Shown here: positions 1 through 64,000 of the stretch, piece by piece
Layout of the letters: each line of letters starts with the position of its first letter
Numbering within the stretch: the stretch's first letter is position 1
Assembly: GCF_023156285.1 (NCBI RefSeq)
Contig: NZ_JAKZAJ010000002.1
Location: 496,001-560,000, forward strand
DNA length: 64,000 bases
Direction of reading: 5' to 3'
Source of the DNA: Marinobacter koreensis
GTDB taxonomy: Bacteria > Pseudomonadota > Gammaproteobacteria > Pseudomonadales > Oleiphilaceae
Translations under genes and position numbers: made by a program
Notes under the pieces: generated by a model
The model's input: the letters and a program-made list of their open reading frames with translations, nothing else
What the model was told of the DNA's origin: nothing
The model's database searches: none

Positions 1-440
1 TCGTCAGCGTCACGGCCGATGCCTTCAGCAGTGATTTCCATCGCCTGGATAACACCATCCGGATCGATCAGGAAGGTAGCGCGGTCGGCCAGGCCCTGAC
101 CTTCACGCATTACACCGAAGTTGTTGGTGATGGTACCGGTCTGGTCACCAACCATGTAGTAGTTGATCTTGCCGATGGTCTCGGAAGTATCGTGCCATGC
201 CTTGTGGGTGAAGTGAGTGTCGGTGGAGACAGAGAACACTTCAACGCCCAGCTTCTGCAGCTCTTCGTACTTGTCAGCCACGTCGCCCAGCTCGGTCGGG
301 CAGACGAACGTGAAGTCGGCCGGGTAGAAGAAGAAGATCGCCCACTTGCCTTTCACGTCAGCTTCGCTGATTTCAACGAACTCGCCCTGCTTGAATGCAG
401 TTGCGTTGAACGGTTTGATTTCGCTGTTGATGATGCCCAT
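1..440 (-). CDS. ahpC: Peroxiredoxin AhpC, 3' part outside window
   Basis: Typical 2-Cys peroxiredoxin that reduces hydrogen peroxide and organic hydroperoxides in the cytoplasm, normally recharged by AhpF. The visible N-terminal part starts [11 protein letters not shown] and carries the peroxidatic cysteine in [11 protein letters not shown]. The ATG at 440 follows a strong GGAGAT ribosome binding site. The C-terminal part with the resolving cysteine lies off the left edge. An OxyR-type site lies about 100 bases upstream. Family identity is clear from the sequence; the reductase partner is not visible. Confidence 0.96.
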
Positions 441-739
441 TAAGGTATCTCCTTCGAGGTGCATTTAACGGTTGATGAAATACGTGATCAAAGATACGGC
501 TTTCATCCGTTTCGTCAAAATTGATTATTTCCAATCCCTGGATAGGAATTCTCTATCTACCGCCGGGATGATAAACCTGTAGAACAACCGGCTGAAATCG
601 CGAACCCGGTCGTGGGGACTACTATGGGGTCTCATCCGACAAGTTCAATCGCCAGAATTCAAAAAGCCAAAAACCCCGCCGTTTCCGAAACTTGTGCTAC
701 CTTTTGGTTGACCCGCGATTTCCAGGATCGATCACCGCC
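441..739. other. Divergent intergenic region ahpC / corA-like
   Basis: About 300 bases with no convincing gene. It is AT-richer than its surroundings near 485-560, holds the ahpC promoter and the OxyR-type site, and then the leader of the CorA-like gene. Short open frames here have no ribosome binding site and no family resemblance. Confidence 0.6.
542..556. promoter_or_regulatory. OxyR-type half operator upstream of ahpC
   Basis: The sequence is ATAG, seven bases, CTAT, which is the half of the tandem OxyR operator that best matches consensus. A second adjacent copy is not evident. It lies about 100 bases upstream of the ahpC start, where peroxide control by OxyR is expected. The call rests on a short motif plus context. 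Confidence 0.55.
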
Positions 740-1813
740 ATGGCCTACTTCAGCAAGCATTACCACAGCCCCGGGACGGCACCCGGCACATTGGTGTCGA
801 CGTCACCTTCCACCCGTCCGGTTTCCATTCACCTGATCGACTACACCGAAGAAAACGTGGAAGAAGAGCGCCTCGCCTCGCCACAGGAATGCCAGGCCTA
901 TCTGGAACGGGACACCAAGACCTGGATCCAGGTCAACGGGCCGGTCAACGTGGACACGCTCAGGACCCTGGGCGACATGTTCAACCTGCATGACCTGGCG
1001 CTGGAAGATGTGCTGAACAGCGGGCAGCGTCCCAAACTGGAACTCTACGACGATCAGCTGTTCCTCATTGCCGCCATGCCGATCCTTCAGGACGATGCCC
1101 TGGAGATCGTCCAGGTCAGCCTGTTCGTCGGGAAAAACTACCTGATCTGCCTGTGTCCGCTGGAAGAGGATCCGTTCGAACCGATTCGAAAACGCATGCG
1201 CAACCCCAGCAACAAGCGGTTCGCCAGCCGGGATATCGACTACCTGCTCTATGCGTTGCTCGACCTGATCACAGACTCGGCGTTTCCCGTACTGGAGGCG
1301 TTCGGCGACAAACTGGAAGGGATGGAACTGGAACTGCTGGAACAGCCCCGCAAGCAGACCCTGTCAGACATTCACCGCCTGAAGCGGGAACTGTTGTTCA
1401 TGCGGCGTGTGCTCTGGCCGCAGCGGGAATTGCTGACCACCCTGATGCGGGTGGAAGACCCGCTGATCAACCCGGATACCCTGATCTACTACCGGGACTG
1501 CCACGACCACAGCGTGCAGATTATCGAACTGCTGGAAAGCTTCCGGGACATGGCCACCGGCATGCTGGACATCTATCTGTCGAGCATCAGCCAGCGCACC
1601 AACGAGACCATGCGTGTACTGACCATCATCGCCACCATTTTCATCCCCCTCACCTTCATCGTTGGTGTGTACGGTATGAATTTCCAGAATCCGGACAGCC
1701 CCTGGGCCATGCCGGAACTCGCCTGGTACTACGGCTATCCGATGGTCTGGGGGCTGATGATCGCCATTACCGCCGGACTGGTGTGGTTCTTCAAGCGGCG
1801 GGGCTGGCTGTAG
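740..1813 (+). CDS. CorA-family magnesium/divalent cation channel
   Basis: Inner-membrane CorA-type channel of 357 residues. A long, acidic, helical cytoplasmic domain is followed by two C-terminal membrane helices. The family signature YGMNF is at about residues 311-315 at the end of the first helix, and the protein ends in a positively charged tail (KRRGWL). Start at 740 (MAYFSKHYH) is preferred because the frame upstream has no ribosome binding site. Its 3' end overlaps the convergent EamA gene by 23 bases. Mg2+ is the family substrate; Co2+ or Ni2+ cannot be excluded. A second family member, the ZntB type, is at 38415-39389. Confidence 0.9.
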   Translation: MAYFSKHYHSPGTAPGTLVSTSPSTRPVSIHLIDYTEENVEEERLASPQECQAYLERDTKTWIQVNGPVNVDTLRTLGDMFNLHDLALEDVLNSGQRPKLELYDDQLFLIAAMPILQDDALEIVQVSLFVGKNYLICLCPLEEDPFEPIRKRMRNPSNKRFASRDIDYLLYALLDLITDSAFPVLEAFGDKLEGMELELLEQPRKQTLSDIHRLKRELLFMRRVLWPQRELLTTLMRVEDPLINPDTLIYYRDCHDHSVQIIELLESFRDMATGMLDIYLSSISQRTNETMRVLTIIATIFIPLTFIVGVYGMNFQNPDSPWAMPELAWYYGYPMVWGLMIAITAGLVWFFKRRGWL

Positions 1814-2681
1814 CCGGTCGCCTGGGACGCCGGAACAGCACGTAGTTGCCAAGGATGGCCAGCGCTGCGCCGGCAAAGGCGAAACCGGTCCACACGAACC
1901 CCTCCAACCAGGTGGACACGCTCAAGGCCACCACGGGGAACAGCACGGTGGCGTAACCGGCCTTGTCGGCACCGAGGGTCCGGATCACCGTGATGTAGCT
2001 GAAAAAGGCAATGATGGAACCGGGTATGGCAAGGAACAGGGTGGCACCCCAGAACACAGAGCCCTCCGGCAGCGTCCATTGCACCCCCTGAACCAGGCAC
2101 CAGAGGCCAAGCGCGGCAGCCCCGTAGGTCATCGCCCAGGCGTTGCCCGCCAGCAGCGGAATGTCTGCCGACCGGACCTTCAGGCTGATCAGGTTGCCCA
2201 GTGAGAACCAGAAGGTACCCGCCAACGCAAAGGCCAACGCCGCTGGCGTCGCCTCCCCGCTCCGGAGATCATGCCAGAACAGCAACGCCACACCGGAAAC
2301 GCCCAGCGCCACCGCCGGATAAACCCGGGGCGAGGGACGCGTGCCCAGGAACAGCCGTCCGTTAAAGGCATTGAACAGCGCCGCCAGGGAGAAGATCACC
2401 GCCAGCAAGCCGCTGGTCATGCTCTCGGCCGCCCGGTAGATCAACAGGAAATTGATGCTGTAGAGCGTCAGACCCTGCAGTACCAGCCAGCCGTGCTGAC
2501 GGGCGGTAAAGCGCGGCAGCCGGCGCAGCAGTGCCAGCCCACCCAGGGCCACCGCCGACGCCAGAACAAACCGGTAGAACACCGCAAGATCCACCGCCGT
2601 CGACTCCACCTGAAGACGGATGGCGGTCCAGGTCAGCCCCCAGATCAGGACCGTCAGTGCATAGTGGGCTCCAATCGGCAT
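1791..2681 (-). CDS. EamA/DMT-family transporter
   Basis: Inner-membrane drug/metabolite superfamily permease of 296 residues with about ten hydrophobic helices in two EamA repeats. The first repeat begins near YALTVLIWGLTWTAIR and the second near PAALAFALAGTFWFSLGNLI. Members usually export amino acids, nucleosides or small metabolites; the substrate cannot be read from sequence. It is divergent from an AraC-type regulator at 2809, separated by about 130 bases, which makes control by that regulator plausible. Confidence 0.9.
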   Translation of the reverse strand: MPIGAHYALTVLIWGLTWTAIRLQVESTAVDLAVFYRFVLASAVALGGLALLRRLPRFTARQHGWLVLQGLTLYSINFLLIYRAAESMTSGLLAVIFSLAALFNAFNGRLFLGTRPSPRVYPAVALGVSGVALLFWHDLRSGEATPAALAFALAGTFWFSLGNLISLKVRSADIPLLAGNAWAMTYGAAALGLWCLVQGVQWTLPEGSVFWGATLFLAIPGSIIAFFSYITVIRTLGADKAGYATVLFPVVALSVSTWLEGFVWTGFAFAGAALAILGNYVLFRRPRRPATASPAA

Positions 2682-2808
2682 TGCAGAATCCTCCGGTGTT
2701 CATCGGGAATTCAGCCTAGCCGGAGCGATGACCACGGGCTTGCCAGATCTTGCGCAACGGTGGAAGATTCCTGCTATCAGGTAACGGAAAGATCGGGAGC
2801 CGAGCGGA

Positions 2809-3684
2809 ATGGCCGCAGACCGGGAGCAGTCCAGAGATATCGTCACGGCCCTGACCCGGGCCGGGGCGGCGCCACGACGCCTGCTCGAACTCAACGACGG
2901 CCGGGCCCTTGCCCACTGGCACAATGAGCGTGGTGAAGCCCGGTATGAACGTCCACGCCACCATGCCCTGAGCATCTACACACGGGGCGGGGAAAAGACC
3001 AGCCGACAGGTCAACGGGCGCGCGGTCAGCCAGGGCTTCCCGGGGGCGGTGTGCCTGTTTCCGGCGGGCAGCCAGTCTCAATGGCGGATCGAGGGGCCGT
3101 TCGAGTTCCTGCATTTCTACTTCACCGACCAGGACCTGCACCGCTGTATCGAGACCACCTGGGACCGGGAGCCCGGCAGCCTCGCATTGGAAGAGCGTTA
3201 CCAGATTCAGGATGAGGTCATCGCCAAAGCCGGCCAGCTTCTTGACCTGACGGACTGGGCAACCGCCGACCAGCCCCAGGCCATGGACCACCTTGCGCAC
3301 TGGCTGATTGTGCAACTGGCCGGTCGGTACGGGACCCGATCCCTTCCGGAACCCATCGTTACCGGGCGTTTTTCAAAGGCCCGACAGCGCGCCCTTGCGG
3401 AACGCATCGAAGCATCGCTCGGACAACCTCTGGATCTCGCCACCATGGCCGGCTGGACCAACCTCAGCCCCTACCACTTTGCCCGCCTGTTCCGGGCCAG
3501 CTTCGGCCTGGCACCCTACCAGTACGTTCAGGAGCAGCGACTGCTCCGGGCGAGGCGGAAACTTTCCGAATCGGCGGACAAGATCACCGTTATCGCCCTG
3601 GAGTGTGGTTTCGGGGACGCCAGCCAGTTCAGCCGGGCGTTCCGGAAACGCTTTGGCGTACCGCCGTCTCGCATCCGCTCCTGA
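2809..3684 (+). CDS. AraC-family transcriptional regulator
   Basis: Regulator of 291 residues with an N-terminal cupin-like sensing region (about 20-150) and a C-terminal double helix-turn-helix (about 185-290). The second HTH contains ALECGFGDASQFSRAFRKRF, the hallmark AraC signature. The ATG at 2809 has GGGAG upstream. It is divergent from the EamA exporter, so that gene is the most likely target. The inducer is unknown. Confidence 0.92.
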   Translation: MAADREQSRDIVTALTRAGAAPRRLLELNDGRALAHWHNERGEARYERPRHHALSIYTRGGEKTSRQVNGRAVSQGFPGAVCLFPAGSQSQWRIEGPFEFLHFYFTDQDLHRCIETTWDREPGSLALEERYQIQDEVIAKAGQLLDLTDWATADQPQAMDHLAHWLIVQLAGRYGTRSLPEPIVTGRFSKARQRALAERIEASLGQPLDLATMAGWTNLSPYHFARLFRASFGLAPYQYVQEQRLLRARRKLSESADKITVIALECGFGDASQFSRAFRKRFGVPPSRIRS

Positions 3685-3699
3685 TCACACGCGCTGTCA

Positions 3700-4428
3700 T
3701 CAGGGAGCGGGCTTCCAGTTCCGGGCAATCAACTGTCTCTCCTGCGACGGATCGACTGCCTCTCCGTCCACCATACGATCGAGAGTGTCGTCCAGAACCG
3801 AACCGCCGGTGGCGGTCTGGTATGTTCCGTTGGACTGGGTCATCGCCACATTCCTGCTGGCCACATTCGTCCAACCCTGCCTGTCCGCCCCGTCGCGACA
3901 GGCAATGTTTTCCGAGGCGCTCCCGTCACGTTCCAGACGGTACTGGCGGCAGTACTGTCCATCCCGGTTCACAAACGTAAGCCTTGGCAGTATTCGCCCA
4001 TCGTCCGGAAGGACTCGCGGCTCACCGCTGGGAGTGGCCTCCAGTGCCTCGGCGACAGCCTCCCAGTCGGCCCCCTGGCCTGAATCCGGGAACGGGATCA
4101 GCTGTGCAATTCCAAACCCGAGTACCAGGACCGCCGCCACGGCCAGGCCTACCTGCTGATGCAGCCCATGCCGCACTTTCCGCCACCAGGGCAGGGCCAC
4201 AACCGAAGCCGGTTCAGGGTCGGAAAGCATCTCGGTCACCGCTGTCGGCAACGGTCTTTCATCAATGGCGGAATAGTGTTTGAGCAGTTGATCATCCGCC
4301 GAGGCCAGGGCCTCGAGACGCTCCGCCAGTTCGGGATCTTCACGGAGTCGATCACGGAGCGCCTGCATCTGTGCTTCGGGCAGTTCCGAATCCAGAAACG
4401 CGGACAGAAGTTCATCAGTGGTGTTCAT
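3700..4428 (-). CDS. Membrane anti-sigma factor with cysteine-containing periplasmic domain
   Basis: The 242-residue protein has an RseA-like N-terminal region (about 1-60, beginning ELLSAFLDSELPEAQ), one membrane helix at about 93-112 and a periplasmic C-terminal domain. That domain holds only two cysteines, C160 and C177, in a QYCRQY...IACR arrangement resembling the CREY...ACR pattern of 17-kDa surface-antigen-like domains. The ATG overlaps the sigma factor stop in ATGA, so the two are translationally coupled. Holding its sigma factor at the membrane is the family role. A disulfide between the two cysteines as part of signal sensing is inference. Confidence 0.85.
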   Translation of the reverse strand: MNTTDELLSAFLDSELPEAQMQALRDRLREDPELAERLEALASADDQLLKHYSAIDERPLPTAVTEMLSDPEPASVVALPWWRKVRHGLHQQVGLAVAAVLVLGFGIAQLIPFPDSGQGADWEAVAEALEATPSGEPRVLPDDGRILPRLTFVNRDGQYCRQYRLERDGSASENIACRDGADRQGWTNVASRNVAMTQSNGTYQTATGGSVLDDTLDRMVDGEAVDPSQERQLIARNWKPAP

Positions 4429-4916
4429 GGCAATGTCTCCGGTGATGCGGCTTTCAATAACTCACTCAGTGCCGCCCGGGCCCGGGCCAGGCGACTCATC
4501 ACGGTGCCTTTTCGAATGGCGAGGATCTCAGCCACTTCCCCGTAGGAAAACCCTTGCAGGGCAACCAGTGCAATGATCTGGCGCTGGTCTTCCGGCAACC
4601 GGGCCATGGCCGTCTCAACCCGGTTGAGCTCGATTGCCGAGCTCGTCTCCTGTTCGCCCTGAACCACCTGGCCTTCGGACAACTCCGGCCGTTCGGCGGC
4701 CTCCCGGCGAACCTTGCGGGCACGACATTCATCAATCCAGACGTTCCGGCATACGCGAAAGGCCCAGGGCCCGATATCGGCGTCCTCCGGCATCTCCCGC
4801 GTCAGTAATCGTTCCACGGTGCTCTGTAACACATCGTCTGCGTCCGCCATGGAGCCGGTCAGCGAATAGGCAAACCGTCTCAGGCCGGGCAAAATCTGGG
4901 CTATTTCCTGTCGCAT
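4425..4916 (-). CDS. ECF-type RNA polymerase sigma factor
   Basis: Sigma-70 family protein of 163 residues, the usual ECF size. Region 2 is at about 10-75 (LRRFAYSLTGSMADADDVLQ) and region 4 at about 105-155 (GFSYGEVAEILAIRKGTVMSRLARARAAL). The start MRQEIAQ at 4916 is chosen because an in-frame upstream extension would run through the promoter. The promoter just upstream (GGAAT, 16 bases, CGTT on the minus strand) matches the sites before the S8 protease and the secreted protein, so the factor probably activates itself and them. It is coupled to the anti-sigma gene by a 4-base overlap. Confidence 0.93.
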   Translation of the reverse strand: MRQEIAQILPGLRRFAYSLTGSMADADDVLQSTVERLLTREMPEDADIGPWAFRVCRNVWIDECRARKVRREAAERPELSEGQVVQGEQETSSAIELNRVETAMARLPEDQRQIIALVALQGFSYGEVAEILAIRKGTVMSRLARARAALSELLKAASPETLP

Positions 4917-4947
4917 GGTTCTCGCTGTTGATCCGTGATAACTGTAA

Positions 4948-4972
4948 AACGGTTCAGGCGGCAAAATATTCC
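4948..4972 (-). promoter_or_regulatory. ECF promoter of the sigma/anti-sigma operon
   Basis: On the minus strand GGAAT (4972-4968) is followed by 16 bases and CGTT (4951-4948). The predicted start of transcription is about 25 bases before the sigma ATG. The same arrangement occurs in the opposite direction at 4982-5006 and again at 7999-8023, which is why it is read as the recognition site of this sigma factor. Confidence 0.7.
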
Positions 4973-4989
4973 CGGGATCCGGGAATATT
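4965..4989. repeat. Inverted repeat joining the two divergent ECF promoters
   Basis: Two 11-base arms (AATATTCCCGG and its complement) separated by GAT. Each arm carries one GGAATATT element, the -35 of the leftward and of the rightward promoter. The two promoters therefore sit back to back with their -35 elements 9 bases apart. Confidence 0.85.
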
Positions 4990-5006
4990 TCTGTCCCGGG
5001 GCCGTT
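4982..5006 (+). promoter_or_regulatory. ECF promoter of the S8 protease gene
   Basis: GGAAT (4982-4986), 16 bases, CGTT (5003-5006), about 40 bases before the protease ATG. It mirrors the promoter of the sigma operon and shares the extended element GGAATATTT. Confidence 0.7.
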
Positions 5007-5045
5007 AACCTGACAGAGACATTCTTTGCAACGGATACAGACACG

Positions 5046-6383
5046 ATGAAACACCGCTCCCCGATCCGGTTCGTCGGCACATTCGGCCTGATTTGCATAG
5101 TGACGGTGGCGGACTGGAGCAACCCCGCGCACGCGCAGGTCCCGGGCGACCTGATCCGCCAGCCCGCCGATACGATCTCACAGCAGGTCGAGGAACGCGT
5201 GGAAAACCGGGTGGAACAATCCGTTTCCCAACGCCTGAACCAGCAAGTGGAAGAGCAGCTGTCGACAACGGCCAAAGCCGCCCGAAAACTCAGGGACAGG
5301 CTGGCCGTCCGGACATCGTCGGGCAAGGTCGCCTTTCATCAGGTCTCACTGCCAAACGGAGACATTGCCGTCGAACGACAGTGGCTCTTCACCGGCACCG
5401 CCGAGGAGATCGCCCGTCTTCGCCAGTCGGACATCCGGATAATCCAGCGGCAATCCCTGGAAAGCCTGGGACTGACGGTGGTTCGATTCGAAGTGCCCGA
5501 CAACCTGGATTCGAGAGACGCGCTGGCCAGGCTGCTGCCCGACGCGGCCGACCGACTGGACCGGAACCACGTCTACCGGCCCCAGGCGGGGGCCGGGCCC
5601 TCCTCTCCGAATAATCCGGAGCCGAATCCCGCGGGAACGTGCCCGATGCCGACACCTGTGGGCATGGTGGATACCGGTGTTGAGGTGGATCACCCAATGC
5701 TGAAAGGTGTTCAGGTAGAACAGCGGCAATTTCTGGAGGAAGACGGAGACACCCTGGCTGAACCCCGGAAACACGGCACGGAAGTGGCCGGCATCCTCGC
5801 CACTCACTTGAGCGCCGAAGCGTCTTCTGACGCCCGGCTGTTCAGCGCCTCGGTGTTCCATGGCCAGGATAACCGGTCGGACGGGGCAACCCTGGGGCAT
5901 CTGCTGCAGGGCCTGAACTGGCTGGCCAGCCAACCGGTCAGGGTCATCAACATCAGCCTCACCGGGCCAGACAACCGCATTCTGGAAACCGCCATTCAGG
6001 CGCTGGAAAAGCGGGGCATTCTGCTGGTGGCGGCCGTTGGCAACGCCGGGCCTTCGGCGCCGCCGCTTTATCCGGCCGCTTATCCGGGGGTCATCGGCGT
6101 AACCGCCATTGATCGCGACGACCGGCTCTACCGGTGGGCCAACAGGGGCAATCAGGTCATGTTTGCCGCCAGGGGCGTCAACATTCGCGTTGCCGATCCC
6201 GGTGGCGGACAGTCTGTGCAGAGTGGCACTTCACTGGCGGCACCGGTGGTATCGGCCATGCTCGCCTGCGAACAAACCGGCCAGTCACCGGACACCGCTG
6301 TGCAGCTCCTCAAAAACCGGGCCCGGGATCTGGGCCCGCCGGGGCGGGACCCCGGCTATGGCTACGGTGCAGTCGGTCCCTAG
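5046..6383 (+). CDS. Secreted S8 (subtilisin-like) serine protease
   Basis: The 445-residue preprotein has a signal peptide ending near NPAHA-Q (about 1-30) and a helical segment at about 35-80 with a hydrophobic residue every fourth position (RVENRVEQSVSQRLNQQV). Then come a possible prodomain and the subtilase domain (about 200-440). The triad is visible as D209 (GMVDTGVEVDHP), H243 (KHGTEVAG) and S396 (SGTSLAAP), with oxyanion N333 (VGNAGP). The start at 5046 is chosen for the signal peptide and its position after the ECF promoter. It is divergent from the sigma/anti-sigma pair. The substrate is unknown; the anti-sigma factor or the neighbouring barrel or secreted protein are candidates by inference. 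Confidence 0.92.
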   Translation: MKHRSPIRFVGTFGLICIVTVADWSNPAHAQVPGDLIRQPADTISQQVEERVENRVEQSVSQRLNQQVEEQLSTTAKAARKLRDRLAVRTSSGKVAFHQVSLPNGDIAVERQWLFTGTAEEIARLRQSDIRIIQRQSLESLGLTVVRFEVPDNLDSRDALARLLPDAADRLDRNHVYRPQAGAGPSSPNNPEPNPAGTCPMPTPVGMVDTGVEVDHPMLKGVQVEQRQFLEEDGDTLAEPRKHGTEVAGILATHLSAEASSDARLFSASVFHGQDNRSDGATLGHLLQGLNWLASQPVRVINISLTGPDNRILETAIQALEKRGILLVAAVGNAGPSAPPLYPAAYPGVIGVTAIDRDDRLYRWANRGNQVMFAARGVNIRVADPGGGQSVQSGTSLAAPVVSAMLACEQTGQSPDTAVQLLKNRARDLGPPGRDPGYGYGAVGP

Positions 6384-6388
6384 CCGGC

Positions 6389-7369
6389 TCAGAATCCGGC
6401 TTTGAGCGTGACGCTGGCCACCGTTTTACGATAATCCTCGGAATCCACAGCGGCGTGATAGAAGCCCTGGGACAGCTGTGTTTCGAGGCTGAAGATGCTG
6501 GAAAGGTCCACCGTCCAGCCCGCCTGAAAGACACTGGCGGTCTCGGCGCGGTCCTGGGTTTGGGTCGTGGTGGTGGGGGATGCGAACGGATTGAACAGCG
6601 GGTCCTGGGCCGCCGGGTCGGTGCTGGTCAGCACCACATCGTCGTAATCCCGCTTCTCGAAACGCCAGCCCAGGCTGAACCGGTTCCGGTGTCCGGACAG
6701 ATCAACGGTATGCACGAGTTTCGACCGGAAACGGACCAGGCGGTTGTCGTAATAGTCCGACCGCGCATCCTCCCGGTCACCATCGACACCCAGCAGCACG
6801 TGGGAGTGCGCATCGTTGAAAAACAGATACGCTTCGCCGGTCACGCCCTGGATGTCCGCATCCCGAGCCTCGCTGTCCTCAAAGGATTTCCGCTTTTTCT
6901 GCACACTGCCCCGCAGGTACACGTCGTCGCTCACCAGTGATCCGATAAAGACACTGGTACGGGCGTAATCGAGGAAAGGGTCCGAATCGAGCGTCGCGTG
7001 GGAGAAATGGTAGCTGGCTCCCAGCGTGAACGGATCAAAGTCATAGCCGGCCTCGGCGGACAGCAGATGAATGTCCTGGTCGAACTCGTCATAGGTCTGG
7101 TAACGGTTACCGGTGAACGAGTAGCCCAGGTTCAGGTGAGCCCTGTCACCCGGATTCCATTCGCCGTCCACGCCCGCCCCGATCAACCAGGCTTCATCAC
7201 TCTTGCCGGACGCGGCATTCAGGTTGTCCACCGTCAGGTTGCTATCGTATTCCATCCCTGTCTCAACGTGGCCGCTCAAGCCGGTACTGGACTCGGCCCA
7301 CACAGCGGGCGCCGATACCGCAAGACAGAGACTCAACATCGTTCTGGAACAGGATTTTCCGTACAGCAT
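6389..7369 (-). CDS. Outer-membrane beta-barrel protein
   Basis: The 326-residue precursor has a signal peptide ending near VWA-ESS and alternating strands rich in aromatic and charged residues. It has the C-terminal signature ending in phenylalanine (TLKAGF) expected for insertion by the Bam complex. No enzymatic motif is seen. It is convergent with the S8 protease, 5 bases apart, and lies 68 bases downstream of the secreted protein gene in the same direction, so it may be co-transcribed from the ECF promoter at 7999-8023. Barrel topology is inferred from composition and the C-terminus. Confidence 0.8.
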   Translation of the reverse strand: MLYGKSCSRTMLSLCLAVSAPAVWAESSTGLSGHVETGMEYDSNLTVDNLNAASGKSDEAWLIGAGVDGEWNPGDRAHLNLGYSFTGNRYQTYDEFDQDIHLLSAEAGYDFDPFTLGASYHFSHATLDSDPFLDYARTSVFIGSLVSDDVYLRGSVQKKRKSFEDSEARDADIQGVTGEAYLFFNDAHSHVLLGVDGDREDARSDYYDNRLVRFRSKLVHTVDLSGHRNRFSLGWRFEKRDYDDVVLTSTDPAAQDPLFNPFASPTTTTQTQDRAETASVFQAGWTVDLSSIFSLETQLSQGFYHAAVDSEDYRKTVASVTLKAGF

Positions 7370-7395
7370 GAAACACCTCTTCAGAGCGAAGACAA

Positions 7396-7417
7396 CCGGG
7401 TCCTGTTGCAGACCCGG
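7396..7417 (-). other. Intercistronic hairpin, secreted protein / barrel
   Basis: A perfect 7-base stem (CCGGGTC / GACCCGG) with an 8-base loop in the 68-base gap. No T-run follows it, so it is more likely to modulate message stability or partial read-through than to be a full terminator. Confidence 0.5.
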
Positions 7418-7437
7418 CCGTCACGTTTCAATGGTTC

Positions 7438-7950
7438 TTAAAGCAGGCCGTCCTGAGTCGCACCCTTGACGCTGCTCTTGACGTTGTTGCGGACCTCATT
7501 GCGCACGCTTTCCGATACAGACGCACCCACCTCGCCGCGGGTTTCAGTCCGTACCTCGGTCTTCCGTGCCTCCTCGACCCGGTTTTTCACTTCGTTCTGT
7601 TCCCGGGCCGCCGTATCCTGAGACTCCTCGGCTTTTGCCTCGGCCGTCGTCCGCACTCTTTCGCCAGCCTGAACGGCAGTGCTCTTCATCGCCTGTGACT
7701 CCTCGCGGGCCTGCTCACGGACTTTCTGGCCGTTTTTGCGCGCCTGCTCCCGAACGGCATCCCCGTGAACGTTGGCATCGCCGGAGGCCGATGCCCCGCC
7801 ACTGGTTTGCACGCCGTCCTGGCCGCTGGCCTGGGCGCTCATGTTGGCTTGCGCATTTACGTTGGCATCAGCAGAACCGCCAGCCTGGGCCGCGGAAGCA
7901 CCGGTGGCAACGAGTGAACAGATGGCAAGAGTAAGTAGCTGCTTTTTCAT
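7438..7950 (-). CDS. Secreted charged helical protein of unknown function
   Basis: The 170-residue precursor has a clear signal peptide (MKKQLLTLAICSLVATGASA), a low-complexity segment rich in Ala, Asn, Ser and Gln, and then a highly charged helical region. That region includes a stretch with valine at every fourth position (SVRNEVRNNVKSSV). The ATG at 7950 has the strong site AAGGAGG. An ECF-type promoter lies 50 to 73 bases upstream. The valine pattern resembles the N-terminal helical segment of the S8 protease. I recognise no family; a periplasmic or surface role is inference. Confidence 0.82.
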   Translation of the reverse strand: MKKQLLTLAICSLVATGASAAQAGGSADANVNAQANMSAQASGQDGVQTSGGASASGDANVHGDAVREQARKNGQKVREQAREESQAMKSTAVQAGERVRTTAEAKAEESQDTAAREQNEVKNRVEEARKTEVRTETRGEVGASVSESVRNEVRNNVKSSVKGATQDGLL

Positions 7951-7998
7951 GGTACGTCCTCCTTCTGAATGACCCATTTGGGTGACTTTCATCAGGAA

Positions 7999-8023
7999 GA
8001 CGGCTGGGGAGAGAGGTTATTCC
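7999..8023 (-). promoter_or_regulatory. Third ECF-type promoter, before the secreted protein
   Basis: On the minus strand GGAAT (8023-8019) overlaps the stop codon of the upstream antiporter gene, then 16 bases, then CGTC (8002-7999). The spacing and seven key bases equal those of the two promoters at 4948-5006. The transcript would start about 40 bases before the ATG at 7950. Confidence 0.6.
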
Positions 8024-9909
8024 ATATTTTTTTCAGGCGGTGTCCAGACCGGCACATCTTCCCGCCTTGGTTCGTCCCAGTCCTGCTGCATGGCACCACT
8101 GAGCGCTTCCTCAAGTTTCATGAACAACTCGCTGTAACGGGGACTGAAACTGATGCCCTCCTGGATGTCTTTCCAGGCCTCGAACAGTTGGTCTTCGTGG
8201 GCACGCTCATTTTCAAAGAAGGCCCAGGTCATCTGGCGGGCCCGCATGGGGTGAACGCCCATTGCGGTCATGGCATGCCCCCCCAGTTCCAGCGCCGAAT
8301 GATAGGTCTCGCTCACCACATCATCAGCGCCGGCCTGACGGAGTCGATAGCCGTGGCCGCGGTCAAACGCCCGGGCCAGCACCCAGACACCGGGATGAAA
8401 CTGCTTCACGTGCTCCACCATCTTGACGGCCCGGTCGCGATCATCGATTGCCACCACCAGCAGCCGGGCCTCATCAATGCCCGCGGTTTCCAGCAAATCC
8501 GGGCGGCTGGCGTCGCCGAAATAACTTTTCAGACCGATCTGGCGGACGTTCTCGATCTGTTCGATTTCGTGATCAAGCACCACTGTGGGAATGTTGTTGG
8601 CCCGGAGCAGGCGGCACACAATCTGGCCAAAGCGCCCGACCCCGGCCACGATCACCGGTGCCTGTTCCTCAATGGTGTCCGCCTCACGATCCGCGTTCTT
8701 TGTTCGCCGGTACCAGGGCAACACCACGCGGTCGTAGACAATAAACAGCAAGGGCGTCAGGAACATGGACAGGGCCACCACCAGCGAAAGCAGCTGGGAC
8801 AGGTCCGTGGGAATCACCCGGTTCTGGACACTGTAGTTGAGCAGTACGAATCCGAATTCACCGGCCTGGGCCAATCCGAGCGTGAACAACCAACCGTTGC
8901 TGCCCCGCACTCCGAACAGTAGCGCCAGCGCCCAAAGAATCAGCGCTTTCACCAGAATCACCGTCAGCACCAGCGCCAGCACCGTGCCCCAGTCATCCAC
9001 CAGCAGGCCGAAATTGATTCCGGCACCCACGGTGATGAAGAACAGCCCCAGCAGCAGGCCTTTGAACGGCTCGATATTGGCTTCCAGTTCATGCCGGAAT
9101 TCACTGTTGGCGAGCACCACGCCTGCGAGGAAGGCGCCAAGTGCGGGGGACAGATTGACCAGGCTCATCAAAGCGGCAATGCCGATGACCAGCATCAGGG
9201 CGGTGGCGGTAAACACCTCCCGCAAACCCGAGCGGACGACATAACGGAACAGGGGGCGTCCCAGATAGAAGCCGCCACCGATCACGGCGGCTACGGCTGC
9301 GACCACCACCAGGGCGTGGGCCCAGGCCGGAAGTCCATCCACGAGATTCAGATGCTCACCGGTCGCCAGCCCGGATCCCGACTCCTCTGCTCCGGGAATC
9401 ACCGCCAGCAAAGGGATCAGCGCAAGAACCGGGATGACGGCTATATCCTGGAACAGCAGCACGGAGAAGGCGCTCCGGCCCCCTTCCGTCTTGCCAAGGC
9501 CCTTCTCATTCAGGGTCTGAAGAACGATCGCCGTCGACGACAGTGCGAAGATGAAGCCGACCGTCAGTGCCGTCTGCCAGACCAGGCCAAACCAGAGACC
9601 GACCCCCAGGCCGGCCAGTGCCGAGACCGCCACCTGTAATCCGCCCAGTCCGACCAGCCGAACCCGCATGGCCCACAGGGCCTTGGGATCGAGTTCCATG
9701 CCGACCAGAAACAGCATCATGACGACACCAAATTCGGCAAAATGCTGGATGGTGGAGGCCTCCTGGCCGACCAGACCGGCCACCGGGCCGATGGCAACGC
9801 CGGCAACCAGGTAGCCCAGCACGGAGCCGAGTCCGAATCGCTGGGCCAGAGGCACGGCGATGACCGCCGCAACGAGGTAGATAAAGGCCTGGACGAAATA
9901 GGCGGTCAT
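8017..9909 (-). CDS. CPA2-family K+/H+ antiporter, KefB/KefC type
   Basis: Inner-membrane protein of 630 residues. About twelve helices of the Na+/H+ exchanger fold occupy residues 1-385, followed by a cytoplasmic RCK/TrkA-N domain from about 410 with the dinucleotide motif GVGRFGQ. Such proteins exchange K+ (or Na+) for protons and are gated by nucleotide or thiol ligands. No ancillary KefF/KefG gene adjoins it, which weakens a strict KefC assignment. Its stop codon overlaps the ECF promoter of the next gene. Confidence 0.9.
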   Translation of the reverse strand: MTAYFVQAFIYLVAAVIAVPLAQRFGLGSVLGYLVAGVAIGPVAGLVGQEASTIQHFAEFGVVMMLFLVGMELDPKALWAMRVRLVGLGGLQVAVSALAGLGVGLWFGLVWQTALTVGFIFALSSTAIVLQTLNEKGLGKTEGGRSAFSVLLFQDIAVIPVLALIPLLAVIPGAEESGSGLATGEHLNLVDGLPAWAHALVVVAAVAAVIGGGFYLGRPLFRYVVRSGLREVFTATALMLVIGIAALMSLVNLSPALGAFLAGVVLANSEFRHELEANIEPFKGLLLGLFFITVGAGINFGLLVDDWGTVLALVLTVILVKALILWALALLFGVRGSNGWLFTLGLAQAGEFGFVLLNYSVQNRVIPTDLSQLLSLVVALSMFLTPLLFIVYDRVVLPWYRRTKNADREADTIEEQAPVIVAGVGRFGQIVCRLLRANNIPTVVLDHEIEQIENVRQIGLKSYFGDASRPDLLETAGIDEARLLVVAIDDRDRAVKMVEHVKQFHPGVWVLARAFDRGHGYRLRQAGADDVVSETYHSALELGGHAMTAMGVHPMRARQMTWAFFENERAHEDQLFEAWKDIQEGISFSPRYSELFMKLEEALSGAMQQDWDEPRREDVPVWTPPEKNME

Positions 9910-9935
9910 TCAGCTGCTTCTTGTCAGGTGTGGGT

Positions 9936-10148
9936 TCAGCGCTTCCGGCGATAATCCGGATCGGTCCAGCACACCGGAAGCGGCTCGCCGGAGGGAAAGA
10001 CCAGTTCGGTTTTTGGGAAAGACTCCGGGTCCTGGGCTTCCTCACCATAGTGCAGGCTGCCTTTCACGCTGTTCACATGGGGATCGAACAGGTCGTTGGT
10101 ATCCAGTACTTCAATCAGGTGGCCGTTGCTTTTATCCGCGACAAACAT
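9936..10148 (-). CDS. Small conserved-looking hypothetical protein
   Basis: A 70-residue soluble protein starting MFVADKSNGHLIEVLD, with an excellent AAAAGGAG site before the ATG at 10148. It lies 26 bases upstream of the CPA2 antiporter in the same direction and may be co-transcribed. I see no signal peptide, membrane segment or known motif. Its good ribosome binding site and tight spacing support it as real. Confidence 0.7.
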   Translation of the reverse strand: MFVADKSNGHLIEVLDTNDLFDPHVNSVKGSLHYGEEAQDPESFPKTELVFPSGEPLPVCWTDPDYRRKR

Positions 10149-10304
10149 GGCAGCACTCCTTTTCCGAACCGTTTTTTTAACGGTAACAGAGAACCGGGTA
10201 TTGTGCCGGTCCCGATTGCCCGGGGTTGAAAAAAACCTATACCGGTCTAATGGTTAGTTATATACGTATTCAAATTCATCACGAGCAAAAGGATCAACGA
10301 CATT

Positions 10305-10985
10305 ATGACGATTGATCAGATGCAGTCGATGATTGATAGCTGGAGTGGCCTGGGTGTCTGGCTGGCACTGGTAGCGGCCAGTGTCATCTGGGTGGTGTAT
10401 GACCTGCAAACCCGGAACAGTCACATTCCCTCCATTATGCAATGGGTCTGGATTCTCACGGTACTTTACTCCGGCCCGATCGGGGTCGCGGTGTACCGCT
10501 ATTCAGGTCGCAAGGAAATCCCCACGGATAACCTGGCCAGAAAGGGTTTCCGCTCGGTCGCCCACTGCTACTCCGGATGCGGCATGGGTGAGGTACTGGG
10601 TGTGCTTCTGGCGGTCGGACTGCTGGCCACAGGTAATTTCTGGGCATCCATCATCACCTTCATCCTGGCCTACATTTTCGGCTTCGCGCTGAACGTCGGG
10701 CCGATGATGCAGAACGGCATGGCCTTCGCCGATGCGGTCAAAGGCGCCTTTGTGGCGGAAACCATCAGCATTACCGTGATGGAGGCGGTTGCGATCTCCA
10801 CCGGGCTGCTACTGGGTGGTCAGGCCGGCATGGGTGACGCCCTGTTCTGGACCTCACTCTATATTTCCCTGTCACTGGGGCTGTTCGCCGCCTGGCCCGC
10901 CAACATGCTGCTGATTCATTTCGGCCTGAAGGGTGGCATGGGCGATCCCCGCGACGTTCACGCCCAGCACGCGCACTGCCATTAA
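10305..10985 (+). CDS. DUF4396 membrane protein
   Basis: Inner-membrane protein of 226 residues with about six helices. The pattern AHCYSGCGMGEVLG, with two cysteines and a histidine within a helix, and the His-rich C-terminus (HAQHAHCH) are typical of DUF4396 proteins and suggest metal handling. The start at 10305 has AAAGGA upstream. Function is unassigned in the family; a role with a transition metal is inference. Confidence 0.8.
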   Translation: MTIDQMQSMIDSWSGLGVWLALVAASVIWVVYDLQTRNSHIPSIMQWVWILTVLYSGPIGVAVYRYSGRKEIPTDNLARKGFRSVAHCYSGCGMGEVLGVLLAVGLLATGNFWASIITFILAYIFGFALNVGPMMQNGMAFADAVKGAFVAETISITVMEAVAISTGLLLGGQAGMGDALFWTSLYISLSLGLFAAWPANMLLIHFGLKGGMGDPRDVHAQHAHCH

Positions 10986-10996
10986 GGCAGTGGCAG

Positions 10997-11209
10997 TCAG
11001 AGCCTGATGAAATAGGGCACCGCCATCAGCACCACACCGGCAACGATCAGGGCGTAGACGTTGGCGATGAAATAGGGAATGCCCATCAGGCCAATACCGG
11101 CGGCAAGCGGCACGATCGACTTCTGCCGCTTGCCGTACAGTGCAAACCCGAAGCCAATGGCCCCGAACACGATCCCCCAGATCAGTTGCCCTTCACTCTG
11201 TAGTCCCAC
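10997..11209 (-). CDS. Small membrane protein
   Basis: A 70-residue protein with two to three hydrophobic helices and a basic loop (YGKRQK). The GTG start at 11209 lies inside the end of the upstream diguanylate cyclase gene (17-base overlap), with GGGGAGG 13 bases upstream. Function unknown. The overlap suggests translational coupling with the cyclase. Confidence 0.7.
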   Translation of the reverse strand: MGLQSEGQLIWGIVFGAIGFGFALYGKRQKSIVPLAAGIGLMGIPYFIANVYALIVAGVVLMAVPYFIRL

Positions 11210-12578
11210 TGCTATCTGTGCCTCCCCAGTCGTGATTTAAACGTTGTCGTTTCATCGCGTACATGCCCGCATCCGCCGTGCGCAGCAGCTGCTCGGCAGA
11301 CTCTCCGTCCCGCGGATACAGCGCCAGGCCGATGCTGGCCCGCATGGCGAACGACTCACCACACAGCAGCATGGGCGCCGCCAAGGCCTCCCTGAGCTTG
11401 AGCAGCGTGTTCTGCGCCGATGATGGGCCGGTCAGGCCGGTCAACAGGACCGTGAATTCGTCGCCACCCATTCTCGCCACCGTGTCCGCTTCCCGGGTAT
11501 TGGCCTCCAGCCGCCGGGCCACCTCACGCAGCATGAGATCGCCCAGTTCATGGCCCTTTGAATCGTTGATCTGCTTGAATCCGTCCAGATCGAGGTACAG
11601 CAGAGCCAGGACTTCACCGCTGCGGCGGGCCGATCTCAACGCCGTTTCCAGGCGGTCGTAGAACAGTGAGCGATTGGTCAGGCCCGTGAGCGGATCGTGG
11701 TGCGCCAGGAAGCGCAGGTCTTCCTCAACCCGTTTGCGTTCTACGGCCGTCGCCAGCTGGGTCGCCACGAATTCCAGCAAATCCCGGTCTTCCGTGGAGT
11801 AATGCTCGGCGGAGGACAGGCTCTCGACGACCACCGCACCCAGGATGCGTCCCCGGGATTCCAGCGGCACCCCCAGCCAGCTGGCCGCCTGGTGTTCAAC
11901 CGGGCCCGTGCGCCCAAGCCCGGGTCGGTCGGGATTGCTCCTGGCCAACAGCGCCTGCCCTGTCCGAATCACCTCCGCCATGGCCGAGTTTGCCTGCAGC
12001 GGGCCATCCACCCAGGCTTGTTCGCGGTCCGTCGAAAAGTAGGGATAGGAAACCACTTCTTTCTTATCGTCGTAGAAGGCCAGGTAAAGATCGTTCGTGG
12101 AAAAGAGCGCGCCGATAACCCGGTGGATCTCTTCGCACAATGCGCTCAGGCTGTCGGCGGCATGGGCGGATTGGGAAATCCGGTACAACGCGTCGCGGGT
12201 CTGATCGGAGCGACGCAACGCGGTCACGTCTCGCGCCACCGCAATGCGCACACGTTCTTCCTCTAGCCAGCGGGCAGACCAGAGGATAGTGATCGTGTTG
12301 CCATCCTTGTGCACGTAACGGTTTTCAAAGTCGATGTGGGGGGCGCCGGCCATCACTCTCCGGGCCGCCGCGAGCGTGCGCTCCAGGTCATCGGGGTGGA
12401 GGTAATCCAGTATCGGCGTACCCCTCATCTCCGCCGGGCGGTAACCGAACACCTGCTCACAGGCGTCGCTGATAAAAACAATGATGCCCGACTCGTCCAC
12501 CACAAGCACAGGATCAAGCAGCAAATGAACCAGCTTGGGATACAGTTGGTCGAGATTGACGGTGCTAGTCGGCGGCAT
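11193..12578 (-). CDS. PAS-GAF-GGDEF diguanylate cyclase
   Basis: The 461-residue cytoplasmic protein has a PAS domain (about 10-125), a GAF domain (about 135-285) and a GGDEF domain (about 295-455). The active-site motif is intact (RMGGDEF, 371-375), and a product-inhibition site RxxD (READ, 362-365) lies five residues before it. It is therefore predicted to make cyclic di-GMP with feedback control. No membrane segment is seen, so the signal is probably a small intracellular ligand. Confidence 0.93.
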   Translation of the reverse strand: MPPTSTVNLDQLYPKLVHLLLDPVLVVDESGIIVFISDACEQVFGYRPAEMRGTPILDYLHPDDLERTLAAARRVMAGAPHIDFENRYVHKDGNTITILWSARWLEEERVRIAVARDVTALRRSDQTRDALYRISQSAHAADSLSALCEEIHRVIGALFSTNDLYLAFYDDKKEVVSYPYFSTDREQAWVDGPLQANSAMAEVIRTGQALLARSNPDRPGLGRTGPVEHQAASWLGVPLESRGRILGAVVVESLSSAEHYSTEDRDLLEFVATQLATAVERKRVEEDLRFLAHHDPLTGLTNRSLFYDRLETALRSARRSGEVLALLYLDLDGFKQINDSKGHELGDLMLREVARRLEANTREADTVARMGGDEFTVLLTGLTGPSSAQNTLLKLREALAAPMLLCGESFAMRASIGLALYPRDGESAEQLLRTADAGMYAMKRQRLNHDWGGTDSSGTTE

Positions 12579-12715
12579 AGGGATCGATGCATAGGAACTC
12601 TCTGACGATCATAGTGCCGTTTGGCGATAAGCGACAGCCGCAGTATGCCGTTGAATGATGCAAATCACGCCCCAAATGGATAGCATTCTAACCGGATTCA
12701 CCAATTTGAGGTCCT

Positions 12716-13915
12716 ATGAACCCGTCTACCGACGCTCCCAACCTTAGACCCAACGACCTGCTCACGTTCATCATGGCCCTGGCCTGTGGCGTTGCGGTGG
12801 CCAACATCTACTACGCCCAGCCACTGCTGGACACGCTGGCCCGCTATTTCGACGTCGGTCAGGGCTCGGCCGGCATCATCATCACCATGACGCAGTTGGG
12901 TTATGCCACGGGACTGATTCTGCTCGTTCCGCTCGGCGATCTGCTTGAACGCCGGCGGCTGATCACGGCCATGTCCGTGGTCACGGCACTGTCCCTGGCC
13001 GGGATTGCCCTGTCGCCCACTATCGAACTGTTCATCGTCACCGCCCTGGCCACCGGGGTAACCGCGGTGGTCGCCCAGGTCCTGGTGCCGTTTGCGGCCC
13101 ATATGGCCAGTGACGCCGAACGCGGACGAGTGGTTGGCCGGGTGATGACCGGACTGCTGCTGGGCATCCTGTTGGCGCGGGTGGTGTCCGGAAGCATTGC
13201 GGACCTGCTGGGTTGGCGAGCCGTGTACTGGATAGCGGCGGGCATCATGATCCTGCAGACGATCATGCTGGCCCGTCTGCTTCCAAGGGAGCCAGCACAA
13301 TCGGCCATGCCATACGCCCGTTTGCTGCTGTCAGTGCTGACGCTGATGCGGGAAGAGCCCCTTCTGCGTCGGCGCATTTTCTATGGTGCCCTGGGTTTTG
13401 CCGCCTTCAGCGCCTTCTGGACCACCATTCCGTTCCTGCTGGCACAGGCGCCCTACCATTATCCCGATTCCATGATCGGCCTGTTCGGCTTGCTCGGCGT
13501 CGCCGGCGCACTCTGCGCCAACCTCGCCGGCAGCCTGCACGACCGGGGCCATTCCCGAAGCGGGACGGTGCTGTTCCAGGCGATGATCGGCGCCTCGTTT
13601 GTGTTGATGGCGGTCTACGCCCACAGTCTGGCGGCGATCATCGTGGGCATTATCCTGCTGGATCTTGGCGTGCAGGGTAATCAGATCCTCAACCAGAGCG
13701 CGATCTACCAGATCCGCCCGGATGCCCGAAGCCGCATTACCACCGCCTACATGACCTGCTATTTCCTGGGCGGCGCAGCGGGTTCCGCCGGCGCTGCCTA
13801 CCTGTACCAGTTTGCAGGCTGGACCGGCGCCTGCACGCTGGGCGGCGCTCTTGGGCTGACCGGCGTCCTGTTCTGGCTAACGGAGCCCCGAGAACAGAGC
13901 GCCAAATCTGTGTGA
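12716..13915 (+). CDS. MFS transporter
   Basis: Major facilitator superfamily permease of 399 residues with twelve predicted helices. The N-terminal half carries the loop LLVPLGDLLERRRLI, corresponding to the MFS signature between helices 2 and 3. The start at 12716 has GAGG upstream. It resembles efflux-type carriers; the substrate is unknown. It is divergent from the PAS-GAF-GGDEF gene. Confidence 0.9.
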   Translation: MNPSTDAPNLRPNDLLTFIMALACGVAVANIYYAQPLLDTLARYFDVGQGSAGIIITMTQLGYATGLILLVPLGDLLERRRLITAMSVVTALSLAGIALSPTIELFIVTALATGVTAVVAQVLVPFAAHMASDAERGRVVGRVMTGLLLGILLARVVSGSIADLLGWRAVYWIAAGIMILQTIMLARLLPREPAQSAMPYARLLLSVLTLMREEPLLRRRIFYGALGFAAFSAFWTTIPFLLAQAPYHYPDSMIGLFGLLGVAGALCANLAGSLHDRGHSRSGTVLFQAMIGASFVLMAVYAHSLAAIIVGIILLDLGVQGNQILNQSAIYQIRPDARSRITTAYMTCYFLGGAAGSAGAAYLYQFAGWTGACTLGGALGLTGVLFWLTEPREQSAKSV

Positions 13916-14041
13916 ATTCCGTACACAAATCGCTACACGAAAAACGGTCGATTTGTCGCCAGATCGGCGCTAGGATTTGAGGAGAACCCGGGCCCACAAC
14001 AACAAGGCAACCACAATGGCCGACTGTAGGGTGAAACGACC

Positions 14042-16627
14042 TTGAGCCTCCTGCGAGTTCCTCATTTCCTGGCGCTGCTGTCGCTGCTCGCGGTATACAC
14101 GACCGCATGGGGCGAAGGCACAGGCACCAACGTCGTCAAACCATCGGCGCCGATCACGGCCCATTTCCAGTACTGGGAGGATCCGGCGGGCACGGCCACC
14201 ATCGATGACGTCCTCCGGCTCAGTCCCTCGCAGTGGCAGGCTAATAACTCCGGCAACGCCACCTTCGGTATCACGAAATCGGCCTACTGGCTTCGCTTTC
14301 CCGTGGTCAACCAGACCTCCGAACGCCTGAACCTTATCGCCGAACTGGCCTATGCACCGCTGGACGACGGTATTTTCCATGTTTTCGAAAATGGCCGCGA
14401 AGTCCGCACCTTCCGCACCGGTGACACCCATCAATTCTATCCACGGGACGTCGACAACCCGAACCTGCTGCTCCGATTCTCGCTGGAGCCGGGGGCAACC
14501 AAAACCATCTATGCCCGGGTACAGACGGCCGGAACCATGGTCATACCGCTACGAATCTGGCGGGAAAACCGGTTCTTCGAAGCGGCCGCCAATGAACAGA
14601 AACTGCACTTTTTCTATTACGGCTGCCTGGCGGTCATCGTACTGATCAACCTGGCGGTGTTTCTCACCCTCCGGGAGCGCCTGTATCTCTACTACGCGCT
14701 GGCCGTGGCTGGTTACGTGATGTTCTTCGCGTCCATCAAGGGTTTCACCTTCCAGCATCTGTATCCGGATTTCCCCCAGGTCCACGCCCGGGTACTGCTG
14801 GCCTCGATGCCTTTCCTGGCGTTGTTCTCGCTCCTGTTCTGCCGCGACTTCCTGAAAGTTCGTGAACACAGCCCGAAACTGGATATGGCGCTTCGGGCAA
14901 TGATGGTATTCGAGTTCTCGTTCCTGATGGTGTCACTGGTCATCAGCTACAACGCCGCCATCATGCTCTCCTCCGTGTCTGCGCTCGTTTTCTTCTCCCT
15001 GTTGCTTGTCGCCGGTCCCGTCTCCTGGGCGGCGGGCGTTCGCGCGGGTGCCTTCTTCACCGTCGCCTGGACACCCCTGACCATCGGCGTTCTGGCCACA
15101 GCCGGCCGGTCGCTGGGGGTATTTCCGGAGAACTTCTTCACCGAATACGCCATGCAGATCGGTTCGGGACTGGAAGCCTTCATACTGACCCTGGCACTGG
15201 CGGACCGCCTCTATTGGGAACGGGAAGACAAGATCAAGGCCCAGGCAGAAAGCCTGCGCCAGGAGAAAGCCCGCAGTGAGGCACAGAACCAGCTGACCGA
15301 AGCCATGACCCACGACCCGGTGACTGGCCTGCCCAACCGCAACCGGTTTGAACGCATGGTGAATCAGCAGCTGCAGCGACATCCGGGCGGCCACTACATG
15401 GTCGGTGTCGCTCGCATCACGCGGCTGGATGAGATCAACCGGACCCTGGGACTGACCCGAAGCGACCGCCTGTTGAAGGATATTGCCGCCCAGATGACCG
15501 AACTGGCCGGACGCCTGCCGATCGTCAAAGGCAGCCTGGATCATCATGGTCGCGAGGAACGGGTCTACCAGTTATCAGGTGACAGCTTTGGTGTGTTCGT
15601 GGACGCCGAAAGTGCCACAGATAACTTCCAGGCCCTGAACCGGGCGCTGCGGAAACTGTCCGAGCCCATTTACCTGGACAGCCTGGCCATCGAGCTGCAT
15701 CCGAAGTTCGGCGCCGCAGCCTTCCCGATGCATGGCAACAATGCCGCCCAGCTTATCCGGAATGCCCATGTCGGCATGGAAATCGCGCCCCACGGCCCGT
15801 TCGAAACCGGTGTGTATTCACCGGACTATGACATCTACAGCGAGAGCCGCCTGACGCTCATGTCCGACCTGCGGGAGGCCCTGCACAGCAACCAGACCCA
15901 GATGCATTACCAGCCCAAGATCGACCTGGCGACGGGACGGGTCGTGGGCCTGGAGGCACTCATTCGCTGGCATCATCCGGAGCGCGGGGACGTTGGTCCG
16001 GCGGAATTCATTCCGCTGGCCGAAGAAACCGGCGTCATCCGGGAAGTCACCCGCTGGGCCCTGGACCGGAGTATCCAGGACCTTGCCCGATTGGGGGCCA
16101 GGCATCAGTTACTTGGCCTCTCGGTCAACATTTCCGCCCGGGATCTGATGTCACGGGACCTGCCGGCAGTTATCGAGGATCTGCTGGCCCGGTATTCGGT
16201 GGCGCCAGAACGACTGACCCTCGAGCTGACCGAGACTGCCGCCATGGAAGATCCGGAAAGCGGGCTCAAGGCTCTGCAGACCCTGGCCAACATTGGCTTG
16301 CAGGTGTCCATCGACGATTTCGGCAGTGGCTACTCTTCCCTTTCCTACCTCAAGCAATTGCCGGTGAGCGAAATCAAGCTGGACCGCTCGCTGGTCATGG
16401 ATATCGCTACCAGTGAGAGCGCTCGCGTGATTGTCGAAACCGCGATCAACATGGCCCATGGCCTCGGTTATCGCATCGTCGCCGAAGGCGTGGAAACCGA
16501 CGACGCGGCCGAACTGCTGAGGGACATGCGCTGCGATACCCTGCAGGGCTTCTGGCTCAGCCGGCCCATCGCGCTTGATGCCCTCTCGGACTGGCTCGCC
16601 GAGCGGCCACATTTCGCAAAATCGTGA
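14042..16627 (+). CDS. 7TMR-DISM sensor with degenerate GGDEF and intact EAL
   Basis: The 861-residue protein has a signal peptide (1-25), a periplasmic 7TMR-DISM extracellular domain (about 40-180), seven membrane helices (about 190-385), a coiled linker, a GGDEF-like domain (about 415-570) and an EAL domain (about 600-855). The cyclase motif is degenerate (LSGDSF), so synthesis is unlikely. The phosphodiesterase residues are intact (GLEALIRW, DDFGSGYSSL, EGVET, TLQGFWLSRP). It is predicted to degrade cyclic di-GMP in response to an extracellular ligand. The start appears to be TTG, since no ATG gives the signal peptide. Confidence 0.92.
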   Translation: MSLLRVPHFLALLSLLAVYTTAWGEGTGTNVVKPSAPITAHFQYWEDPAGTATIDDVLRLSPSQWQANNSGNATFGITKSAYWLRFPVVNQTSERLNLIAELAYAPLDDGIFHVFENGREVRTFRTGDTHQFYPRDVDNPNLLLRFSLEPGATKTIYARVQTAGTMVIPLRIWRENRFFEAAANEQKLHFFYYGCLAVIVLINLAVFLTLRERLYLYYALAVAGYVMFFASIKGFTFQHLYPDFPQVHARVLLASMPFLALFSLLFCRDFLKVREHSPKLDMALRAMMVFEFSFLMVSLVISYNAAIMLSSVSALVFFSLLLVAGPVSWAAGVRAGAFFTVAWTPLTIGVLATAGRSLGVFPENFFTEYAMQIGSGLEAFILTLALADRLYWEREDKIKAQAESLRQEKARSEAQNQLTEAMTHDPVTGLPNRNRFERMVNQQLQRHPGGHYMVGVARITRLDEINRTLGLTRSDRLLKDIAAQMTELAGRLPIVKGSLDHHGREERVYQLSGDSFGVFVDAESATDNFQALNRALRKLSEPIYLDSLAIELHPKFGAAAFPMHGNNAAQLIRNAHVGMEIAPHGPFETGVYSPDYDIYSESRLTLMSDLREALHSNQTQMHYQPKIDLATGRVVGLEALIRWHHPERGDVGPAEFIPLAEETGVIREVTRWALDRSIQDLARLGARHQLLGLSVNISARDLMSRDLPAVIEDLLARYSVAPERLTLELTETAAMEDPESGLKALQTLANIGLQVSIDDFGSGYSSLSYLKQLPVSEIKLDRSLVMDIATSESARVIVETAINMAHGLGYRIVAEGVETDDAAELLRDMRCDTLQGFWLSRPIALDALSDWLAERPHFAKS

Positions 16628-16643
16628 ATGTCTGCGCCCGCTG

Positions 16644-17450
16644 CTAGCATCCAGACCAATAAAACATGCCCGATTGCTTTCCGAGGATTGTTGCCTCGAT
16701 TCGTTGTTTCGCCGCCTTGCCTGCCATTCCGTAACACACATGCAGTGGCAACAGATGTTCCTCACGTGGGTGGCAGAATCGGGCGTGAGGTGCCGCCTCC
16801 CAGTGCACCAGGCGATCGAACCGCGCGCCTTCACTCATCCCGGGATCGGTACAGGTTTCCTCAAGCCAGTCCTCGAAAGCCTCGTTCCGGGCCTGGATAT
16901 CGGCTGTCGTCGGCGCAAAGAAAGCCCGCATGTTATGGAACGAGAAGCCAGAGCCGATGACCAGCAGGTTGTCATGGTCCAGTGCCTGGAGGGCACGGCC
17001 AATATCCAGATGGGTCCTGGCATCCAGGGTATTAACCAGCGACAGCTGGACACAGGGGATATCCGCCTCCGGATACATCAGCTTCAGGGGCACGAACAAC
17101 CCGTGATCGAAGCCTCGCTGATCGTCGAGATTCGCCGGTATCCCGGCTTTCTCCAGCGCCGCCTGAACCTTTCCCGCCAGCGCGGGTTCGCCGGGGCAGG
17201 GGTACTGGATGTCATAGGACTCGGGAGGAAACCCGTAGTAATCGTAGATCAACGAAGGCGACGACCCGGAGGTAATCGTCGGTACCGATTCTTCCCAATG
17301 CGCGCTGATGACCAGTATCGCCGAGGGCTTAGGCAGGGTTTGGGCAATTTCCGTGAGCCGATCCACCATCTCCCGGTGACCAGGATCCCCCAGCAGCGGC
17401 ATCGGACCGCCACCGTGAGAAATGAACAGAATATCGGTCGTTTTTTGCAT
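16644..17450 (-). CDS. LigB/DODA-type extradiol ring-cleavage dioxygenase
   Basis: The 268-residue enzyme belongs to the class III extradiol dioxygenase family (YgiD-like). Metal-ligand histidines are visible in FISHGGGP (H12), AHWEESVPT, FDHGLFVPL and FSFHNMR. The start at 17450 has GGGAG upstream. It follows the DoxX gene in the same direction and faces a divergent LysR regulator, a common pairing. The natural aromatic substrate is not known. Confidence 0.88.
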   Translation of the reverse strand: MQKTTDILFISHGGGPMPLLGDPGHREMVDRLTEIAQTLPKPSAILVISAHWEESVPTITSGSSPSLIYDYYGFPPESYDIQYPCPGEPALAGKVQAALEKAGIPANLDDQRGFDHGLFVPLKLMYPEADIPCVQLSLVNTLDARTHLDIGRALQALDHDNLLVIGSGFSFHNMRAFFAPTTADIQARNEAFEDWLEETCTDPGMSEGARFDRLVHWEAAPHARFCHPREEHLLPLHVCYGMAGKAAKQRIEATILGKQSGMFYWSGC

Positions 17451-17467
17451 GTTGGTTACTCCCGAAA

Positions 17468-17497
17468 GGGTGTTCCCGGACAGGTCCGGGAACACCC
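17468..17497. repeat. Perfect 14-base inverted repeat between doxX and dioxygenase
   Basis: Arms GGGTGTTCCCGGAC and its exact complement are separated by two bases. It lies in the 67-base gap inside the two-gene unit, just before the dioxygenase ribosome binding site. It could act as a partial terminator or a stabilising element; only a short T-run (TTT) follows on the minus strand. Confidence 0.8.
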
Positions 17498-17517
17498 GTA
17501 ATCCTGACGATCGCCGG

Positions 17518-17997
17518 TTATGCCGCCGCAGGCTTGCGGTACCCGGCCCCGCTACCGAGACGCTCGAGCAGGACATTATCCAGCGCGAATCGTCCGCCTC
17601 CCTGAATGGCCAGCGACAGACTCACTACAAACAGGGTCAGGGCATACTCATACCCATTGTTGGCCATGAACAGACCGTTCTGGATATGCACACTGAAGAT
17701 GGCAACCAGCATGGTAAAGGCCACGACCAGCGCCGCGGGCCGGGTCAGCAGGCCCAGGGCCAGCGCCAGGCCACCAAAGAACTCGGCACTGCCGGCCATC
17801 AGCGCCATCAGGTAGCCCGGTTCCAGACCAATGCTGGCCATCCACTGCCCGGTGCCTTCCAGGCCATAACCGCCAAACCAGGCAAACAGCTTCTGTGAAC
17901 CGTGAGCCGCCAGCGTCAGGCCGACCGGAACTCTCAGGACGAGTGCCGCCAAGCCGCCGCTGGAACCAAAAAGTGTTTGTGCAAACCGGGTATTCAT
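17518..17997 (-). CDS. DoxX-family membrane protein
   Basis: A 159-residue inner-membrane protein with four helices and the DoxX features RVPVGLTLAAHGSQKLF and GSAEFFGGLALALGLLTRPAAL. The start at 17997 has AAGGTGA upstream. It heads a two-gene unit with the ring-cleavage dioxygenase and is divergent from a LysR regulator. The biochemical role of DoxX proteins is uncertain; association with redox or thiol stress is reported for the family. Confidence 0.9.
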   Translation of the reverse strand: MNTRFAQTLFGSSGGLAALVLRVPVGLTLAAHGSQKLFAWFGGYGLEGTGQWMASIGLEPGYLMALMAGSAEFFGGLALALGLLTRPAALVVAFTMLVAIFSVHIQNGLFMANNGYEYALTLFVVSLSLAIQGGGRFALDNVLLERLGSGAGYRKPAAA

Positions 17998-18160
17998 AAG
18001 GGTCACCTTCAATCTTTCGCTGTTGGATGGTTCTGAAGCCCCGCTCCAGAAGATGGGACCACTTTACTATCCCCAAAACAAAAGACTAAGACGCCCATTG
18101 TTGGTTTATTAGCAACGTATAGTTGATAATCATCAAGGACGCCAAAACCAGGACAAGCTC

Positions 18161-19069
18161 ATGGATCGTATCGACGCCATGCGTGCCTTTGTCACCGTCG
18201 TGAACGAGGGCACCTTCACCCGCGCGGCTGACCGGCTGGAGATGTCACCGCAGCTGGTCAGCAAATATGTCTCCCAGCTTGAACAGCACCTGGGTGTACG
18301 CCTGCTGAACCGGACCACCCGAAAGCTCCACCTGACCGAAGCTGGCACCCGTTACCACCAGCGGGCCGGACAGGTGCTCAACGACATCGACGATCTGGAG
18401 AACCAGCTGGGCGACCTGCAGAGCGAGGCCAGAGGCCTGCTTCGCATCAGCGCGCCGGTCTCCTTTGCCATCCGCCACATGGCCCCGCTGCTGACCGGGT
18501 TCCAGAAGGCCCACCCGGCCGTGGATATCGACCTGCAACTGAACGACAGGAAGGTGGATATTGTCGAGGAAGGGTTCGATATTGCCCTGCGTATCGGCCA
18601 CCTGAAGAGCTCGTCCCTGATCGCCAAACGCATCGCCCCGGTGCGGCTGGTCACCTGTGCCTCACCGGCCTATCTGGCAGAGCACGGCACACCGCAGCGG
18701 CCGGAAGACCTCCGGGATCACCGTTATCTGCGCTACAGCTATATGGATCAGGATGCGACCGGACAGGTGCACCGGTGGCTGCAGGGGACGGAGACACATT
18801 CGGCTGGGGATATGGTCAGCAACAATGGCGATGTGCTGGTGGAGGCCGCCATTGCCGGAGCCGGCATCGCGGTCCAGCCCACGTTCATCGCCGGCTCCGC
18901 GATCCGGGAGGGCAGGTTACAGATCATCCTCCCCGATCACGAACCCGAACCGATGGCGTTATACGCGGTGTACGCGCACCGCCAGCTGCTGGCCAGCAAG
19001 GTGCGCAGTTTTGTCGACTTTCTCGACGGCTATTTCGGGGAACCACCCTACTGGGACCGGTTCGACTGA
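18161..19069 (+). CDS. LysR-family transcriptional regulator
   Basis: A 302-residue protein with an N-terminal winged helix (AMRAFVTVVNEGTFTRAADRL, about 6-65) and a periplasmic-binding-protein-like effector domain (about 90-300). It is divergent from doxX across 163 bases, the usual LysR arrangement, so the doxX/dioxygenase unit is the expected target. Confidence 0.93.
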   Translation: MDRIDAMRAFVTVVNEGTFTRAADRLEMSPQLVSKYVSQLEQHLGVRLLNRTTRKLHLTEAGTRYHQRAGQVLNDIDDLENQLGDLQSEARGLLRISAPVSFAIRHMAPLLTGFQKAHPAVDIDLQLNDRKVDIVEEGFDIALRIGHLKSSSLIAKRIAPVRLVTCASPAYLAEHGTPQRPEDLRDHRYLRYSYMDQDATGQVHRWLQGTETHSAGDMVSNNGDVLVEAAIAGAGIAVQPTFIAGSAIREGRLQIILPDHEPEPMALYAVYAHRQLLASKVRSFVDFLDGYFGEPPYWDRFD

Positions 19070-19078
19070 GACCGCGTC

Positions 19079-21274
19079 TCAACCCTCGGACAGGCCTGCC
19101 GCCCGCGCCCGGGCCGCGTGCAGCTTCTTGTAGCTCTCCACCAGCCGCAGGTGCTTGTCCAGCCCTTCCAGCTGGGTATTGGTCGGTGTCAGGCCATGGA
19201 AGCGCACGGTACCCTCGACGGAACCGACCACCGCGTCCATGGTGTCGTCGCCGAACATACGGCGGAAATTGACGATGTAGTCGTCCAGCTCCAGCTCTTC
19301 ATCCAGCGTGACTTCCAGTACCGCCTGCATGGCCTGGTAGAACAGGCCCCGTTCCACCGTGTTGTCGTTGAACTGCAGGAACATCTCGACGAATTCCAGC
19401 GCTTCCTCGTGCCAGCCCAGAGCCAGGCAGATCAGCAGCTTCAGCTCCAGGATGGTCAGCTGCCCCCAGACGGTGTTCTCGTCGAATTCCACCCCGATCA
19501 GGGTGATGATCGTCATGTAGTTGTCGAGCTGGCTGGCCTCCAGACGCTCCGCCAGGTCCGCCAGCTGCTCATCACTCAGGGCATGCAGGTTGAGGATGTC
19601 TTCCCGGTAGTCCAGGGCCATGTTGGTGTTGTCCCAGATCAGATCCTCCACCGGGTAGACCTCGGAATACCCGGGCACCAGGATGCGGCAGGTGGGTGCG
19701 CCCAGGTCCTCGTGGACCGCCACATACACCTCCTTGCCCAGTTCCTCGAGGATGCCGAGAAGATGCGCCGCCTCCTCCTCGTTGGTGCCGGAGAAGTTCC
19801 AGTCACTGAACTCGATGTCCGACTTCGCGCTGAAGAACCGCCAGGACACCACACCGGTGGAGTCGATGAAGTGCTCGACGAAATTGTTGGGCTCGGCCAC
19901 GGCCAGGCTGTTGAACGTGGGGGGTGGCACGTCGTTCAGCCCTTCAAAGCTGCGGCCCTGCATCAGCTCGGTGAGGCTGCGCTCCAGGGCCACGTGGAAA
20001 CTCGGATGGGCACCGAACGAGGCAAACACGCCACCGGTTTTCGGGTTCATCAGGGTCACGCACATCACCGGGAACCGGCCGCCCAGGGAGGCATCTTTCA
20101 CGAGGATCGGGAAGCCCTGTTGTTCCAGGGCCTCGATGCCTTCCACGATCTCCGGATACCGTTCTAGTACATGGCGGGGTACGTCCGGAAGCGCGATTTC
20201 CTGTTCGATGATCTGCTTCTTCACCGCCCGCTCGAAGATTTCCGAGAGGCACTGCACCTTGGCTTCAGCCAGGGTGTTGCCGGCGCTCATGCCGTTGCTC
20301 AGAAACAGGTTTTCCACCAGGTTGGAGGGGAAATACACCACCTCGCCGTCGGACTGGCGTACGTAGGGCAAGGCGCAGATGCCGCGATCCACCCGGCCGG
20401 AATTGGTGTCGATCAGGTTGGAGCCACGCAGCTCCCCCTCCGGGTTGTAGATGGCCAGACAGTGATCATCCAGGATGCCCTCGGGCAACTCGTCCTCCGG
20501 CCCCGGCTGGAACCATTTCTCATCCGGGTAGTGGACGAACTCGGCATGGGCGATTTCTTCCCCGAAATACTGATCGTTGTAGAAGAAGTTGCAGTTGAGC
20601 CGCTCGATGAATTCGCCCAGCGCCGAACACAGGGCGCTTTCCTTGGTGGCGCCCTTGCCGTTGGTAAAGCACATGGGTGAGGCAGCATCCCGGATGTGCA
20701 GCGACCACACGTGGGGCACGATGTTGCGCCAGGAAGCGATCTCGATCTTCATGCCCAGCTCCCGCAGGATGCCGGTCATCTTGGCGATGGTCTGCTCCAG
20801 CGGCGCATCCTTGCCCTCAATGAAGGTGTGGTGCTCGCTGTCCGGCTCTACCATGAGCAGCGCCTGGGCATCCTCATCCAGATTCTCCACCGTCTCGATC
20901 TCGAACGTCGGGCCGGTCTGCACCACCTTCTTCACCGTGCAGCGCTCGATCGACCGCAGGATACCCTGCCGGTCCTTCTCGGACAGATCCTCCGGCAGTT
21001 CCACCTGGATCTTGAAAATCTGGTTGTACCGGTCCTCCGGATCAACGATGTTGTTCTGCGACAGCCGGATATTGTCGGTGGGAATATTCCGCGCCAGGCA
21101 ATACACTCGCACAAAGTAGGCGGCACAGAGCGCCGAGGATGCCAGGAAGTAGTCGAAAGGACTCGGTGCCGAGCCATCGCCCTTGTACCGGATGGGCTGG
21201 TCGGTGACGACGGTGAAGTCGTCGAATTTGGCCTCAAGGCGGAGGTTGTCGAGAAAATTGACTTTGATTTCCAT
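19079..21274 (-). CDS. OsmC-YcaO fusion protein
   Basis: A 731-residue protein. Residues 1-135 form an OsmC/Ohr-like domain with two cysteine regions (SSALCAAYF and IERCTVKKV). Residues about 160-590 form a YcaO domain with the ATP-binding acidic residues (ALGEFIERL, LSEIFERAV). A helical C-terminal tail (590-731) follows. E. coli YcaO has a role in RimO-dependent beta-methylthiolation of ribosomal protein S12. YcaO enzymes activate amide backbones with ATP. The N-terminal OsmC domain could supply thiol chemistry, which is inference. No precursor peptide or dehydrogenase gene is nearby, so an azoline natural-product cluster is unlikely. Confidence 0.92.
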   Translation of the reverse strand: MEIKVNFLDNLRLEAKFDDFTVVTDQPIRYKGDGSAPSPFDYFLASSALCAAYFVRVYCLARNIPTDNIRLSQNNIVDPEDRYNQIFKIQVELPEDLSEKDRQGILRSIERCTVKKVVQTGPTFEIETVENLDEDAQALLMVEPDSEHHTFIEGKDAPLEQTIAKMTGILRELGMKIEIASWRNIVPHVWSLHIRDAASPMCFTNGKGATKESALCSALGEFIERLNCNFFYNDQYFGEEIAHAEFVHYPDEKWFQPGPEDELPEGILDDHCLAIYNPEGELRGSNLIDTNSGRVDRGICALPYVRQSDGEVVYFPSNLVENLFLSNGMSAGNTLAEAKVQCLSEIFERAVKKQIIEQEIALPDVPRHVLERYPEIVEGIEALEQQGFPILVKDASLGGRFPVMCVTLMNPKTGGVFASFGAHPSFHVALERSLTELMQGRSFEGLNDVPPPTFNSLAVAEPNNFVEHFIDSTGVVSWRFFSAKSDIEFSDWNFSGTNEEEAAHLLGILEELGKEVYVAVHEDLGAPTCRILVPGYSEVYPVEDLIWDNTNMALDYREDILNLHALSDEQLADLAERLEASQLDNYMTIITLIGVEFDENTVWGQLTILELKLLICLALGWHEEALEFVEMFLQFNDNTVERGLFYQAMQAVLEVTLDEELELDDYIVNFRRMFGDDTMDAVVGSVEGTVRFHGLTPTNTQLEGLDKHLRLVESYKKLHAARARAAGLSEG

Positions 21275-21450
21275 AGCGGGAGCACCAGGCTTGGAGAATT
21301 TCGGCGAGCCATCAGGCTGAAACCCGCCATTATCCAGTTTTTACCGGGCTTCGTCTCTCCGTATTACTGCGGTAACCGGGAGACACAGCAAACTTTTTGC
21401 AGCGGCTTTCGTATTCCTGCTGCTACACCCATCAACGAGGAGAAACAGGC

Positions 21451-21822
21451 ATGATCGGATACGTCACCATCGGCGTGAGTGATATGGAACGGGCGAAAGC
21501 CTTCTACAGCGACCTGCTGGGCGACCTGGGCGCGAAAGTGCTGCTGGATATGGGGCGCATCGCCTTCATCGGCAAGAGCATGCGTGAACCCATGCTCGCG
21601 GTATGCACCCCCTTCAACGAAGAGCCCAACCACCCGGGCAACGGCAACATGCTGGCCATTCATCCCGGCTCCAAAGAAGCTGTGGATGCCCACTACAAAA
21701 AGGCCATCGATCTGGGCGCCACCTGTGACGGCGAACCGGGTCAGCGCATCCCGAACCAGTTCTATGGCGCCTACGTGAAAGACCCGGACGGCAACAAACT
21801 GGCGTTTTTCTACTTCGGCTGA
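21451..21822 (+). CDS. VOC-family (glyoxalase-like) protein
   Basis: A 123-residue vicinal-oxygen-chelate protein with the beta-alpha-beta pattern MIGYVTIGVSDMERAKAFY and the C-terminal strand YVKDPDGNKLAFFYFG, typical of glyoxalase/bleomycin-resistance relatives. The start at 21451 has GAGGAG upstream. It is divergent from the OsmC-YcaO gene. The substrate is unknown. Confidence 0.9.
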   Translation: MIGYVTIGVSDMERAKAFYSDLLGDLGAKVLLDMGRIAFIGKSMREPMLAVCTPFNEEPNHPGNGNMLAIHPGSKEAVDAHYKKAIDLGATCDGEPGQRIPNQFYGAYVKDPDGNKLAFFYFG

Positions 21823-21852
21823 GCCCCTACAAAGCCAATCAGTAGGCGCTGA

Positions 21853-22599
21853 TCAACCCGCCACCTGTGGTGAAAACCGACGGTCCCAGGTTCGCTCCAG
21901 CGCCTCGAACAGACTGTCGGTGGTCAGTGCCAACAGGCCTATCAGGATCGCCCCCTGCAGCACATACGCGGTGTTGCCATTGACCAGCCCGGCAATGACC
22001 GGATCGCCCAGCGTGCGGGCACCAATGGTGGAGCCGATGGCTGCGGTGGCGATGTTGATGGTGACGGAGGTGCGAATACCCGCCAGAATCACCCTGCCCG
22101 CCAGGGGAAGTTCCGCCCGCACCAGCACCTGCAGCGGTGACATGCCCATTCCCCGAGCCGCCTCTTTCACGGCAGGATTGATACTCTCCAGTCCCGCCAG
22201 GGTATTCCGCAGGATTGGCAACAGGCCATAGAGCATCAGCGCCACCAGGATCGGCGCTTCGCCGAAACCCAGGACCGGCACTGCCAGCGCCAGCACGGCC
22301 ACCGGCGGGAACGTCTGGCCAATGGACGCGATCTGGCTGACCAGCGGCAGGAAATCCCGCCCCGAGGGACGCGTGGCAAAAATACCGCCGGCCACGGCGG
22401 CCAGGGTGCCAGCCGCCGCCGATACGATCACCAGAAACACATGGTTCTGCAGGAGAAACAGAAAGCTCTCGCGCTCATAGATCACCTGCTGTTTGTCCGG
22501 CTGTATCCAGTGAAACAGTGGCTCCAGCGCAGGCATGCCGGTGCTCAACCCAATCAGGAGAACGGCCAGCAGGACGGGGGGCAACCAGAGCCGCATCAC
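21853..22599 (-). CDS. yehW: Osmoprotectant ABC transporter permease, YehW-like
   Basis: A 248-residue permease with about six helices and the binding-protein-dependent transport motif (EAARGMGMSPLQVLVRAELPLA). It is last in a four-gene operon whose order (binding protein, permease, ATPase, permease) matches E. coli yehZYXW. Its start overlaps the end of the ATPase gene by 4 bases. It probably imports glycine betaine or related solutes. Confidence 0.88.
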   Translation of the reverse strand: MMRLWLPPVLLAVLLIGLSTGMPALEPLFHWIQPDKQQVIYERESFLFLLQNHVFLVIVSAAAGTLAAVAGGIFATRPSGRDFLPLVSQIASIGQTFPPVAVLALAVPVLGFGEAPILVALMLYGLLPILRNTLAGLESINPAVKEAARGMGMSPLQVLVRAELPLAGRVILAGIRTSVTINIATAAIGSTIGARTLGDPVIAGLVNGNTAYVLQGAILIGLLALTTDSLFEALERTWDRRFSPQVAG

Positions 22600-23543
22600 G
22601 CGCCTTCCCGGACAATGCGTTCGCGGGTGATCACACCGGTCTCTTCGCCCCGGCTATTGAAGACGGGCACCTGCGGAGTGTCCTGCCAGAGCATGACCGA
22701 CAGCGCCAGACGCAGGCTGTCTTCCTCCCTGAGTCCCTCTGTTCCGGGTTCCGGACGTTTTGGCGCCGGATGCGCCTGCATCAGCTCACGCACCGTTCGC
22801 AGACCCATCAGTTTCAGGCCCCGATCCTGTTTGCCAACCAGATTCTCGACAAACTCGGTCGCGGGGCGCCGGAGGATGTTCTCCGGGGTGTCGTGCTGGA
22901 TAATCCGCCCCTGGTCCATCACGGCGATGCGGGTCGCCAGTTTCAGGGCCTCGTCAATATCGTGGGTGACAAACACGGTGGTTTTACGCACCTGCTTCTG
23001 GATGCGCAGCATCTCCAGCTGGAGGTTCTCCCGGGTGATCGCATCCAGCGCGCCGAAGGGTTCGTCCATCAGCAGGATGTTCGGATCCGCCGCCAGCGCC
23101 CTGGCTACTCCAACCCGCTGCGCCTGGCCACCGGACAGTTGCTGGGGATATTTGTTGGCGTGGGTGGACGGGTCCAGGTCCAGCAGGGTCATCAGCTCGT
23201 GGACCCGGGCGTCGATGCGCTCCCGGGGCCACTTCAGCAACTGCGGCACCATGGCGATGTTGCGGGCCACCGTCCAGTGGGGAAACAGCCCCGTGCCCTG
23301 GATCACGTAGCCCATGTTGAGCCGGAGCTGCTCCGGATTCATGGTGCCGATGTCTTCCCCGTCCACCAGGATTTCACCGTCGGTTCGGGGCAACAGGCGG
23401 TTGATCATCCGCAGGGTGGTGGATTTTCCGCAGCCGGAACTGCCCACCAGCACGCAGACCTCGCCGGTCTCGATGGTCAGGTCGATGTTATCCACCGCGA
23501 CGGCGTTTCCGAAGCGACGGGTGACATGTTTGAGTTCGATCAT
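22596..23543 (-). CDS. yehX: Osmoprotectant ABC transporter ATPase, YehX-like
   Basis: A 315-residue ATP-binding subunit with Walker A (GSSGCGKSTT), signature (LSGGQAQRVG), Walker B (ILLMDEPFGALD) and H-loop (TVFVTHDIDEA). A shortened C-terminal CBS-like region (LMGLRTVRELMQ and VPVFNSRGEETGVI) follows, as in OpuCA-type ATPases, where CBS domains sense ionic strength. It is coupled to the following permease by a 4-base overlap. Confidence 0.92.
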   Translation of the reverse strand: MIELKHVTRRFGNAVAVDNIDLTIETGEVCVLVGSSGCGKSTTLRMINRLLPRTDGEILVDGEDIGTMNPEQLRLNMGYVIQGTGLFPHWTVARNIAMVPQLLKWPRERIDARVHELMTLLDLDPSTHANKYPQQLSGGQAQRVGVARALAADPNILLMDEPFGALDAITRENLQLEMLRIQKQVRKTTVFVTHDIDEALKLATRIAVMDQGRIIQHDTPENILRRPATEFVENLVGKQDRGLKLMGLRTVRELMQAHPAPKRPEPGTEGLREEDSLRLALSVMLWQDTPQVPVFNSRGEETGVITRERIVREGA

Positions 23544-23564
23544 CCGGACAATTCCTTTTCCCAG

Positions 23565-24722
23565 TCAGACACGGGCGGCGGCGGGCCTGAAACTGGCCGC
23601 AAGCATTGTGAGTAAGGCGTCGGCCAGCAGGGCGAGTACGATGGTCGGCAAGGCCCCGAGCAGAACCAGATCCATGGCCGCCTGACCCAGGCCCTGGAAA
23701 ATAAAACTGCCAAAACCACCGGCACCGATCAGTGCCGCGACCGCGGTCAGGCCGATCGCCTGGATGGTGGTAATGCGCACCCCCTCGATAATAACCGGCA
23801 GCGCCAGCGGTAATTTGAGTTTGAAGAACAGCTGCCGTTCATTCATGCCCATCCCGCGACCGGCATCGGCCAGCTCTTCAGGCACCTCCGTCAGAGCGAC
23901 AAAGGTGTTGCGAACCATCGGCAGGAGGCTGTAGGCGATCAGTGCCAGCAGTGCCGGCGCCCAGCCAATTCCCCGGATACCCAGGGACTCCAGCGCCGGA
24001 AAGGCTGCCACCAGCGCGCTGAGCGGTGCAATCAGCAAGCCGAATACGGCCAGGCTGGGAATGGTTTGCAGAAAGCTCACCAGGCCGAGAATGGGCCGCT
24101 GCCAGGCGGGGCTTCGCATCATTTTCAGGGCCAGGCCAAATGCCAGAACCGCACTGATGGTCACCGCCCCGAACGCCAGCGTCAGGTGGGTCCAGAGCGC
24201 CTGTTCGAACTTGGCCGGCCGCGCGTTGAATTCCCGCACCAGCGACAGACTCTCAAGCCCGTCGCTCTGCAGGAACACCACCCAGCTACTGCCAATCACC
24301 ACCACGAGCAGGAGCTGCAGGCCGCGACGGCGCCCGAGCTGCCCGACCACTTCAATCAGCATCAGGGAAAGCAGGAACAACAGGCACCAGAAACCCGCAC
24401 CAACGGACGACCGCGCGTAGGGAGAGTCTTCCGGAAGATGTCGGCTCGCAAATACCTCCAGGAGCAGCGGCAACAACGCCAGCGACAGACCGATCAGGGC
24501 CAACAGCAACAGGTATCGGCCACGCACCCTCAGGACGGCGAGCAGAATCGCCCCTGCCAGCGCCGACGTGACCAGTGCCGCACCGCCCCAGCCAACGGCC
24601 GAGACCAGGCCATGGCCCGTGCCGGGCACGATCCGGTTCGGCTGAATGGCGCCAAGATCCAGCAGCCAGACCAGCGCCAGGGCCAGCAGCCCCAACGCCG
24701 CAATCACACGGTTAACAGACAA
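23565..24722 (-). CDS. yehY: Osmoprotectant ABC transporter permease with N-terminal extension, YehY-like
   Basis: A 385-residue permease. The first 170 residues form extra membrane helices, followed by a standard binding-protein-dependent permease domain (ADAGRGMGMNERQLFFKLKLPLA). The length and extension match YehY. It starts 3 bases after the binding-protein gene ends, so the two are coupled. Confidence 0.9.
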   Translation of the reverse strand: MSVNRVIAALGLLALALVWLLDLGAIQPNRIVPGTGHGLVSAVGWGGAALVTSALAGAILLAVLRVRGRYLLLLALIGLSLALLPLLLEVFASRHLPEDSPYARSSVGAGFWCLLFLLSLMLIEVVGQLGRRRGLQLLLVVVIGSSWVVFLQSDGLESLSLVREFNARPAKFEQALWTHLTLAFGAVTISAVLAFGLALKMMRSPAWQRPILGLVSFLQTIPSLAVFGLLIAPLSALVAAFPALESLGIRGIGWAPALLALIAYSLLPMVRNTFVALTEVPEELADAGRGMGMNERQLFFKLKLPLALPVIIEGVRITTIQAIGLTAVAALIGAGGFGSFIFQGLGQAAMDLVLLGALPTIVLALLADALLTMLAASFRPAAARV

Positions 24723-24725
24723 ACC

Positions 24726-25649
24726 TCAGTCCTGGCTCAGGGAGTCCAGGTAATCCCGTGCCACCTTCTTTGCAGGCACCCCGTTCACCGCCACCTGACC
24801 GTTCAGGCGCTGGAGGGTTTCCAGATCCAGGGATTCGAAGATCGGCTTCAGGACATCGCGGATCGCCGGATAGGCATTCAGCACTTCGGCACGAACAATC
24901 GGGGTCGGCTGGTAGACCGGCTGAACGCCCTTCGTGTCCGTCATCACCTTGAGATCCAGCGCGTCCAGACCACCATCGGTACCATAGGTCATGGCCCCGT
25001 TGACGTCGTTGTTGTTCAGGGCAGCCGCCCGGAGGGTCGCGGCGGTGTTACCCCCGGAAAGAATCAGCAGCTGGTCAGAGTCCAGCTTGAAACCATAGGC
25101 CTTCTGGAAGGCAGGCAAGGCGCTGGGCGATTCGACAAATTCGGAACTGGCGGCAAACTTGAAGGCACCACCGCCATTGATGTACTTCGCCAGATCTTCC
25201 AGGGTCTTCAGGCCCTGATCCCGCGCCAGATCGCCCCGCACACTCATGGCCCAGGTGTTGTTGGCTTGTGCGGGTGTCAGCCAGACGATGTTGTTGGCTT
25301 CCCGATCCAGCTGGGCGGCCTGCTTGTAGGCCTTGTCCGCGTCTTTCCAGAGATCCCGGTCCGCCTGGTCGAAAAAGAACGCCGCATTGCCGGTGTATTC
25401 CGGGTAGATATCGATTTCACCGGCCTTGATGGCGTTGCGCACAATGCTCGTGCCGCCCAGCTGCAGGCGATTCTCGACCGGAATTCCGGCGTCCTCCAGC
25501 GATTGCAGAACCATCTGGCCCAGCACGGCGCCTTCGGTATCAATCTTCGACGACACCACCACGGGATCGGCGGCCATCGCCGGCGCGGTGATCAGCATAG
25601 CGGTTAGTGCCGCAGCGCGGCGAAAGCGGGAGATAAGGGACACAGCCAT
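24726..25649 (-). CDS. osmF: Osmoprotectant-binding protein, OsmF/YehZ-like
   Basis: A 307-residue periplasmic protein with a signal peptide ending MAA-DPVVV and a type II binding-protein fold of the ProX/OpuAC family (VVSSKIDTEGAVLGQMVLQSL, GEIDIYPEYTGNAAFF). It is first in the four-gene operon. The start at 25649 is chosen for the signal peptide. It captures a quaternary-amine or similar compatible solute; E. coli YehZ binds glycine betaine with low affinity, so the true ligand remains open. Confidence 0.9.
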   Translation of the reverse strand: MAVSLISRFRRAAALTAMLITAPAMAADPVVVSSKIDTEGAVLGQMVLQSLEDAGIPVENRLQLGGTSIVRNAIKAGEIDIYPEYTGNAAFFFDQADRDLWKDADKAYKQAAQLDREANNIVWLTPAQANNTWAMSVRGDLARDQGLKTLEDLAKYINGGGAFKFAASSEFVESPSALPAFQKAYGFKLDSDQLLILSGGNTAATLRAAALNNNDVNGAMTYGTDGGLDALDLKVMTDTKGVQPVYQPTPIVRAEVLNAYPAIRDVLKPIFESLDLETLQRLNGQVAVNGVPAKKVARDYLDSLSQD

Positions 25650-25826
25650 TCCTCTTCGTTGTTTGAATGAATTTGGCAATCGAAGGGGGCCGCAATCCTC
25701 GCGGCCGATCACTTTTAGTCTATGGCACGCACATACGAAGGCAAGGCCGGATTGGTCTTCGATGCGTGAGCCCCGAGCACCCGATCGTTTATCATGGCAT
25801 CAACGTTGAACCACGAGGATTCCCCG

Positions 25827-26630
25827 ATGGCAAACCTGCCCCAGCTTTCCGATGCCCTGCTTACCCTGGAAGACCGGGTCGCGGTCCTGACCCTGAACCG
25901 ACATGACCTGCGCAACGCCCTCACCGGCTCAAACCTGATCGATGACCTCGTCGCCACGGCAGACTGGGTCAACCACTGCGACGACGTCTCGGTGCTGGTC
26001 ATCACCGGGGCAGGTTCGGCGTTCAGCGCCGGCGGTAACATCCGCGACATGGCGGACCGCAGCGGCGATTTTGCCGGCGATCCGGCGGAGTGTGCCGAGC
26101 GGTACCGCAAGGGCATCCAGCGCATCCCGCTGGCCATGCAGGCAATTGAAGTGCCGGTGATTGCCGCAGTGAATGGCCCGGCCATTGGCGCCGGCTTTGA
26201 TCTGGCCAACATGGCGGACATCCGGATCGCCGCAGACACGGCCAAATTCGGCGAGACGTTCCTGAACCTGGGGATCATCCCGGGGGATGGCGGTGCCTGG
26301 TTCATGCAGCGCCTGATCGGTTATCAACGGGCCTTCGAACTGACCCTGACCGGACGCGTTGTCGATGCCGCCGAGGCGAAAGACCTGGGCATTGTGATGG
26401 ACATGGTCCCGGCGGACGAGCTGATGCCAAAGGCACTGGCCATGGCCACCAAAATGGCCAGCCAGCCACCGAAGGCGACCCGCCTCACCAAACGCCTGAT
26501 GAAGATGGCACAACGCATGGAGCTGAAGGACTTCCTGGACCTGTGTGCGTGCTTCCAGGGCATGAGCCACAACGAGCCGGAGCATCTGGAAGCGGTGCAG
26601 AAGATGCTGGCCAGCATGGCCCGGAAGTAA
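25827..26630 (+). CDS. Crotonase/enoyl-CoA hydratase-family protein
   Basis: A 267-residue protein with oxyanion-hole segments AGSAFSAGGNIRDM and NGPAIGAGFDLANMADIRIA, and the region FGETFLNLGIIPGDGGAWFM, where a glutamate and an aspartate take catalytic positions. The start at 25827 has GAGG upstream. It is probably a hydratase or isomerase in fatty-acid or amino-acid breakdown. No dehydrogenase or thiolase adjoins it, so the pathway is open. Confidence 0.9.
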   Translation: MANLPQLSDALLTLEDRVAVLTLNRHDLRNALTGSNLIDDLVATADWVNHCDDVSVLVITGAGSAFSAGGNIRDMADRSGDFAGDPAECAERYRKGIQRIPLAMQAIEVPVIAAVNGPAIGAGFDLANMADIRIAADTAKFGETFLNLGIIPGDGGAWFMQRLIGYQRAFELTLTGRVVDAAEAKDLGIVMDMVPADELMPKALAMATKMASQPPKATRLTKRLMKMAQRMELKDFLDLCACFQGMSHNEPEHLEAVQKMLASMARK

Positions 26631-26636
26631 CCGGGC

Positions 26637-27119
26637 TCAGATTTTCCGGCCGGCGGTCGGTTCGACCACATTCTCCAGATCCACCAGGTTCCAGGGCATC
26701 CCGACGTTCCTGTAGATCCGCTTCTGCAGCCTGGGATAATCCGCCACGTCGTGATCGGCTCTCTGGCCGACCACGATGCACCGGAGGGTGCTGTCGCCGG
26801 TATTCTTCAATGCATGGGCCTCGCCGCCGGTCCGATAGCCGATGAAATCCCCGGCCGACACCGCCACTGTCTGGTCACCAATCGTGGCCTCCGCCGTGCC
26901 CTCCAGAATGTAGACGCACTCTTCCTCGTGGTAATGCACGTGCAATTCCGTGGTTTCCCGGCCGGGCGCCACCTCGATGATGTGAAAGCCGATCCGGTTC
27001 AGCCCCGTCAGGTCCCCCAGGGACTTGTTGCGACGCTGGGCATTCTCGTTGAGAAAATGCGTCTTCTCGACGCCCTCGAAATCCTCGATTTCCTGGCGGG
27101 TAACGATGTATCTGTCCAT
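26637..27119 (-). CDS. Cupin-domain protein
   Basis: A 160-residue single-domain cupin. The metal-binding motif is visible as HVHYHEEECVYILEG, with the second motif near ALKNTGDSTLRCIVVG. The C-terminal tail mentions no further domain. It lies 35 bases downstream of an APC permease gene in the same direction. An enzymatic or sugar-binding role cannot be chosen from sequence. Confidence 0.87.
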   Translation of the reverse strand: MDRYIVTRQEIEDFEGVEKTHFLNENAQRRNKSLGDLTGLNRIGFHIIEVAPGRETTELHVHYHEEECVYILEGTAEATIGDQTVAVSAGDFIGYRTGGEAHALKNTGDSTLRCIVVGQRADHDVADYPRLQKRIYRNVGMPWNLVDLENVVEPTAGRKI

Positions 27120-27154
27120 CCACGGGCTCCTTGTTCTGGATTGAACGGTGTCTT

Positions 27155-28453
27155 CTAACGGCCGGAGGGATTGAGCTTCCGCCTGGTCGCCAAACGAAAG
27201 GTCGCTTCTGTCAGGAAGGCGGCGCCAAGAATGGCTACCAGGAACCACAACTTGCCGGGGGTACTGATCGCCGTCTGCCAGACCAGTGCGCCAAGCGCTG
27301 CCAGACACAGGGCAACGCCAAGCAGCGAGACCATTCGCCGGCTTCCGGTGTCACGCGCCAATACGGCATTGGCCGCGTTCACCGCGGCAAATATGATCAG
27401 GAAACCGGCACTGCCCATGGTAGACATACTGGAGATGTCCGTCAGATTGGCGATCAGCAGGGTCACACCGGAGGTAATCAGCAGCCCTTCCACTGGCTTA
27501 CCCCAGATTTTTTTCTCCAGCACTTCCGGCAGCTCTCCGTCCTTGGCGATGATATAGCTCAGGCGGGCCGCGCCGTAAATGGTGGCATTGATCGCTGAAC
27601 TGGTGGACAGCATGGCGGCAATGGCAATCAGGATAAAACCGGTCTGACCCAAGGACGGCCGCGCCGCCTCGGCCAGGGCGTAGTCCTTGGCCTCCGCCAC
27701 CTTGTCCACCGGCAGGGAGCCGACGGTTACAATCGCCACCAGCACATAGAGCACAATGACAAAGCCCACACTGGAATAGAACGCGCGGGGAAGATTTTTA
27801 GAGGGATCGCGGACGTCCTGCGCGGTATTGGCGATCAGCTCGAAGCCCTCGTAGGCGAGGAAAATAATCATGCCGCCTGCCACCAGGTTCAGTGGATCCG
27901 ACCAGGTGGACACGGCCAGCCTCGCGCCGTCGATGCCCCAGATGCCCACGCCGATAAAGACCGCCAGGATGATCAGCTTGAGCGCGACAATCCAGTCCTC
28001 GGCCTTGCCGATCAATCCGGCATTCAACAGGTTCAACCCGGTAATACCAACCACGCTTGCGGTAATCAGGACATGCTTCCAGAACAGTTGGGATTCCGGT
28101 GGGAAGAACGAAGCGCCATAGCTCCCGAAGGCGTAGGAATACAGCGAGAGCATGACCATGTAGCTGATCCACAGGAGGATATTGGCCGCGCCGGTCATCA
28201 GGCCCGGCCCGAACGCTCTGTCCAGAAAGGCGACCGTGCCCCCCTGGCTGGGAAAGCTCACCGAAAGCCGTGCGTAGGAATAGGAAGTCACCAGGGCAAT
28301 GATTCCCGCAATCAGAAACGCCACGGGTGCGCCCCCGCCCGCCAGTTCCACCGACAGCCCCAGCACCGCAAAGATGCCGCCGCCAATCATGCCGCCAATG
28401 CCGATGGAGACTACTTCCCAGTAGCCGAGGGTGTCTTTGGAGGAGTCGCTCAT
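27155..28453 (-). CDS. APC-superfamily amino-acid/amine permease
   Basis: A 432-residue permease with about twelve helices and the APC signature IGIGGMIGGGIFAVLG at the N-terminus. The helix 6 motif LAYEGFELIANTAQDV is also present. It is probably co-transcribed with the downstream cupin gene. The substrate is an amino acid or related amine by family; the exact one is unknown. Confidence 0.9.
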   Translation of the reverse strand: MSDSSKDTLGYWEVVSIGIGGMIGGGIFAVLGLSVELAGGGAPVAFLIAGIIALVTSYSYARLSVSFPSQGGTVAFLDRAFGPGLMTGAANILLWISYMVMLSLYSYAFGSYGASFFPPESQLFWKHVLITASVVGITGLNLLNAGLIGKAEDWIVALKLIILAVFIGVGIWGIDGARLAVSTWSDPLNLVAGGMIIFLAYEGFELIANTAQDVRDPSKNLPRAFYSSVGFVIVLYVLVAIVTVGSLPVDKVAEAKDYALAEAARPSLGQTGFILIAIAAMLSTSSAINATIYGAARLSYIIAKDGELPEVLEKKIWGKPVEGLLITSGVTLLIANLTDISSMSTMGSAGFLIIFAAVNAANAVLARDTGSRRMVSLLGVALCLAALGALVWQTAISTPGKLWFLVAILGAAFLTEATFRLATRRKLNPSGR

Positions 28454-28874
28454 AATGGATTCGCCTTTGTCGGTCGGGACAGACGATGAAATTCAGTAGG
28501 TACCAAAAATCCTGCCATCAAACGGTTCCCTGTAAAAACCATTCTCCGCACAGCAGGGTTATACCGACTGCTCAGCCAGCCCCGAAATAAGGCATGAGGC
28601 GACAGGATGCACCATACTGAAACCATCGACATTCTGCATAGTGAAATTCCAGAAATCCTCAGATTCTTTCAAGCCATTGTTTTTACAGTTTCAACAGCGT
28701 GATTTCCCGGGCAGGAAGGACACATCGGCGCCTGACCCGGAACAAAACCTGCAGGAACGTCTGTAAGGTTCCTCAGGTTCAGCAAAGCTTTGCCCAAACT
28801 GAGCGGTTCCCGTTTTCTCGCAAACGTTTCGCTGAACTCCTGGACATTGGAATCGACAGATTCAGGAGTACACC
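28454..28874. other. Intergenic region upstream of ggpPS
   Basis: About 420 bases with no convincing gene. It contains the perfect 12-base palindrome GCAAAGCTTTGC at 28782-28793 and a short inverted repeat (GGAAC / GTTCC) at 28753-28772. These sit 80 to 120 bases before the ggpPS start and may be operator sites for salt-dependent control. I see no clear promoter consensus. Confidence 0.5.
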
Positions 28875-31148
28875 ATGCTACTAGCCACCGATCTGGACGG
28901 TACGTTCCTTGCCGGCGATCCCGACAATCGCCTGAAGCTCTACCAGCTGATTTCCGCCCACCCCGAAATCGATCTCGTGTTCGTCACCGGACGGGGGCTG
29001 GAATCGGTGCTGCCGCTGTTGTCCGATCCGACGATTCCCCAACCCGACTACATCATCTGCGACGTGGGGTGCACCGTGGTGCACGGCGACTCGCAACAGG
29101 CCATCCAACCGCTGCAGGGTGCTATCGACGAGCTGTGGCCCGGCGCCCAGGTGATCGAAGACGCACTCTCGGGCTTCGACGGCCTACAGCGCCAGGAGGT
29201 GCCCCAGGAGCGCAGGGTGTCCTACTTCTGCGAGCAGGACGTCGTATGCGACGAGATGCGAGACAAGATCGAGACCCTGTCCTGCGAGGTCCTGTTTTCT
29301 GCGGGCAAGTACCTGGACATCCTGCCCCGGGGCGTCAATAAAGGCACCACCCTGTCGCTCCTTGTGGATCACCTCGGCGTAGATCCGGAGGCCGTGCTGG
29401 TCGCCGGCGACACGCTCAACGATCTGTCCATGTATCAGCAGAGCTTCAAGGGCGTCTGCGTTGGCGCATCCGAGACCGACCTGCTGGCGGCGACGGAGCA
29501 TCAGGCCCGGGTGCTCCACGCCGGGGCCACCGGCTGTGGCGGTATTCTCGAAGCCTTCGAACATTTTGGTTTCCTCGGCCATGCCGGCATTGCGGCCGAA
29601 ATCCCGGAGTCCGCCAGCTCGGGCAAATCCGACCTGGTCATCGTGTACCACCGCCTGCCCTATGAGGAGATTGTCGAGAACGGGGAGCTGATCCGCCGTC
29701 GCCCGAAATCGCCGAACGGCATCATTCCCACCCTGCTCAGCTTCTTCGCCGACGGCAAGGCCGGCTCCTGGGTGGCCTGGTCCATCGACGATCCGGATCT
29801 CGGTCCGTTCCAGACCCACACGGAAGTGGACACCGACCGCTATGAAAAACTGGTGGCCGCTCGGGTACCCCTGAGCGAGGAGGACGTGGAGATCTTCTAT
29901 AAGCGCTTCTCGAAGGAAGCCTTCTGGCCGACCCTGCACACCTTCTGGGAACGGGCCACCTTCCGGGACGACCACTGGCAGGTGTTCCTCAAGGTCAACA
30001 AACGCTTTGCCGAGCGTACCGCCGAGGAAGCGGCGGAAAATGCGGTGGTCTGGATCCACGACTACAACCTGTGGATGGTGCCCGCCTTCCTGCGGGAGCT
30101 GCGTCCGGATGTGACCATCGCGTTTTTCCACCACACCTACTTCCCGTCCGCCGACGTGTTCAACGTACTGCCCTGGCGCCGGGAGATCATCGGCAGCCTG
30201 CTGCAGTGCGACCACATCGGCTTCCACATTCCCAGGCAGGCGGAGAATTTCGTCGACGTGGCCCGGGGCGTGACGCCGCTGGAGGTCACCCGCAAGGCCG
30301 GCTGCGCGCCGCGCTTTCTGACCTATGGCTGCGCCGTAGGCCTCGATGAGATGAGCGTCGAGATCGCGGTGAACGACCGGAAGATCGGCCTGGGCGCCCA
30401 CCCGGTCGGGCTGGATCTCAACCGTGTTCGCAATGCGCTGAACGACTCCGACGTTCAGACCCGCATGGAGAGCCTGCGAAAAGAGCTGGAGGATGTGCGG
30501 CTGATTCTGTCCGTGGAGCGGCTCGATTTCACCAAGGGCATTCTCGAAAAACTCCATGCCTACGAGCGCATGCTCAGCGAGCATCCGGAACTGGAAACCA
30601 AAGTCACCCTGATGATGGTGTGTGTCCCGGCGGCGAAAGGGATGACCATCTACGAAGAGCTGCTCTCGCAGATCGAGCAGACCGTGGGCCGCATCAACGG
30701 GCAATTCGCCCGGGTGGGCTGGACCCCGGTGCAGTTTTTCTTCCGGGCCCTGCCCTTTGAAGAACTGGTGGCCTACTACACCATGGCGGACGTGATGTGG
30801 ATTACCCCGCTGCGGGATGGTCTGAACCTGGTGGCCAAGGAGTACATTGCCACCCAGGGCCTCACCGAAGGGCGCGGTGTGCTGGTGCTGTCCGAGTTTG
30901 CCGGAGCGGCGGCCGAACTGCGCGGCGCCATCCTCGCCAATCCGCACCACCCGCAGGACCTGGCGGATACCTGTTACTACGCCCTGGCCATGAGCCGCAG
31001 TGAAGCCCGCAACCGGCTCAGCGAAGCCTTCGAGGCAGTGTGCCGGTATGACATTGAATACTGGGGACGGGAGTTCATCGAGGCGGTGGAGCAACGGCGC
31101 ACCACCAAGCTGAAGAAGATCGTGCCATTGGGTCAGAGCGCGGCCTGA
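28875..31148 (+). CDS. ggpPS: Fused glucosylglycerol-phosphate phosphatase/synthase
   Basis: A 757-residue bifunctional protein. Residues 1-240 form a HAD phosphatase of the sucrose-phosphatase type (nucleophile motif [11 protein letters not shown], later [14 protein letters not shown]). Residues 250-745 form a GT20 synthase like trehalose-6-phosphate synthase ([41 protein letters not shown]). The fusion in this order is the known GgpPS of salt-tolerant proteobacteria, which makes the compatible solute glucosylglycerol from ADP-glucose and glycerol 3-phosphate. CAGGAG precedes the ATG. A trehalose product is less likely because a matching phosphorylase follows. Confidence 0.9.
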
Positions 31149-31189
31149 TCACGATGCCATCCCGGCCTTAATAACCCAGGAGCCGAACC

Positions 31190-32632
31190 ATGCTGCTCAA
31201 AAACGCGGTGCAGCTGATCTGCTATCCCAACCGGATCGGCAAGGATCTGAAAGACCTGCACACGGTGGTGGAAAAACACCTGGCCGACGCCATCGGCGGG
31301 CTGCACATCCTGCCGTTTTTCCCCTCCAACGCCGACGGGGGTTTCTCGCCCCTCACCCACAAGGAGGTGGACCCGGCCTACGGCACCTGGGACGACATCG
31401 AGGCGTTCACGCAGAAGTACGACCTGTGCGTCGACCTCACCGTGAACCACATCTCCGACGAGTCCCCGGAGTTCCGGGACTTCATCGCCAGGGGCTTCGA
31501 TTCGGAGTACGCCGAGTTGTTTGTGCACGTGGACAAATTCGGCGAGATTTCCCCGGACGACATGGCCAAGATCCACATCCGTAAGGAGAAGGAGCCCTTC
31601 CGGGAAGTCACCCTGGCCGATGGCACCCGAACCCGGGTGTGGTGCACCTTCACCGAACAGCAGATCGATCTCAATTACGACGCCGATCTGGCCTACCGAC
31701 TGATGGAAAGCTACATCGGTTTTCTGACCTCCAAAGGCGTGAACCTGTTGCGGCTGGATGCCTTCGGCTACACCACCAAACGCATCGGCACCAGCTGCTT
31801 CCTGGTGGAGCCGGAGGTCTACCGGATACTGGACTGGATCAACGAAGTGGCCCTGAAACACGGCGCGGAATGCCTGCCGGAAGTGCACGACCACACCAGC
31901 TACCAGTACGCCATCAGCCGGCGCAACATGCACCCCTACGGCTTTGCCCTGCCACCGCTGCTACTGTATTCGCTGCTGGATGCCAACAGCGTGTACCTGA
32001 AGAACTGGCTGCGCATGTGCCCCCGCAATATGGTCACCGTGCTCGATACCCACGACGGCATCTGCATCCCGGATGTGGAAGGCGTGTTGCCGGACGAGAA
32101 GATCAGGGTGCTGATCGACAACATCGACGCCCGCAGTGCCGATCCGATTATGCGCCGTTCCGCTGCCAATATTCACAGCGTCGGTGCCATCTACCAGCTC
32201 ACCTGCACCTTCTACGACGCCCTGATGCAGAACGACGATGCCTACATCGCCGCCCGCGCCATCCAGTTCTTCACCCCCGGCATTCCCCAGGTCTATTACG
32301 TGGGCCTGCTCGCCGGCTGCAACGATCAGGAACTGATGGAACAGACCGGCGAATTGCGGGACATCAATCGCCACTACTACAGCCTGGAGGAGGTGGACGA
32401 AGAGATCGGGAAACCGGTGGTCCAGCGTCTGCTCAGCCTGATGCGGTTTCGCAGCAACTACCCCGCGTTCGACGGGCATTTCGAACTGAACTACTCCAAC
32501 GACTCCAGCGTGGCCATGGCCTGGCGCCATGGAGAGTATTACTGCCACCTGTTCGTGGACCTGAACTTCAAGACGGTGAAGGTGGAGTATGTGGATGTGG
32601 AGAGCGGCGAGACGAAAAGCCTCGACTGTTAA
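31190..32632 (+). CDS. GH13_18 glucosylglycerol phosphorylase (sucrose-phosphorylase family)
   Basis: A 480-residue cytoplasmic alpha-retaining phosphorylase. The predicted nucleophile is D190 (LLRLDAFGY), the acid/base E231 (CLPEVHDH) and the transition-state stabiliser D289 (LDTHDG). Characterised Marinobacter members of GH13_18 split 2-O-alpha-glucosylglycerol with phosphate into glucose 1-phosphate and glycerol. The gene starts 41 bases after ggpPS, which supports that substrate over sucrose. Together the pair can make and recycle the osmolyte. Confidence 0.88.
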   Translation: MLLKNAVQLICYPNRIGKDLKDLHTVVEKHLADAIGGLHILPFFPSNADGGFSPLTHKEVDPAYGTWDDIEAFTQKYDLCVDLTVNHISDESPEFRDFIARGFDSEYAELFVHVDKFGEISPDDMAKIHIRKEKEPFREVTLADGTRTRVWCTFTEQQIDLNYDADLAYRLMESYIGFLTSKGVNLLRLDAFGYTTKRIGTSCFLVEPEVYRILDWINEVALKHGAECLPEVHDHTSYQYAISRRNMHPYGFALPPLLLYSLLDANSVYLKNWLRMCPRNMVTVLDTHDGICIPDVEGVLPDEKIRVLIDNIDARSADPIMRRSAANIHSVGAIYQLTCTFYDALMQNDDAYIAARAIQFFTPGIPQVYYVGLLAGCNDQELMEQTGELRDINRHYYSLEEVDEEIGKPVVQRLLSLMRFRSNYPAFDGHFELNYSNDSSVAMAWRHGEYYCHLFVDLNFKTVKVEYVDVESGETKSLDC

Positions 32633-32647
32633 GCCGAGGTGCCAGAT

Positions 32648-33415
32648 TCAGGAACGTTTCAGCGCCCGACCGAGGTTCATGAAATAGTCCCGGAAAGCGA
32701 AGTTGATACGTTCCCGCTCGTCGCCTTGCGGATAAAGCCCGAGTTTTGCCTCCTCCGATTCCCGGGTGCCCCGCACCAGAAAGGCGTTCTTACAGGCCGC
32801 ATCCTGCACGAAGGCTTCGAACGCCCGGGCACACAGCTCTTCGGGCTGACTGTAGTAGTGCACGCCTGCCGCCTTGTCGGTTTTCGCGGACTGGCGAAAC
32901 AGATCGCTGGGCTCGGTACCGGCGGCATTGAGCAGCACCGCGCGATAGCAGGACTGAAGGCGGTCATTGAGCGGGTGGGCAATGGGGTCTTCGCGGCTCA
33001 GCCAGAGCCGGGAGCCAAAATCCCCCTTGCCAGTTCCGGGGAACAGTTTGTCGGCGATGTAGTGGTCGAACGCGTGAAACCATTCATGGGCAATGCTGCC
33101 AGGACCGGCGTTCTTGGCCAGGGCAAAGCTGCGAGTCGCCGGCGTATAGTGAGCAGAGACGCCCGGTCGACCGCCGATGCCGTATTGCAGCGCCAGGGAA
33201 CCACGCAGGGAAATCAGGGATTCGGTACCGCCAATGATAGTCATCAGGTCGCACAGGGCATCGTAGAAGAGCGCGGCGCTGCGCTGCTTTTCTGGCTCCG
33301 TTACCCAGCGGCCGATTTCCACGGAACGGAACTGGAAGCGGCGGCGGACGTCCAGGAAGGTGACGGCAGAGCCCGCCCGGTGATCGGGCCCGCGGCGGTA
33401 GAAAGTTCGTGCCAT
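32648..33415 (-). CDS. CLCA_X-family putative metallopeptidase-like protein
   Basis: A 255-residue protein with the motif HEWFHAFDHY (H110, H114, H118), an HExxH-like zinc site in which the usual order is HEWFH. It corresponds to the CLCA_X family. No signal peptide is evident. Peptidase activity is inferred from the motif only. It lies 16 bases downstream of the homocysteine methyltransferase gene in the same direction. Confidence 0.78.
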   Translation of the reverse strand: MARTFYRRGPDHRAGSAVTFLDVRRRFQFRSVEIGRWVTEPEKQRSAALFYDALCDLMTIIGGTESLISLRGSLALQYGIGGRPGVSAHYTPATRSFALAKNAGPGSIAHEWFHAFDHYIADKLFPGTGKGDFGSRLWLSREDPIAHPLNDRLQSCYRAVLLNAAGTEPSDLFRQSAKTDKAAGVHYYSQPEELCARAFEAFVQDAACKNAFLVRGTRESEEAKLGLYPQGDERERINFAFRDYFMNLGRALKRS

Positions 33416-33431
33416 GGCAACAGGAGAGCTC

Positions 33432-34343
33432 TCAGTGTTTCCTGTGGGTTACCAGGTATTGCAGGTGCTCAATACCGGTGCCACAACATCCTCCGAGTAT
33501 CTTCACCCCGTAGGACTGATTGAGCGTTAACATCAGCTGCCCCCACTCAGCCACATCGTCCGCCTTCAGTTCCCCTGCGTTATCCAGGTCACAGTGATCA
33601 AGTGACGATGCATTGGCCTGATAGCCGATCAATCGATTGAAAACCGTGCGCGGCTGCTGTTCCGGGCACAGGAATGACGGGTGGGCACAATTCACCATAT
33701 AGCCAAGGGGTGGCCGACTCGTACCGGCATCGATCAGTTCAATCGCAGCCTCCAGACTGGAGCCATCCAGCACATGGCCGTCCCTGGAAATGACGAAACT
33801 GATCATGTACGGAACACCCGTCGCTTCCATGGCCTTTGCTATGCCGAGCGCTTCCTGAACATTCGGCAGTGTCTCCGCGAGCAGGAAATCCACGCCTGCA
33901 CTGGCGAGTTGCTGGACTTGCCACGCGTGGAACTGCTCGGCCTCGGCAGCGGACAGTCCTTCATCTGGCCGATAACAATCGTTCCTGCATCCGATCATTC
34001 CACCAATTTTCACGCGTGTATCGTCATAGCCTGCTGAATCGCGAAGCTCTCGCAGGAAGGAAACCGCGTCCGGATTGACGGTATCGCTGATATCGGCGTC
34101 ACGCACCCTGGCCCGGTTCGCGCGCCAGGTAGGCGTACACACAAGAATTGGCAATTGAGCATTCTCTGCCAGCCTCATGTACTCCAGATAGATGGCACCC
34201 ATGACGTCCCTTGCTTCAGGGTCGTATATCAACGGCGCGTTGACGAGCGTCTCGTGGAGATGCACCTCTCCGGAACGCCGCAACTGCTCAACGATAGCGG
34301 CTTCCATCAAGATGAACGGATTATTTTCGAGGAGCTTCTTCAT
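33432..34343 (-). CDS. Homocysteine S-methyltransferase-family protein
   Basis: A 303-residue zinc-dependent methyltransferase domain. Zinc ligands are visible as the cysteine in VNCAHPSF and the pair in GGCCGTGIEH. MmuM-type enzymes methylate homocysteine from S-methylmethionine or betaine-like donors. Given the osmolyte genes in the window, a betaine-type donor is conceivable but unproven. The gene starts 10 bases after the chemoreceptor gene ends. Confidence 0.87.
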   Translation of the reverse strand: MKKLLENNPFILMEAAIVEQLRRSGEVHLHETLVNAPLIYDPEARDVMGAIYLEYMRLAENAQLPILVCTPTWRANRARVRDADISDTVNPDAVSFLRELRDSAGYDDTRVKIGGMIGCRNDCYRPDEGLSAAEAEQFHAWQVQQLASAGVDFLLAETLPNVQEALGIAKAMEATGVPYMISFVISRDGHVLDGSSLEAAIELIDAGTSRPPLGYMVNCAHPSFLCPEQQPRTVFNRLIGYQANASSLDHCDLDNAGELKADDVAEWGQLMLTLNQSYGVKILGGCCGTGIEHLQYLVTHRKH

Positions 34344-34353
34344 AGTGGAGCTA

Positions 34354-35964
34354 TTAAACCACGAACCGGGCCACCATTTCCTTCAGACGATCCGCCTCCC
34401 CACGGAGGGAGGAACCTGCTTCGCTGGATTCACCAACACCGGCGACGGCTTCGGTAGAAGCGTGGCTGATCTGTTGCAGCCGACGACTCATATCCTCGGA
34501 CACCGAGCTCTGTTCCTCGGTGGTCGACGCAATCTGGGTGGTCATCTCGGTGAGACGGGCCACCGCCTGCCGGATTGCATCGAACTGGTGGTGAGCATTA
34601 GCCGCCCCATCAGCGCTCCGGGTCCCGGTCACGCGGCCATTCTCCATGGCAGACGCGGCGGTTTTGATCCGGGACTGGAGGTTCTCGATCATTTTCTGGA
34701 TGTCCTGGCTCGCGGACTGCACCTTCGCGGCCAGGCCACGCACTTCATCGGCCACCACCGAGAAGCCGCGACCGGCATCGCCAGCCCTGGCCGCCTCAAT
34801 CGCGGCATTCAGGGCGAGTAGGTTGGTTTGTTCCGCCACACCCTGTATGACCGACAAGATGCCGCCAATCTCCCCCGATTCCTTCTCCACCTCTTCCATC
34901 ATCGACGAGGTGTCGGTCATTTCTTTCGCCAGTCGTTCGATGTCCGCCAGCAGGGGCTCGAGTATGTCGCGGCCGGAGGACACACTGGCGTCCGCCTGGC
35001 TCGCCGCATCAGCCGCCGACGACGTATGGCTGGCCACTTCTGCCACACTCACCTGCAATTCTTCCATTGCCGAGGCGACCTGCTCGGTTTCCTGGTTCTG
35101 GCTGTGCAATTGATTGCTCACCGTACCCAGGCCGGAGGACAACTGGGTGGCCGACGCCACCAGCGCGTTCGCGGCGTGCAGGATGCCGCCGACCAGGCTG
35201 TTCAGCTGATCCCGCATGCTGTTCGTGGCCTGGGCCAGCGCACTGATCTCATCCTTACCTTTCACGGGCAACGGCTCACCGGTCAGATCCCCGCCGGCAA
35301 TCTGTCCAAGCGCTTCGGTGACGGCAGGAAGCTGCCGGATGCCCCGGAAATTCAGGACAATCATCACAATCAGGCCCAGCAGAAGCACAGCGGACATCAC
35401 CAATCCCCAGTTCCTCGCCATGTGGGCGCCGTCGGTGAGTTCTGCGGTATGCACGCCGGTGGTTGCTATGGCATCCGCCACAAAACGGTCCAGATTCTCC
35501 CCGAGGGTTTCAGCCGCCTGATCAAAGTCCGGCATCATCGCGTTGCCGGCTGCCGGCCCGCCACTGATATAGGCCTGCGCCATCTCGGCACCAATCCGGT
35601 AATACGGCTCGAAGTCCTTCTCCAGCTCTTCATACTGGCTCACGCCCTCCGGATCGATCACCTTTAACTCTTTGATCTGCGATCGAAAACGATCCGCCTG
35701 CTCCCGGGCGAGCGCCAACCCGTCGTCCAGCCCATCCTGCGCCCGGGTGGCACTCACGTCCGAGAGATATTGCTGAACCTGGACCACCGAAAGCTTGGCC
35801 TGATGGGCCAGGTTGAGTTTCACGAGTGTTTTGTCGGCAAGGCCCTGGGACAGCGTCAGTGATCGCTGGGTTGTCCACGCGGTGAGCAATGTCTGTGCAA
35901 CCAGCAGGACGAAGAAGATGGCACCCAGCCCCAACAGGCGGGTCCTTAAACTGTGTGTATTCAT
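34354..35964 (-). CDS. Methyl-accepting chemotaxis protein
   Basis: A 536-residue transducer with two membrane helices (about 10-30 and 185-205), a periplasmic four-helix-type sensing domain between them, a HAMP domain (about 207-260) and the signalling hairpin. The tip region is near [15 protein letters not shown], preceded by [20 protein letters not shown]. No C-terminal CheR/CheB tether pentapeptide is present. The ligand is unknown. Confidence 0.93.
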
Positions 35965-36295
35965 GAAAGCGCTACCCGTTTATGTCCAGGCCGCAACGCC
36001 CCTTCGGTGTTCTGATACTCCGCAGGTGATCAACTCGTCGCGCGCCCATTTTATTTTTTTGATACAGGAAAATAGAGGCAATTAGCTTGCCAAGTTATAA
36101 ACATAGTGCATTAAATGAATAAGGCAGCACCGAATGGCCAATTATTGAGCCTGATCAAAAACCAGTCAGGGCTTCATTCTTTCATTTGGCGAAATCAACC
36201 AATGATATGTCATTTCTGACCGTCTGATTTTGCTCGCCTGTGTGCCAAACTCGAATCTTGCCAATAACAACAGCTGCTCGAACGAGGCCCTTCCC
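35965..36295. other. AT-rich intergenic region
   Basis: About 330 bases between the divergent chemoreceptor and oxidoreductase genes. It holds the runs near 36045-36120 typical of promoters and a weak hairpin (GCCTGA / TCAGGGC) at 36149-36172. I see no gene in it. Confidence 0.55.
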
Positions 36296-38398
36296 ATGAG
36301 CGACATCCGTACTCACCACCGGACCTGCAACATCTGCGAAGCCATGTGTGGCCTGGAAATCCAGCACCGGAACGGCGAGATCCTGTCGATCAAGGGCGAC
36401 AAGGACGACCCGTTCAGCCGGGGCCATATCTGCCCCAAGGCCGTTGCGCTCCAGGATTTCTACAACGACAGCGACCGACTGAAAACACCGCTCCGGAAAA
36501 CCGCCGACGGCTGGACCTCGATCAGCTGGGAGGCGGCCTATGAAGAGATCGCCACCCGCTTCCGGGCGCTTCAGGAGGCCCATGGCAAGGACGCGGTTGG
36601 CGTTTACCTCGGCAACCCCAATGCCCACAACTTCGGCAACGCCATCATGCTGCCGCGATTCTTCAAGGCATTAGGCACCAATAACCGCTTCAGTTCCGCC
36701 TCCGCCGACCAGTTGCCCCATCATGTTGCGTCCAACTACATGCTTGGCGCAGGCATGCTCATTCCGATTCCGGACATCGACCACACGGACTTCATGCTGA
36801 TCATCGGCGCCAACCCGATTGTGTCCAACGGCAGCCTGATGACGGCCCCGGGGGTTGGCAAACGCCTGAAGGCCATTCAGCAGCGGGGCGGCAAGGTTGT
36901 GGTGGTCGACCCCCGCCGCACAGAAACCGCGAAGAAAGCCGATCAACACCTGTTCATCCGCCCGGAAACCGACGCCCTGTTGATGCTGGCACTGGTGCAA
37001 ACCCTGTTTGATGAACAGCGGGTGAGCCTTGGCCACCTGGCGTCCCGGATAGATGGGCTGGATTCGCTGGCCAACGCGGTGAAAGCCTATGCGCCGGAAA
37101 CCGTGGCGGAGGCCTGCGGCATCGACGCACCGACCATCCGCCAGCTTGCGCGGGACCTGGCCGGGGCCAAGAGTGCCGTCTGCTATAGCCGCATGGGCGC
37201 CTCGACCCAGTCCTTCGGAGGGCTGTGCCAATGGCTCAACAACGTGCTGAATATCCTGACCGGGAATTTTGATCGCCGGGGCGGCGCCATGTTTCCCCAG
37301 CCCGCCTTCGATCTGGTCCGCGACAAGAAGGGCAAACCAAGCTCCTACGGCCGCTACCAGTCGCGGGTACGAAAGCTGCCCTACTTCAATAACGAATTCC
37401 CGGTGGCCACCCTGGCCGACGAAATCCTTACCCCCGGCGACGGCCAGATCCGGGGGATGATCACCGTGGCGGGTAACCCGGTGCTCTCCGCACCCGGCGG
37501 AGCCCGCCTGGAGGAGGCGTTCGAAGCCCTGGATTTCATGGTGTCCGTGGATATCTACCTGAACGAGACCACCCGGCATGCCGACATTATCCTGCCGGCC
37601 ACCACGGGCCTGGAAGTGCCCCATTACGATGTCTTCTTCCATTCCTTTGCGGTACGCAACACCGCCAAGTTCTCAGAACCGATGGTCGAGAAATCACCGG
37701 AGCAGAAGCACGACTGGGAAATCCTTCGGGATCTGTCCCTGCACCTGACCGGGCTGGATGACGACGGGGTGACACCGGAACAGATGCTCGACGCGGGGCT
37801 CAGGCACGGGGCCTATGGCGAACAGGGCATGAGCCTGGAGACCCTGAAGGCCAACCCGCACGGCGTGGATCTCGGCCCGCTGCAACCGTGCCTGGACCAA
37901 CGGCTTCAGACCGAAGATGGCCTTATTCACATCGCTCCACAATTGTACCTGGACGACCTGAAGCGCCTGGACAGCTCCGGACTACTGGAGCGGGCGCAGG
38001 ACACCAACTACCCCTTCTCGCTCATCAGCCGGCGGCTGCCCCGCAGCCATAACACCTGGACCCAGAATTCCCACCGTCTGGTGAAAGGCAAAGCCCCCTG
38101 CACACTGCAGATGCACTCGGCCGATGCGCGGAAACTGGGGCTGGAAGATGGCCAGATGGCGCAAGTGGCAACCCCGGTGGGCAGCATTCAGCTGCCGGTG
38201 GAAATCGACGACGACATGTTCGAAGGCGTGGTGAGCATTCCCCAGGGCTGGGGCCATAACCGCCCGCAGACGGGCATGTCCATCGCCGAATCCCAACCGG
38301 GTGTGAGCATCAACGACATCACCGATGGTCAGCGTATCGATGCGCTCACCGGTAATGCCGCGTTCAACGGCACGAGGGTGTCCGTGCAGCCAGCCTGA
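36296..38398 (+). CDS. Molybdopterin-dependent oxidoreductase, single-subunit
   Basis: A 700-residue protein of the DMSO-reductase/formate-dehydrogenase superfamily. The N-terminal 4Fe-4S motif is CNICEAMCGLEI followed by GHICPKA. The molybdopterin guanine dinucleotide domains follow, with the C-terminal MopB domain at about 570-695. No Tat signal is seen, so it is cytoplasmic. No iron-sulfur or membrane partner subunit adjoins it. The start at 36296 is chosen because it places the cluster motif near the N-terminus. The substrate is unknown. Confidence 0.9.
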   Translation: MSDIRTHHRTCNICEAMCGLEIQHRNGEILSIKGDKDDPFSRGHICPKAVALQDFYNDSDRLKTPLRKTADGWTSISWEAAYEEIATRFRALQEAHGKDAVGVYLGNPNAHNFGNAIMLPRFFKALGTNNRFSSASADQLPHHVASNYMLGAGMLIPIPDIDHTDFMLIIGANPIVSNGSLMTAPGVGKRLKAIQQRGGKVVVVDPRRTETAKKADQHLFIRPETDALLMLALVQTLFDEQRVSLGHLASRIDGLDSLANAVKAYAPETVAEACGIDAPTIRQLARDLAGAKSAVCYSRMGASTQSFGGLCQWLNNVLNILTGNFDRRGGAMFPQPAFDLVRDKKGKPSSYGRYQSRVRKLPYFNNEFPVATLADEILTPGDGQIRGMITVAGNPVLSAPGGARLEEAFEALDFMVSVDIYLNETTRHADIILPATTGLEVPHYDVFFHSFAVRNTAKFSEPMVEKSPEQKHDWEILRDLSLHLTGLDDDGVTPEQMLDAGLRHGAYGEQGMSLETLKANPHGVDLGPLQPCLDQRLQTEDGLIHIAPQLYLDDLKRLDSSGLLERAQDTNYPFSLISRRLPRSHNTWTQNSHRLVKGKAPCTLQMHSADARKLGLEDGQMAQVATPVGSIQLPVEIDDDMFEGVVSIPQGWGHNRPQTGMSIAESQPGVSINDITDGQRIDALTGNAAFNGTRVSVQPA

Positions 38399-38414
38399 CA
38401 GGGCCGGCTGCAGG

Positions 38415-39389
38415 CTACATCCACTTCTTGCGCTTGAACACCCAGACCTGGGCCACGGCGATGACGACGAGCAGGCCGCAGAAAATCGTGAAGGCCCAGC
38501 TGTTATCGGTGCCCGGGATGCCCCCGACGTTGATGCCAAGCAGTCCGGTCAGCAGGCCGAGCGGCAGGAAGATCCCGGCGACAATGGACAGGATGTACAT
38601 CGTGCGGTTCATGCGCTCCGCCAGCCGTCCGTTCACCTCTTCCTGGGTCACGGAGGCGCGATCCCGGATGGCATCGAGATCCTCGACGTACCGGGTGGTC
38701 CGGTCGGCAATTTCGCGCAGGCGCATGCGGTCATCCTCGTGGAGCCACTCCGCCTTCTCCGTGTGCAGGCGCGCCATGACATCCCGCTGGGGGGCCAGGT
38801 AACGACGCATGGAAATCGCCATGCGGCGAACATTGGCGATCTTCTGGCGGAGATCGTAAGTCTGCTCCGAAATCACCTCATCCTCGAGCTCATCGGCGGT
38901 ATCGTCCAGGTCGGAGATGACCCCGCCCATACGCTGGACCAGACGATCCGCCAGCTGGCTCAGAAAATCGCCGGGGCCGGTCGGCCCGTCGCCATCCTCA
39001 ACCGCCTGTCGAAGGTCGTCCACCGCCATCACACGCCGATGCCGCAGGGTCACGATGCGATCCGAGTCGATCCAGAAGCGGATGGAGACCATGTCCTCGG
39101 GATCGGAGTCCGGATTGAGGTTCACCCCACGCAGGATCACCAGCATGCCATCCCGGTGCACCAGGCTTCGTGGGCGGGTTTCCGCTGCTGTCAGGGCCTC
39201 GACGATCACCGGATCAATGCCGCTGTGGTTCTGCAGCCAGTCCCTGGCGTCGCTGCCGGTGTAATCCAGATGCACCCAGATCGGACCACTGTCCGGACGC
39301 CACTGCCTGACGGCATCAAGATCGAGCTTGCTACCACCGCCATTGCCATCCAGTGTGAAAGCGAAAATCAGACCGCTGTTGTCGTTCAT
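38415..39389 (-). CDS. zntB: ZntB-type zinc transporter, CorA superfamily
   Basis: A 324-residue protein with a large cytoplasmic domain and two C-terminal helices. The pore motif is GINVGGIPG, the GIN variant typical of ZntB, in place of YGMNF in the paralogue at 740-1813. It ends in KRKKWM. ZntB proteins transport Zn2+; direction has been debated between export and proton-coupled import. Confidence 0.88.
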   Translation of the reverse strand: MNDNSGLIFAFTLDGNGGGSKLDLDAVRQWRPDSGPIWVHLDYTGSDARDWLQNHSGIDPVIVEALTAAETRPRSLVHRDGMLVILRGVNLNPDSDPEDMVSIRFWIDSDRIVTLRHRRVMAVDDLRQAVEDGDGPTGPGDFLSQLADRLVQRMGGVISDLDDTADELEDEVISEQTYDLRQKIANVRRMAISMRRYLAPQRDVMARLHTEKAEWLHEDDRMRLREIADRTTRYVEDLDAIRDRASVTQEEVNGRLAERMNRTMYILSIVAGIFLPLGLLTGLLGINVGGIPGTDNSWAFTIFCGLLVVIAVAQVWVFKRKKWM

Positions 39390-39427
39390 GAAACTCCCTT
39401 GTGGGCGGATTATTTTCTAACCGTGGC

Positions 39428-40669
39428 CTAGCACCAGCCACGCAGATGCATGGCCTCTTCCATCCGCTTGAGGCCATTGATCCAGGCACCCAGACGTACC
39501 GATTTCAAACCATGCCCGGCTGCGGTATCCACCGCTTCCCGATAGGCTCGCGCCAAACGTTCCTGTCGCAGACGGTTGATCGTCTCTAGATCCCAGTAAT
39601 TGTCGGACAGCCCCTGGCTGCGTTCCATCTGGCACAACTGGACACTGCCAGCATTGGCCAGCACATCGGGCACGATGATCGTCCCTTTTTCCAGCAACAG
39701 GGCTTCGGCCTTTACCGTGGTCGGCGCATTGGCGGCCTCCACCAGCATCCGGGCTTTGATCCTGCCTGCATTCTCCCCGGTAATCACGCCCTGCACCGAT
39801 GCCGGCACCAGGACATCACAGTCACATTCAAGCATCGCTCCGCCGGACAGGTCCTGGCTGCCGGCAAAGCCAGTGACTTTTCCAGTGACTCGCTTGTGTT
39901 CCAGAAGCTCCGGAATATTCAGCCCTTCGTTCGCATAGACGGCACCACGGCTGTCGCTGACTGCCACCACGACGCACCCGGCATCATGGAACTTGCTCGC
40001 GGCCACGGAACCGACCTGGCCAAATCCCTGGATAGAAATGCGCAGCCCGTCAATTTCAAGACCGGCCTGCTCCGCGGCCACGCTGAACACATCGAAAACG
40101 CCACTCCCGGTGGCTTCATAGCCACCCAACGACCCACCAAGAATTGGCGGTTTATCATTGACGGCTGCAGGCTCGTGATAACCGGTAATCGACTCGTACT
40201 CGTCCAGCATCCAGCTCATGGTCTGCAGGTCAGTGCCGATATCAGCCCCCGGCACATCGTAGGCCTGCCCGCGGGGACGCAGGAAACGGATGTAGGCCCG
40301 GCACAGGGACTCGAACTCCCGCGGGCTCAGCTCACGCGGGTCGGCCTCGATACCTCCCTTACCGCCGCCCGCCGGTATCCGGCCGGCCGCGTGCTTGATC
40401 GACATGATCAGCGCCAGGGATTTCACCTCATCGAGGTCGAGATCGGGGGAAACACGGGTGCCATCGCGACTGGGCCCGAGTGCATCGTTATAGCGGACCC
40501 GATGGGCATCGAACACCCGGAAACTGCCATCGTCCATTTTCAGGGGTATACGGAATGAGACCACGCGGGCGGGAGCCGCGAGGAACGCCATCACATTGGG
40601 ATCGATCCCACCAAGCCGACCCGCCTCACGAAGAATCTGGCCGCTTTCATCCAGAAAATCATACGTCAT
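39428..40669 (-). CDS. Glu/Leu/Phe/Val dehydrogenase
   Basis: A 413-residue NAD(P)-dependent amino-acid dehydrogenase. The catalytic lysine lies in IPAGGGKGGI, the following acidic segment is DVPGADIGTD, the Rossmann motif is GFGQVGS and the distal motif is EAANAPTT. Substrate class (glutamate or a branched or aromatic amino acid) is not settled by the visible residues. The start at 40669 has GAGGAAA upstream and overlaps the preceding gene by 11 bases. Confidence 0.92.
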   Translation of the reverse strand: MTYDFLDESGQILREAGRLGGIDPNVMAFLAAPARVVSFRIPLKMDDGSFRVFDAHRVRYNDALGPSRDGTRVSPDLDLDEVKSLALIMSIKHAAGRIPAGGGKGGIEADPRELSPREFESLCRAYIRFLRPRGQAYDVPGADIGTDLQTMSWMLDEYESITGYHEPAAVNDKPPILGGSLGGYEATGSGVFDVFSVAAEQAGLEIDGLRISIQGFGQVGSVAASKFHDAGCVVVAVSDSRGAVYANEGLNIPELLEHKRVTGKVTGFAGSQDLSGGAMLECDCDVLVPASVQGVITGENAGRIKARMLVEAANAPTTVKAEALLLEKGTIIVPDVLANAGSVQLCQMERSQGLSDNYWDLETINRLRQERLARAYREAVDTAAGHGLKSVRLGAWINGLKRMEEAMHLRGWC

Positions 40670-41318
40670 GGCATTTCCTCCCCGGGTTTTCCTGAATGGG
40701 CGGACAGGGCACCGAACCGTAGGAACAGAATACGCAGCAATCACCGGCCTTCGGTTTCAACATGGTATGGCAGGACTCGCACTCGGAAAAATACTGGCAG
40801 GCGTCCGTGGGCATGACTTCCGTTTTCTGATGTCCGCATTCCGGGCAGGTGATCGTGGATTCCAGAATGGTTCCACCAGATCCGGAATCTGGCGACTCGA
40901 TCGCCCCCTTGATTGCCTGTCGAACCGCGTCCGAATCCAGGCGGTAATAGTTCATACCGTGAATGATCCGATGGGCGACGATCCCGGAAGCCACAAAGCG
41001 CTCCAGCTGGCGAATGACCTCTGCCTCGGGCAGCTTCGTCAGGGTTGCCACGTCACACTCGCAGAGCTCCGCTGAATAGAGACCGGCGAGGATCTTCATG
41101 CCGTTGCTGTCCTCCACCTCCGGAACCGATCCCGCCAGCCGGCGGGCCAACTCGTCACCGATCAGCAGAATGGCTTCGGTCTTGCCGGAGATCTGACAGG
41201 TGTACGACACCCATTCCTTGCCCGTAGGGCGAAGGCGGTTCAGCGCCTCTTCGACAACATCGGGATTCATGCAGCGAATCTCGCAGGCGATCTTCGATCT
41301 GGATGAGCACTCCGCCAT
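40659..41318 (-). CDS. ArsR-like winged helix fused to a GDCCVxC zinc-ribbon-like domain
   Basis: A 219-residue protein. The N-terminal part contains an ArsR-like winged-helix segment (AELCECDVATLTKLPEAEVIRQLERF). The C-terminal 65 residues carry a cysteine-rich module (CPECGH, CESCHTMLKPKAGDCCVFC) ending in VPCPPIQ, which is the GDCCVxC domain found in small (seleno)proteins. Here all positions are cysteine. The ATG at 41318 has GGGAG upstream and is preferred over a TTG 18 bases earlier. Sensing of a metal or electrophile by the cysteines is inference. Confidence 0.75.
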   Translation of the reverse strand: MAECSSRSKIACEIRCMNPDVVEEALNRLRPTGKEWVSYTCQISGKTEAILLIGDELARRLAGSVPEVEDSNGMKILAGLYSAELCECDVATLTKLPEAEVIRQLERFVASGIVAHRIIHGMNYYRLDSDAVRQAIKGAIESPDSGSGGTILESTITCPECGHQKTEVMPTDACQYFSECESCHTMLKPKAGDCCVFCSYGSVPCPPIQENPGRKCHDV

Positions 41319-41343
41319 GGCGTTCTCCCTTTTCAACGCGATC

Positions 41344-42372
41344 TTATGATCTTAACTCTAGCAACTCTCTCAGGGAGGTGGGGAGTATTCGCCGGGCTTT
41401 CGCGGCAATCGCCTTCTCATGCTTCTGCCAGAGGATTCCAAGATAAACGATGCCCAGCCCTATCGCCGTCAGGGAGATTGGAAAGAACCAGCTGTCTTCA
41501 AAGACATCCGAGGCCAGGTGCACCAGGTATCCACAGCTGCCGATGGCACCGAACACCACGAAAACCCGGCGAATCAACAGCACGCCTACGCCGATCATGG
41601 CGAGGTTGATCACGAAATACAGGAATTTCGAGAGCTCGCTGTCCGACTGCTGGGCGGACAGACCACCCCAGAAGGCCATTACGCCGAAGATGTAGATCCA
41701 GAAGGCATAATCCAGCTTCCGGCGGGAACGCAGATCCACCCAGATTGCCAGGCCGATCATTAACAAGCCGGCATAGAGCGAGACCAGCTTGCGCAACTCC
41801 CAGTCGAAGTCGCCGCCGGACAGCATGGCCGTGAGATCCATGGACAGGTACCAGAGCGTGACCGCAATCGGCATGATCAGGAACGGGTATTTGTACTTCC
41901 AGGCAATGATCACACCGACGGCCAGGGTCCCTAGCTCCATGTAGAGCCAGTGCCACTTGATGTAGCGATGATAGTCCCGGTAAACGCTCTCATCCGGCCA
42001 GACACCGAGCCATTGCTGCAGGCCATAGATAGCGATCGGCGTGAGACACACCACAAAGGTTGCGCAGATACCGGCGGGAATGGCCAGATTCCGGGCCGCC
42101 AATACGTTGGTGACCGTCAGCCCCAGTGCCGCATACACCGCCGAAATGAACAGGATCCCGGCACCGCCGAAGGCCTCCCAACCCAGGTTCATGAACAGGG
42201 TCATCGCGCCAATCGCGATGAGGCCGCCGAGGTAATACAGCACATGGGTGAAGGTGAAGCGGGGAACGTCCTTGTTTTGCACCTCGAAAAACTCAAGAAG
42301 CGCTTCGGCCTGCTCGGGAGAAATGAGTTTCGCCTCTGCGGCATCGAACAGGTTCTTCCTTGTTATCTTCAT
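41344..42372 (-). CDS. DUF2157-like membrane protein
   Basis: A 342-residue protein with a short cytoplasmic N-terminal domain (SPEQAEALLEFFEV) and about ten membrane helices, as in DUF2157-like proteins. It lies 25 bases upstream of the ArsR-like/GDCCVxC gene, in the same direction. Function unknown. Confidence 0.8.
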   Translation of the reverse strand: MKITRKNLFDAAEAKLISPEQAEALLEFFEVQNKDVPRFTFTHVLYYLGGLIAIGAMTLFMNLGWEAFGGAGILFISAVYAALGLTVTNVLAARNLAIPAGICATFVVCLTPIAIYGLQQWLGVWPDESVYRDYHRYIKWHWLYMELGTLAVGVIIAWKYKYPFLIMPIAVTLWYLSMDLTAMLSGGDFDWELRKLVSLYAGLLMIGLAIWVDLRSRRKLDYAFWIYIFGVMAFWGGLSAQQSDSELSKFLYFVINLAMIGVGVLLIRRVFVVFGAIGSCGYLVHLASDVFEDSWFFPISLTAIGLGIVYLGILWQKHEKAIAAKARRILPTSLRELLELRS

Positions 42373-42425
42373 TGCCGGTCTCGCACGGGTTCAGCCTCAC
42401 ATGGAGGCTATCTTCCCCGAGAACG

Positions 42426-43445
42426 CTATGGAAGACCAGGCACCCACCGGGTCACACCCTCAATGTGGCTGCTGTTATCACCGATGCGAAGAGGTATCTG
42501 CCAACGCTTGACCACGTGGGGTCGTGTCGGATGTTCAACCGTATCCGCATAGGCCGCGCGCGGTTCGATCCAGCCGTAACTCCGGCCGTCCGAGACCTTC
42601 GCCCAGCGCACGTTGGTATCGCCCTGAGCGGCCACGAGCGTCGGCGAACCGGCGGGCGCGACCCGGGCCCAGGTCGGACTGTGAAGGTTGGCTTCAACGC
42701 CCTGCGATGAGAACCGCAGGAAAGGCTCGTCCTGTGCGCCCATCAGCGTCGCCGGCGTATCGCCCCGGTAGGACAAAAACAGTCCCGGACGGGCGCTGCC
42801 GGGCATGGCTCTTACCAAAGCCTGGCCCTTCAACGCTCCGGCATCCACCACCTGCGCCTGGGCGATGCCCTTCGCAGCGGGCACATACTCGAAATGGCCT
42901 GAGATCGCCGTTTCGGTATCGCCCAGACGTACCGGCACCGACCACTGGCCAACGCTGGCACGCTCATCGGCGTCGACAACCTGATGGGGCACGTCGACCG
43001 GGCCGGTCCGCAGCCTCAGATCAAACCAGCCCCAGTTCGGTGTAGCTTCCACCACCGTCCAGCGCGGCTCGCCGGAGGCGTCCACTGGAATCGTACCGGG
43101 TGCCATCAGAGTGTTGGTACGGTGGAACGCCGCCGCGCCCAGATCCCCTTCGGTCTTTCCCGGGCCAATGCGCAGAAACGTCCGGCCTTTTTCGTCCGCT
43201 ACCATCAAGGGTTCGTCGGTGGGGTTGGCAACCAATAGCTGCGGTGCCAACGTTCGGCGCAGCTGTATCTGCAGTGCCGACAGTTCCGGCGGTAGTGGGT
43301 CAAGTACCACTCGAACCGTACCCTTGCCCTCGTTCGCGCTCTCGCCGTGGCCATAGGCCGTCAACGACCAGAGCAGGCTGGCAGCGATGAGTGCAACAAA
43401 AAGCCCCCCCCGAAGGGGGGGAGTGTGTGTGGAGGGGTTCATCAC
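42426..43445 (-). CDS. Secreted protein of unknown function, coupled to the galactose-oxidase-like gene
   Basis: The 339-residue precursor has a signal peptide ending near AYGHG. The mature part is beta-rich with no motif I recognise. Its ATG overlaps the stop of the upstream oxidase-like gene (ATGA), so translation is coupled. Codons 10-16, within the signal peptide, form a terminator-like hairpin. No other start could provide the signal peptide. It may be a partner or chaperone of the oxidase; that is inference from coupling alone. Confidence 0.8.
   Translation of the reverse strand: MMNPSTHTPPLRGGLFVALIAASLLWSLTAYGHGESANEGKGTVRVVLDPLPPELSALQIQLRRTLAPQLLVANPTDEPLMVADEKGRTFLRIGPGKTEGDLGAAAFHRTNTLMAPGTIPVDASGEPRWTVVEATPNWGWFDLRLRTGPVDVPHQVVDADERASVGQWSVPVRLGDTETAISGHFEYVPAAKGIAQAQVVDAGALKGQALVRAMPGSARPGLFLSYRGDTPATLMGAQDEPFLRFSSQGVEANLHSPTWARVAPAGSPTLVAAQGDTNVRWAKVSDGRSYGWIEPRAAYADTVEHPTRPHVVKRWQIPLRIGDNSSHIEGVTRWVPGLP
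43399..43421 (-). terminator. Terminator-like hairpin inside the coupled gene
   Basis: On the minus strand seven C, the tetraloop TTCG and seven or more G are followed by CTTTTTG. This is a textbook intrinsic terminator in shape, with a very stable UUCG loop, but it lies inside the signal-peptide codons of the downstream gene. It may reduce expression of that gene relative to the oxidase. Confidence 0.65.
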
Positions 43446-45931
43446 AGGCTACCGTCGAGACTGGTGAAGTCGACAATCAGACCTTCCAGCGCGACAGGCA
43501 CGCTGTTCACGGTCTGCTTGAACACCGAGGCACCGCCTTCAACGGCAACGCCGGCTTCGTTCAGCAACTGCGGAGTACCGTCCTGAAGCTGGCCAAGGGT
43601 CGGCACGGCACTGATACCACCCGAGCTCAGATCCAAGATCGGATCCAGCAGCGAACCGCCATTGTCACCGCTGTTGAGCAGACCACTGAGCAATCCGCCA
43701 CTGCCATCGGTGTCTTCCGGCGACGGGGTCACCTGCTGGGTGAGCGGACCGGACGGGTTGCCAGGATCGGCGAGCACGCTTACCGGCGTGGACTCCGAGG
43801 GCAGGCGCATGCCGTCGTCTGCCTTGTAGCTGACAAACAGCATGTACTGGCCCGCCGGCAGGACCGCGCGGTTACTGGTCATCTTCACCGTGACCGTCTT
43901 GTTGTTGCGGTCGATGATCGGCAGCACAACGGTACGCTGGTCACCGTCCACCAGGTGCGTGGTGGCCTTGCGGCGAATCAGCATCACCTGGTCGATGTCC
44001 GTCCGGTCGGTATGGATATCGAACTCGCCACCATTGGTAAGCAGTGCGACGGGCGCTTTCTGGATCGTCGGACGATCGTCCCGTGCTGCGTAAGGAGGCG
44101 TGTAGATTTCGAACGACGGATCACGCCCGGCGTAATCCGCAAAGCCCAGTTCGTCCAGGTTGACGAACGACAGGTAGGCGGTGTTGATCGGCGAGTGGCC
44201 ACCCACCAGCACCCGGCCGTCCGGCATCAGCACGGCGGTGTTGTGATAGGTCCGCTCACGATGCGCCAGCGCCATTGGTTTCCAGGTTTCCGTTTCAATA
44301 TCAAACCGCTCGGCCTGGATGATCGCGCCTTCCAGCCCGGTCGCCACCACGCCATCGCGGGTGCCACCGGAGAACACCATCACGCTGTTGTCCGGCATCA
44401 TCACGCCCGAGCCATACCAGCGGGGCTGGTTGAGCGAACCGGTCAGACGGGACTGGTAGGCCATGTCGGCGCCATTGGTCAACACGGTATCGATCCGTGA
44501 TGACGATACCGGCAGATAACCGCCCGGGCTGCCCGCGACCACATAGGTTGGCACACCACCGGCCGTCAGGAATTCCGACTTGTGATAACCGCCGTTGCTG
44601 TCCGGGCGCAGGGGCAGCTGTATCGAGAAGGTCGACCCGCGCATGCCGGATCCGATGGCACGCTCCAGGGAGCGGTCATCCACCGGCAGCCCCAGCAACT
44701 GACCAATGACCGACGTCGGATCGTCCAGGGTCTTGCCCACCAGGTCTCCCAACAGAGTCTGTACCTGATCCGAACTCATATTGGTGGGATTGAGCGTGGT
44801 GCTCAGCGCGTCCAGACCCACATCGTTGATCTTCAGCGGCAGGCCGGCATAACCCAAATCGGTCCACTGATGGGTTTCGGGATTGTAGGCACCGACAATG
44901 TTCCACAGCGCCTGGTCATAGGCCTGCCCGAAGGGATTGAAGGCCTGGCCGCCGGCGTTGTAGAACACGTAGCCGTTGGGCAGCAGGTGCATACGCGGGA
45001 ACAGCGGCAATGAACGCTGTGCCGTCGAGCCGTTGTCACTCCAGGTGCCACTATCAGTATCGTAGGTTTCCGTCTGGACCACGTTACGGCCCGACTGGAT
45101 GGGATCGTCCGGGTACACCGGCTTGAGCAGCTTGGTCACGCCGCTGGCGACGAACAGGTCACTGTTGGCCAGGCTCACCAGGCTGGGATACCAGCGGCCG
45201 AAATTCATGTCGCCGCTCTGGCTCCAGGTGTTGTTCTCCGGGTCAAAGATCCGTGAGGACTTCAGGCCTTCCAACTCCACCACACCGACCGGCACATCGT
45301 CGATACCGGGCTCGGAATAGTAGTCGGTACCGCCCACTGCGATCATCCGGCCATCGGCGAGAAACGCCACGTCGGCACAGAACAGCGCACCGTCGTTCTT
45401 GGCGGTGTTGTCCGCGGTATCCAGCAGCCCGTCGGTCAGCGTGGTGCTGTCGTTGCCGTCCGGATTGGCACCGCCATCGATCGGCGAGGGTTTGGCCCAA
45501 CTCGGCTGGTCATTCTTGCCCAGTGTCAGAACCCGCGACTGATCGTTCACCGAAATCTCGCCGAATTGCGCGATGACGGCCAGTTCCGCGTTTTCGGTGC
45601 CTTCGAGGGCGTTCAGGTACAGAAAACGACCATCGCCCAACACGGCGATAGTGCCCGCCGCCGGTTTGCATTGAAGGGAACCGTCGGTATCCGGGATACA
45701 ACGCTGATCAGTCGCTACCTGCTGATCGTCTACCTGAATGGTGGGTTCGGCAAAGGGTTCGCTGAAGGAACCGCCGTCACCCGTGACTTCCGAGGGGTAA
45801 CCGTCGCCGGCACTCTCACCGTCACCACCAAGTAGACCCAGCAGTCCAGCGTAGGCTGGCGTCGTGCCGGCTATGGTCAGTGCAATTGCCGATGCTAAAG
45901 ATGCTCGCATGTAATGCTGCTTTATAGACAT
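43442..45931 (-). CDS. Galactose-oxidase-like copper-radical oxidase candidate
   Basis: An 829-residue exported protein with a signal peptide (to about residue 28), a kelch-type beta-propeller and a C-terminal DUF1929 domain (about 640-740). The five residues of the copper-radical site have candidates: Cys in ALFCADVAFL, Tyr in FGRWYPSLV, the Tyr-His pair in ERTYHNTAV and His in TTHLVDGDQR. A serine/glycine-rich tail follows. Substrate is unknown; an alcohol or sugar oxidised to an aldehyde is the family reaction. It is coupled to a secreted partner gene. Confidence 0.85.
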   Translation of the reverse strand: MSIKQHYMRASLASAIALTIAGTTPAYAGLLGLLGGDGESAGDGYPSEVTGDGGSFSEPFAEPTIQVDDQQVATDQRCIPDTDGSLQCKPAAGTIAVLGDGRFLYLNALEGTENAELAVIAQFGEISVNDQSRVLTLGKNDQPSWAKPSPIDGGANPDGNDSTTLTDGLLDTADNTAKNDGALFCADVAFLADGRMIAVGGTDYYSEPGIDDVPVGVVELEGLKSSRIFDPENNTWSQSGDMNFGRWYPSLVSLANSDLFVASGVTKLLKPVYPDDPIQSGRNVVQTETYDTDSGTWSDNGSTAQRSLPLFPRMHLLPNGYVFYNAGGQAFNPFGQAYDQALWNIVGAYNPETHQWTDLGYAGLPLKINDVGLDALSTTLNPTNMSSDQVQTLLGDLVGKTLDDPTSVIGQLLGLPVDDRSLERAIGSGMRGSTFSIQLPLRPDSNGGYHKSEFLTAGGVPTYVVAGSPGGYLPVSSSRIDTVLTNGADMAYQSRLTGSLNQPRWYGSGVMMPDNSVMVFSGGTRDGVVATGLEGAIIQAERFDIETETWKPMALAHRERTYHNTAVLMPDGRVLVGGHSPINTAYLSFVNLDELGFADYAGRDPSFEIYTPPYAARDDRPTIQKAPVALLTNGGEFDIHTDRTDIDQVMLIRRKATTHLVDGDQRTVVLPIIDRNNKTVTVKMTSNRAVLPAGQYMLFVSYKADDGMRLPSESTPVSVLADPGNPSGPLTQQVTPSPEDTDGSGGLLSGLLNSGDNGGSLLDPILDLSSGGISAVPTLGQLQDGTPQLLNEAGVAVEGGASVFKQTVNSVPVALEGLIVDFTSLDGSL

Positions 45932-45944
45932 GTAGCTCTCTCCT

Positions 45945-46007
45945 GGCAGAAGCCACGCGAGTGCGGCTCTGCCTTATTGTTGTATTTCCACCCGGTTAAA
46001 AACCGGG
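45945..46007 (-). promoter_or_regulatory. Structured leader of the galactose-oxidase-like gene
   Basis: Two hairpins lie before the start codon. One is a perfect 7-base stem (CCCGGTT / AACCGGG) at 45991-46007. The other is a 9-pair stem with one bulge (GGCAGAGCC / GGCTTCTGCC) at 45945-45973, which ends directly before the ribosome binding site CAGGAGAG. A post-transcriptional role is possible. Confidence 0.45.
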
Positions 46008-46089
46008 GAGCCACCTCGGGTTACGCGGCGGATTCGGAGAAAGTTGCAGCTGGATTTATTTTTTTCGGATTTTTTTCGAGCGGGGTGTG

Positions 46090-46938
46090 TCAGGCCACCG
46101 GCAACGCCTCATTGCTGCCCCAATCGGCCCAGGAGCCGTCGTAGAGGGACAACCGGTCATACCCGGCGAGCTCACCCGCCAGCAGGATGATGCAGGCGGT
46201 GATGCCGGAACCACAGGAAAACACCAGTTGCGCTTCCTTGCCGGGCTGAAGCGAGGGCGCCAGCCGGGCAAAGGTGTCTGACAGCTCATCCTCCGGCTTG
46301 AACCGATAGCCGGCCAGCACCTCGGAAAACGGCAGATTGAGAGAATTCGGGATGTGGCCACCACGCACACCCGGCCGCGGTTCCGGCGCCTGCGCCAGGA
46401 ACCGTGCACGGGATCGCGCATCCAGGACTATGACTTGCTCGTCGTCCAGATGCTGGAACACGTAATCTGAATCCCGAACCCGAGTGCGATCGAACTTGCC
46501 CATCACGCTGCCGGGGTTGGCCGCTTCCGCCACCGGTGCAGAGACGGTGTCACGCCCTTCGGCCAACCACTGCGGCAGGCCGCCATCCAGCACAAACACC
46601 TGATCCACACCCATTGCCCGAAAAATCCACCAGGCCCGCGGTGCCGAGTAGATGCCCTGGTTGTCGTACAGCACCACCTGGCTATCCGGGCCAATGCCCA
46701 GCCTGCGGGCCTCCGCGGTGAACTGCGCTTCCGTCGGGAAAGCATGAACCTGAGGCGATTCGGTATCGCAGAGTGTTCCCTCCAGATCGATCCGGTAACT
46801 CCCCGGGATGAACACGGGAGCGTCGTAAACGATCGGCTCCTTGCCAATCACATTGACCATACTCGCGTCGATCAGTACCAGATCCGGGTTATCGAGATTG
46901 GCCTGTAGCCAGTCGGTGGTCACGAGGGGGGAAGGCAT
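46090..46938 (-). CDS. sseA: 3-mercaptopyruvate/thiosulfate sulfurtransferase
   Basis: A 282-residue protein with two rhodanese domains. The catalytic loop is C242-G-S-G-I-T-A, the CGSG(V/I)TA pattern that favours 3-mercaptopyruvate over thiosulfate. The N-terminal domain is inactive, as usual. It transfers sulfur to cyanide or thiol acceptors in the cytoplasm. Confidence 0.92.
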   Translation of the reverse strand: MPSPLVTTDWLQANLDNPDLVLIDASMVNVIGKEPIVYDAPVFIPGSYRIDLEGTLCDTESPQVHAFPTEAQFTAEARRLGIGPDSQVVLYDNQGIYSAPRAWWIFRAMGVDQVFVLDGGLPQWLAEGRDTVSAPVAEAANPGSVMGKFDRTRVRDSDYVFQHLDDEQVIVLDARSRARFLAQAPEPRPGVRGGHIPNSLNLPFSEVLAGYRFKPEDELSDTFARLAPSLQPGKEAQLVFSCGSGITACIILLAGELAGYDRLSLYDGSWADWGSNEALPVA

Positions 46939-46953
46939 GATGGTGTCTCCGGG

Positions 46954-47373
46954 CTACAACAACTTGTTAAGTGCTTCCAGGCTTTCAGGCCCACCGTCCA
47001 GTCGAACACACCCGGCGGAGTCTTCCTCCCACGGGGCAGCGGATTTTGTATGGAGGTGAACCGAAACCCGCGATTCGACAGGTTCATCAAGCAACCCGGC
47101 CGGAATCCAGATCATCCCGCTGTCTCCCAGGCTGTTGGGAACCGGACTGCCGCATACGGAACAAAAATCGCTCCGGAAACCGCTGGGCTTTTTGAACGAA
47201 CTGATCCGGCGTTCACCGGACACCCAACGAAAAGCGGAGCCCTGAACAAACGTCGCGGCATTCGCTGACGCTCCTGTTGCCTTGCGGCACAACGAACAGT
47301 GACATTGATAGAGGTTTCGAATCTCTCCCTCAATGTGGAATTTCACGGTACCGCAGAGACATTCACCTTTCAT
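46954..47373 (-). CDS. GFA-family protein (first copy)
   Basis: A 139-residue protein with the glutathione-dependent formaldehyde-activating zinc fold. Cysteine pairs are CLCGTVKF, CHCSLCRK and CSVCGSPVP. Activity on S-hydroxymethyl-glutathione is reported for Gfa but not general for the family. It lies 15 bases upstream of the sulfurtransferase gene in the same direction. Confidence 0.9.
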   Translation of the reverse strand: MKGECLCGTVKFHIEGEIRNLYQCHCSLCRKATGASANAATFVQGSAFRWVSGERRISSFKKPSGFRSDFCSVCGSPVPNSLGDSGMIWIPAGLLDEPVESRVSVHLHTKSAAPWEEDSAGCVRLDGGPESLEALNKLL

Positions 47374-47466
47374 CGACTGTTCCTTTGAGATTTGCTGTTC
47401 TGATCAGCGGCGAGAATGCAACAGAAAGAGTTGCCTCAGACGAGGGCATTGTTATGTGATCTTAGC

Positions 47467-47868
47467 TCACTCCGGCAGGCCCTCGAACTCTGGTACGTCA
47501 CCCATCGCTCCGTCCCAAACTGCTCTGCTCGATGTGAAAATGTGCGCAGTTGGCGATACAGAGACTTCAGTGTCCAAACTCCCTGCCGGAACAACAATCA
47601 AACCCGCAATCTGAGTGCTTGGCAATGCCGAGCCACACAATTTACAAAAGCTCTTGTTGTGGCGCGTACCCGGAAGCGTAAAGGAAGTCACGGCATCTTC
47701 ACCCGCCAGCCAGGTCAGCTTGGCTGACTGCGAAAACAGATTTGCCGCATGAGCCGAGCCCGTGTCCTTCTGGCAATGGTGACAATGGCACAGGTAAAAG
47801 CTGTCGAAATCCCCGTGCACTTCAAATCGTACGGTGCCACACAGGCAAGAACCAACGTGATCCGTCAT
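47467..47868 (-). CDS. GFA-family protein (second copy)
   Basis: A 133-residue paralogue of the previous gene, with SCLCGTVRFEV, CHCHHCQKDTGS and CKLCGSALP. The start at 47868 is chosen for its agreement with the first copy and GAGGG upstream. The two copies are diverged, so the duplication is not recent. Confidence 0.88.
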   Translation of the reverse strand: MTDHVGSCLCGTVRFEVHGDFDSFYLCHCHHCQKDTGSAHAANLFSQSAKLTWLAGEDAVTSFTLPGTRHNKSFCKLCGSALPSTQIAGLIVVPAGSLDTEVSVSPTAHIFTSSRAVWDGAMGDVPEFEGLPE

Positions 47869-48018
47869 CCAGTTTCCCTCTATGGTTTTCAGGTCGCACA
47901 TACATAATGCCGGGTAGAGTGAGTGAACGCTCGCCTCCGTCATCCCGATGCTTCGATTCCGTGCGACGCATCTGATAACGTAACCGACCTCTCAATAGCC
48001 GCTTATCGGAACTCATGC

Positions 48019-49215
48019 ATGGCCCCCTCCAAACAACACCCGTGGTTTCCGCTACTCATTTTCCTGGGCGCGGCCTTTACCTTCAGTGTCACGATGATCG
48101 GCACCACCATGCCGACCCCGCTCTACCCCATCTACCAGGCCAGATTCGGGTTTTCCGATCTGATGATCACCATCATCTTTGCAGCCTATGCCGGCGGTGT
48201 GATTACCGCCCTGGTGCTGACGGGACGCTGGTCGGATCAGGTGGGACGCCGGCCATTACTGTTTGCGGGGCTGGCTTGCTCCATCATCAGTGACCTGGTG
48301 TTCTGGCAGGCCAATGGCCTGGCGATGATCCTGACCGGCCGGGTGTTGTCCGGGCTGTCCGCCGGGATCTTTACTGGCACCGCCACGGTGGCCGTCCTTG
48401 AACTGGCCCCACCCCACTGGCGGGATAAGGCCACCTTCTTTGCTACCGCGGCGAACATGGGCGGGCTGGGCCTCGGGCCCATGCTTGCCGGTGCCCTCTC
48501 CGAGTTCCTGCCCCGGCCACTGCACCTGACCTTTCTGGTACACATCGCCATGGCCGTGCTGGCAGTGTGCTGCATCTGGGCGGCTCCGGAAACCGTCTCG
48601 AAACCCGCTCACCCCAAACTGTCCATCCAGCGCCTTAATGTGCCCCCGGAAGTCCTCGGCGTCTTCATTCCCGCCGCCATTGCCGGTTTTGCCGGCTTCG
48701 CCATGTGCGGATTTTTCACATCCATCGCCCCGGCGATGATGGGCAAGGTGCTGGGCTATGACAACCGGTTGCTGATCGGCGTCGTCGCCGGCAGCATCTT
48801 CATCGCCTCAACCCTGGGCCAGTTCCTGCAGGGCAAACTGCCGCTCAGGCTTCGCCTTCCACTGGGCTGCGTGTCTCTGATGCTCGGGGTGATTCCGATA
48901 GCACTGGGCATCTATACCCGGTCCCTCTCCCTGTTCATGGTCGGTGCTGTGATTGCCGGTATGGGCCAGGGCATTGCGTTCCGGGCAGGCATGGGTGCGA
49001 TCGCCCTGGCCAGCCCGGCTGGGGAGAAGGCCGCGGTGACGTCCACGTTCTTTGTCGTGGCCTATGTCGCTATCTCGGTACCGGTCATCGGCCTGGGTCT
49101 GATGGCCACCGTGACCAGCCTTACGACGACCGGGATCAGTTTCGCCACAGTGATGGGATCGCTGGCGGCGCTGGCATTGGTACTGCTGATTCGGCGGGAT
49201 CGGGCGGAGGCGTGA
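48019..49215 (+). CDS. MFS transporter
   Basis: A 398-residue permease with twelve predicted helices and the MFS motif GRWSDQVGRRPLL between helices 2 and 3. It is divergent from the second GFA gene. Its stop abuts that of the convergent gene at 49216. It is of drug-efflux type; substrate unknown. Confidence 0.9.
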   Translation: MAPSKQHPWFPLLIFLGAAFTFSVTMIGTTMPTPLYPIYQARFGFSDLMITIIFAAYAGGVITALVLTGRWSDQVGRRPLLFAGLACSIISDLVFWQANGLAMILTGRVLSGLSAGIFTGTATVAVLELAPPHWRDKATFFATAANMGGLGLGPMLAGALSEFLPRPLHLTFLVHIAMAVLAVCCIWAAPETVSKPAHPKLSIQRLNVPPEVLGVFIPAAIAGFAGFAMCGFFTSIAPAMMGKVLGYDNRLLIGVVAGSIFIASTLGQFLQGKLPLRLRLPLGCVSLMLGVIPIALGIYTRSLSLFMVGAVIAGMGQGIAFRAGMGAIALASPAGEKAAVTSTFFVVAYVAISVPVIGLGLMATVTSLTTTGISFATVMGSLAALALVLLIRRDRAEA

Positions 49216-49563
49216 TCAGGAATCGTCGGTGATCTCTTCAACTTCCGAATGCCCGGATGTTCGATCTCCGGTAAACCATTGCCAATTCTCTTTAAGCACG
49301 AGAGTACCGGCACTATCCCGGCCAGGAGTTGAGACGCACCTCCCGGCCATCAGTTCGCCATCGACATTTTCATGGTGATAAACAAACTCCAGGCTACCAT
49401 CGGCATGGACCTTTCCCTGGAGGTGCCCGCTGGCTACCTCGCCACCGCTATAGGTGGCCCACACCCGATCTTCACTTTGCCGATAATGAAACCTGGTTTG
49501 ACCTCCCACTTCGCCGTTCTCGGAGTTCGTCCTGCCTCGAAAAATGCGATTGTTGTAATTCAC
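49216..49563 (-). CDS. Small beta-rich hypothetical protein
   Basis: A 115-residue protein with a GTG start at 49563 and repeated short strands (TRFHYRQSEDRVWATYSGG, SLEFVYHHENVDG). Similar proteins carry the label n-acetylglutamate synthase in databases, which the sequence does not support. It begins 6 bases after the last recognisable attC end, so it marks either the outermost cassette or the first host gene beyond the array. Confidence 0.7.
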   Translation of the reverse strand: MNYNNRIFRGRTNSENGEVGGQTRFHYRQSEDRVWATYSGGEVASGHLQGKVHADGSLEFVYHHENVDGELMAGRCVSTPGRDSAGTLVLKENWQWFTGDRTSGHSEVEEITDDS

Positions 49564-49569
49564 GTAAAT

Positions 49570-49650
49570 TCCTAACGCTGAATGTTAATCGGCGCCTGCG
49601 AAGCACAGTGTAGTGGGCGTCCGATGGACGGCCGCCAGGCCGAAAGCTAC
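49570..49650 (-). other. Degenerate attC at the distal end
   Basis: The closing core (GTTAGGA on the minus strand, 49570-49576) and a stem like other attC stems (GGCGGCCGTCC / GGACGCC) can be seen, but no clear opening core. It is the last site of the array. Confidence 0.45.
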
Positions 49651-49922
49651 CACCCCCACCAGCTCCAAACCTTCGCTATACCTCGCCAGATACCTCCGAG
49701 GATGGATGGGAAGAGCTGCGGGAGCAGCAGAGCCAATGCCGCGAATACGATGATACATACGATGAGGTAACGACTACTGAGGAAACCATCCCAATAGACA
49801 GCCAACTCCAGGTTGGCACAGAGCCAGACAAACGCTGCGGTCGGGATGGAGAAGAACAGAGATGCAAAGAGGCTGATCAACCGTGATTCAATTGGCCCAC
49901 CTTGGCCGCGATTCCTTGCCAT
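49647..49922 (-). CDS. Small two-helix membrane protein, cassette gene
   Basis: A 91-residue protein with two hydrophobic helices (ISLFASLFFSIPTAAFVWLC and a segment near 58-78). AAGGAG lies before the ATG at 49922. It is oriented with the array. Function unknown; small membrane proteins are common among cassettes. Confidence 0.75.
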   Translation of the reverse strand: MARNRGQGGPIESRLISLFASLFFSIPTAAFVWLCANLELAVYWDGFLSSRYLIVCIIVFAALALLLPQLFPSILGGIWRGIAKVWSWWGW

Positions 49923-49960
49923 TGCTTATGACTACTCCTTGTTTATGGTGACATGCATGG

Positions 49961-50098
49961 TTAGCTGTTCCCAAGCATGTACGCACGAAGCTGCCGCTCC
50001 TCTCGCATAACATAAAGGACGACAACCCGCTGCTCATCCTCACGATAAAAGATTCGACACGGCGGACTATCGGTCGCTGTGCAGCTGATTGTTAAATC
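49961..50098 (-). pseudogene. RelE/ParE-like toxin remnant fused to half an attC
   Basis: The minus-strand frame reads the C-terminal end of a RelE/ParE-type toxin (PCRIFYREDEQRVVVLYV, then MREERQLRAYML) and stops at 49961. Its upstream part does not come from a toxin: it starts exactly as the attC at 55128-55211 does (ATTTAACAATCA, then CACAGCGAC). A deletion has therefore joined the opening half of an attC to the end of a toxin gene. Confidence 0.6.
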
Positions 50099-50151
50099 CT
50101 TTTATGTACGATATCCTGACCATGTTCAATATCCTGTACAGGAGCAGCCGT

Positions 50152-50403
50152 ATGGATGCCATTAGCTACACAGCCGCTAGAACCAATCTAGCAAAAACCA
50201 TGGAGCAGGTCTGTGAAGACCATTCCCCTGTGATCATCACCCGGAGCAAGTCGCAGTCAGTGGTAATGATCTCCCTGGAGGACTACGAGGCGCTGCAAGA
50301 AACTGCATACCTTCTGCGCGCACCAAAAAACGCACGGCGTTTGCTGGAATCCGTTGCCGAACTAGAGCAAGGGGGTGGTCAAGAAAAGGAACTTCTTGAA
50401 TGA
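50152..50403 (+). CDS. Phd/YefM-family antitoxin
   Basis: An 83-residue antitoxin beginning MDAISYTAARTNLAKTMEQV, with the YefM motif VVMISLEDYEALQETAYLL. It overlaps the toxin gene in ATGA. The start at 50152 has CAGGAG upstream. The operon reads against the array and presumably has its own promoter. The antitoxin binds its toxin and represses the operon. Confidence 0.92.
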   Translation: MDAISYTAARTNLAKTMEQVCEDHSPVIITRSKSQSVVMISLEDYEALQETAYLLRAPKNARRLLESVAELEQGGGQEKELLE

Positions 50404-50654
50404 AACTCATCTTCTCTGAGAACGCCTGGGAAGACTATCTGTACTGGCAGAAAACCGACAAAAAGATTCTTAACCGAATCAACAAGCTGATCAAGGAAAC
50501 CAAGCGAGAACCGTTCGAAGGTGTTGGCAAACCAGAGCCCCTCAAACACAGCCTCGCCGGATACTGGTCTCGCCGGATCAACGAAGAACACCGAATAGTT
50601 TACAAAGTCACGGATGACGCTTTGATTATCGCCCAGCTCCGGTATCACTACTGA
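50400..50654 (+). CDS. YoeB-family mRNA interferase toxin
   Basis: An 84-residue ribosome-dependent endoribonuclease of the RelE superfamily. Typical features are KLIFSENAWEDYLYWQ, NKLIKETKREPFEGVGKPE and the C-terminal HRIVYKV...IIAQLRYHY with the catalytic His and Tyr. It is coupled to its antitoxin. Its stop codon overlaps the attC at 50654. Confidence 0.92.
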   Translation: MKLIFSENAWEDYLYWQKTDKKILNRINKLIKETKREPFEGVGKPEPLKHSLAGYWSRRINEEHRIVYKVTDDALIIAQLRYHY

Positions 50655-50721
50655 TTTAACGCCTTGGCTGCGCGGCGTGCCGGAGCGATAGCACAGACGC
50701 GTCCGACAACAGCCGTTGGTC
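50654..50721 (-). other. attC site between the two toxin-antitoxin cassettes
   Basis: A site of 68 bases with the core ATTTAAC (50654-50660) and opposite core GTTGGTC (50715-50721), the latter one base off consensus. On the minus strand it has the same direction as the other sites (ending GGCGTTAAAT). Confidence 0.7.
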
Positions 50722-50729
50722 AAATGCTT

Positions 50730-50741
50730 GAATGCGCATTC
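50730..50741. promoter_or_regulatory. Palindrome upstream of ccdA
   Basis: The perfect 12-base palindrome GAATGCGCATTC lies 50 bases before the ccdA start, with a further TGCGCA copy beside it. Such sites are bound by CcdA/CcdB complexes in autoregulation; the role here is inference. Confidence 0.45.
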
Positions 50742-50791
50742 CAGTGCGCATAAACTGAAGTGGTGCATTAAACAGCCACTTGGAGGCTCCG

Positions 50792-51037
50792 ATGGCCGAA
50801 CTCTATAACGCAGCCGCACCCAAAAAAGCAGCTAACCTATCAATTAATAGCGATTTGCTGCGTAAGACCCGGGAACTGAAGATTAACTTGTCCGCTACCC
50901 TGGAGCGAGCCCTGAAAGAAGAGCTTGCCAAACGCGAGGCAGCCCAATGGGTCGAAGAAAATCGCGCTGCGATAAAAAGCTACAATGATTTCGTCGAACA
51001 ACACGGATGCTTCGGCGACGAATTCAGGGAGTTTTGA
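50792..51037 (+). CDS. ccdA: CcdA-family antitoxin
   Basis: An 81-residue protein with an N-terminal ribbon-helix-helix (KKAANLSINSDLLRKTRELKIN) and the C-terminal CcdB-binding segment (WVEENRAAIKSYNDFVEQHG). GGAGG precedes the ATG at 50792. It overlaps ccdB by one base (TGATG). The cassette is reversed relative to the array. Confidence 0.93.
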   Translation: MAELYNAAAPKKAANLSINSDLLRKTRELKINLSATLERALKEELAKREAAQWVEENRAAIKSYNDFVEQHGCFGDEFREF

Positions 51038-51354
51038 TGGCACAGTTCGATGTGTATCTCAACCCAAGCAAAACAAGCAAAACGCACTACCCGTACCTTG
51101 TCGATATTCAAAGCAGCCTGCTGAGCGAACTGGCAACTCGCATCGTCATTCCTTTGGGGAACCGGTCTGCCTTTGGTGGCGAAGCCATGCAAGGACTCAC
51201 GCCGGAAATCAGCTTTGCCGACCAGGAACTTCTACTGTTAACCCCGCAAATTTCCTCTGTCCCAGAAAAGCATCTCAAGAACCCGGTTGGCTCTCTATCG
51301 CATTTCAGAGATCAGATTGTTGGAGCTCTGGACCTGGCTATCACTGGCATATAA
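51037..51354 (+). CDS. ccdB: CcdB-family gyrase-poison toxin
   Basis: A 105-residue toxin with the family pattern FDVYLNPSKTSKTHYPYLVDIQS and the C-terminal HFRDQIVGALDLAITGI, where the gyrase-binding Trp-Gly-Ile of plasmid CcdB is replaced by Thr-Gly-Ile. Plasmid CcdB uses the tryptophan near its end against GyrA, so activity of this version should be tested. Its stop lies in the attC at 51349. Confidence 0.9.
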   Translation: MAQFDVYLNPSKTSKTHYPYLVDIQSSLLSELATRIVIPLGNRSAFGGEAMQGLTPEISFADQELLLLTPQISSVPEKHLKNPVGSLSHFRDQIVGALDLAITGI

Positions 51355-51406
51355 CGCTGAGCGAAGCGGCGGCCTTAGGCCGTCCGCCTTGCGTGCCTTG
51401 TTAACC
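51349..51406 (-). other. attC site after the SMI1/KNR4 cassette
   Basis: A short site of 58 bases from ATATAAC (51349-51355) to GTTAACC (51400-51406), with a central stem GGCGGCC / GGCCGTCCGCC. On the minus strand it runs GGTTAACAAGG to GCGTTATAT. Confidence 0.85.
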
Positions 51407-51417
51407 AAGTGCACCAT

Positions 51418-51438
51418 TCCTAGTGAACATTACTAGGA
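51418..51438. other. Hairpin in the tail of the SMI1/KNR4 cassette
   Basis: A 7-base perfect stem (TCCTAGT / ACTAGGA, loop of seven) in the 110-base gap between the gene stop and the attC. Outer bases GCAC / GTGC extend it. No T-run follows, so a terminator is uncertain. Confidence 0.4.
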
Positions 51439-51520
51439 GTGCCCCTTACCGCCCTGTCTATCGACTTCCGTTAGTTGCCTTTAGGCAAGCATTTCTCCAA
51501 ATTCGATGGGAGCTAAAGGT

Positions 51521-52051
51521 TCACATCCAAGTTCGTTCATTTTTCAAGTCTTGGTACTCATTTCGATTGTAATCGACCATGGACAAGTAAAATTCGTTAA
51601 AAGATGAGAATCGATCAATCTCAGCTCCCGCAAGCCAGATTATTTGACCAAAGAACTGGGAGTTTGGCTTGCAAAGGGCAAATACATCCGAATCGGCAGT
51701 ACTTGCGGCAATGGGGAGAAGACTGTTTCGAGCAAGGCCGGACTGACTAAGGACATCTTTCTGGATGCTATCGAGAACCTTCTCGGCTCGCCTAAACTCT
51801 GGACCGCCAGCCAACTCGGACGTACCGAAAAGGTTCACCGTCTGGTAGAACCCCTTCCAACCATTTGCCTTGGTCAAAAAGACAGCAAACTCCTTATCTA
51901 GCTCAAAACCCAAGCTAGCTTCCAAGGACTGCAAATCATCATTTGAAGCGGCAACTTCTGGAAAATGGTGAGGCCACAGACCTTGGTCGTCCAAGTCAGC
52001 AATTGCCTGTTTCACAGCAACCATGACGACAATTTCTTTTGCCCAATCCAT
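51521..52051 (-). CDS. SMI1/KNR4-family protein, cassette gene
   Basis: A 176-residue protein with the SMI1/KNR4 pattern (LQSLEASLGFELDKEFAVFL, NGWKGFYQTVNLFG, FSSFNEFYLSMV). Bacterial members are often immunity proteins to contact-dependent or polymorphic toxins. No matching toxin is nearby, so this is an orphan immunity-type cassette by inference. Array orientation. Confidence 0.82.
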   Translation of the reverse strand: MDWAKEIVVMVAVKQAIADLDDQGLWPHHFPEVAASNDDLQSLEASLGFELDKEFAVFLTKANGWKGFYQTVNLFGTSELAGGPEFRRAEKVLDSIQKDVLSQSGLARNSLLPIAASTADSDVFALCKPNSQFFGQIIWLAGAEIDRFSSFNEFYLSMVDYNRNEYQDLKNERTWM

Positions 52052-52176
52052 AAAACCTACCTAATTGACCTCCCTGCTTCCTCTGAGAACCATCAGTCTT
52101 CGAGCTTATAAAGTGGTTAACGCTTTTGTTTAGCGGCGCCCCGCCAGGGGCGTCCGGTGGAGGCCGTCCGCCGGAA

Positions 52177-52204
52177 TGGTACTCCCCCAAATAATTGGAC
52201 ACGC
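52177..52204 (+). repeat. Left terminal inverted repeat of the IS3 element
   Basis: Begins TG at 52177. It matches the right end at positions 1-2, 7-13, 16, 18, 20 and 22-28, including the shared blocks TCCCCCA and GACACGC. Confidence 0.85.
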
Positions 52205-52209
52205 TCCCA

Positions 52210-53001
52210 TCAGTTAGCGCTCTCGAACTCCAACGGAGTCCGGTAACCGAGGCTGCTGTGCAGCCGTTCGGTATTATAAAAGCGCTCAATATAGTGTTTT
52301 ATATGGTGTCTTAATTGGCGAAGCGTGACAAAGCTGGTTGCGTGCAGCAGTTCTCCTTTCAGACTTTTGAAGAAGGACTCCACCTCGGCATTGTCCGTGC
52401 AGTAGCCCGGTCGGCTCATGCTGTGAACGATCTGGTGACGGGCAAGCATGTCACGCATTTTAAGAGCCCTGAACTCAGTCCCCCGATCGGTATGTAGTAA
52501 CAGACCAGGCGGCGGTGAGCGGTCCGTCAGGGCTTGTTTAAGAGCGCCGCTGGATAGCTCGCCGTTCAGATTGGCCTCCAGCTTCCAGCCCACTATGCGA
52601 CGCGAGAACAGGTCAAGTACCACCGCCAGAAACACGTTCTTCCGACCCATTTTGATGTAGGTAACATCGCTGCTCCACTGCTGGTTCAGGGTAATTGGCT
52701 TCTCAGTGGCCAGACGGTAGTTTGGCCATGCCCGCAGGAGGGCCCGCCGGGTGAGCAAACGCCGATAGATTCGGTAGGTCCTGGCCTTCATACCCCATTC
52801 CCGCATCAAGCGGGCCACACGGTTTTCTCCCACTCGCACACCTTGGTTTTTCAGGGCTTGGTAAACCTTTGGGCTGCCATAGCGGCCTTCACTATCACGA
52901 AAGATCCTGCGTATCTTTAGCAGCAGATCGGCATTCTCCATCGCTCGTTTGCCAGGCTTTCGGTTGGCCCAGGCGTAGTACCCAGAGCGTGAAATGTTCA
53001 A
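52210..53001 (-). CDS. IS3 transposase OrfB (catalytic)
   Basis: A 263-residue catalytic part with the DDE residues in SSDVTYI, HTDRGTEF and DNAEVESFFKSLK. The in-frame region upstream of the ATG continues back through HRREHGVKALCRHLNISRSGYYAWAN into the -1 frame of orfA, so the active enzyme is the OrfAB fusion (about 53390 to 52210). No truncation is seen. Confidence 0.93.
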   Translation of the reverse strand: MNISRSGYYAWANRKPGKRAMENADLLLKIRRIFRDSEGRYGSPKVYQALKNQGVRVGENRVARLMREWGMKARTYRIYRRLLTRRALLRAWPNYRLATEKPITLNQQWSSDVTYIKMGRKNVFLAVVLDLFSRRIVGWKLEANLNGELSSGALKQALTDRSPPPGLLLHTDRGTEFRALKMRDMLARHQIVHSMSRPGYCTDNAEVESFFKSLKGELLHATSFVTLRQLRHHIKHYIERFYNTERLHSSLGYRTPLEFESAN

Positions 53002-53018
53002 GTGCCGGCACAGGGCTT

Positions 53019-53390
53019 TTACGCCGTGTTCTCGTCGGTGCTGCCAGACGAATCGGAACGCTTCCGTCGTTCCTCGGCCTGAAAACGTTGAAACTTTTTT
53101 AGGATGTCGTTTTCCTCCTGAAGCTCCGAAATACGGCGTTTCAGGCGAGCAATCTCATCCTGCTCCTGGATCTTCTTCTTGGCGTCAGCTGGCGCTTTCT
53201 TCACCCGTTTCATAGCGAACTTTCCTTCGCGATATTCCTTACGCCAGCGTGACAGCATGAAGGGGTGAATATCCAGCGCTTCGGCAACGCTTTTGACACT
53301 GCGGTGGGCCTGGTGACTCCACTCCACCGCTTTGACCTTGAACTCAGTGCTGTACTGCTGAGTTTTCTTCCCCGTGAGCATCTTCGGCAT
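53019..53390 (-). CDS. IS3 OrfA (DNA-binding, helix-turn-helix)
   Basis: A 123-residue protein with an N-terminal HTH (RSVKSVAEALDIHPFMLSRWRKEY) and a leucine-zipper-like C-terminal region. The motif A AAA AAG at 53094-53100 (in CTA AAA AAG) allows a -1 frameshift into orfB, as in IS3, IS150 and IS911. Confidence 0.92.
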   Translation of the reverse strand: MPKMLTGKKTQQYSTEFKVKAVEWSHQAHRSVKSVAEALDIHPFMLSRWRKEYREGKFAMKRVKKAPADAKKKIQEQDEIARLKRRISELQEENDILKKFQRFQAEERRKRSDSSGSTDENTA

Positions 53391-53419
53391 CGTAGTTCCC
53401 CTGTTTCGGAGTTATCGAT

Positions 53420-53447
53420 GCGTGTCTATTGAAGTGGGGGAAGTGCA
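53420..53447 (-). repeat. Right terminal inverted repeat of the IS3 element
   Basis: Ends CA at 53447. It is followed at once by GAA, the same three bases that precede the left end. Confidence 0.85.
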
Positions 53448-53467
53448 GAACGAACTTCATTGACTTG

Positions 53468-53884
53468 TTAATTGCCAATGGTCACCCCCGGATCCAGAAC
53501 CCAACAGCGGTCATTGTGCGTGTAACCAATCTGACCATAGTACGAGTTGGCTGCCGGTGCTGCGATGAGTATCAATTTGCAGAGCGGCCCCAGTTGCTCT
53601 TGGGTCAGTGACTGTAATCGCTTACCTATTCCTGATCTTTGGTAGCCCTTGTGAACGGCCAAATCGGACAGGTAGCACGCATAGTGAAAGTCCGTGACAC
53701 TGCGGGCGATTCCGACCAATAAATCCTCATCCCAAGCGCTTACGAGGAGATTGGAATTGGAAACCACCCCTTCCATACATTCTCGGTCGTGGATTGGCCG
53801 TCGCTCCCCGAGTGCAGAACTCTCCAACAACCCAATGAACTGGTCAGTGGTAATGGGGTCATTCACCTTGAAGCTAATGTCCAT
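53468..53884 (-). CDS. GNAT-family acetyltransferase, cassette gene
   Basis: A 138-residue protein with the acetyl-CoA-binding motif A (LAVHKGYQRSGIGKRL) and a C-terminal Asn-Tyr region (SYYGQIGYTHNDR). GGAGAGG lies before the ATG. Small GNAT cassettes are frequent in integrons, sometimes acting on antibiotics; the substrate here is unknown. Its stop codon is within the split attC. Confidence 0.9.
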   Translation of the reverse strand: MDISFKVNDPITTDQFIGLLESSALGERRPIHDRECMEGVVSNSNLLVSAWDEDLLVGIARSVTDFHYACYLSDLAVHKGYQRSGIGKRLQSLTQEQLGPLCKLILIAAPAANSYYGQIGYTHNDRCWVLDPGVTIGN

Positions 53885-53897
53885 ACCTCTCCTTGGT

Positions 53898-53969
53898 AAT
53901 TAACGCCGTGCTTTGCGGCAAATTTGGAGCGCAGCGGAAAATTTGTCCGGCAACAGCGCCTTGTTAGCT
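53898..53969 (-). other. attC site of the COG4705 cassette (copy A)
   Basis: A 72-base site from AATTAAC to GTTAGCT with a long imperfect stem. It is identical in its core and stem to the site at 56587-56658, which follows the second copy of the gene. Confidence 0.9.
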
Positions 53970-54766
53970 GTGATTTAATGCGCTTTGACTGCCGCTCTTT
54001 GAGGCAATACAACAATTAAAATTGCGATTAAAACCAGCAATACTCCCGTTGCTGTGTAACGACTAAGTTCGAGCCCCCCATTTGCTAATGGTTTATCTAG
54101 GAAATCTCCGACAACCGCGCCTAACGGACGTGTAAGAATGAAAGCTGACCAAAACAATATGGCTTTGGAAACTTTAGTGTAAAAATGCAGCAAAACAACG
54201 GATAGTAGCATTGCACTGAAAATAGCTGCTGCACCAACATAACCAAGTCCAGCGGTATCTGCAGTCCAATCACCCAAAGCAGTACCGAGAGTCTGAGAAA
54301 ACATAATAGTCAGCCAATAGTAAGACTCTGCTTTAGGCGTATGAACTGATGAAACATCAACACGACCAAGGTCGCGGTACCAAATTAGCAAAGAAGACAG
54401 CAGTAAAATAAACAACAATGTAGACCCACCAGCGTAGCCGATACCAATAGAACGCGTTGCGAAATCAGCAAGTGTTGTCCCTACTGTGGTAGAAGCAATG
54501 ATAGTTGCCCAATAAACAAATGGATGGAATGCTGGTGCCTTAATCTGAAAAATTACTGCACCTACAAACAAAACCATGAAGATGCCAGTGCTAACTAGGT
54601 AACCCAAGCTCATTGACATTGAAACTGCATCTCCGCCAGTTTCACCTAGTGTGGTAGCGAGAATTTTTATAACCCAGAAGCCGAGTGTAATTGCCGGAAC
54701 TTTTACAAGATGTTCTCGATGATCATTATTCACTTCTTTCTCCTTCGTTTGGATTACAGCTAACGC
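53900..54766. repeat. 867-bp duplicated cassette, copy A
   Basis: Matches 56589-57455 over its whole length of 867 bases without gaps. The one difference I find replaces Arg with Ser near the C-terminus of the encoded protein. The matching stretch ends exactly at the cassette boundaries (TTAACGCC and GCTAACGC). Confidence 0.93.
53975..54733 (-). CDS. COG4705-like membrane protein with fourfold repeat, copy A
   Basis: A 252-residue protein with a GTG start at 54733 and AAGGAG upstream. Eight helices come from four repeats of about 55 residues, each starting with a T/P-x-G-x-x-x-x-D element: TTLGETGGD, TTVGTTLAD, QTLGTALGD and RPLGAVVGD. The next residues in repeats 2 and 3 give GIGYAGG and GLGYVGA. 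The function of the family is not established. Pseudo-symmetric repeats with acidic residues in helices suggest a transporter, which is inference. Confidence 0.85.
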   Translation of the reverse strand: MNNDHREHLVKVPAITLGFWVIKILATTLGETGGDAVSMSMSLGYLVSTGIFMVLFVGAVIFQIKAPAFHPFVYWATIIASTTVGTTLADFATRSIGIGYAGGSTLLFILLLSSLLIWYRDLGRVDVSSVHTPKAESYYWLTIMFSQTLGTALGDWTADTAGLGYVGAAAIFSAMLLSVVLLHFYTKVSKAILFWSAFILTRPLGAVVGDFLDKPLANGGLELSRYTATGVLLVLIAILIVVLPQRAAVKAH

Positions 54767-54864
54767 CGCTATAAATTGCAGCTTTGGAGTGAAGCGTTTT
54801 GTGCTAGCTTTTCCAGCACAAAAAGCGTAACGAAAAAGCTGTCAATTTAATGGCCTTGTTAAAA
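54758..54864 (-). other. attC site of the ORF-less cassette
   Basis: A 107-base site, the longest in the array, from AGCTAAC to GTTAAAA. The long central stem pairs GCTTTTTCGTTACG with GCGTTTTG-like segments and TGTGCTGG with AGCTAGCACA. Confidence 0.85.
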
Positions 54865-55015
54865 AGCACCGGCATTGAACACTGACCGACGCACGACTGA
54901 TTGACCGCTCCACTGGTTGAATTTTAGCGTAAAAGCTGACGATATCACGGAGATCGAACGGGATAAACCGTGCTTTTACGATGCCGCCTAATACCGGCAC
55001 GAGGAACGAACGCAC
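54842..55015 (-). CDS. Possible small cassette ORF (57 residues)
   Basis: A GTG-initiated frame of 57 codons that begins VRSFLVPVLGGIVKARFIPF and runs to its stop inside the attC. There is no clear ribosome binding site and no match that I recognise. It is included because it is the only frame of any size in this cassette; it may not be translated. Confidence 0.3.
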   Translation of the reverse strand: MRSFLVPVLGGIVKARFIPFDLRDIVSFYAKIQPVERSISRASVSVQCRCFLTRPLN

Positions 55016-55127
55016 TAGGCCGGAGTTACGCTTCTAGCATTGAAGCTGGTTCCTCAAACGGACGGCACTTGCTAACCGTTTACCGCTGTTTTTATTGACG
55101 CACCGTACGACCAATTTACGACTTGCG
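54865..55127. other. Cassette body without a convincing gene
   Basis: About 260 bases with unusual secondary-structure potential. CGTAAAAGC (54928-54936) and GCTTTTACG (54972-54980) are perfect 9-base complements that enclose a further pair, ACGG / CCGT. A second hairpin (GCTTC / GAAGC) is at 55030-55046. It could encode a structured RNA, or it may be a decayed gene. Confidence 0.5.
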
Positions 55128-55211
55128 TTTTAACGCCAACAGCATGCGCGGTTACGGAATGGAGGCTTAGCCGCAATGGAGTAACCGTCGCTGTGTCCGT
55201 GATTGTTAAAT
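55128..55211 (-). other. attC site of the small-protein cassette
   Basis: An 84-base site from TTTTAAC to GTTAAAT. It overlaps the stop codon of the gene at 55206. Its opening sequence on the minus strand is shared with the half site at 50060-50097. Confidence 0.85.
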
Positions 55212-55643
55212 ATTGCCTGAAAATGCAAGCTTCGCACCTTCCGACAGTACAGACCGAATGACAGACAGAGCAGTCTCACGCCCAAGTGTTTTAGATCCAT
55301 CCGCAAGAATGGTCCCCATTGAATCCGTCATTTCAAGTGCCTGTGGAGTCGCGTTCAACAACTCCAAGCTTTTTGGTGTCAACGTGACGTTTTTAACCGA
55401 ACCGTAGACCTTCTTACCAATCCACAAATACCCAGCGTCTGTTAGCCAATTTACTGTGGCAGCTGCGAGCTCTTCGTATTCCTGTGCGTTGTAAAAAAGC
55501 TCCTCATCAAACCCCGATGTGTACCTGTCGTGTACGTTTTTTCCAAGGTCTTCGTATTTGATGTCTACTCTCACCGGAAAGCTTTCGTAGCAAGAGCCCA
55601 ATACTTCAGCAACATGTAGGTTAAACAGGTCAATATTTCGCAC
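55206..55643 (-). CDS. Unknown 145-residue cassette protein
   Basis: A soluble protein with a GTG start at 55643 and GAGGG upstream. The N-terminal part (about 25-95) reads like a winged helix (ELAAATVNWLTDAGYLWIGKKV, then NVTLTPKSLELL). The C-terminal part is an amphipathic segment. I recognise no family. It has array orientation. Confidence 0.75.
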   Translation of the reverse strand: MRNIDLFNLHVAEVLGSCYESFPVRVDIKYEDLGKNVHDRYTSGFDEELFYNAQEYEELAAATVNWLTDAGYLWIGKKVYGSVKNVTLTPKSLELLNATPQALEMTDSMGTILADGSKTLGRETALSVIRSVLSEGAKLAFSGNI

Positions 55644-55656
55644 GATAGGCCCTCGG

Positions 55657-55742
55657 ATTTAACGCCAGCCATAAGCGGCGCCCTGACAAGGGCGTCCTGT
55701 GGAAGGCCATTGGCCCGAAACAACCTTATGGCCTTGTTAAGC
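55657..55742 (-). other. attC site of the nuclease cassette
   Basis: An 86-base site from ATTTAAC to GTTAAGC with a stem GGCGCCCTG / AAGGGCGTCC. It overlaps the stop region of the gene at 55744 by its outer core. Confidence 0.88.
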
Positions 55743-55743
55743 A

Positions 55744-56544
55744 TTATTGCAGCCAACCACCCTGCTCCTTCCAAAGAAGCTCCAGAATATCTCGGGTGGC
55801 GTCTACTGGAGTATTCGTAATCTCTGACCCTGAGAAGCGAAGAGTGCGAAGACCGCGAATTGCCAGGACTCGATCCCTCTTACGGTCTTTTGAGAATGCT
55901 CCTGGTGAAGAATGGAATTGAAATCCGTCACATTCAACAATGAGGCCGAACTCAGATCTCTCTGGGCTCCAAAAGTAAAGATCAGGGCGTATGCCTCGAC
56001 CATCCACTTGAACGTTGGGAAAATTTGGCTGAATAGTCAAATGAACACTGTGGTCCATCATAAGGTAGTAATATCGGAACGTCAGGTGCCGCAAATAATT
56101 ACGCTCTTGCGCCTCCATGCGTCCTGCAATGAGCTCGGAATCCAAATAGGCCTCTATTTCAGAGAAGGGTTTCTGGCGACGCTCCCACCATGCGATAAAT
56201 TCTTTGAACCGCCCATAATACTCTCGAAAATACTCCACTTCCTGTAGCGCATCACGGCCAAACTGATGGATAACAAGCCCGAATGGATCTGCCTTTACGA
56301 ACCCAAGCAGCAGGGAGCGGAGAAAAATTTTCTCGATCGGTGACTCTTGGAAGGCGTCGATTACAGTTGAATTGTTCTTGATGTGCGTATCGAGCGCCAT
56401 CCTATACCATGAGGAAAAACCTGGATCTTCACCGTCGCATTCTTCTGAAATAGAACGTTGCTCGAAAGCGTCTAATAGCTCAACAAATGCATCGTCATCG
56501 AGAAGAACATTTTTAACCTCGGACTGGCTAAGAGATTTGCTCAT
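55744..56544 (-). CDS. PD-(D/E)XK-type nuclease (DUF559/Vsr-like), cassette gene
   Basis: A 266-residue protein. The C-terminal half carries an early acidic residue in SPIEKIFL, the metal-binding pattern RPDLYFW then LIVECDGFQFH, and a following basic helix KDRKRDRVLAIRGLRTLRF ending in GSEI. This is the Vsr/DUF559-type restriction-endonuclease-like fold. The N-terminal half is helical and unrecognised. A DNA-nicking or defence role is inferred. It has array orientation. Confidence 0.82.
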   Translation of the reverse strand: MSKSLSQSEVKNVLLDDDAFVELLDAFEQRSISEECDGEDPGFSSWYRMALDTHIKNNSTVIDAFQESPIEKIFLRSLLLGFVKADPFGLVIHQFGRDALQEVEYFREYYGRFKEFIAWWERRQKPFSEIEAYLDSELIAGRMEAQERNYLRHLTFRYYYLMMDHSVHLTIQPNFPNVQVDGRGIRPDLYFWSPERSEFGLIVECDGFQFHSSPGAFSKDRKRDRVLAIRGLRTLRFSGSEITNTPVDATRDILELLWKEQGGWLQ

Positions 56545-56586
56545 GCATCAATTCCAATTGCGAAAACTAAAGCGTCAAAGCCAACT

Positions 56587-56658
56587 GCTTAACGCCGTGC
56601 TTTGCGGCAAATTTGGAGCGCAGCGGAAAATTTGTCCGGCAACAGCGCCTTGTTAGCT
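56587..56658 (-). other. attC site of the COG4705 cassette (copy B)
   Basis: A 72-base site from GCTTAAC to GTTAGCT, the same as the site at 53898-53969 apart from the outermost bases, which come from the neighbour. Confidence 0.9.
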
Positions 56659-57455
56659 GTGATTTAATGCGCTTTGACTGCCGCGCTTTGAGGCAATACA
56701 ACAATTAAAATTGCGATTAAAACCAGCAATACTCCCGTTGCTGTGTAACGACTAAGTTCGAGCCCCCCATTTGCTAATGGTTTATCTAGGAAATCTCCGA
56801 CAACCGCGCCTAACGGACGTGTAAGAATGAAAGCTGACCAAAACAATATGGCTTTGGAAACTTTAGTGTAAAAATGCAGCAAAACAACGGATAGTAGCAT
56901 TGCACTGAAAATAGCTGCTGCACCAACATAACCAAGTCCAGCGGTATCTGCAGTCCAATCACCCAAAGCAGTACCGAGAGTCTGAGAAAACATAATAGTC
57001 AGCCAATAGTAAGACTCTGCTTTAGGCGTATGAACTGATGAAACATCAACACGACCAAGGTCGCGGTACCAAATTAGCAAAGAAGACAGCAGTAAAATAA
57101 ACAACAATGTAGACCCACCAGCGTAGCCGATACCAATAGAACGCGTTGCGAAATCAGCAAGTGTTGTCCCTACTGTGGTAGAAGCAATGATAGTTGCCCA
57201 ATAAACAAATGGATGGAATGCTGGTGCCTTAATCTGAAAAATTACTGCACCTACAAACAAAACCATGAAGATGCCAGTGCTAACTAGGTAACCCAAGCTC
57301 ATTGACATTGAAACTGCATCTCCGCCAGTTTCACCTAGTGTGGTAGCGAGAATTTTTATAACCCAGAAGCCGAGTGTAATTGCCGGAACTTTTACAAGAT
57401 GTTCTCGATGATCATTATTCACTTCTTTCTCCTTCGTTTGGATTACAGCTAACGC
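56589..57455. repeat. 867-bp duplicated cassette, copy B
   Basis: Partner of 53900-54766 (see there). Confidence 0.93.
56664..57422 (-). CDS. COG4705-like membrane protein with fourfold repeat, copy B
   Basis: A 252-residue protein identical to copy A except for one residue near the C-terminus (PQSAAVKAH here, PQRAAVKAH there). The start is taken as the GTG at 57422 with AAGGAG upstream, because an in-frame extension to 57497 lies within the neighbouring attC and has no counterpart in copy A. Confidence 0.85.
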   Translation of the reverse strand: MNNDHREHLVKVPAITLGFWVIKILATTLGETGGDAVSMSMSLGYLVSTGIFMVLFVGAVIFQIKAPAFHPFVYWATIIASTTVGTTLADFATRSIGIGYAGGSTLLFILLLSSLLIWYRDLGRVDVSSVHTPKAESYYWLTIMFSQTLGTALGDWTADTAGLGYVGAAAIFSAMLLSVVLLHFYTKVSKAILFWSAFILTRPLGAVVGDFLDKPLANGGLELSRYTATGVLLVLIAILIVVLPQSAAVKAH

Positions 57456-57506
57456 TTGCAGCAGGGGCGCGACGTCAGGAGCGTCCCTTGCCTGCACTTG
57501 TTAGAA
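57447..57506 (-). other. attC site of the first cassette
   Basis: A 60-base site from AGCTAAC to GTTAGAA. It forms a well-paired stem (TGCAGCAGGGGCGC against GCGTCCCTTGCCTGCA), so it is expected to be a good IntI substrate. Confidence 0.9.
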
Positions 57507-57533
57507 CAGGTAGGGGAAGGTTGAAGTAAATGA

Positions 57534-58337
57534 TTATTGCTTATTATAGCGCCCGGAAAATGATCCATCCCCTATGTAAGAAAAATCTAGCGCGTCATGT
57601 TTCTCATTTAAAATAACCAACCCTTCTTTAGAGCCGTCACTTATGCAGGAATCAGATATAATTTTCACTTCAAATAAATTAAACCGTGGGTCAGGCATGG
57701 TCAATTTTCCATAGATATTACAGCCAGGTGATGAGGCACCTGTTAATTCACCCGATGAGTTCACCGTTATAGTGCGGTCACCATCAAAGTTAACGTAAAT
57801 TCCTGAAATTCCCTCTAGAGATGCGCTTTTTCTATACAGGTCATCTAATGGATTTAATACCTTCCTTTCCGAGTTCCGTGTTATCAGTTTATTTTCAGAA
57901 ACTATATCAAACCCTTTTACAGAAATAGCTGGAACTATCGACCTCACGGAACCGCCACTTATGTATACCTTACTTTCCTCAGGCTCTAACTCAAACTCTA
58001 TCTTATTGTTCTCTATTTTTACCTTTCCCATTGCCCAAAACAGATTGGGGTAATTGACAGCACCTTGAGATCGTTCTGTTTCATTTGCGTGGAAAATTTG
58101 ATATGCATACTTTTCTTCGGTAACAATAAACCAAGTAGTGCATCCTAGCGCTGCACCACAAACACCTTCATTTGATAACTCCCATATACCGCTAGCCTTA
58201 CTTCTTATCTCATTATTTTTTGCATCTCCAGAGTCGCCATCATTGCAACCTGCTAATAGAAGAAAAACAAACCAAACCATTGCTATATTGGAATACGATG
58301 CAATTTTCTTAATTCTAAAAAGTATGCTATATCTCAT
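57534..58337 (-). CDS. Putative lipoprotein, first cassette gene
   Basis: A 267-residue precursor with a lipobox (FLLLAGC, Cys at about residue 30) after a long signal sequence. The mature part is beta-rich, with two similar-looking segments (GIWELSNEGVCGAAL and GISGIYVNFDGDR) and several cysteines. I recognise no family. As the attI-proximal cassette it is the most recently gained and best placed for expression. Confidence 0.8.
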   Translation of the reverse strand: MRYSILFRIKKIASYSNIAMVWFVFLLLAGCNDGDSGDAKNNEIRSKASGIWELSNEGVCGAALGCTTWFIVTEEKYAYQIFHANETERSQGAVNYPNLFWAMGKVKIENNKIEFELEPEESKVYISGGSVRSIVPAISVKGFDIVSENKLITRNSERKVLNPLDDLYRKSASLEGISGIYVNFDGDRTITVNSSGELTGASSPGCNIYGKLTMPDPRFNLFEVKIISDSCISDGSKEGLVILNEKHDALDFSYIGDGSFSGRYNKQ

Positions 58338-58380
58338 TAAAGTACCTTATTCATAATAAAACATTCATCACGTGGATTTA

Positions 58381-58387
58381 TTCTAAC
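58381..58387 (-). other. attI / first cassette junction
   Basis: On the minus strand GTTAGAA, the same core that closes the first attC (57500-57506). It lies about 210 bases from the intI start, a plausible attI distance. The exact extent of attI cannot be set without comparison. Confidence 0.6.
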
Positions 58388-58554
58388 AGCAATTAGACAG
58401 AGCGCTTCATGATTGCAGGAATTTGACCGCTTCGTTATTACGGTTTCTGGATCACAGTACGCAGTGCCCATAAATTTATAAAACAACAGGTTAGCCCACT
58501 ACACACTGCCTTTCCATGTAATCATTTGACATCTGTGATCCACGCCACCAATAA
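58388..58554. other. attI region and probable cassette promoter
   Basis: AT-rich, no gene. It contains the 9-base inverted repeat GGATCACAG (58449-58457) and CTGTGATCC (58533-58541), 75 bases apart. The cassette promoter Pc should be here on the minus strand; a TATAAA-like element occurs near 58470-58482 but I cannot fix its -35. Confidence 0.5.
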
Positions 58555-58574
58555 TACTGTATAAAAATACAGTA
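58555..58574. promoter_or_regulatory. LexA (SOS) box of intI
   Basis: TACTGTATAAAAATACAGTA contains CTGT, eight bases, ACAG, a near-perfect SOS box. It lies 21 bases before the intI ATG, overlapping its promoter. SOS control of integron integrases is well established. Confidence 0.9.
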
Positions 58575-58594
58575 TTGGCAGGGAGCCGGGACGA

Positions 58595-59554
58595 ATGAAA
58601 GGGAAACAGCCTCGCTTACGGGACCAGGTTCGTGCCGTTATTCGCGTGAATCATTACAGCATTCGTACCGAAAAAACCTACTGGTACTGGATCCGCTACT
58701 TCATTCGTTTTCAGCAAATGAGACACCCTCGCGATATGGGGCCCAGAGAGGTCAATGAGTTTCTGACCTGGCTTGCAGTGCATCGCAATGTCGCGGCTGC
58801 CACCCAGGCACAGGCCCTGAATGCTCTCGTTTTTCTCTATGACAAGGTGCTGGACAAGCCGCTCGGTGAGATTGGCGAAGTTATTCGCTCAAAGAAACCC
58901 CGGAAATTACCCGTGGTTTTGACGCATCAGGAAGCCATGCAGATTATCGACCGGCTTGGTAAAACCGACAGGCTCATTGCTTCGCTGCTCTATGGTTCCG
59001 GATTGCGTGTTACAGAAGCCTGTCGCTTGCGCATCAAAGACCTCGATTTTCAGCAGCAGGTGGTAACCGTGCGGGATGGTAAAGGCGCCAAAGACCGAAC
59101 AACCCTTCTTCCCATGACGCTCCTTGGGCCGTTGCACGATCATGTTGACGCTATTCGCAAGGCCTGGAAACAGCGAGATGAGGAGTTCCTGCATCCGGTA
59201 AGCCTTCCATTTGCTTTGGCCCGCAAGTACCCCAATGCCGGAAAATCTCTGGAATGGCAGTGGCTGTTCCCTTCCCCCACGCTCAGCACGGATAATCTCG
59301 GCAACGTTGCTCGTCATCATCGCCACATATCCTCTGTACAGCGGGCCGTGCGGGCGGCTGCACAGGAAGCCGGCATTGGGAAACGTGCCGGCTGCCATAC
59401 CTTTAGACACACCTTCGCCACGGAACTTTTGAAGCGGGGAACCGACATCCGAACGGTTCAGGACCTCCTCGGCCACGCGGACCTGCGCACCACGCAAATT
59501 TACACCCACGTTCTCGGCCAGGGTTTCGCCGGAGTGCGCAGTCCGCTTGGCTAG
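58595..59554 (+). CDS. intI: Integron integrase IntI
   Basis: A 319-residue tyrosine recombinase. The catalytic residues are R138 (GSGLRVTEA), H268 and R271 (HTFRHTF), H294 (LLGHADL) and Y303 (QIYTHV). The extra IntI-specific segment (about 205-228, FALARKYPNAGKSLEWQW) distinguishes it from XerC/D. No truncation or frameshift is seen, so it should be active. GGGAG precedes the ATG. It is divergent from the array and under a LexA box. Confidence 0.96.
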   Translation: MKGKQPRLRDQVRAVIRVNHYSIRTEKTYWYWIRYFIRFQQMRHPRDMGPREVNEFLTWLAVHRNVAAATQAQALNALVFLYDKVLDKPLGEIGEVIRSKKPRKLPVVLTHQEAMQIIDRLGKTDRLIASLLYGSGLRVTEACRLRIKDLDFQQQVVTVRDGKGAKDRTTLLPMTLLGPLHDHVDAIRKAWKQRDEEFLHPVSLPFALARKYPNAGKSLEWQWLFPSPTLSTDNLGNVARHHRHISSVQRAVRAAAQEAGIGKRAGCHTFRHTFATELLKRGTDIRTVQDLLGHADLRTTQIYTHVLGQGFAGVRSPLG

Positions 59555-59568
59555 AGGTCAGCAAGCCC

Positions 59569-60627
59569 TCACCACTCCAACTGAGCCCCGGTCTGGTACT
59601 CGATCACCCGCGTCTCGAAGAAGTTCTTCTCCTTACGCATGGTCGCCTGTTCGTCCAGCCAGGGTGAGACGTTTTTCGCGCCCGGGAAGGGTTCGTCCAG
59701 GCCGACGGTTCGGGCCCGGCGATTGGCCACGAAGCGGAACTGCTCGCTGTGGTACTCGGCGGAATAGCCCAGGATCGGATCGCGCAGGATGTAGTTGGCG
59801 TAGGCGGTTTCAGCGGCTTCGGATTCGTCCCACATGTCGCGCACGGCCTTGGGGTCCAGGGTGATGTTTTCCTCTTCGAGGATCTGGTTCACCACTTTCA
59901 GGCCGAAGGAGAAATGCATGGCTTCGTCCCGGAGGATGTACTGGAGCTGTTCCCCGGTGCCGCGCATCAGGCCCCGGCGCTGCAGGGCGAAGATGGGGCT
60001 GAAGCCGTTATAGAACCAGGCGCCTTCGAAAACTGCCGCGAAAAACAGGTAGGACATGATGAACTCGTGCAGATCGTCCTTGTTGCGCAGGTTCATGTCG
60101 GAGCGCATGGCAGCGTCCAGGCGGCGGTTGGCCATCTGGATCTTGCCGTTGATGGCGGGCACCACGCGGTAGCGGTTGTAGATTTCGCTCTGGTCGAGGT
60201 TGAGGGTTTCGATGCAGTGCTGGTAGGCCCAGGTGTGCATGGCTTCTTCGTACACCTGCCGGGCCTGGTAGATCTGCAGTTCCGGGGCGCTCATTTTCTC
60301 CATCACCGCCAGGCCGATGTTGCGCATGGCGAGGATGTCGGAGGTGGTGAGGTACGCCAGCACGTTTTCGTACACGTGTTTTTCCGGCGCGGTGAGGCGA
60401 TGGTGGTAGTCGTGAACGTCCTGGGCCATGTTCACGTCCAGCGGCGTCCAGTGGTTCTTGTTGGCGTTCATGAAGTACTCCCAGGCCCAGGGGTACTTGA
60501 ACGGCGCCAATTGGTTGATATCCGTCTCGCCGTTGATTACCCGTTTGTCGTCCACGTTCACGGGGGCCGGGCCGCTGCTTGCGGCCGGTTTGCTTTGGGT
60601 ATTCGGTTCGTCGTCCCAGTCCAGCAT
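59569..60627 (-). CDS. nrdB: Class Ia ribonucleotide reductase, beta subunit
   Basis: A 352-residue R2 subunit that holds the diiron site and tyrosyl radical. Iron-ligand segments are visible as EKHVYENVLAY, EEAMHTWAYQH and DEAMHFSFG. The start at 60627 has AGGAGG upstream. It lies 29 bases after nrdA and is part of the same transcript. Confidence 0.95.
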   Translation of the reverse strand: MLDWDDEPNTQSKPAASSGPAPVNVDDKRVINGETDINQLAPFKYPWAWEYFMNANKNHWTPLDVNMAQDVHDYHHRLTAPEKHVYENVLAYLTTSDILAMRNIGLAVMEKMSAPELQIYQARQVYEEAMHTWAYQHCIETLNLDQSEIYNRYRVVPAINGKIQMANRRLDAAMRSDMNLRNKDDLHEFIMSYLFFAAVFEGAWFYNGFSPIFALQRRGLMRGTGEQLQYILRDEAMHFSFGLKVVNQILEEENITLDPKAVRDMWDESEAAETAYANYILRDPILGYSAEYHSEQFRFVANRRARTVGLDEPFPGAKNVSPWLDEQATMRKEKNFFETRVIEYQTGAQLEW

Positions 60628-60656
60628 TATGGTTGCCTCCTGAATAAAGTGAGTGG

Positions 60657-63425
60657 TTACTGACAGGCTTCGCAATCCGGATTATCGATACTGCACACCT
60701 GTGGCTGCGGGGCCGCGACCGGGGCGGCTTTTTCCGCAGCGCCGGTAGCGCCCAGGGAGCGCAGGTAGTAGGTGGTTTTCAGGCCGCGTTCCCAGGCGAG
60801 CTGGTACAGGGCATCCAGTTTCTTGCCGCTGGGTTCGGCCATGTAGAGGTTGAGGCTCTGGGCCTGGTCGAGCCATTTCTGGCGTCGGGCGGCGGCTTCC
60901 ACCAGCCAGCGGGCGTCGATTTCGAAGGCGGTGGCGTAGCGGGCCTTGAGTTCCGGCGGGATGCGGTCGATCTGTTGCACGCTGCCGTCGAAGTACTTGA
61001 GGTCGTTGACCATCACGTTGTCCCACAGGCCTTCCGTTTTCAGATCGCGCACCAGGGCGGGGTTCACCACGGTGAACTCGCCGGAGAGGTTCGATTTGAC
61101 GAACAGGTTCTGGTACGCCGGTTCGATGGACTGGGACACCCCGACGATGTTGGAGATGGTCGCCGTGGGCGCGATGGCCATGACGTTGCTGTTGCGCATG
61201 CCGTTCCTGGCGATGAGTTCGCGCACCGGCGACCAGTCCAGCCGGGCGTTGGTATTCACAGACAAATCCCCTTCCCTGCGGTTCTCCCTCAGCAATTTGA
61301 TGGAGTCGACCGGCAGGATGCCCTGGTGCCACAGGGAGCCTTCGTAGCTGTCGTAGGCGCCGCGCTCGCCGGCCAGGGTGGCCGACGCGCGGAGGGCGAA
61401 GTAGCTGAGTTGCTCCATGGCCACATCCGCGAATTCCACCGCTTCGGGGCTGGAGTACGGCAGGCCGAGTTGGTACAGGGCGTCCTGGAAGCCCATCAGG
61501 CCGAGGCCCACCGGGCGGTGTTTCAGGTTGGAGTTCCTGGCCTGGGGCACGGCGTAGTAGTTGATGTCGATGACGTTATCGAGCATGCGCACGGCGGTGG
61601 TCACGGTGCGTTCCAGCCGCTGTACGTCCAGTTCGCCGTCGCGGATGTGGGCCGCCAGGTTCACCGAACCCAGGTTGCACACGGCGATTTCATCGGCGCT
61701 GGTGTTCAGGGTGATTTCGGTGCACAGGTTAGAGCTGTGTACCACGCCCCGGTGCTGCTGGGGTGAGCGCAGGTTGCAGGGGTCCTTGAAGGTGATCCAG
61801 GGGTGGCCGGTCTCGAACAGCACGGTGAGCATCTTGCGCCAGAGCTGTTTGGCGGAGACCGTCTTGAACAGGGTAATCTCGCCCTGTTCCGCCAGCGCCT
61901 CGTAGTGCTCATAGCGTTCCCGGAAGGCGTTGCCGTAGAGGTCGTGAAGGTCCGGCACGTCGCTGGGGGAGAACAGGGTCCAGTTACGGTCTTCGCGCAT
62001 GCGTTCGATCAGCAGGTCCGGCACCCAATTGGCGGTGTTCATGTCGTGGGTGCGGCGGCGTTCGTCGCCGGTGTTCTTACGCAGTTCCAGGAATTCTTCG
62101 ATATCCAGGTGCCAGCTCTCCAGGTAGGCGCACACCGCGCCCTTACGCTTACCGCCCTGGTTCACCGCCACAGCGGTGTCGTTCACCACTTTCAGGAACG
62201 GCACCACGCCCTGGCTCTGGCCGTTGGTGCCCTTGATGTGGGAGCCCAGCGCCCGCACCGGCGTCCAGTCGTTGCCCAGGCCGCCGGCCCATTTGGAGAG
62301 CATGGCGTTGTCGCGGATGGCGCCGTAGATGGTTTCCAGGTCGTCCTGCACGGTGGTCAGGTAGCAGGAGGACAGCTGGGAGTGGCGGGTGCCGCTGTTG
62401 AACAGGGTGGGCGTGCTGGCCATGTAGTCGAAGCTGGAGAGCAGGTTGTAGAACTCGATGGCCCGTTCGTTGGGGTCGTCTTCCCTCAGGGCCAGGCCCA
62501 TGGCGACGCGCATGAAAAACACCTGGGGCAGCTCCAGGCGGGCACCGTTCCAGTGCAGGAAATAACGGTCGTACAGGGTCTGCAGGCCGAGGAAGCCGAA
62601 CTGCAGGTCCCGCTCCGGCTTCAGGGCGGCGCCGAGGCGTTCCAGGTCGAACGCGGCCAGGGCTTCATCCAGCAGTTCGTATCGGATACCCGCTTCAATG
62701 AATGCAGCCAGTGCCTGGGGGTAGATCTCCGCCAGCGGCAGGCTCATGGGCAGGCCGAGGGCCGCGGCGTTTTCCAGGCGAAGCTGTTCCAGCAGCAGGC
62801 GGGCGGTGACGGCACTGTAGTCCGGTTCCCGCTCGATGCGGCTGCGGGCAGTCATGATCAGAGCGGCGAGCACGTCGGCCTCGGCAATGCCGTCGTACAG
62901 GTTGGTGAGGGCGTCTTCCACCAGGGATTCGCCGTCGATGGCGTCCAGGCCGGCGGCGGCCTGTTCCACCTGGAGTTTCATCAGGCCCAGGTCCAGCGGG
63001 GCGGTCTCGCCGTTGGCCTTTTTCACGGTCAGGTGCGGGTGGGCTTCCACCGGTTCGTCGATGGCCCGCTGGCGCGCGTGGTCTTCCCGATAGAGCACAT
63101 AGGCACGGGCGACTTTCTGTTCTTCGGCCCGCATCAGCGCCAGTTCCACCTGGTCCTGGATGTCTTCGATGTGGACCTTGCCGCCGGCCTGCAGGCGCCG
63201 GCGGATGGCCTGAATCACCTGGTCGGTGACCCGGCGGACGGCGTCGTTCACCCGGGCGGAGCCGGCGGCCGGATCTCCTTCCACCGCCAGGAAGGCCTTG
63301 GTGACGGCGACACTGATCTTGGACGGATCGAAGCCCACGAGGGTGCCGTTGCGTTTGATGACCTGGAGGGTCTGGGTATCGGTGTGCGAGCTGGACCGGG
63401 GTTCGGCCAGGGCAGAAGCGGACAT
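60657..63425 (-). CDS. nrdA: Class Ia ribonucleotide reductase, alpha subunit
   Basis: A 922-residue R1 subunit. An ATP-cone is at about 15-110 (QVIKRNGTLVGFDPSKI), followed by a second, weaker ATP-cone-like domain (about 130-220), as in Pseudomonas NrdA. The catalytic barrel contains SSCYL and the finger-loop cysteine in NLCTEI. The C-terminal redox pair is in CSIDNPDCEACQ. The start at 63425 has AGGAG upstream. A cobalamin riboswitch lies in the leader. Confidence 0.95.
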   Translation of the reverse strand: MSASALAEPRSSSHTDTQTLQVIKRNGTLVGFDPSKISVAVTKAFLAVEGDPAAGSARVNDAVRRVTDQVIQAIRRRLQAGGKVHIEDIQDQVELALMRAEEQKVARAYVLYREDHARQRAIDEPVEAHPHLTVKKANGETAPLDLGLMKLQVEQAAAGLDAIDGESLVEDALTNLYDGIAEADVLAALIMTARSRIEREPDYSAVTARLLLEQLRLENAAALGLPMSLPLAEIYPQALAAFIEAGIRYELLDEALAAFDLERLGAALKPERDLQFGFLGLQTLYDRYFLHWNGARLELPQVFFMRVAMGLALREDDPNERAIEFYNLLSSFDYMASTPTLFNSGTRHSQLSSCYLTTVQDDLETIYGAIRDNAMLSKWAGGLGNDWTPVRALGSHIKGTNGQSQGVVPFLKVVNDTAVAVNQGGKRKGAVCAYLESWHLDIEEFLELRKNTGDERRRTHDMNTANWVPDLLIERMREDRNWTLFSPSDVPDLHDLYGNAFRERYEHYEALAEQGEITLFKTVSAKQLWRKMLTVLFETGHPWITFKDPCNLRSPQQHRGVVHSSNLCTEITLNTSADEIAVCNLGSVNLAAHIRDGELDVQRLERTVTTAVRMLDNVIDINYYAVPQARNSNLKHRPVGLGLMGFQDALYQLGLPYSSPEAVEFADVAMEQLSYFALRASATLAGERGAYDSYEGSLWHQGILPVDSIKLLRENRREGDLSVNTNARLDWSPVRELIARNGMRNSNVMAIAPTATISNIVGVSQSIEPAYQNLFVKSNLSGEFTVVNPALVRDLKTEGLWDNVMVNDLKYFDGSVQQIDRIPPELKARYATAFEIDARWLVEAAARRQKWLDQAQSLNLYMAEPSGKKLDALYQLAWERGLKTTYYLRSLGATGAAEKAAPVAAPQPQVCSIDNPDCEACQ

Positions 63426-63607
63426 GCGGTGTTCTCCTGAATACGCGTTGAATTCCATGTCCTTCGCGTACGCAGGCCGAACCGGCGGCACGGGGCCAGA
63501 GACTGGCGGCTGTGCGTGGCCGTGTCCGTTTGCTGCTCACCTTGATGGGCCTGATGCAGGCGCCTGAGTCGCGAAGGTGCAGTCGCGCTGTCTCCGATGG
63601 GCTGGAA
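63426..63607 (-). other. nrdAB leader between riboswitch and nrdA
   Basis: About 180 bases without a gene. Includes a hairpin GCCTG / CAGGC (63549-63561) that could be part of the expression platform. Confidence 0.5.
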
Positions 63608-63790
63608 ACAGCACCTCCCTGGCAGGTCTTCGGACTCAGGGGCGTGGATCGGTTGATCCGGCCTTGCGTGGCGACTTCCCGGCTTGCGCCAGTGTCATGC
63701 GTGCCACGCTCGTTCCCCAATACCGCTGCGCGTCAGTTCCGGACTCTCACCGGATTCCCGACTACCGCAGTGATCAGCAATTGATCACAA
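63608..63790 (-). promoter_or_regulatory. Cobalamin riboswitch controlling nrdAB
   Basis: On the minus strand the conserved elements of the B12 aptamer appear in order: GGGAATCCGGTGAGAGTCC then ACTGACGCGCAGCGG; GACACTGG; GCCGGGAAG; and GAGTCCGAAGACCTGCC near the 3' end. Adenosylcobalamin binding is expected to switch nrdAB off when B12 is plentiful, as is known where a B12-dependent reductase is also present. Confidence 0.88.
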
Positions 63791-63854
63791 TATCTGGTAG
63801 TGAACCAAGGATGAAAACACTATATACACGAATCAGGGGAAGAACAAGGCGGGC

Positions 63855-63880
63855 ATAAAAAAGGCCCCCAGGCGGGGGCC
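63855..63880 (-). terminator. Intrinsic terminator of the right-edge gene
   Basis: On the minus strand GGCCCCC, a short loop and GGGGGCC are followed by six T. It ends the gene that continues past the window edge and insulates the nrdAB promoter region. Confidence 0.88.
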
Positions 63881-63908
63881 AACTTCGTGACAGGACTACC
63901 ACTCGCAA

Positions 63909-64000
63909 TCAGTGACTGATCATCCAGGGCCGCATGGAGGGGAACATCTTCTTCCCGTCGGCGGTGTAGAACAGCATGTGTTTGCCGTCCGATTTCTTCT
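63909..64000 (-). CDS. C-terminal end of an unrecognised gene (partial)
   Basis: The last 29 codons, ending in MFPSMRPWMISH, are in frame with a terminator 30 bases downstream. The start lies beyond the right edge. I do not recognise the family from this fragment. Confidence 0.6.
   Translation of the reverse strand, partial: KKSDGKHMLFYTADGKKMFPSMRPWMISH

Follow-up and report, generated by a model that had tools for sequence, protein, structure and literature searches.

Does the ECF sigma factor locus of Marinobacter koreensis form a self-contained regulatory circuit, and what would the products of such a circuit do? The locus lies in a stretch of 64,000 nucleotides (the window). A sequence-only reading of this DNA had proposed that three promoters of the same design, GGAAT-N16-CGT, place a sigma operon, a divergent S8 protease gene, and a gene pair for a secreted protein and a barrel under one ECF factor. 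We found all five genes and all three sites exactly where that reading had placed them, with no other match to the motif in the window (Table 1).

Table 1 Features of the sigma factor locus, in positions of the window.
Feature	Position	Strand	Details
Anti-sigma gene	3700..4428	-	242 aa
ECF sigma gene	4425..4916	-	163 aa; ATG at 4916; overlaps the anti-sigma gene
Promoter of sigma/anti-sigma operon, GGAAT-N16-CGT	4949..4972	-	in 18/19 Marinobacter loci, each time with spacer 16
Promoter of S8 protease, GGAAT-N16-CGT	4982..5005	+	19/19 Marinobacter loci
Secreted S8 (subtilisin-like) protease gene	5046..6383	+	445 aa
N-terminal period-4 segment of protease, VPGDLIRQPADTISQQVEERVENRVEQSVSQRLNQQVEEQLSTT	5139..5270	+	score reached by 0/300 shuffles
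Outer-membrane beta-barrel gene	6389..7369	-	326 aa; 14 strands
Intrinsic terminator between secreted-protein and barrel genes	7390..7419	-	GC-rich hairpin, then Ts
Secreted-protein gene	7438..7950	-	170 aa
C-terminal period-4 segment of secreted protein	7441..7590	-	V every fourth residue; score 8.5 vs 2.8 in shuffles, reached by 0/300
Leader of secreted-protein mRNA	7951..7999	-	conserved; ACCC..GGGT hairpin
Promoter of secreted protein and barrel, GGAAT-N16-CGT	8000..8023	-	17/18 Marinobacter secreted-protein genes

The sigma factor matched the domains Sigma70_r2 (2.3e-10) and r4_2 (3.6e-16). Across sigma2 and sigma4 it was 40% identical to RpoE6 of Sinorhizobium meliloti, which has been classed as an ECF26 member (PMC6180224). 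The locus also has the promoter feature of ECF26, GGAATA and CGT with a spacer of 16-17 bases, for which a consensus has been given (PMC6180224, PMC6527743). As in ECF26 systems, the adjoining gene encodes an anti-sigma factor, with an N-terminal anti-sigma domain, one membrane segment, and a periplasmic domain with two conserved Cys. Its matches to anti-sigma domains were weak (zf-HC2/RseA_N and anti-sigma models), and it was 24% identical to EcfR6 of S. meliloti. Its orthologues are 41-50% identical and are always encoded directly after the sigma gene. Judged by its identity to RpoE6, the promoter type, and the adjoining anti-sigma factor, the sigma factor of the window is ECF26-like.

Three motif matches in 64 kb are at the level of chance (2.18 expected; at least three in 35 of 100 shuffles). 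We therefore rejected the bare count as evidence and took conservation as the test. A first search of 58 genomes yielded S8 protease orthologues, 46-53% identical, in 14 further Marinobacter members. The five genes were found in the same order in all of these loci except L063, a 5.4-kb contig that stops within the barrel gene. All three sites are kept in each locus, with L063 keeping both of those within its contig. When the scan was widened to 84,980 species genomes, it yielded 80 named loci, 19 of them from Marinobacter with ~50% identical proteins. The complete five-gene set was present in 17 of the 19, the remaining two being a contig that is broken off and a locus with Ns. Over all 80 loci, ECF, anti-sigma, and S8 genes co-occurred in 74, and the ECF and S8 genes were divergent in 69 of the 73 that were scored. 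The genes flanking the window's cassette adjoin it in a minority of relatives, sometimes on the opposite side. Since the flanks are mostly not common to the Marinobacter loci, the five-gene cassette moves as a unit.

We counted motif matches over all spacer lengths of 10-24. For the sigma, S8, and secreted-protein genes of the Marinobacter loci, spacers of 10-23 other than 16 gave zero matches. The same scan found no motif belonging to the anti-sigma gene itself in the Marinobacter loci and no conserved promoter belonging to the barrel gene itself. Outside Marinobacter, the sigma promoter was present at spacer 16 in 9 of 61 loci and at spacer 17 in 25 of 61. Column conservation in the alignment was highest at the two promoter boxes. 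The -35 boxes of the sigma and S8 genes stand back to back, with 9 bases between them in the window and 9-10 in all relatives.

Of the 6 matches to the stricter motif GGAATAW-N13-CCGT in the entire 3.78-Mb genome, 3 lie at this locus. In 11 relatives, GGAATAAA-N13-CGT had 26 matches, 18 at this locus; the reversed control gave 12 matches, against the 8 off-locus ones. We found no further regulon members elsewhere in these 11 genomes, the off-locus sites having no gene in common. This near confinement of the stricter motif to the locus indicates that the regulon is self-contained. Although chance expectation covers three matches in 64 kb, a fortuitous resemblance among genes that are merely adjacent has practically no probability, being refuted by the fact that diverged relatives retain the three sites exactly, at a single spacer, and by the concentration of GGAATAAA-N13-CGT at the locus, with the gene set also kept amid differing flanks. 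The sequence-only reading had staked its claim of autoregulation and a dedicated regulon on conservation of the gene set and the motif. Both were kept in relatives, and together with the confinement of the motif they lend this claim strong support. We consider it highly probable that the locus is a self-contained ECF26-type circuit.

The same reading had treated the secreted protein and the barrel as a pair behind one promoter. The promoter common to both genes was borne out, but a conserved intrinsic terminator lies between them. A GC-rich hairpin with a T run occurs in this gap in nearly all Marinobacter loci compared, and the T run is weaker in the window than in relatives. The terminator is followed by a barrel gene that lacks a conserved promoter of its own; on this arrangement, production of the secreted protein should exceed that of the barrel. 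In the mRNA leader of the secreted protein, the ribosome site is paired in the folds of individual sequences, a pairing that is possible or not depending on the transcript start site. No structure was supported when the leader was folded as a consensus, and a search of Rfam at E up to 1 gave no known RNA or riboswitch in the region. The leader also has a hammerhead-like CUGAUGA core, which was dropped as a candidate, since it is not invariant and its stems do not fit.

The secreted protein has a signal peptide, a disordered Ala/Ser/Gln N-terminus, and a long helix at residues 59-168, which was modelled with pLDDT 70-80 over most of its length (<50 elsewhere in the protein). No Pfam domain scored above its cut-off. 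In its C-terminal period-4 segment, residue identities recur at a lag of four, with an excess of 0.108 that was reached by 0 of 500 shuffles. We extended the analysis of periods to 35 partner sequences, some of which had been picked for low complexity or tetrads, and found a mean excess of 0.134 at lag 4, 0.098 at lag 8, and 0.069 at lag 12, with a smaller excess of 0.050 at lag 11 and little at other lags. The composition varied among lineages and included Val at every fourth residue, VEDD, SSSN, LTGG, and Ala/Glu 11-mers. As read from these sequences, the secreted low-complexity partner is wholly different in sequence between lineages and keeps its four-residue period.

The gene for the secreted protein is located 5' of the barrel gene in gammaproteobacteria. 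In relatives from Xanthomonadales and Burkholderiales that have no barrel, a gene for a secreted low-complexity protein directly follows the S8 gene. With a strict filter, a secreted low-complexity ORF was found in 47 of 80 loci versus 0 of 128 flank stretches, which were shorter. A period-4 ORF was found in 36 of 47 loci with a barrel versus 1 of 33 without (outside Marinobacter, 19 of 28 versus 1 of 33). The 36 include a Met-Pro-Arg/Thr run (L107) that may not be a real protein but a low-complexity coding region read in a shifted frame.

The protease matched Pfam PF00082 (Peptidase_S8, 2.3e-31), and its Asp209/His243/Ser396 triad occupies invariant columns in an alignment of 12 sequences; both features place it among the S8 proteases. 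A prodomain-like region precedes the catalytic domain, and the protein is 30% identical to SMa0142 of S. meliloti. The period-4 repeat of the window's protease is short. Alphaproteobacterial S8 proteases of three loci (L109, L119, and L126) carry 24-37 tetrads.

The protease could act as a relay of the signal, a site-1 protease that cleaves the anti-sigma factor in its periplasmic domain and gives positive feedback, with the secreted protein damping the response as an inhibitor or competing substrate. In nearly all lineages the protease gene is divergent from the sigma operon and co-regulated with it, the periplasmic domain of the anti-sigma factor is conserved along with its two Cys, and the protease and the secreted protein have a repeat in common, all of which would suit such a relay. 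However, the protease is itself a target and therefore cannot be the first trigger; we found no cleavage site, and the N-terminus of the protease is variable. On balance, we regard this role as unlikely.

The AlphaFold2 model of the barrel (pLDDT 88.4, pTM 0.80) had its best structural matches to CymA (Z 22.6) and OmpG (Z 20.9). These 14-stranded channels have the same fold but are 8-11% identical to the barrel, with no sequence relationship seen, and a sequence search found no solved relative. Of the 80 loci, 47 have a homologue of the barrel; they come from Marinobacter, Microbulbifer, Kangiella, and alphaproteobacteria such as Marinicaulis and Hellea. Among 32 barrel relatives, 15 matched the Slam model PF04575, and a Marinobacter orthologue (L077, from M. 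algicola DG893) matched SlipAM over nearly the full domain (2.7e-9). The window's barrel itself fell below listing for PF04575 in the profile search. These matches indicate that the barrel family is distantly related to Slam. The modelled barrel has no N-terminal periplasmic TPR domain, its first strand starting from residue 29. We rejected filing it as T11SS, since the TPR and cargo features were not found.

The best structural matches being passive channels, the barrel could itself be one, with the repeat protein a structural protein of the periplasm or surface, the two being co-regulated rather than exporter and cargo. The lack of a TPR domain would agree with this, as would the terminator, which uncouples the expression levels of the two genes. 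Such a channel would, however, leave unexplained why period-4 proteins and the barrel co-occur strongly across distant genera and why barrel relatives match the Slam family. We therefore consider a passive channel rather improbable, though it deserves consideration.

Our preferred explanation links the circuit to export and processing. An envelope signal would inactivate the membrane anti-sigma factor and free the sigma factor, which would then read the three promoters, those of its own operon (positive feedback), of the back-to-back S8 gene, and of the secreted protein. The secreted protein would be abundant, and read-through of the terminator would supply the barrel in a smaller amount. The secreted protein and the N-terminus of the protease, with the four-residue repeat common to both, probably work jointly on the far side of the inner membrane. 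The barrel would most likely carry or anchor the repeat protein at the outer membrane, the S8 protease would process or clear it, and the outcome would be an inducible protein layer or matrix.

The promoters, the gene set, the period-4 repeats, the link between repeat protein and barrel, and the terminator are supported by sequence conservation. Induction of the protease by the sigma factor is supported by a published experiment in a relative. We infer the signal, export or anchoring by the barrel, and processing by S8, as well as the envelope or surface-maturation role that the sequence-only reading had suggested. Several observations count against the preferred explanation. The window's barrel falls below the Slam model, has no TPR domain, and has a structure no less close to passive channels such as CymA and OmpG; the secreted protein has no C-terminal barrel domain typical of known T11SS cargo; the S8 protease of the window has a short repeat; and part of the sequences in the period analysis were picked for low complexity or tetrads. 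Lineages without a barrel keep the protease and the repeat protein, so the barrel is not always needed. We propose the export-and-processing role tentatively, and hold the explanation as a whole, circuit and product roles taken together, to be evenly balanced between right and wrong.

ECF26 factors that have a divergent serine protease occur widely, and the repeat protein and barrel give this group a concrete hypothesis. In the best-studied case, RpoE6, the role has been stated as undefined (PMC6180224). Because only its period is conserved, the repeat protein is missed by alignment searches. Possibly, if doubtfully, ECF26/S8 loci across Proteobacteria control a hitherto unrecognised class of secreted proteins. 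The class would be defined by its four-residue period and not by sequence, co-assemble with a protease bearing the same repeat, and depend for export or anchoring on a Slam-like barrel without TPR domain. If true, loci combining ECF26/S8 with a period-4 protein and a barrel would be a new kind of inducible surface-protein system. The repeat protein could also be an unusual class of cargo for Slam-like barrels.

Among known systems, the products resemble Slam/T11SS (PF04575, DUF560), in the barrel family and in a barrel gene that adjoins a secreted-protein gene. Slam barrels, too, are generally described as 14-stranded. Slam has an N-terminal TPR domain, whereas the window's barrel has none, and known T11SS cargo has a C-terminal beta-barrel (TbpBBD-like) domain, whereas the window's secreted protein is a helix-repeat protein without such a domain. 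The terms 'sigma factor' and 'Marinobacter' are absent from both Slam/T11SS papers checked (PMC12282271, PMC8406197). On the regulatory side, the ECF26 factors RpoE1 and RpoE4 of the sulfite response have the same promoter type (-35 GGAAT, -10 CGTC), but their targets are sulfite-oxidising enzymes rather than envelope proteins (PMC6527743).

S. meliloti pSymA has a system of the same layout, with the sigma factor RpoE6, the anti-sigma factor EcfR6, a divergent homologous S8 protease, and GGAATA...CGT promoters. In ECF26, the arrangement seen in RpoE6-EcfR6 and its divergent serine protease SMa0142 has been called widely conserved, and RpoE6 overexpression induces SMa0142 from GGAATAGACCGACGACTCAGCCGT (PMC6180224); our analysis found this published promoter independently. 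The S. meliloti system differs in having extra targets (SMa0139 and SMa0148), and no barrel was found there. On a pSymA record we found an unannotated reverse-strand ORF, possibly the RpoE6 target SMa0146, with a signal-peptide-like start and (SSSN)n repeats. A GGAAT-N16-CGT site lies ~50 bases upstream of this ORF. The repeat of the ORF is of Ser/Asn, whereas that of the window is Val-based. The sequence-only reading had known of no described system with these parts. This does not hold for the core of ECF26 and S8 (PMC6180224), but a combination of this core with a secreted period-4 protein and a 14-stranded barrel did not turn up in the literature searched. No barrel or repeat protein at such ECF loci appeared in the literature searched, to which the main ECF reclassification paper did not belong. 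The regulatory half of the locus, ECF26 with S8, belongs to a known kind, and the half formed by the repeat protein and the barrel appears to be newly described here.

The sigma and S8 protease promoters are placed back to back with a constant gap between their -35 boxes, and in the window there is a palindrome here, TATTCCCGGGATCCGGGAATA. In this arrangement the two polymerases may compete or cooperate. We found that the leader of the secreted-protein mRNA follows the pattern CTGATGAAAGC..ACCC-loop-GGGT..AGGAGG in Marinobacter. The hairpin of the terminator that follows the secreted-protein gene changes in sequence among Marinobacter while its pairing is retained. In predicted folds of single leader sequences, the ribosome site pairs with the first bases 3' of the -10 box, if these are transcribed.

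Regulatory features of the cassette
Feature	Window position	Conservation
Leader of secreted-protein mRNA	7951-7999	High across Marinobacter
Back-to-back sigma and S8 promoters	4949-5005	-35 boxes 9-10 bases apart, constant
Intrinsic terminator, secreted-protein/barrel gap	7390-7419	Conserved in the genus

Parts of the cassette were also found in extra or altered form. One genome with a standard cassette carries a second, diverged set (L075, G036:C1:751800-767000), in which sigma, anti-sigma, and barrel form one operon and the convergent S8 gene encodes an extreme EEAAEESA N-terminus. In a Marinobacter MAG, the secreted-protein gene is duplicated with ~8 kb between copies, and the second copy (L088:1095-1598) has a GGAAC-N17-CGT site and a leader resembling that of the first. 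S8 and barrel are each divided into two reading frames in locus L074 (genome G035), which may reflect sequencing error or decay.

In Sinorhizobium meliloti pSymA, an unannotated reverse-strand ORF (L076:3724-4182) encodes an (SSSN)n tetrapeptide repeat; the ORF annotated there lies on the opposite strand. The repeat ORF is preceded by a GGAAT-N16-CGT site, the promoter motif of the window.
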